The notes under the pieces are model-generated. The model was not told the DNA's origin. It saw only the letters and a list, made by a program, of their open reading frames with translations, and ran no database searches. A stretch of 18,505 nt of DNA. Origin: Clostridiales bacterium (GTDB taxonomy: Bacteria; Bacillota_A; Clostridia; Saccharofermentanales; Saccharofermentanaceae). Both the position numbers and the translations under genes were made by a program. The stretch covers positions 1 to 18,505 of the forward strand of contig JAGCGE010000004.1 of the NCBI GenBank assembly GCA_017649745.1, in the 5' to 3' direction. Of this stretch, positions 1 through 18,505 are shown in pieces. Position 1 is the stretch's first letter. Each line of letters begins with the position of its first letter.

Positions 1-48
1 GAGAGCTGAAAAGCGTAAGACCAACAGATAAAATACGGCAACTATAAG

Positions 49-79
49 GCCCCGGTGCTCACTCGTGAAACACCGGGGC
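49..79 (+). terminator. GC-rich hairpin, likely terminator of an upstream gene
   Basis: Perfect 9-bp arms, GCCCCGGTG at 49-57 and CACCGGGGC at 71-79, enclose a 13-nt loop. The 3' arm is not followed by a clean T run, so an intrinsic terminator is likely but not certain. It sits immediately after the possible end of a gene entering from the left. Confidence 0.5.
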
Positions 80-97
80 TGAATTGCGAAATGCTGT

Positions 98-118
98 GGT
101 GTTCACGTTGTGAACACC
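98..118. repeat. Perfect palindrome, GTGTTCAC-type operator candidate
   Basis: GGTGTTCAC at 98-106 and GTGAACACC at 110-118 form a perfect 9-bp inverted repeat with a 3-nt centre. A shortened version, GTGTTGAACAC, occurs at 314-324 over the -35 box of the metallopeptidase gene. The shared GTGTT...AACAC ends suggest binding sites for one dimeric regulator. This is inference from sequence symmetry only. Confidence 0.4.
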
Positions 119-316
119 TGGTGCTTATGCGGCGTAAGAAGCACTCCTATTGTAACATTAGGATGTTTTTCCCCATTTAGCAGGGAATATATCAAGAAAA
201 TTATACACTAAGTGAACGTTATACGTGAAAATCTAATGGTTTTTAGAAAGAAATTATTGAGGTTCTGTTGATAACATTCGACAAACAAATGTTTACAATT
301 GGTTTTCTATATTGTG

Positions 317-345
317 TTGAACACGAGTTAAAGGATAATTATAAT
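317..345 (+). promoter_or_regulatory. Sigma-A-type promoter of the ImmA/IrrE-DUF4411 pair
   Basis: TTGAAC at 317-322 and a perfect TATAAT at 340-345 are separated by exactly 17 bp. Transcription would start near 352, just ahead of the ribosome binding site AGGAGG (355-360) of the gene at 371, so the leader would be very short. The palindrome GTGTTGAACAC (314-324) overlaps the -35 box, which would suit autoregulation by the XRE-type product. Confidence 0.7.
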
Positions 346-370
346 TAACTTGAAAGGAGGAGTCGCTTAG

Positions 371-1534
371 ATGAAAATGAACATTTCCATAAGTAAAGTC
401 GTTCTCGATTGGGTTATTCGTACTGCTGAGCTAAATGAAGTTGCGAATAATAAAATTGAGTTACTAAGAGCATGGCGGTCCGGTTCTAAGACTCCTACTT
501 TTAACCAAGTTGAAAGCATGAGTAAGACTCTGAATATACCTCTAGGATACTTCTTTTTAGAACAACCTCCCATTGAAGATTGTTTTATCGTTAAGTATCG
601 AACAGTTGAGAACATGTATCTACCTGAACCTAGTCGGAATCTCATTGATACGTTAGACACTATGGTTGATATTCAAACTTGGATGGCGGACTATTTAGTT
701 GATAATGGTCAAGAAGCATTACAGTTTGTTGGAATTGCTTCTGATAATAATAGTATTATTGAAATAGCTGATATGATAAGAGAAGCAGCTCGCTTACCTG
801 CTGATTGGAGCAAAGATTTCCATAGTTCCCGAGAGGCTTTTAACCATTTGAGAAATTGTTTGAGTGATTTAGGCATTCTAATAATGTTGAATGGAATCGT
901 GGGAAGTAATACCAGAAGAAAACTTAATGTTGAAGAGTTTCGAGCGTTCACACTAGTAAATAAATATGTCCCACTTATATTTATAAATAGTTGTGATACC
1001 GATAATGGTAAGATTTTTTCTCTATTACATGAAACAGCCCATATATGGATTGGAAAAGATAGTTTTTACAACTCTGACGACGATAGTATTGGTGGACAGG
1101 GAATTGAGGTTATATGTAATGCTGTTGCAGCTGAAATACTTGTTCCAAGGAATCTTTTCATTACTCTGTGGAAGCAATTTGATGGTGATAATCTAGAAAG
1201 AATAGATAAGATAGCAAAGAGATTTAATTGCAGTCAATTTGTCGTAGTTAGAAGAGCACTAGACACTAATAATATTTCCAAAAGAGAATATCTAACACTG
1301 ACAGAGATAATTCGTCAGCAGTATGACAAGTGGAAAAAAGATCAAAAAACGAAGAATACATCCGGAGGAAATTATTACGATAATTTGAGCAGAAGGCTAG
1401 ATCATCACTTGCTTCAGGCCTTGGCTTATAGCGCAAAAGAAGGTCGTACGCAGTATAGCGAGGTATATAGATTAACAAATACTAACAGGGCTACATTCGA
1501 CAAACTATTAGCAAAGATAGGTGGTGTTGGCTAA
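371..1534 (+). CDS. XRE-family / ImmA-IrrE metallopeptidase
   Basis: This 387-residue protein combines an N-terminal helix-turn-helix-like region (about residues 10-60, with the pattern LRAWRSGSKTPTFNQVE followed by ...LNIPLGYFFLEQPP typical of XRE proteins) with an ImmA/IrrE (DUF955) zinc peptidase. The zinc site is visible as HETAH (H220, E221, H224), with a likely third ligand at E246 in the helix ending AAEILVP. Members of this family cleave repressors or act as regulators in toxin-antitoxin-like pairs. The start at ATG 371 follows AGGAGG at 355-360. The stop codon abuts the ATG of the DUF4411 gene, so the two are translationally coupled. I infer a two-gene toxin-antitoxin-like or stress-response module in which this protein is the DNA-binding partner; its substrate is unknown. 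Confidence 0.85.
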   Translation: MKMNISISKVVLDWVIRTAELNEVANNKIELLRAWRSGSKTPTFNQVESMSKTLNIPLGYFFLEQPPIEDCFIVKYRTVENMYLPEPSRNLIDTLDTMVDIQTWMADYLVDNGQEALQFVGIASDNNSIIEIADMIREAARLPADWSKDFHSSREAFNHLRNCLSDLGILIMLNGIVGSNTRRKLNVEEFRAFTLVNKYVPLIFINSCDTDNGKIFSLLHETAHIWIGKDSFYNSDDDSIGGQGIEVICNAVAAEILVPRNLFITLWKQFDGDNLERIDKIAKRFNCSQFVVVRRALDTNNISKREYLTLTEIIRQQYDKWKKDQKTKNTSGGNYYDNLSRRLDHHLLQALAYSAKEGRTQYSEVYRLTNTNRATFDKLLAKIGGVG

Positions 1535-2044
1535 ATGGATAGATACCTTTTGGATTCCAATAGTTTTATAACGCCATATAAAAACTATTATGCGTTTGAT
1601 CTAGTCCCACGATATTGGGATATGTTTAAAGCTGTTTTAATGAGAAATGATGTAGCATTGCTGGATATGGTTTACGACGAAATTGATGCGGGAAACGATG
1701 CATTGACGGAGTGGCTTAAGCAGATAAACGGAATAAATATTTTAAATCATAGGGAACCGACCGTTGTTTCTAAATATGGTGAGGTTATTAGGTATTTAAG
1801 CTCTAGTCCCTTATATAGTGATAAAGCTGTTAGACAATGGGCAAGTTCTATTGCTGATCCTTGGTTAATTGCTACTGCTTCTGTAAATGATTATAAGATT
1901 ATCACTTTTGAAACTCCGAACAAAAATCTAAATTCAAAAAATCCAGCTGGAAAACCTAAAATACCAGATGTTGCCAATGTATTTAACGTTCAATGCGAAA
2001 ACCTGTTTTATTTTATGAGGAAAACAAGCATTTATATACAGTAA
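1535..2044 (+). CDS. DUF4411 family PIN-like protein
   Basis: The 169-residue product starts with YLLDSNSFI, the hallmark of the DUF4411 family, whose fold resembles PIN-domain ribonucleases. The acidic residues expected at a PIN-like metal site are present: D7, E49 (VYDEI), D108 (ADPWLIATA) and D145 (KIPDVANVF). The ATG begins on the base after the upstream stop codon, so expression is coupled to the ImmA/IrrE-type partner. Pairing of DUF4411 with an XRE/ImmA-IrrE protein recurs in bacterial genomes and is usually read as a toxin-antitoxin-like unit, with this protein as the probable RNase toxin. That role is inferred from family and context, not visible directly. No clear terminator follows it. 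Confidence 0.8.
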   Translation: MDRYLLDSNSFITPYKNYYAFDLVPRYWDMFKAVLMRNDVALLDMVYDEIDAGNDALTEWLKQINGINILNHREPTVVSKYGEVIRYLSSSPLYSDKAVRQWASSIADPWLIATASVNDYKIITFETPNKNLNSKNPAGKPKIPDVANVFNVQCENLFYFMRKTSIYIQ

Positions 2045-2126
2045 TTTTATGTTCCTTTAATATATAATAATTGAAACACCAATAGGAAACATGATAGTTA
2101 GCTTTTGATGTGTTGAATTGTTGAAT

Positions 2127-2915
2127 ATGGCGAAGAAACGGGCGAAGTGGAAGATTATATTACTCGTTGCAATAGTGGCTACGGTGATCCTGATGTTGAT
2201 ACCGATCAGGTTCGGTATCAAGGACGGAGGAACGGTGGTCTGGTGTCCGGTCTCGTTTCTTTATAGGGTTACCAAATACCATAGGATAGTTGATGGTACT
2301 GAGATCGATGGGGTCAAGTATTACTGCTCGGCAGGAACTACACAATATCTGGTGGGTACAGAGGTCCGATTGCTGTCTTTGTTTACCGTCTATGATGATA
2401 CGCATCTGGAATCAGCGGGAGAGCAGCCGTATAGCGAAGAGGTTACCGATATCATTTTATATTGCAAAGCTAACTGCCCTGACGGGGTAGAGCTGAAACA
2501 TGTGTATTTGGATTTTCTGAATAGCGATGAAGAAAAGATCAGGGGCATAGAGTTAGGTTTTGAGGGGAATAATACACTCTCCGAGTCCAATGAGGTTTTT
2601 CTGATGATGAGGGATTACCTAGGGGATACGGATGGTTTTCTGTATAAAGAAGGATTTACAGTCACCATTCATTACGGAGTCAATGAGAAGGTCGACAAGC
2701 ATACCTGGACGGTGACTGAGGCAAATTACATAGTAAAGACCACAGACCTGACGGATATCGAACTGGAGATCAGCACCAATATGATCCCCGCGAAAGCGCT
2801 GGATGATCTTGTTGATGTGAATAGGATAAAGATAACTTCGGGTAACCTGACGGAAGAAGAGACCGCTATCCTGGGTGAGATGTATCCCAGGGCGAAGATA
2901 GAGGATCCGAAGTAA
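2127..2915 (+). CDS. Hypothetical membrane-anchored protein
   Basis: I do not recognise a characterised family. The protein has a basic N-terminus (MAKKRAKWK), one strong hydrophobic segment at about residues 9-28, then a motif IRFGIKDGGTVVWCPVSFLY that resembles the conserved region after the membrane anchor in many Clostridia hypothetical proteins. The remaining 220 or so residues look extracytoplasmic and rich in beta strand, with no catalytic motif that I can see. ATG 2127 is preferred; an in-frame TTG at 2118 would add three residues. Neither start has a clear ribosome binding site. The base composition is visibly less AT-rich than the operon at 4717-12764, closer to what I take as host DNA. 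It ends just before the truncated retron. Confidence 0.65.
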   Translation: MAKKRAKWKIILLVAIVATVILMLIPIRFGIKDGGTVVWCPVSFLYRVTKYHRIVDGTEIDGVKYYCSAGTTQYLVGTEVRLLSLFTVYDDTHLESAGEQPYSEEVTDIILYCKANCPDGVELKHVYLDFLNSDEEKIRGIELGFEGNNTLSESNEVFLMMRDYLGDTDGFLYKEGFTVTIHYGVNEKVDKHTWTVTEANYIVKTTDLTDIELEISTNMIPAKALDDLVDVNRIKITSGNLTEEETAILGEMYPRAKIEDPK

Positions 2916-2945
2916 GTTATAAGCAGATAGTTGCAAGTTATTCCA

Positions 2946-2965
2946 AGAGCGTTTGCTCGCTTTTT
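2946..2965 (+). terminator. Weak intrinsic terminator
   Basis: AGCG (2948-2951) can pair with CGCT (2958-2961), followed by TTTT, about 30 bases after the stop of the hypothetical gene. The stem is short; an alternative GAGC/GCTC pairing overlaps it. It lies just ahead of the retron repeat, so it would isolate that unit from the upstream gene. Confidence 0.35.
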
Positions 2966-2971
2966 GTCCCC

Positions 2972-3436
2972 AAAACAGCCCACAACTCTTGTTACACTTC
3001 AATCAATAGCAGAGCAATAGAGCAAGTCAGCTAATTACTGACGCCGGCCGCGAGTCGCAGCCGGAGAAGAACCACCGATGTGTAAGTAACGTGAACGTTA
3101 CTTACAGTATCGAATCTTCTTCACTGAAATTAAATCAACTTCGTTAATGATAGTTTCACCTCAGAATTTTCGATATTGATATTGTATTGCTCTGCGGATT
3201 GGAGGAAGGCGATGGCTTATTTGGATCCGGATGTTATTGCAGTGCTTGTAAATGTACCTGTCCATATACTTTATGCTTTCAGTAACAGCTCTTATAAGCA
3301 TTATCGCCTTATCTCTATTCCTAAAAAGAACGGAGAGATGAGACAGCTCACTGTTCCTGATAATGATCTTAAGATAATTCAGAGAAGCATCTATAATAAG
3401 TTCCTGAAGGGCAGGGAAGTGTCTCCTGCTGCTAAA
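2972..3436 (+). repeat. Direct repeat, copy 1 (retron RNA plus 5' part of RT)
   Basis: From AAAACAG at 2972 to codon 75 of the reverse transcriptase reading frame this stretch matches 13670-14133 closely, in the same orientation. Identity is near total through the msr-msd core. It is lowest between the msd stem and the a2 segment, where small substitutions and an indel occur. After 3436 the two copies share nothing obvious. The starts of the copies are 10,698 bp apart. Confidence 0.9.
3000..3184 (+). ncRNA. Retron msr-msd RNA, copy 1
   Basis: Inferred retron non-coding RNA. The a1 segment CAATCAATA (3000-3008) pairs with the a2 segment TATTGATATTG (3174-3184) in nine Watson-Crick pairs with a 2-nt bulge. 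The G at 3009, in AGC directly after a1, is the candidate branching guanosine. Then come hairpin GTCAG/CTGAC, a GC-rich hairpin CCGGC/GCCGG, and a long stem based on GGAGAAGA (3063-3070) with TCTTCTTC (3115-3122), capped by a perfect GTAAGTAACG/CGTTACTTAC hairpin (3082-3105). A last hairpin TGAAA/TTTCA (3125-3129 with 3154-3158) precedes a2. The structure is intact although its own RT is truncated. Exact RNA and msDNA ends are not determined. Confidence 0.7.
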
Positions 3437-3499
3437 GTGAAAGTGCGAGAAGGATGTGCGCAGATGTCATTAGTTGACATGGTGCAATTGGCAACTTAA
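3212..3499 (+). pseudogene. Truncated retron reverse transcriptase
   Basis: The frame starts at ATG 3212 behind GGAGGAAGG (3201-3209), at the same place as the intact RT at 13909. It matches that protein for 75 residues, with a few substitutions, through GREVSPAAK, then continues into 20 unrelated residues and stops. The homology ends at 3436, before all catalytic motifs (the first Asp, QGxxxSP and YCDD), so no polymerase can be made. The ribosome binding site is retained, so a 95-residue peptide could still be translated. It may have been left by a deletion, or by an incomplete duplication of the downstream retron. Confidence 0.85.
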
Positions 3500-3514
3500 A
3501 ACGCTGAAAACGCC

Positions 3515-3572
3515 TGTGTGCCAGCGGCACACAAAGATTCTATCATTTTCATATTGTTAACAAACTAACAAT
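3515..3572. repeat. Two inverted repeats after the truncated RT
   Basis: TGTGTGCC (3515-3522) and GGCACACA (3526-3533) form a perfect 8-bp hairpin with a 3-nt loop. ATTGTTA (3553-3559) and TAACAAT (3566-3572) form a second, followed by CTTTT, which could act as a weak terminator. They may be remnants of whatever replaced the rest of the RT gene. Confidence 0.45.
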
Positions 3573-3668
3573 CTTTTCGTGATGAAATGCCTTTTCGAAG
3601 GATAGTACAATGTTGCTATAAATTCAATAATTGTTGAGGATAACTACAACAGGCGAGGAGGCGATTAT

Positions 3669-4436
3669 ATGTTGATAGATATGAAATGCAGTAACTGCGG
3701 TGCTCACATGCAATTCGATAACACCAGAGAGTTCATGTTCTGTGAGTATTGTGGTCATAGAGTAGCTAATGTGAATGAACAGGTTAACATTAATCAACAG
3801 GTGAACGTAAGCGGAACAGTATATCATGTTCAGGATCGTTCAAATGAGCCGAATCTTTACATCTCATATAACACTTCCAATCCTAAGGTCGGAATGGTGA
3901 CAAGAATTGTTTCGACAGGTGTTAAGAGCACATATGTAAACGGCCAGACACTGTCATTCCATTTGAATCAGGGACGTCAACTGATCGTTCTCAAGATCGG
4001 CAGCAGGAACTATAACAGGGAAGTCGTTATACCACCTGATAATTCACCGGTAAGGATATATGCTTCATTCAATGGAAGAGCACGTATTTCTATCGATCAA
4101 CCTAGAGTAGCCGTTGGCCCTGCAGGTGCTCCTCCTGGAACACAGTATGTACAGCAGTTCTCCAACAGTAATCCACAGGGAACAGTAACAGCTGTTCAGC
4201 AGCCTGTAGCAGCAAGCTATCCAGCAGTTGGCGGAGCAAGGAAGTCCGGTTTGTCGATACTGGCTTTCATCCTCTCCTTCACTCTTTATCTGTCTTGGGC
4301 AGGTGTTGGTGTAGCGGTATTGGATGCTTTCTTCATGGATAAGGAGAAACAGCAAAGCCATGGTCTATCTTATGCGGCTATGGGTATAGGCGGATTCATG
4401 ACGTTGATCCTTCTGATGATCATGGTGAGGAGTTAA
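3669..4436 (+). CDS. Zinc-ribbon membrane protein
   Basis: This 255-residue protein begins with a classic zinc ribbon: CSNCGAHM near residue 8 and FCEYCGHR near residue 29, four cysteines in two CxxC knuckles. A beta-rich middle region (about residues 60-150) follows, then a Pro/Gln/Val-rich linker, then two hydrophobic segments near the C-terminus (about residues 195-215 and 235-253) that should be membrane helices. The layout matches zinc-ribbon, DUF4190-like membrane proteins that are frequent in Clostridia; no enzymatic role is visible. The start at ATG 3669 has GAGGAGG at 3655-3661. A strong terminator closes it, so it is a single-gene transcript separate from the operon downstream. Confidence 0.75.
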   Translation: MLIDMKCSNCGAHMQFDNTREFMFCEYCGHRVANVNEQVNINQQVNVSGTVYHVQDRSNEPNLYISYNTSNPKVGMVTRIVSTGVKSTYVNGQTLSFHLNQGRQLIVLKIGSRNYNREVVIPPDNSPVRIYASFNGRARISIDQPRVAVGPAGAPPGTQYVQQFSNSNPQGTVTAVQQPVAASYPAVGGARKSGLSILAFILSFTLYLSWAGVGVAVLDAFFMDKEKQQSHGLSYAAMGIGGFMTLILLMIMVRS

Positions 4437-4465
4437 TTGGCAGGGGAAAATATAGACTAAGTAAG

Positions 4466-4498
4466 AAAATCCAGATGGGGAAGCCCATCTGGATTTTT
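4466..4498 (+). terminator. Strong intrinsic terminator
   Basis: TCCAGATGGG (4470-4479) pairs perfectly with CCCATCTGGA (4484-4493) around a GAAG loop, flanked by AAAA on the 5' side and TTTTT on the 3' side. The A/T flanks also make it usable from the minus strand. It separates the zinc-ribbon gene from the AT-rich operon. Confidence 0.9.
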
Positions 4499-4594
4499 GA
4501 CCTATATTTAGATTATTCTATAGTAATGCAGAATGAAATTGATAGTTTGAGTAAGAGTAAAAACATAGTCCGAAGCTAAACAAGCTATTGTAAA

Positions 4595-4626
4595 GTATTT
4601 TTTCTCGTGTTTCCCTCGTGAAATAC
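4595..4626. promoter_or_regulatory. Repeat cluster upstream of the giant-protein operon
   Basis: GTATTT (4595-4600) and AAATAC (4621-4626) are inverted around a direct repeat of CTCGTG (4604-4609 and 4615-4620) spaced 11 bp start to start, about one helical turn. This arrangement, some 30 bp upstream of the candidate -35 box, suggests an activator or repressor site. No known operator is recognised. Confidence 0.35.
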
Positions 4627-4657
4627 AACTTTTTTGTGATTAACCAGAAATGAATGA

Positions 4658-4687
4658 TTGATTTTGTCGACTTGAATTTGATAAGAT
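4658..4687 (+). promoter_or_regulatory. Candidate promoter of the defence-like operon
   Basis: TTGATT (4658-4663) and TAAGAT (4682-4687) are 18 bp apart. A start near 4694 would leave a short leader to the GGCGAGG site and ATG 4717, and would make the upstream GTG at 4699 an unlikely start. The -10 box matches the consensus at only four of six positions. Confidence 0.4.
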
Positions 4688-4716
4688 TGTATCATTAAGT
4701 GTTGGCGAGGCCGAGT

Positions 4717-7700
4717 ATGAAGTGGCAAGTTTATAATCTTGATAGTTTGCAACCTGTTGACATAGTTCATGCGTATGATTCATTGATTAATGACAGCGTT
4801 GTATGTATAGAAACTACAGGAATTGAATCGCTGATTAATGATTATCTTGATAAAACCAGCCTTTCCTCGAAACTTACAGTGAAGTCTTTCACAAACAAAA
4901 GCATTAATCTGTTGATTAATGTTGATTTGCGTTTGGGAAAGAAATACTCTATCATTGGAATTCAATTTTTGATTGAACTGTTTTGTAAATTAAAAAGGAT
5001 CTTCAATGATGTTATAATTCTGTTTTACGATGATGAACAAACTAGTGGAAATCTTTTTAGATTATCTCATATGCTATATCCTTGGTGTAATTTTCATTCG
5101 TCCATAGATAAAGTGTTTTATGTGGATTTTGCTACTAGGAAGAAACAAGCATTAAAAGATAATATTCTTTCTCATGAATTTCATAATGTATTGCCTCTTT
5201 GTCAACTATCTTTAGAGCTGGTTCAGAGATTTGCGTTACCCTATAACTACAGGAGTTCTGACAGAAAAACAGATGCTGAAGCATCGTATTATCATAATTT
5301 TATTACCAATTATGTAGATGGTGTCATTGATGAACGGACAAAATTAAATAAGCTTGAAGTTCGCGAAAGACTAATAGATAATGCTCCATTACTGGCAGTA
5401 CTTTTGTTTGCCAAATGCATAGAAATTTACAAAAAGACCGAAATAGATCAAATTTCGGTTTTTGAAACATGTATTTCCTTTGCTCAAGGAATAATACAAA
5501 TTATGGAGAATGCATTGATTCATCCTTCTAAGGAATCTGAATCGATAGCTTTCTTTTCGTTTCGTTTTCATACAGACAAAGATTTGAAATCGAATAAGAA
5601 ACGTTCGAAAACTATCACAGACTACTATTTCTTATTTCCGCCGCAGTGGGATTCAAAGTTGGTAGTGGAGTTCTCTGTTTCTGATATAGCTCTTGAGGAG
5701 AAAAGCAATCAAGGTATTGTAAAGCAATTTAAGAATAAAAGTTCTTTATCCAGTAAAATAGGATTGGATGATATTTTTAACTATAGTGAAGATGAGTTTA
5801 GCGAAATACAAGGAGTGTTTTCTAACCCTTCACAAATAGCTAATCACTATGGATTGCAAATTTTTTCAAATATGGTAACTGGGAATAATGGTTTCTTTTC
5901 TGTTATCAGTGATAATGAGAAGCATATCGGGTTGGCTGATAATACGCAAAAAGATATTATCAAAGAGAATAAAAAAAGATTTGAAGCGTTTGAAGGAACG
6001 ACCTACTCTGTAGTATGTCCAATTAACGCTTATTCGTCTGAATCATTGACATATAACGGAATCGCTAATACATCTACTCGCAATATTCTTGTTAACGATA
6101 TTCCGGAATATGATTCCGAAGTATTAGAGCGAGATGATGTGAGCAGAATACTTAGTAATATTTCTTTTAATGGAGAATTCATGCATAAAAAAATGTTTGA
6201 AACGATAGTCCGTGAAAAAGAAACAATTGTGTTGCGAGCCTGCGGTATTATCCAAAAGAATTATCTTCATGATAGATCGACCATTAATTTCGTTATTAAA
6301 TGCGGATTAAGTTTTATTGAAGTTGAATTATTATGCAAGGTTTTCTTTGTTTTGCTGACGAACAAAGTTAAATATAACATTAATCATTTGGCAATACAAT
6401 TTGACGCTATTTCAGATTGTGTATATGCTGCGAGATTATTTAGTTTATTTTATGATAGAAGAGGCATGTGCAAACTAGTAGAAAAAAATACAGTTTTGTT
6501 ATATGCAAGTGAGGGAGAAGATCATACCCAAATTTTCCTTTCTGGAAGCAATCTCGTTGAGGCTTTCAATGGATTAAAAAATCAGTATGTTAATGGCTGT
6601 TTGGAAGCTAGTCTATATAATCATGCAAAAGCAATTATAGGAAGAAGAAGCACTGATAAAAACATATCTAAAGAGTTTGTATCGGATATTGTGTCCAAAC
6701 ATTGTGTTACTGATTACAAAACGGGTAAACTATTAATTAATCAAGAGTTGATTCATGTGTTGAATAATGATGTGCACGATAAAAATAGATTGGGATGCAA
6801 GATTTCGAATACTCATATTAGAGTTTCAGGCGTTCATTTGGATACTTTTTATGAAGCTCAGTTCCTTTTTGGAAACACATATTGGTGCAATGCTTTTGCT
6901 GTTTTTTTGTTCATTAGGATTAGCAAATATATTAAGGAACATCCTAGTAGTGAGCCAGTAGTTTTATATGGTTATGAATTGTACTCTGCCGATGTTATGT
7001 ATAAAACAAAAGAAATGCTGGAGTCTGTATTAGATCGAGAAATATATTTGCTTTTTTACGAGAAAGGTGATCCAGGAGAAGATTCCAATAGAGTTAGATA
7101 CATAGACGATATTAAAAAAATCGAAGACGTTACAATTTTCTATTTCGTTGGAATAAGCTCTACTCTTTCCACATTTAATAGAATGCATAACGCCCTTGAA
7201 TGTGAAATGAAGAATCATAATATCACTTGTAAATTCAACGATACTAAATGTTTTTCTATCATACAAATTGTGGGTGATGACCCTGTATGTCGAGAATACA
7301 TTAGTTTTGAAGAAAAAGCTGAATATAATAGAGTTCGAAGTGTTAAGAATCACTTGGATTTTATACCTGGATTGAGTTCAAATCGATATTCAGAGTATAT
7401 GGTGGCGGTTTCTTCTAAATGGAATAAGGCCGGAGAATGTGCACTGTGCAAAATGCAGTTTGGCCCTTCAGGAAAAAAACTAGAAAGAATCTTAGAGCGA
7501 CTTGAAGAAAAAGTATTAATTGAAGTAAACGAAACCTCAGTTGTTCCAACAATGCTATATGATTTGGGCGAGTTACCTACAAAGACACCTAAAAAACCAG
7601 TATTTGACATAAGGCCTATCAAGAAAGGGGAATATGTTTACTGTGATCATGTTGAAAGAAATGGAAATCACTACCAATATTATCTTAGATTATCTAAGCT

Positions 7701-10413
7701 ATATAGAGATTACAGAGCAAATGTAATTGAGTGGCTTGAGAATCTTCCGCTAGAACCTGAATACGAGGATTGGTTTAAAGAAATAAACAATCCAAATTAC
7801 ATAAATATAATAGTCTCTCCGCATCAGTATAGCAAAAACAGTTTTGTTGATGATGTTAATTCTAGGATATTTAATGGAGGAGCACATACTATTATTTTTG
7901 ATGTAAACAAAGAATACCGCAAGAACTTCATAGCTAAGTATGATTTTTTTGCAAAGAGTATTCAGGATAATAGCAAAGAGATAAGGTTGTTTTTTGTTAC
8001 GGATCAAATAGTTTCGGGACAGTCTTTTTTTCGTGCTAAATCACTTGCATCTTCCTTGTTTGAAATGTGGGATAACAAAAATGTTTTTTATGGGATATTT
8101 GTGTTGCTAAATAGAAACTCAGGTTATTCCAAAAAATCCCTGATAAAACCTAATAAATCGGATATCCCATATTTCAGTTTTATTGATCTCTTTATTCCTT
8201 CACTAAGGATAAATTATGATTCTTGTCCTATATGTAATAAAGTAACTAGTCTCAAAAATGCTCTGTATAATTGTTCTTTGAATCCTTTAGCTAAGGAGTT
8301 CCAAGAAGAGATTATTTCTTTGCGTGTTAAGAGCATACGAACTGTTCATAATCTTTATTCTGACAGCAATGATAGTGCTAATGAGAGCACAAATAAATCT
8401 AAGATAAACAATACGAGAGAAAAATATAATATCAACTTTGATAGGATGCAGTGTGAGAATTATATGTGGAGAACAATTAAGCAGAGTACTCATCCAGTGT
8501 TTATATTGTTGAGTATAAGCAGAATGCTTAAAACGAATCATTCCGATTCTTGTCGTAGATTATCAATGTTTGTTGAGTGCCTATCTCAGCCATTACTATT
8601 TTATAGAGAAAGCATAAAAAATTATATAATGCCATTTTTGGTTGAATTGTTTTATGAAATAGTTAGTGGATTTTTAAAAGAACAGGATGACCTCCCTAAT
8701 ATTCTGATGTTTTTCAAACATGCTTATCAAATTGAAGAAAAGAGTTGTGAAAAATCGTTTGTTGAATATGATTCTTTTTTCGAAGGAGAGAATTTGGAGG
8801 ATTACAATTTAATAAATCTGCTATTTGGAAACAATATTATTTATGATGAAAAGATGATAAGCGTGTTGATAAGTATAATTAAAGGACTTAGCAATATATC
8901 ATCAAATGCATTGCTCGATATTAACAACATAATTAGCTGTTACAAAGTTAGTGAAGTTGTAAAAGATAAGGCAGGTACCATGTTGAGAACCTCTCTAATG
9001 ATGGGAATCAAGTTTGTAGTATGTAGCGACAAGGATAAAAGTTGTTTTGTTGATTATCAAGATGAAAATGCTTTAAAAAACAATACTAATAGTTCAAAGG
9101 CTCTTGTATTGAGTAATAATATTGAGAACTATTTAGCAAACAATAAAATAATAGACATTAATCAAAATGCGTGGCTAACAATGCTTTATATGGAAAGTAT
9201 TTCCTATAATTATGATAGCGATAACATAAGGATATGGTTTAAGAATTATGAAAACAATTTGGTACAGAATAAGTATCAAATTATTGTGGATAATATGAAA
9301 AAAACAAATGAATCCTTTAATGATATAGACTTACAGATTTGTGTTGATCATAGAGAAGAGGAATATAAGAGCATAATTATTGATGATAGAAAACTGGAAT
9401 ATAAAAAAATAAAAAGAGAAATAGAAAAGTACGGTTTTTATGTGGACGAATCCAAGATATACATATTGCTATCAAATAATTATCGTAGTAGAGAAGATAT
9501 ATCTATTTCCGAATGGGAATCATTGTTTGGGAGCTCAAAAAGTATTGATGCTGTAATAGTGCTTGAATATAAAGCTGGTATTTCGGATTTGGATAAAATA
9601 AAGCATGCCAGAGAAGTGTTGGTCTACAAGAATTTATTAGCTCAAAATCTTTATCGTGATTTTGAGGAGAATATATTTGGACAGTATTTCACTAATAAGG
9701 ACATTGTTCTTCAATTAGGAAGCGCTCCTTTATGCCTGCATAGAGGTAGTGTTTTGAGCGGCTTTACTAAGTATCTGGTTAAGATTGATAATAATAATCA
9801 AGATTTGTATTTTGAAATAATAAGTCATTATGCAAATACTCTTATCACGTTTGCTAATTTGGGAAGAATAGTTGGTTCAGTTCCGGAAGGAGTGAGAGTT
9901 AATCTTTCTCCTGATGTGAGTAAGACTTCGCTGTCACATACTAAATGTGTTTTAGATTGTTTCAAAAAAGCAGTAGGAAAACAAAGAGTCAAAGATAACT
10001 TTGGTTTTTTAATGACCAAGTTAGAAGATTTGAAAACAGAGTATGTTCTTAATAGCCCTGAACTGAACCCGCATTTTTTCTCTTTAACCAATGAATCGAC
10101 TACTCCATACGACTTATCAGTTCTCTTGTACGTTTTCTTAGAAAATGCACTATCTCATGGAGATGACAAGAAGACAATAGATGTGAACTTTACATATGTT
10201 CCTGAGAACAGGTCATTCGATCTTACTATAACTAATTACAAAAAGAGTTCTGATAAGCATAGTCGAATGATTACGATTCCAAGTTTAAAATATCTATTCA
10301 ACGCATTTGAAAGAGATCAGATAAACCCTACTCCTGTCCTAAGCATTAAAGAGACAAAAAAGAAATACATTGTTAAGATAGAGACTATAATATACATAGA
10401 CTTTGGGAGGTGA
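4717..10413 (+). CDS. Giant GHKL-ATPase / PRTase-like sensor protein
   Basis: I do not recognise a named family for this 1,898-residue protein, but several parts can be read. Near residues 230-430 is a GHKL ATPase-like domain: N-box ENALIHP (E264, N265) and a G2-like segment YGLQIFSNMVTGNNGFFSV beginning near residue 378. Two phosphoribosyltransferase-like units follow. The first has a strand at 749, a loop VGISSTLST at 811-819 and Cys-x2-Cys at 908/911. The second has TDQIVSGQS at about 1095-1103 and CPIC at 1170/1173. Residues 1190-1600 are mostly helical and unassigned. A second, degenerate GHKL-like domain ends the protein (ENALSHG, E1809 and N1810) but lacks a clear glycine-rich ATP lid. 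No transmembrane helix is evident, so it is probably cytosolic. GGCGAGG at 4704-4710 favours ATG 4717. It is the first gene of the operon; I infer a sensor or kinase-like role. Confidence 0.7.
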   Translation: MKWQVYNLDSLQPVDIVHAYDSLINDSVVCIETTGIESLINDYLDKTSLSSKLTVKSFTNKSINLLINVDLRLGKKYSIIGIQFLIELFCKLKRIFNDVIILFYDDEQTSGNLFRLSHMLYPWCNFHSSIDKVFYVDFATRKKQALKDNILSHEFHNVLPLCQLSLELVQRFALPYNYRSSDRKTDAEASYYHNFITNYVDGVIDERTKLNKLEVRERLIDNAPLLAVLLFAKCIEIYKKTEIDQISVFETCISFAQGIIQIMENALIHPSKESESIAFFSFRFHTDKDLKSNKKRSKTITDYYFLFPPQWDSKLVVEFSVSDIALEEKSNQGIVKQFKNKSSLSSKIGLDDIFNYSEDEFSEIQGVFSNPSQIANHYGLQIFSNMVTGNNGFFSVISDNEKHIGLADNTQKDIIKENKKRFEAFEGTTYSVVCPINAYSSESLTYNGIANTSTRNILVNDIPEYDSEVLERDDVSRILSNISFNGEFMHKKMFETIVREKETIVLRACGIIQKNYLHDRSTINFVIKCGLSFIEVELLCKVFFVLLTNKVKYNINHLAIQFDAISDCVYAARLFSLFYDRRGMCKLVEKNTVLLYASEGEDHTQIFLSGSNLVEAFNGLKNQYVNGCLEASLYNHAKAIIGRRSTDKNISKEFVSDIVSKHCVTDYKTGKLLINQELIHVLNNDVHDKNRLGCKISNTHIRVSGVHLDTFYEAQFLFGNTYWCNAFAVFLFIRISKYIKEHPSSEPVVLYGYELYSADVMYKTKEMLESVLDREIYLLFYEKGDPGEDSNRVRYIDDIKKIEDVTIFYFVGISSTLSTFNRMHNALECEMKNHNITCKFNDTKCFSIIQIVGDDPVCREYISFEEKAEYNRVRSVKNHLDFIPGLSSNRYSEYMVAVSSKWNKAGECALCKMQFGPSGKKLERILERLEEKVLIEVNETSVVPTMLYDLGELPTKTPKKPVFDIRPIKKGEYVYCDHVERNGNHYQYYLRLSKLYRDYRANVIEWLENLPLEPEYEDWFKEINNPNYINIIVSPHQYSKNSFVDDVNSRIFNGGAHTIIFDVNKEYRKNFIAKYDFFAKSIQDNSKEIRLFFVTDQIVSGQSFFRAKSLASSLFEMWDNKNVFYGIFVLLNRNSGYSKKSLIKPNKSDIPYFSFIDLFIPSLRINYDSCPICNKVTSLKNALYNCSLNPLAKEFQEEIISLRVKSIRTVHNLYSDSNDSANESTNKSKINNTREKYNINFDRMQCENYMWRTIKQSTHPVFILLSISRMLKTNHSDSCRRLSMFVECLSQPLLFYRESIKNYIMPFLVELFYEIVSGFLKEQDDLPNILMFFKHAYQIEEKSCEKSFVEYDSFFEGENLEDYNLINLLFGNNIIYDEKMISVLISIIKGLSNISSNALLDINNIISCYKVSEVVKDKAGTMLRTSLMMGIKFVVCSDKDKSCFVDYQDENALKNNTNSSKALVLSNNIENYLANNKIIDINQNAWLTMLYMESISYNYDSDNIRIWFKNYENNLVQNKYQIIVDNMKKTNESFNDIDLQICVDHREEEYKSIIIDDRKLEYKKIKREIEKYGFYVDESKIYILLSNNYRSREDISISEWESLFGSSKSIDAVIVLEYKAGISDLDKIKHAREVLVYKNLLAQNLYRDFEENIFGQYFTNKDIVLQLGSAPLCLHRGSVLSGFTKYLVKIDNNNQDLYFEIISHYANTLITFANLGRIVGSVPEGVRVNLSPDVSKTSLSHTKCVLDCFKKAVGKQRVKDNFGFLMTKLEDLKTEYVLNSPELNPHFFSLTNESTTPYDLSVLLYVFLENALSHGDDKKTIDVNFTYVPENRSFDLTITNYKKSSDKHSRMITIPSLKYLFNAFERDQINPTPVLSIKETKKKYIVKIETIIYIDFGR

Positions 10414-10415
10414 AC

Positions 10416-11003
10416 ATGAAAAAGACGTTGATTTATTTTATTGACGACATTGAAGCCGAAGCTTCATTGTTGGAAAGGGCGCTCAAAGATGAAATCGAGA
10501 ATTATCTTAGAGAAAAAAATTTGTATGAAGTGAAAAAAACGGTGATTGATAAAGGTACTTTTGATTGTGACATGTTTTCGAGTGCTTTGATAGATAAAAT
10601 ACCAGATTGGAAGAATCAATATGAAAAAGTGAAGATATTAGTTGACCTATGTTTGGTGGAAAAAGTATTTGTTAACAATCCATCTGGGGTTCGATTGGCA
10701 GAAGCAATAGATAATAAGGCTTTTGACTATGCTGATTACTTGTACATCTATATGGTTACTAATAAGGTTTTGGGTGGCTCCGATTATGATACAAGTATTG
10801 ATACTATGCTTAAGTCTAAATTGAAAAATGTAAAATACATGGGGATTTTGGAAAAACCAATCTATTATGACAATGATGGACCTCACTTAACTGGGAAACT
10901 TACCTCAACTACTCGATACATTGATATTATTCCAGAAGAGTATAGACAGAGAAAGGACTATTTGGCATTTATATATGCAATTCTTAAGGGGGAGAAGAAA
11001 TGA
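10416..11003 (+). CDS. Atypical CheY-like receiver protein
   Basis: The 195-residue product has the signature positions of a response-regulator receiver: an acidic pair after the first strand (YFIDD, D10 and D11), a candidate phospho-acceptor Asp after a later strand (ILVD, D77), a Thr after the next (MVT, T115) and a Lys-Pro (EKP, K147). The spacing from D11 to D77 is longer than in standard receivers, so there is an insertion or an enlarged alpha1-beta2 region, and no DNA-binding output domain follows. GGGAGG (10405-10410) overlaps the end of the upstream gene and favours ATG 10416; an in-frame GTG at 10410 overlaps the stop codon of the giant gene. With a GHKL protein directly upstream, I infer a two-component-like relay that passes the signal to the genes downstream. 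Confidence 0.65.
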   Translation: MKKTLIYFIDDIEAEASLLERALKDEIENYLREKNLYEVKKTVIDKGTFDCDMFSSALIDKIPDWKNQYEKVKILVDLCLVEKVFVNNPSGVRLAEAIDNKAFDYADYLYIYMVTNKVLGGSDYDTSIDTMLKSKLKNVKYMGILEKPIYYDNDGPHLTGKLTSTTRYIDIIPEEYRQRKDYLAFIYAILKGEKK

Positions 11004-11956
11004 GTTATATTAAATCTGGAAAGATGGGTTTATATCTGAGAATGGTTGGAGATAGTTTTGCAAAGGCATCTGAAAATGTTTATGCTCATTACTGTTCTTT
11101 GGATAGCTTTATTGTTTTTTTAAACGACTATATTGAAGGTAAAAAAATAAAAAGGAGACCGTTGACATATTCTGGCCGCTATGACAAAAATATCGTTGAA
11201 ACTCCATATGTGACGTTTTTTGCATCAAACCTTACATTCTTAAATGATAGGAAAGAGTTTGATTTAGGAAAGAATAAAGTATTAGAACATATGAATTCTA
11301 TTCCAGAAAACGAATTAAACAAAGAAATTTTCGTTAGTTGTTTTTGTTCGGATTCTGACTCTCTCACTCAGTGGAAATATTATGGGAAGAACAGTGGACT
11401 AGCGGTTGTTTTTGATACTGAAAATGTACTCATTAATTACTATGATGATGCAGACGAAGATGCGAGTTGCAAAAGTGATGATGGAGACATGGTGTTTGAT
11501 CCTAGGGAGGTTTTATATAAAGACTATGATAAAACAATAGATAAGATGCTGTCGTTATATTCTTCAGGAGTACAGAAAGCAAGTGAAAATGATATAGCTC
11601 AAGTAGTAATACCATATATTAAAGACGAGTATTTTGAGGATGAACACGAGAGCAGAATTGCTTTGTACAATATCAAATCTGAAGATGAAAAGCCGCTGTC
11701 TCATAGTAATTATCGTGTATCGTCAAATAAAATCATCCCTTATCTTAAAATGAAAATGTTTTATAAGGATGATAGTTGCAAACTCCCAATTAAATCGATT
11801 ACTATAGGACCTGGAGATGATCAAGATTTGATTATGGAAGCAGTATGTAATATCCTTTCACCAATGAATGACTATGATGAACTTTCTAATGGTGATAGGA
11901 TAATAAAAAAGTTAGATATAAGAATTCACAAATCTTCGTGTCCGTTCAAAGGATAG
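11000..11956 (+). CDS. DUF2971 family protein
   Basis: This 318-residue protein carries the DUF2971 pattern in order: YCSLDSF at 31-37, FFASNLTFLNDRKEF at 73-87, then FVSCFCSDSDSLTQWKYYG at 111-129 leading to GLAVVFD, and later a KDEYFEDEHESRIAL segment. These correspond to the family's conserved strand, F-ND-EF, QW-YG and E-W/S-R blocks. The biochemical activity of DUF2971 is not established as far as I know. ATG 11000 overlaps the receiver stop codon as ATGA, behind a strong GGGGGAG site, so the genes are tightly coupled. Directly after a receiver gene, and with no DNA-binding domain anywhere in the relay, it is a good candidate effector. I infer that it is the toxic or output component; it could equally be an accessory protein. 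Confidence 0.75.
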   Translation: MSYIKSGKMGLYLRMVGDSFAKASENVYAHYCSLDSFIVFLNDYIEGKKIKRRPLTYSGRYDKNIVETPYVTFFASNLTFLNDRKEFDLGKNKVLEHMNSIPENELNKEIFVSCFCSDSDSLTQWKYYGKNSGLAVVFDTENVLINYYDDADEDASCKSDDGDMVFDPREVLYKDYDKTIDKMLSLYSSGVQKASENDIAQVVIPYIKDEYFEDEHESRIALYNIKSEDEKPLSHSNYRVSSNKIIPYLKMKMFYKDDSCKLPIKSITIGPGDDQDLIMEAVCNILSPMNDYDELSNGDRIIKKLDIRIHKSSCPFKG

Positions 11957-12006
11957 TCTAGTGGTTTTAGTATCAGTATATTGCCTGAGATTTTTTAGAC
12001 ACTAGA
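11957..12006. repeat. Inverted repeat in the gap before the nuclease gene
   Basis: TCTAGTG (11957-11963) and CACTAGA (12000-12006) are perfect 7-bp inverted arms at the two ends of the only real gap in the operon (64 bp). A long-loop RNA stem could tune expression of the nuclease, or the arms could mark an insertion point. The symmetry alone does not decide. Confidence 0.35.
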
Positions 12007-12020
12007 AAGAAGAATTAAAT

Positions 12021-12764
12021 ATGATTGCTAATTGTGATTGTGGCTCATTGAGAACAATTGGATATGAGGATTATTTAAATGTTCTTTTTAATGAGATATT
12101 GTTGGACTATCCTTCGAGAGAAGAATATTTGGCAGAAATAATTCTTCCTTTCCTGAAAGATTGCTGCCCCAAAGGCATCAAGGTTATACCAGTATTTGCT
12201 GATAGAAATGTTGGACGCAAGAAAAAAGGGAATAACGAACGCATAGCAGAAGCGAATAACGTGCGAATGAAAATAATATGTGCTGAAAGCAAATCAGATC
12301 CAAGGTATAAGTATGTGGTTCCGGATTTTATTTTTGTGCCAGAAGAATATTCTTATGTTAATCCTGTAAAGCCATTGATAATGGTTGAGACAAAGGCTCC
12401 TGACATCAAAAAACAAAGTGATCAAAAGTACATTTATAAAGACATCATCAAGACAATCAAGTTGAATAAGAACGAAATCAGTGACGAGATAGAAGCTTGT
12501 GGAATGGTTATCTATACAGATTGTATTTCGTGGGCATTTCTTGTAAAGCAAGAAGGAGAAATTGTTGAGAGTGAAGATTATCCGACAATTCGACTTGTTG
12601 ATTATCAAGAAGAACAAAAATACACAAACCCTGACACTAAACGTGTAAATCCTCTGCTGAATGAGATTTCTCTTTTTTCTAGAGAAAACAAAGAGGGAGA
12701 GTCTAATTGGGATACCCTTAAGAGGCAGATTAAGAAAGTACTAAAAGAACAAGTAAAAAAGTAA
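12021..12764 (+). CDS. PD-(D/E)XK nuclease-like protein
   Basis: The 247-residue protein contains a restriction-endonuclease-like core: VVPDFIF (P101, D102) followed by LIMVETKAP (E123, K125), which fits the PD-(D/E)XK signature with conventional spacing. The segment resembles the N-terminal nuclease part of type I restriction R subunits and stand-alone nucleases, but there is no helicase or specificity gene nearby. The start is ATG 12021 behind a weak AGAAAGAAG site, 64 bp after the DUF2971 gene on the same strand, with similar AT-rich composition. It is probably the last gene of the operon. I infer a DNA-cleaving effector of the giant-sensor system; a separate function is possible because of the gap. 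No terminator is evident before the convergent macrodomain gene. Confidence 0.7.
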   Translation: MIANCDCGSLRTIGYEDYLNVLFNEILLDYPSREEYLAEIILPFLKDCCPKGIKVIPVFADRNVGRKKKGNNERIAEANNVRMKIICAESKSDPRYKYVVPDFIFVPEEYSYVNPVKPLIMVETKAPDIKKQSDQKYIYKDIIKTIKLNKNEISDEIEACGMVIYTDCISWAFLVKQEGEIVESEDYPTIRLVDYQEEQKYTNPDTKRVNPLLNEISLFSRENKEGESNWDTLKRQIKKVLKEQVKK

Positions 12765-12802
12765 ATCCTTGATAGTTTCTTCTAGTCCTGCAAGTGCTCT
12801 TT

Positions 12803-13381
12803 TCATGTGAACAGATCCTCATAATACTCAGGATAACAACGCTCAGCATAATTCCAAGTGATCTCGGAAGGCGGATTCATTACCTGGTTGTAAGCCAGGC
12901 TCATCATATTGGCTATCGTCTCAGAAGGGACTGCTCCGCAGCCACCACCGAAGGCAGGGATGAGGATGCTGGAGATCTTTTTCTCGAGAGCGAGGATGAG
13001 GCAGGTTCGCATGCAGGTGTAGACGACCATCGGATCTTTGATGCGGGAAGGAATCCGCATGGTTGGTGTGTGGATGAGTTTGATGGTGCCGGTGTCGATG
13101 AAGACGCTGGAGCCGACGGGCTGCTCGCCACGGAAGTGCTCAAGGATGTAGGATTGGACATGGGACATGAGGTCGCGGCCGAACCATTCGGTTATGGCAA
13201 GATCATAGCCGCCGTCCATGAGACCGTAGGAGTTGGTGGGAGAGACGATGCAGTCAACCTTGTGGGTCTGCATGAAGAAGTCGAATCCGCCGTGGAAGAT
13301 GGTAAAGTCCGGATTATCGGAGAAGTATTGTGACCAGGCGTTGACGGTATTGATGTTGTTGTCGATGAGATAAATATGCAT
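12803..13381 (-). CDS. Macrodomain protein (ADP-ribose binding)
   Basis: The 192-residue protein fills almost exactly one macrodomain. VDCIVSPTNSYGLMDGGYD (42-60) is the first ligand loop, with N50 and G57-G58 in the places of the usual N and GG, and ILIPAFGGGCGAVP (139-152) is the second, phosphate-binding loop. Macrodomains bind or hydrolyse ADP-ribose and its derivatives; which it does here cannot be told from the sequence. The start at 13381 has GAGG at 13389-13392 on the minus strand. It converges on the nuclease gene and diverges from the retron. Its base composition is closer to the retron and host-like genes than to the AT-rich operon. It could counter ADP-ribosylation, act as an antitoxin, or be unrelated cargo. 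Confidence 0.8.
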   Translation of the reverse strand: MHIYLIDNNINTVNAWSQYFSDNPDFTIFHGGFDFFMQTHKVDCIVSPTNSYGLMDGGYDLAITEWFGRDLMSHVQSYILEHFRGEQPVGSSVFIDTGTIKLIHTPTMRIPSRIKDPMVVYTCMRTCLILALEKKISSILIPAFGGGCGAVPSETIANMMSLAYNQVMNPPSEITWNYAERCYPEYYEDLFT

Positions 13382-13387
13382 AGGACA

Positions 13388-13412
13388 CCTCGTAATGTTT
13401 TCGAGGATTATA
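13388..13412 (-). promoter_or_regulatory. Promoter -10 and leader hairpin of the macrodomain gene
   Basis: On the minus strand, TATAAT (complement of 13407-13412) is followed by CCTCG and CGAGG arms (complement of 13402-13406 and 13388-13392). The second arm contains the GAGG ribosome binding site, so folding would hide it. I did not find a convincing -35 box. Confidence 0.4.
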
Positions 13413-13669
13413 ACAAAATGGACGAGGCGAAATCGGTTCGAACGTAGCTATAGTAATTTGTTTGTATCCGTTAACACGAACATACCCATGTAGTAATTTT
13501 GTTAATTCTATATCCCTTTACTTGATAAGGAGACCGCTACTGAATATTATAAAAACATGTCTTCATTGACACATCTTGTGAAGTATTAGTTTACAGTGAG
13601 GTAAAAAGTCGTTGTTTTCGCAATCGATTCCGTGAATTCTCAATTGAGCTAGCATTTACTACGAGTTAA
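13413..13669. other. Intergenic spacer before retron copy 2
   Basis: This AT-rich stretch lies between the divergent macrodomain gene and the retron. TTGACA at 13566-13571 has only a poor -10 (TTTACA, 18 bp away). TTGAGC at 13644-13649 with an AT-rich -10-like stretch near 13667 would start transcription close to the RNA. Neither is convincing. I see no gene here. Confidence 0.4.
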
Positions 13670-14133
13670 AAACAGTACACAACTCTTGTTACACTCCAAT
13701 CGATAGCAGAGCAATAGAGCAAGTCAGCTAATTACTGACGCCGGCCGCGAGTCGCAGTCGGAGAAGAACCACCGAGGAGTAAGTAACGTGAACGTTACTT
13801 ACAGGTATCGAATCTTCTTCAATGAATAAGAATTAACTTCGTTAATGTAAATTCACTTCAGAATCTTCGATATTGATATTGTATTGTTCTGCGGATTGGA
13901 GAAAGGCGATGGCTTATTTGGATCCGGATGTTATTGCAGTGCTTTTACATGTACCTGTCCATATCCTCTATGCATTCAGTAACAGCTCTTATAAGCACTA
14001 TCGCCTTATCTCTATTCCTAAGAAGAACGGTAAGACGAGACAGCTCACTGTTCCTGATAATGATCTCAAGATAATACAGAGAAGCATATATTTTAGATTC
14101 CTGAGGGGCAGAGAAGTGTCTCCTGCAGCAAAG
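13670..14133 (+). repeat. Direct repeat, copy 2 (retron RNA plus 5' part of RT)
   Basis: This matches 2972-3436 in the same orientation. The homology begins at AAAACAG just before the msr-msd and ends at codon 75 of the RT gene. Here the gene continues intact, which marks this copy as the functional retron. Confidence 0.9.
13697..13881 (+). ncRNA. Retron msr-msd RNA, copy 2
   Basis: It has the same architecture as copy 1. The a1 segment CAATCGATA (13697-13705) pairs with a2 TATTGATATTG (13871-13881), with one G-U wobble and a 2-nt bulge; an outer helix AACAGTAC/GTATTGTT may extend it. G13706 in AGC is the candidate branching guanosine. The hairpins are GTCAG (13723-13727) with CTGAC (13735-13739), a GC-rich hairpin at 13741-13761, and the msd stem GGAGAAGA (13760-13767) with TCTTCTTC (13813-13820) capped by GTAAGTAACG/CGTTACTTAC (13779-13802). 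The last is TGAAT (13823-13827) with ATTCA (13851-13855). Its position directly upstream of a retron RT is the standard arrangement. Confidence 0.75.
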
Positions 14134-14880
14134 GCTTATCTCAAAAAGGGGACAACAACCGAGAATGCTAAACCGCATGTAGGAAAGCCGATGATACTGA
14201 AGCTGGATATCAGGCACTTCTTCGATAATGTGCTGTTCTGGCACGTTAAGGAAAAGGTCTTCACGAGTGATATCTATTCTGAGAATGCAAGAGTCCTTAT
14301 GACTTATCTTTGTACTTATGACGGGCATCTGGCACAGGGTGCACCTAGTTCTCCTGCAATAACAAATATACTGATGAAGGACTTCGATGATGAGATCCTG
14401 AGGTTTTGCGGAAAGGATGGCGTGTGCTATACGAGGTATTGCGACGATATGACGTTCTCGGGTGTTTTCGAGCCGGATCAGGTGATATCAAAGGTGGCGT
14501 GGGAACTTAAGAAGATGGGCCTGCACCTTAATCCTGCAAAGACCAGGGTGATCTGGCAGGGGCAGCAGATGAATGTTACCGGACTTGTGGTCAATGACAA
14601 GGTGAGTGTGCCTGCGTCGTACAGACGCAAGATCCGGCAGGAGATCCACTACATATGGAAGTACAGTGTGGAAGACCATCTGAAGCACATGGGAAGAGAA
14701 GAAGACGAACAATACTCATATTTAAGTAATCTGCTCGGGAGGATCAACTATGTGCTGTCGATCCATAAGGATGATTTTGAGTTTCAGGAGTACAAGGATT
14801 ATGTGGTGATGGGATGTGACGGCCGGTTGAGGTATAAGGAACGGCCGTATCAGATCGGGATAGATGAGTTGCTGGGGTAG
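13909..14880 (+). CDS. Retron reverse transcriptase
   Basis: This 323-residue RT would synthesise branched msDNA from the RNA encoded just upstream. Visible motifs are the N-terminal RT segment YRLISIPKKNGKTRQL, the first catalytic Asp in LKLDIRHFF (D100), QGAPSSP (143-149), the active-site box YCDD (177-180, with Cys where YADD is most common), NPAKTRV, and the retron-diagnostic VTG (223-225) followed by LVVND. The length is normal for a retron RT with no fused domain. GGAGAAAGG ends two bases before ATG 13909, which I prefer over the in-frame TTG at 13873. No partner gene follows on this strand before the terminator at 15001. The known retron types usually carry an effector, so this one either stands alone or uses a gene elsewhere, perhaps the macrodomain or operon genes. 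Confidence 0.9.
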   Translation: MAYLDPDVIAVLLHVPVHILYAFSNSSYKHYRLISIPKKNGKTRQLTVPDNDLKIIQRSIYFRFLRGREVSPAAKAYLKKGTTTENAKPHVGKPMILKLDIRHFFDNVLFWHVKEKVFTSDIYSENARVLMTYLCTYDGHLAQGAPSSPAITNILMKDFDDEILRFCGKDGVCYTRYCDDMTFSGVFEPDQVISKVAWELKKMGLHLNPAKTRVIWQGQQMNVTGLVVNDKVSVPASYRRKIRQEIHYIWKYSVEDHLKHMGREEDEQYSYLSNLLGRINYVLSIHKDDFEFQEYKDYVVMGCDGRLRYKERPYQIGIDELLG

Positions 14881-15000
14881 AGGCCACGGTCATCGAGATT
14901 AATGTCGAGAGAGATCTATGATGAGTGGAAGGCACGTTGACTCATTAGATTATTTTGTGGTTTGCATCATTTTATTCTAAAGTATTTATGAATGAGGATA

Positions 15001-15039
15001 AGCAAAAGCCGGAGGCAACACCCCCGGCTTTGTTTTGCT
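15001..15039. terminator. Bidirectional terminator
   Basis: AGCAAAAGCCGG (15001-15012) pairs with CCGGCTTTG and TTTTGCT (15024-15039) around a short loop. The A-rich and T-rich flanks let it work in both directions, ending the retron on the plus strand and the radical SAM operon on the minus strand. Confidence 0.8.
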
Positions 15040-15062
15040 GTATGTCATTATGAGATGTTCTT

Positions 15063-15341
15063 TTAAAGAGACTGAATCTTCTTAAGCATTTCCTTATCTG
15101 CAAACATTGAAGGCTTAAGCTTTCCTTCGGAAAGACTCTTTTTTACTTCGGAAATAGCGATCTTGCCGTTGTCTTTAGCCTGAACCCATCTGCAGACCTC
15201 ACCGTGTGCAATTGCAGTGGCAACGCTCTTTGAAACCCCCAAACCTACCAGCAGGTCTACATAAGAGATTGTAGCTTCCTTTTTTGCTGCTTTGCCGCCT
15301 GTTACGGCTACTCTTGATACTCTTTCAACTTTCTTTTCCAT
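15063..15341 (-). CDS. Small protein partner of a radical SAM enzyme
   Basis: I do not recognise this 92-residue protein. It has a basic, Gly/Ala/Lys-containing N-terminus, then a helical segment (ISYVDLLVGLGVSKSVATAI), a single Cys in GEVCRWVQ and a Lys-rich C-terminal half. It has no signal peptide and no Cys-rich core. It follows the radical SAM gene by about 30 bp on the same strand. GGAGGT upstream supports ATG 15341 over an ATG five codons earlier, which overlaps that site. It might be the peptide substrate of the maturase, a recognition or chaperone protein, or a small regulator with a helix-turn-helix-like segment. Position supports a shared role; the sequence does not say which. Confidence 0.6.
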   Translation of the reverse strand: MEKKVERVSRVAVTGGKAAKKEATISYVDLLVGLGVSKSVATAIAHGEVCRWVQAKDNGKIAISEVKKSLSEGKLKPSMFADKEMLKKIQSL

Positions 15342-15373
15342 TGTCCGGACCTCCATAATCTTTTTCCCGCTTT

Positions 15374-16738
15374 TTATGACAAGACAGCTAATCTTTCCGA
15401 CACCTTTTCTGCCAGAAGACGCGGGTAATTCTCCTGATACAGGATGCAGTGCCTTAATGAATATCCTCTATTCTCGGCTTCTGCCTGCTTGAAACATCCT
15501 CCGGTGCAAAGCAGTGCATAGCGACATGAGATACATTGTTCATTCTTGATCAGTTTATGATCCGCATAATATTTTCTGACCTTATCATTCCAAAGAATTT
15601 CTCCGTTCTTGTTATAACGGCCGATATCATGTCCGTCTTTCTCAATCTCTTCACTGCATGCATATATCTTTTCATCCGGAGCAAAGACAAGAGTCTTTAG
15701 GGAGAGCATTGCACAATAGGCACAATGGCGTTGCAAAGGAAGACCGAGTTCTATAGCCAGATCCAGATTGTTCATTATACTCGAGATGTTGATATCAGGT
15801 GACAGATAAGGATATTTCTTGGAAAGGATTCGGCTCTTCCTATTGATCTCCGATTCATTCGCAATATGATTATCTTCCCCGGACACTTTACTGATGTATG
15901 GATTAACTTGACCTGATGGGAGAATACCCTCGTTCTCCAGATATATCAGCAATTCCTCGACATGGTCTATGTTGGTATCATCCACATTGATCCTCAGGTC
16001 GATATGTACATCTTTCTTCTCTCTTACAACATATTTTATATTCTCCATTATCCGGTCAAATGAGGATGTCTTATCCAATGATATACGGCGCTTGTCATGG
16101 ATACGTTTTGGACCGTCCACCGTTATCTGAAGTGTATTGATCATATCCTTGCCCAGGTATTGAAAGAAATAGTTGAGATCATGGGCATTGGTCGTTGCCT
16201 TGAACGATCGTCCTATCTCTTTTCCTTTACTGATGATATGATCCACGATTTCTACCGTTTCTCTTGTCAGAGGTTCTCCGCCGAACAACTGGATAGGATC
16301 CTTTACTTCTTTATCCTTCAAAGACATGAATATTGCATCGACCTGGTCTTTAGTTAATATCTGCTTTTGGTTTTTTCGAAAACACTCGCTGTCACGCTCA
16401 AAGCAGTATGTACATCTGTAGTTACAATTCATATTTACGGCCAGAACAACGAGATAATCTTTACGTTCGTCATCTATGCTTTGTGCGATGAACCGTGCGA
16501 GATCCTTTTCTTCTTCAAAGGATTTCTCAGTAATGAATCCCCGATCAAGATATTCATCAATATCATCATCTGACAACGGAATTCCTTCAAGCTCAGATAT
16601 TTCATCCGTGCCGTTTTCTGTCATGAAATTATATAACTCTTCTGATATAAGATCGATCGCTCCCGACAACCCGTTCAGCACTGCATAACCCATTTCCGGA
16701 ATCAATTCTGAGAAAATATTATAGCTGCTGAAACGCAT
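15374..16738 (-). CDS. Radical SAM/SPASM peptide maturase
   Basis: The 454-residue enzyme has the radical SAM cluster motif CNYRCTYC (C105, C109, C112), the SAM-binding GGEP (153-156), and a C-terminal SPASM region with cysteines at 339, 342, 361, 402, 405, 411, 415 and 431. These are enough for two auxiliary iron-sulfur clusters. The 90 or so residues before the core sit where many peptide maturases have a leader-recognition domain, but no clear match is visible. Enzymes with this layout modify ribosomally made peptides (thioether, C-C or similar crosslinks) or activate partner proteins. The start at 16738 follows GGAGGG. The small gene 15063-15341 is downstream in the same operon and is the only obvious candidate partner. 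The exact product is unknown. Confidence 0.85.
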   Translation of the reverse strand: MRFSSYNIFSELIPEMGYAVLNGLSGAIDLISEELYNFMTENGTDEISELEGIPLSDDDIDEYLDRGFITEKSFEEEKDLARFIAQSIDDERKDYLVVLAVNMNCNYRCTYCFERDSECFRKNQKQILTKDQVDAIFMSLKDKEVKDPIQLFGGEPLTRETVEIVDHIISKGKEIGRSFKATTNAHDLNYFFQYLGKDMINTLQITVDGPKRIHDKRRISLDKTSSFDRIMENIKYVVREKKDVHIDLRINVDDTNIDHVEELLIYLENEGILPSGQVNPYISKVSGEDNHIANESEINRKSRILSKKYPYLSPDINISSIMNNLDLAIELGLPLQRHCAYCAMLSLKTLVFAPDEKIYACSEEIEKDGHDIGRYNKNGEILWNDKVRKYYADHKLIKNEQCISCRYALLCTGGCFKQAEAENRGYSLRHCILYQENYPRLLAEKVSERLAVLS

Positions 16739-16798
16739 TGGCAGGCCCTCCGTTTACTGACAAAGATAAAACTTTCTTTACTTATAAAATATCATCTA

Positions 16799-16822
16799 AT
16801 ATTGTCTGTGTAAAGACAATAT
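16799..16822. promoter_or_regulatory. Inverted repeat upstream of the radical SAM operon
   Basis: ATATTGTCT (16799-16807) and AGACAATAT (16814-16822) form a perfect 9-bp inverted repeat with a 6-nt centre, about 60 bp upstream of the radical SAM start on the minus strand. TTTATAAG-like sequence between it and the gene could be the -10 region. It fits an operator for a dimeric regulator. The stretch from 16823 to 17022 shows no supported gene. Confidence 0.45.
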
Positions 16823-17022
16823 CACTGTGTTAGAACATTCTTGACATCGATATTTCTTTGAAACCATTTGCATTCTGATTAATGTCAACATACAGACTAG
16901 TATATTTGTGCATGAAGGGTGATGATCCATAACAAGTTTTTGCCTAATGATCTTGCATTTTTGTCCAATGTGCGAACAATAATTTACTGCATTATCTTGA
17001 TATGATAATTTCAATCTAAGAG

Positions 17023-17066
17023 GGACGATCCTTATACTTGTGACGAGGAGCGTCCTTTAATTTTTT
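17023..17066 (+). promoter_or_regulatory. Leader hairpin with T run before the small secreted protein
   Basis: CGTCC (17051-17055), followed by TTTAATTTTTT, can pair with GGACG at 17023-17027, or CGTC can pair with the closer GACG at 17042-17045. The two exclusive pairings before a T run, just ahead of a ribosome binding site, suggest an attenuator or a terminator of upstream transcription. The stems are short. Confidence 0.3.
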
Positions 17067-17086
17067 CGAAAAGAGAGGTATAAAAA

Positions 17087-17413
17087 ATGGCAAAGAGGAT
17101 CTTAAGCGTAATCTTGGTTTTGGTGGTGTTCTTTGGTGGCTATTCTATTGTTCCGAAGAAATACAATTTGCTTCCGGTAAATGATGCGTTTTGTGCAAGT
17201 CATTACGGCGGAGTGTACAGAGTTAGAAAGGACATCAAGATCAGTGCCAGTGAAATGGCTTCCTTGGGTTATATATTAATAGGTGGCAGTAGTTATACAA
17301 TTCGCGCAGGAAAGACCATCACTTTAACCCGCGACGGGATACTCAGCACATCTCCGAAAATCAGTCTGAAAAAGTACGTTGACAATGGATATATGTATCT
17401 GTTGTACAGATAA
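17087..17413 (+). CDS. Small secreted protein
   Basis: This 108-residue protein starts with a signal-peptide-like N-terminus: MAKR, a hydrophobic core ILSVILVLVVFFGGY, and a possible cleavage site near NDAFCAS at about residues 32-38. The mature part, about 70 residues, is basic and beta-rich, with patterns such as GGVYRVRKDIKISASEMASLGY and GGSSYTIRAGKTITLTRDGI that look like one small beta domain. I do not recognise the family. AGAGAGG at 17072-17078 supports the ATG. It is a single gene closed by a strong terminator. It diverges from the radical SAM operon across about 350 bp, so shared regulation is possible but unproven. Confidence 0.7.
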   Translation: MAKRILSVILVLVVFFGGYSIVPKKYNLLPVNDAFCASHYGGVYRVRKDIKISASEMASLGYILIGGSSYTIRAGKTITLTRDGILSTSPKISLKKYVDNGYMYLLYR

Positions 17414-17443
17414 ATACCTTGCACGTTAATACATGGTTTTATG

Positions 17444-17469
17444 AACGCCTGCTTCGGCAGGCGTTTTTT
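17444..17469 (+). terminator. Strong intrinsic terminator
   Basis: AACGCCTGC (17444-17452) and GCAGGCGTT (17457-17465) pair perfectly around a TTCG tetraloop, followed by a T run to 17469. It closes the small secreted protein gene. Confidence 0.95.
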
Positions 17470-17817
17470 ATATGGAGACGTGACTACGTCGAGTACGCGA
17501 GGTACGAAGCGTGCGAGACAATAATCCACCCGCTATGCGGGTGTGCGACAGACGTTATACAAAGAAGACACCTTTCCCTATAATCGAGGTGTTCACGCCA
17601 AAGTACAGAAGGAAAATAATACTTATCTCTGTTGAACTATAAAGATCAGGGATGGATGGTAAATATCCCACTCTATGCAGTTTGTAATATGTAATGGTTT
17701 AACACTTTCTTTATGTTTTTTTGTTGTTTTCTTGAACTCATATTGACGATATATTTATTCCTTCTCCGTAAGATGTAACCATGAAACAAAACACAAACAT
17801 CTTTGGAGGGTACAAAA
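17470..17817. other. Intergenic stretch with a GC-rich hairpin
   Basis: CACCCGC (17527-17533) and GCGGGTG (17537-17543) form a perfect 7-bp hairpin with a TAT loop and no T run. CG-rich motifs (GACGT, TACGTCG, GTACGCGAGGTACG) cluster just upstream of it. The rest is AT-rich leader for the next gene, without a clear promoter. No gene is supported. Confidence 0.4.
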
Positions 17818-18042
17818 ATGACAAACACAACAACAGCTACAAAAACAGAGAACAAGGTAACAGCTAAGCAGGCACTCTTTGATGCGATCTTCGTAACAGT
17901 GATCTGTGTATTGAGCCTCGGATTGGGAGTACATCTTGCAGGAACGATCGCTCCTCTCGCTGGCATCATGGTATTCATGTCTTTCTGCATCTACACTTTG
18001 TTCAAGAGATACATCAATGCAAAAAAAGAAGAATCGGTCTGA
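17818..18042 (+). CDS. Small two-helix membrane protein
   Basis: The 74-residue product has a Thr/Lys-rich cytosolic-looking N-terminus, then two hydrophobic stretches (about residues 24-44 and 46-62) joined by a very short turn containing AGTIAPLAG, and a basic tail KRYINAKKEE. This predicts a hairpin in the membrane with both ends inside. GGAGGG at 17805-17810 favours ATG 17818 over an in-frame TTG that overlaps that site. The family is not recognised. It is flanked by its own terminator-like hairpin, so it is probably monocistronic. Confidence 0.7.
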   Translation: MTNTTTATKTENKVTAKQALFDAIFVTVICVLSLGLGVHLAGTIAPLAGIMVFMSFCIYTLFKRYINAKKEESV

Positions 18043-18071
18043 TCTGACGGTTACGATCTATAGATAATTTC

Positions 18072-18101
18072 AAGGGCGTATGCTGCGGCAGGCGCCCTTT
18101 A
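18072..18101 (+). terminator. Terminator-like hairpin
   Basis: AAGGGCG (18072-18078) pairs with CGCCCTT (18093-18099), followed by only a few T residues, about 30 bp after the small membrane protein gene. Confidence 0.6.
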
Positions 18102-18256
18102 TGCTGTTGACAGTTTTTTGTAAAACTGATGAGTTATGACATTCAATTATGCGGTATTGAATGAATAACGGAATAGACAAGGAAAATTTATTACTTTAGA
18201 ATGGACTTACTGTAGTTAGGTATGCATTTGAGTTACGTTTTTTGAGAGGACGCAAT

Positions 18257-18505
18257 ATGAAGAAAACAGTTTCGTTTATTGTAAGCATTGTTCTTCTCTC
18301 GACATGCCTTTTGTGTGGCTGCGAGAAGAACGACAATTCCAGAGGTAAAAAGGTCAAAGATAGGGAAGAGGAAAAAGAAGAAGTAGAAACGGAAGAAAAG
18401 GAAGAGACGAAGGAGACAGCTGATACGAAGGATTCCGAAGGCGCGGAAGGAACCGTTGCAGAGGTGTCCGAGAGTGAAGAGACGACTTCGGAGACGAGTG
18501 CTACC
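18257..18505 (+). CDS. Lipoprotein with acidic repeat region (partial)
   Basis: The gene starts at ATG 18257 behind GAGAGG (18244-18249) and runs off the right edge, so only 83 residues are seen. The N-terminus is a lipoprotein signal: MKKTVSF, a hydrophobic core, then LLCGC, with the Cys at residue 22 as the likely lipidation site. After it comes a long, low-complexity segment rich in Glu, Lys, Thr and Ser, which is a typical disordered linker between a membrane lipid anchor and a surface domain in Gram-positive bacteria. The functional domain lies outside the window, so no role can be given. Confidence 0.75.
   Translation, partial: MKKTVSFIVSIVLLSTCLLCGCEKNDNSRGKKVKDREEEKEEVETEEKEETKETADTKDSEGAEGTVAEVSESEETTSETSAT

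Follow-up and report, generated by a model that had tools for sequence, protein, structure and literature searches.

We propose that three consecutive genes of a Clostridiales bacterium, here called A, B and C, form a two-component-like phage-defence system, probably of the abortive-infection kind, that acts through a relay to the product of C; we give this reading a probability of about 0.5. The genes lie in a window of 18,505 nucleotides (contig JAGCGE010000004.1), which is the whole stretch of DNA analysed here. Our analysis computed the conservation of the operon, the similarities of its domains, the exchange of one module among its relatives and the presence of some defence genes in its neighbourhood.

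Gene A, the candidate sensor, occupies positions 4717-10413 of the plus strand and encodes 1898 amino acids from its ATG, while an alternative GTG start 18 nt upstream would give 1904. It is followed on the same strand by B (10410-11003, 197 aa), a stand-alone receiver-like protein, and C (11000-11956, 318 aa), a DUF2971 protein and the proposed effector, with overlaps of 4 nt at both the A/B and the B/C junctions. Gene D (12021-12764, plus strand, 247 aa), a PD-(D/E)XK-like ORF that we place outside the conserved system, starts after a spacing of 64 nt. The GC content is 0.28-0.34 across about 4.5-12.5 kb compared with 0.38-0.45 in most flanking intervals, although low values (0.35-0.36) also occur in the leftmost 2 kb. 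These gene calls and the GC scan agree with the first-pass annotation, which had described four AT-rich same-strand ORFs with the first three coupled; the four ORFs are present, and the start that it gave to the set, 4658, lies 59 nt before the ATG of A. Neither Pfam nor the PADLOC and NCBIfam libraries contain a family or model that A, B or D matches above cut-off. Likewise, PDB searches with sequence profiles (the GHKL1, PRT1, PRT2, kinase-end, B and C alignments) and with A and D as single sequences gave no meaningful match.

Relatives of A are rare within the collections searched. One protein search returned seven proteins including A itself and an alignment search returned 11, for 16 identifiers altogether, and a pattern scan of a genome collection described as covering 84,980 species yielded five loci, L001-L005. 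Whole-genome profile searches were centred on known carriers, which are included in the counts: one order has a relative of A in 5 of 297 genomes, three of them new, and a repeat search of this order added only G001; another order has 4 in 295, again three new; one class has 2 in 391, none new; and a further order has 2 in 58, one known and one weak (G986, 93 columns, E 1.7e-4). With the profile of the PRTase core, one phylum gave 2 of 398 genomes, none new. No match to A was found in plasmids, phages or viral contigs at the sensitivity used.

We compared the window with 11 related loci (L001-L005 and L027-L032). In seven of them (L001, L002, L003, L005, L027, L030 and L031), as in the window, A is followed on the same strand by a small B and a DUF2971-type C, with gaps between -53 and +77 nt. 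The C proteins of all seven are linked to the window C by blastp, the weakest links being those of L002 (E 1.8e-4; truncated by the contig end) and L030 (E 3e-4), the latter matching the C of L005 at E 8.9e-23. Pfam names DUF2971 in L001, L003 and L005, the three of the seven that the scan covered. The B proteins of relatives were assigned from position and motif: none of the seven matches the window B by blastp, and that of L030 matches that of L005 at E 0.003. The contig of L004 stops within A. In six loci (L002, L003, L004, L027, L029 and L031), the GHKL half and the PRTase half of A are encoded by separate, adjacent ORFs.

From its N-terminus, A consists of a GHKL domain, a middle domain, two PRTase-like domains accompanied by Cys/His clusters, a helical region and a histidine-kinase-like C-terminus. 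The GHKL ATPase domain (5464-6024, plus strand; residues about 250-436), which the first pass had named and Pfam misses, is backed by profile-profile comparison with 12 genomic HATPase_c domains (hhalign, probability 91.7, E 7.9e-7) and by the conservation of N265 (24/24), D323 (23/24) and G379 (24/24) in an alignment of 24 rows that omits P0001 (identical to the window protein), P0015, P0016 and L004 (truncated by the contig end). The profile similarity and the N, D and G motifs together place it in the GHKL/HATPase_c superfamily. The middle domain (6049-6726, plus strand; residues 445-670) is weakly PRTase-like (hhalign, E 0.0071 over 81 columns) and could be a third Rossmann-like or STAS-like domain.

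The PRTase reading of A, also made in the first pass, is supported by different evidence for each domain. Domain 1 (6730-7311, plus strand; residues 672-865) has a predicted type I PRTase fold, and its hhalign comparison with PRTases gave E 0.066 against 0.12 for the reversed control. Domain 2 (7639-8241, plus strand; residues 975-1175) shows a clear PRPP-loop-like motif, VDDxIxTGxT (in the window, FVTDQIVSGQSF), and its comparison with 15 genomic PRTases gave E 0.0055 over 23 columns that span the motif only. The fold matches listed for this region of A are taken up by domain 1. Since the middle domain, which we do not claim as a PRTase, scores no worse (E 0.0071), sequence profiles alone leave the PRTases unsettled.

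The C-terminus of A (9559-10410, plus strand; residues 1615-1898) has the predicted fold of an HATPase-type catalytic domain and was overlooked in the first pass as a second HATPase/histidine-kinase-like module. Its ATP-binding motifs are not intact: N1810 is present in 15 of 21 proteins and DxGxG is absent from the window protein. H1675 (9739-9741, plus strand) is present in 21 of 21, a count from which we left out an apparent H1675 of L029 because it is part of a phosphoesterase motif. The predicted structure of A places this residue, the candidate phosphoacceptor His of a DHp helix, in a low-confidence loop ahead of a short helix.

Gene B carries receiver-like landmarks: an acidic pair D12/D13, D79, G93 and LEKP with P150. 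In the best of three hhalign alignments against 12 receivers (probability 64.8, E 6.2e-5), the acidic pair and the phosphoacceptor Asp are in register; the other two gave E 0.0025 and 0.0072, so the receiver reading made in the first pass holds with one alignment and is weaker in the others. The proposed phosphoacceptor that it had called D77 is the same residue as D79 when B is numbered from its GTG. A phosphoacceptor-type Asp is present by eye in the B proteins of 8 of 8 loci, and the conserved Lys before Pro is absent, also by eye, from those of L027, L030 and L031.

Some relatives have a different output, which the first pass had not seen. In L028 and L032, A ends before the kinase-like region and the next gene encodes a calcineurin-like phosphoesterase, and L029 has a fusion of the phosphoesterase with the PRTase half. 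The E-values against Pfam Metallophos for the L028, L032 and L029 set are 1.6e-6, 2e-14 and 8.6e-8, and the motifs DxH, GD and GNHD are retained in all three; B, C and H1675 are all absent. Among the 11 readable loci (the window and ten relatives, L004 being cut inside A), the kinase-like end, H1675, B and C are jointly present in eight and jointly absent in three. This is the strongest clue to how the system may work, and it suggests that the core is the sensor, that the relay arm carries the signal and that C carries out the response. Kinase-type A proteins carry a helix of the type LRxILxxRxxLxxxLxxD directly ahead of H1675, and a similar helix, alike by eye, lies directly ahead of the phosphoesterase in the sister type, as if two outputs had been plugged onto one linker. 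For the L032 phosphoesterase, the matches to the DS8 (E 5.2e-5) and DS9_1 (E 7.9e-4) models are weak, far below their cut-offs. Downstream of the phosphoesterase-type locus L028 lies an ORF of 1797 aa (L028:9460-14853) that matches no PADLOC model at E <= 1e-5.

The identity of C as a DUF2971 protein stands: it reaches 26.4 bits against a Pfam gathering cut-off of 22 and is the conserved third gene. Its AlphaFold2 model (pLDDT 85.5) gave VIA matches to Tpt1 and DarT, and we propose that C has an ADP-ribosyltransferase-like predicted fold, a resemblance that had escaped the first pass. The hhalign comparisons of C with DarT and KptA were non-significant, as was the DarT-KptA positive control, and the method is therefore powerless for this comparison; the sole aligned piece sets HYT..S of C opposite HIT..N of DarT. 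A genome reannotation aside, the parts of the literature searched in full text do not mention DUF2971. Convergent with D and close to C, a minus-strand gene (12803-13381) encodes a macro-domain protein (Pfam E 1.3e-14), relatives of which tblastn did not find in the 11 other loci.

In the mechanism that we propose, whose sensing, phosphotransfer, C activation, ADP-ribosylation and phage protection we infer, A would be quiet at rest. Its GHKL-PRTase-PRTase core would answer a signal tied to infection, which may be a nucleotide or a PRPP-like ligand, and drive the histidine-kinase-like C-terminus to pass phosphate via H1675 to Asp79 of B. The receiver would then release or activate C, a putative DarT-like ADP-ribosyltransferase that would halt the cell. 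In the sister systems, the same core would be wired to the calcineurin-like phosphoesterase without a relay.

A rather unlikely alternative keeps the genes and dispenses with phosphotransfer: A would be an ATP-driven conformational sensor or a nucleotide-modifying PRTase, and the kinase-like end and B would be pseudo-enzymes that only dock C, comparable to Spo0B, whose GHKL domain is degenerate. The degenerate second HATPase (N1810 in 15/21), the conservation of GHKL1 even where the relay is absent, and the B proteins of L027, L030 and L031 without the Lys before Pro (by eye) speak for it; however, phosphotransfer is favoured by the presence of H1675 in 21/21 proteins and of the Asp of B in 8/8 (by eye), and by the fact that H1675 and B are missing together. 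The layout of kinase-like A and receiver-like B, which the first pass had recognised as two-component-like without a transcription factor, would also suit an ordinary regulatory or housekeeping two-component system found in mobile islands by chance, and in half of the loci the few neighbours scanned gave no defence match. We consider this improbable, given that a DNA-binding output is absent, the distribution is sporadic (5/297, 4/295 and 2/391 genomes, known carriers included), defence genes are neighbours, and the output is swapped for a phosphoesterase, an enzyme type whose role in defence has been validated in DS-8 and DS-9 (PMC13092281).

Two further readings concern genes around A-B-C. 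The motif that the first pass gave for D is visible by eye in the translation (PD 101-102, E123-x-K125), and D lies on the same strand 64 nt past C and is AT-rich like A-B-C, as a nuclease effector of a four-gene system might be. Tblastn found no counterpart of D in the 11 related loci (L002 and L004 end before a possible fourth gene) or in plasmids, which makes a nuclease belonging to the system very improbable. D has neither a Pfam family nor a meaningful PDB match. The other reading makes A the PRTase effector of a type III-A-like retron. Type III retrons have been associated with PRTase effectors, and a retron-type RT at 13873-14880 matches the PADLOC Ec107-like and RT_III-A models. We rejected this reading as exceedingly improbable, since A matches no PADLOC family, retron effector models included, at E <= 1 and tblastn found no RT relative at the 11 other loci. 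The first pass had also missed that the region upstream of and into the RT gene is duplicated (2972-3437 and 13669-14133, blocks 86-95% identical); the two copies flank a 10.7-kb stretch that holds the operon, the full RT occurs only in the second, and Rfam recognised no RNA family in either.

The PADLOC scan of the neighbourhoods covered 19 neighbour or output proteins picked by eye, two of them the phosphoesterases, and ten window proteins. Defence-gene matches occur at 6 of the 12 loci including the window; the scan covered all of these loci but L003 and L027. BrxA, BrxB and BrxC adjoin A in L031; LmuA and LmuB lie upstream of it in L005, an LmuA fragment occurs in L001, and NsnA, NsnB, NsnC and AbiLi lie upstream in L004, as does an OLD/Gaj-like ATPase (a broad match) in L002; in the window, it is the retron RT. 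Among the few proteins scanned in L028, L029, L030 and L032 there is no named defence system, and L030 has one candidate-family match, PDC-S15. The recurring linkage that the first pass expected is seen for A-B-C, with some defence neighbours, and does not extend to D in the loci searched. Elsewhere in the window, an HTH-like plus IrrE-like M78 peptidase gene (371-2044) is directly followed by a DUF4411 gene, an arrangement that resembles a toxin-antitoxin pair, and a minus-strand radical SAM protein (15063-16738) has a partial pVip match (E 2e-14) and a small ORF downstream.

The nearest idea to A-B-C is Detocs, which reportedly combines a kinase-like sensor, a stand-alone receiver and a PNP effector with no transcription factor. 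Both have three genes and, for A-B-C as proposed, a cell-harming output (PMC11249213 for Detocs). By description they differ in the GHKL-PRTase-PRTase sensor core of A-B-C, in the effector (PNP in Detocs, a DUF2971 protein here) and in the swap of relay for phosphoesterase among A-B-C relatives; A and B match no PADLOC or NCBIfam model. DarTG is a toxin-antitoxin pair with a macro-domain partner and no known relay, and in these respects is unlike A-B-C. The proposed fold relationship between DarT (PMC5179494) and DUF2971 makes it resemble C. The sister loci resemble DS-8 and DS-9 of DefensePredictor in their metallophosphatase output; DS-8, however, contains a NACHT domain, DS-9 is partnered by a HAD phosphatase, and the text consulted describes no GHKL or PRTase for either (PMC13092281). 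In the Fig. 6 legend of that paper, HATPase and REC are also named as domains of predicted defence systems. The Shedu protein VcSduA resembles A in that a GHKL ATPase is proposed to gate a defence effector; it is a single protein with a nuclease, and the part consulted describes no PRTase, kinase module or receiver (PMC12137116). Searches of a literature set with few subscription papers and no preprints showed no description of the domain combination, but the DefensePredictor legends name HATPase, REC and PRTase domains in systems that might be related.

Alongside Detocs, A-B-C would offer phage defence a second route of two-component-like design, and its sensor core is one for which the literature searched gave no description. 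It yields a testable function for DUF2971, namely ADP-ribosylation, and the swap of relay and phosphoesterase on one core would permit sensing to be studied apart from output. More tentatively, and as less likely than not, we suggest a new family of immune sensors in which a GHKL-PRTase-PRTase core has an exchangeable output, either a Spo0B/kinase-like arm that wakes a DUF2971 ADP-ribosyltransferase through a receiver or an attached phosphoesterase. If this is true, the Pfam family DUF2971, to which no function has been assigned, would be an effector domain that acts by ADP-ribosylation, and PRTase folds would serve as infection sensors.
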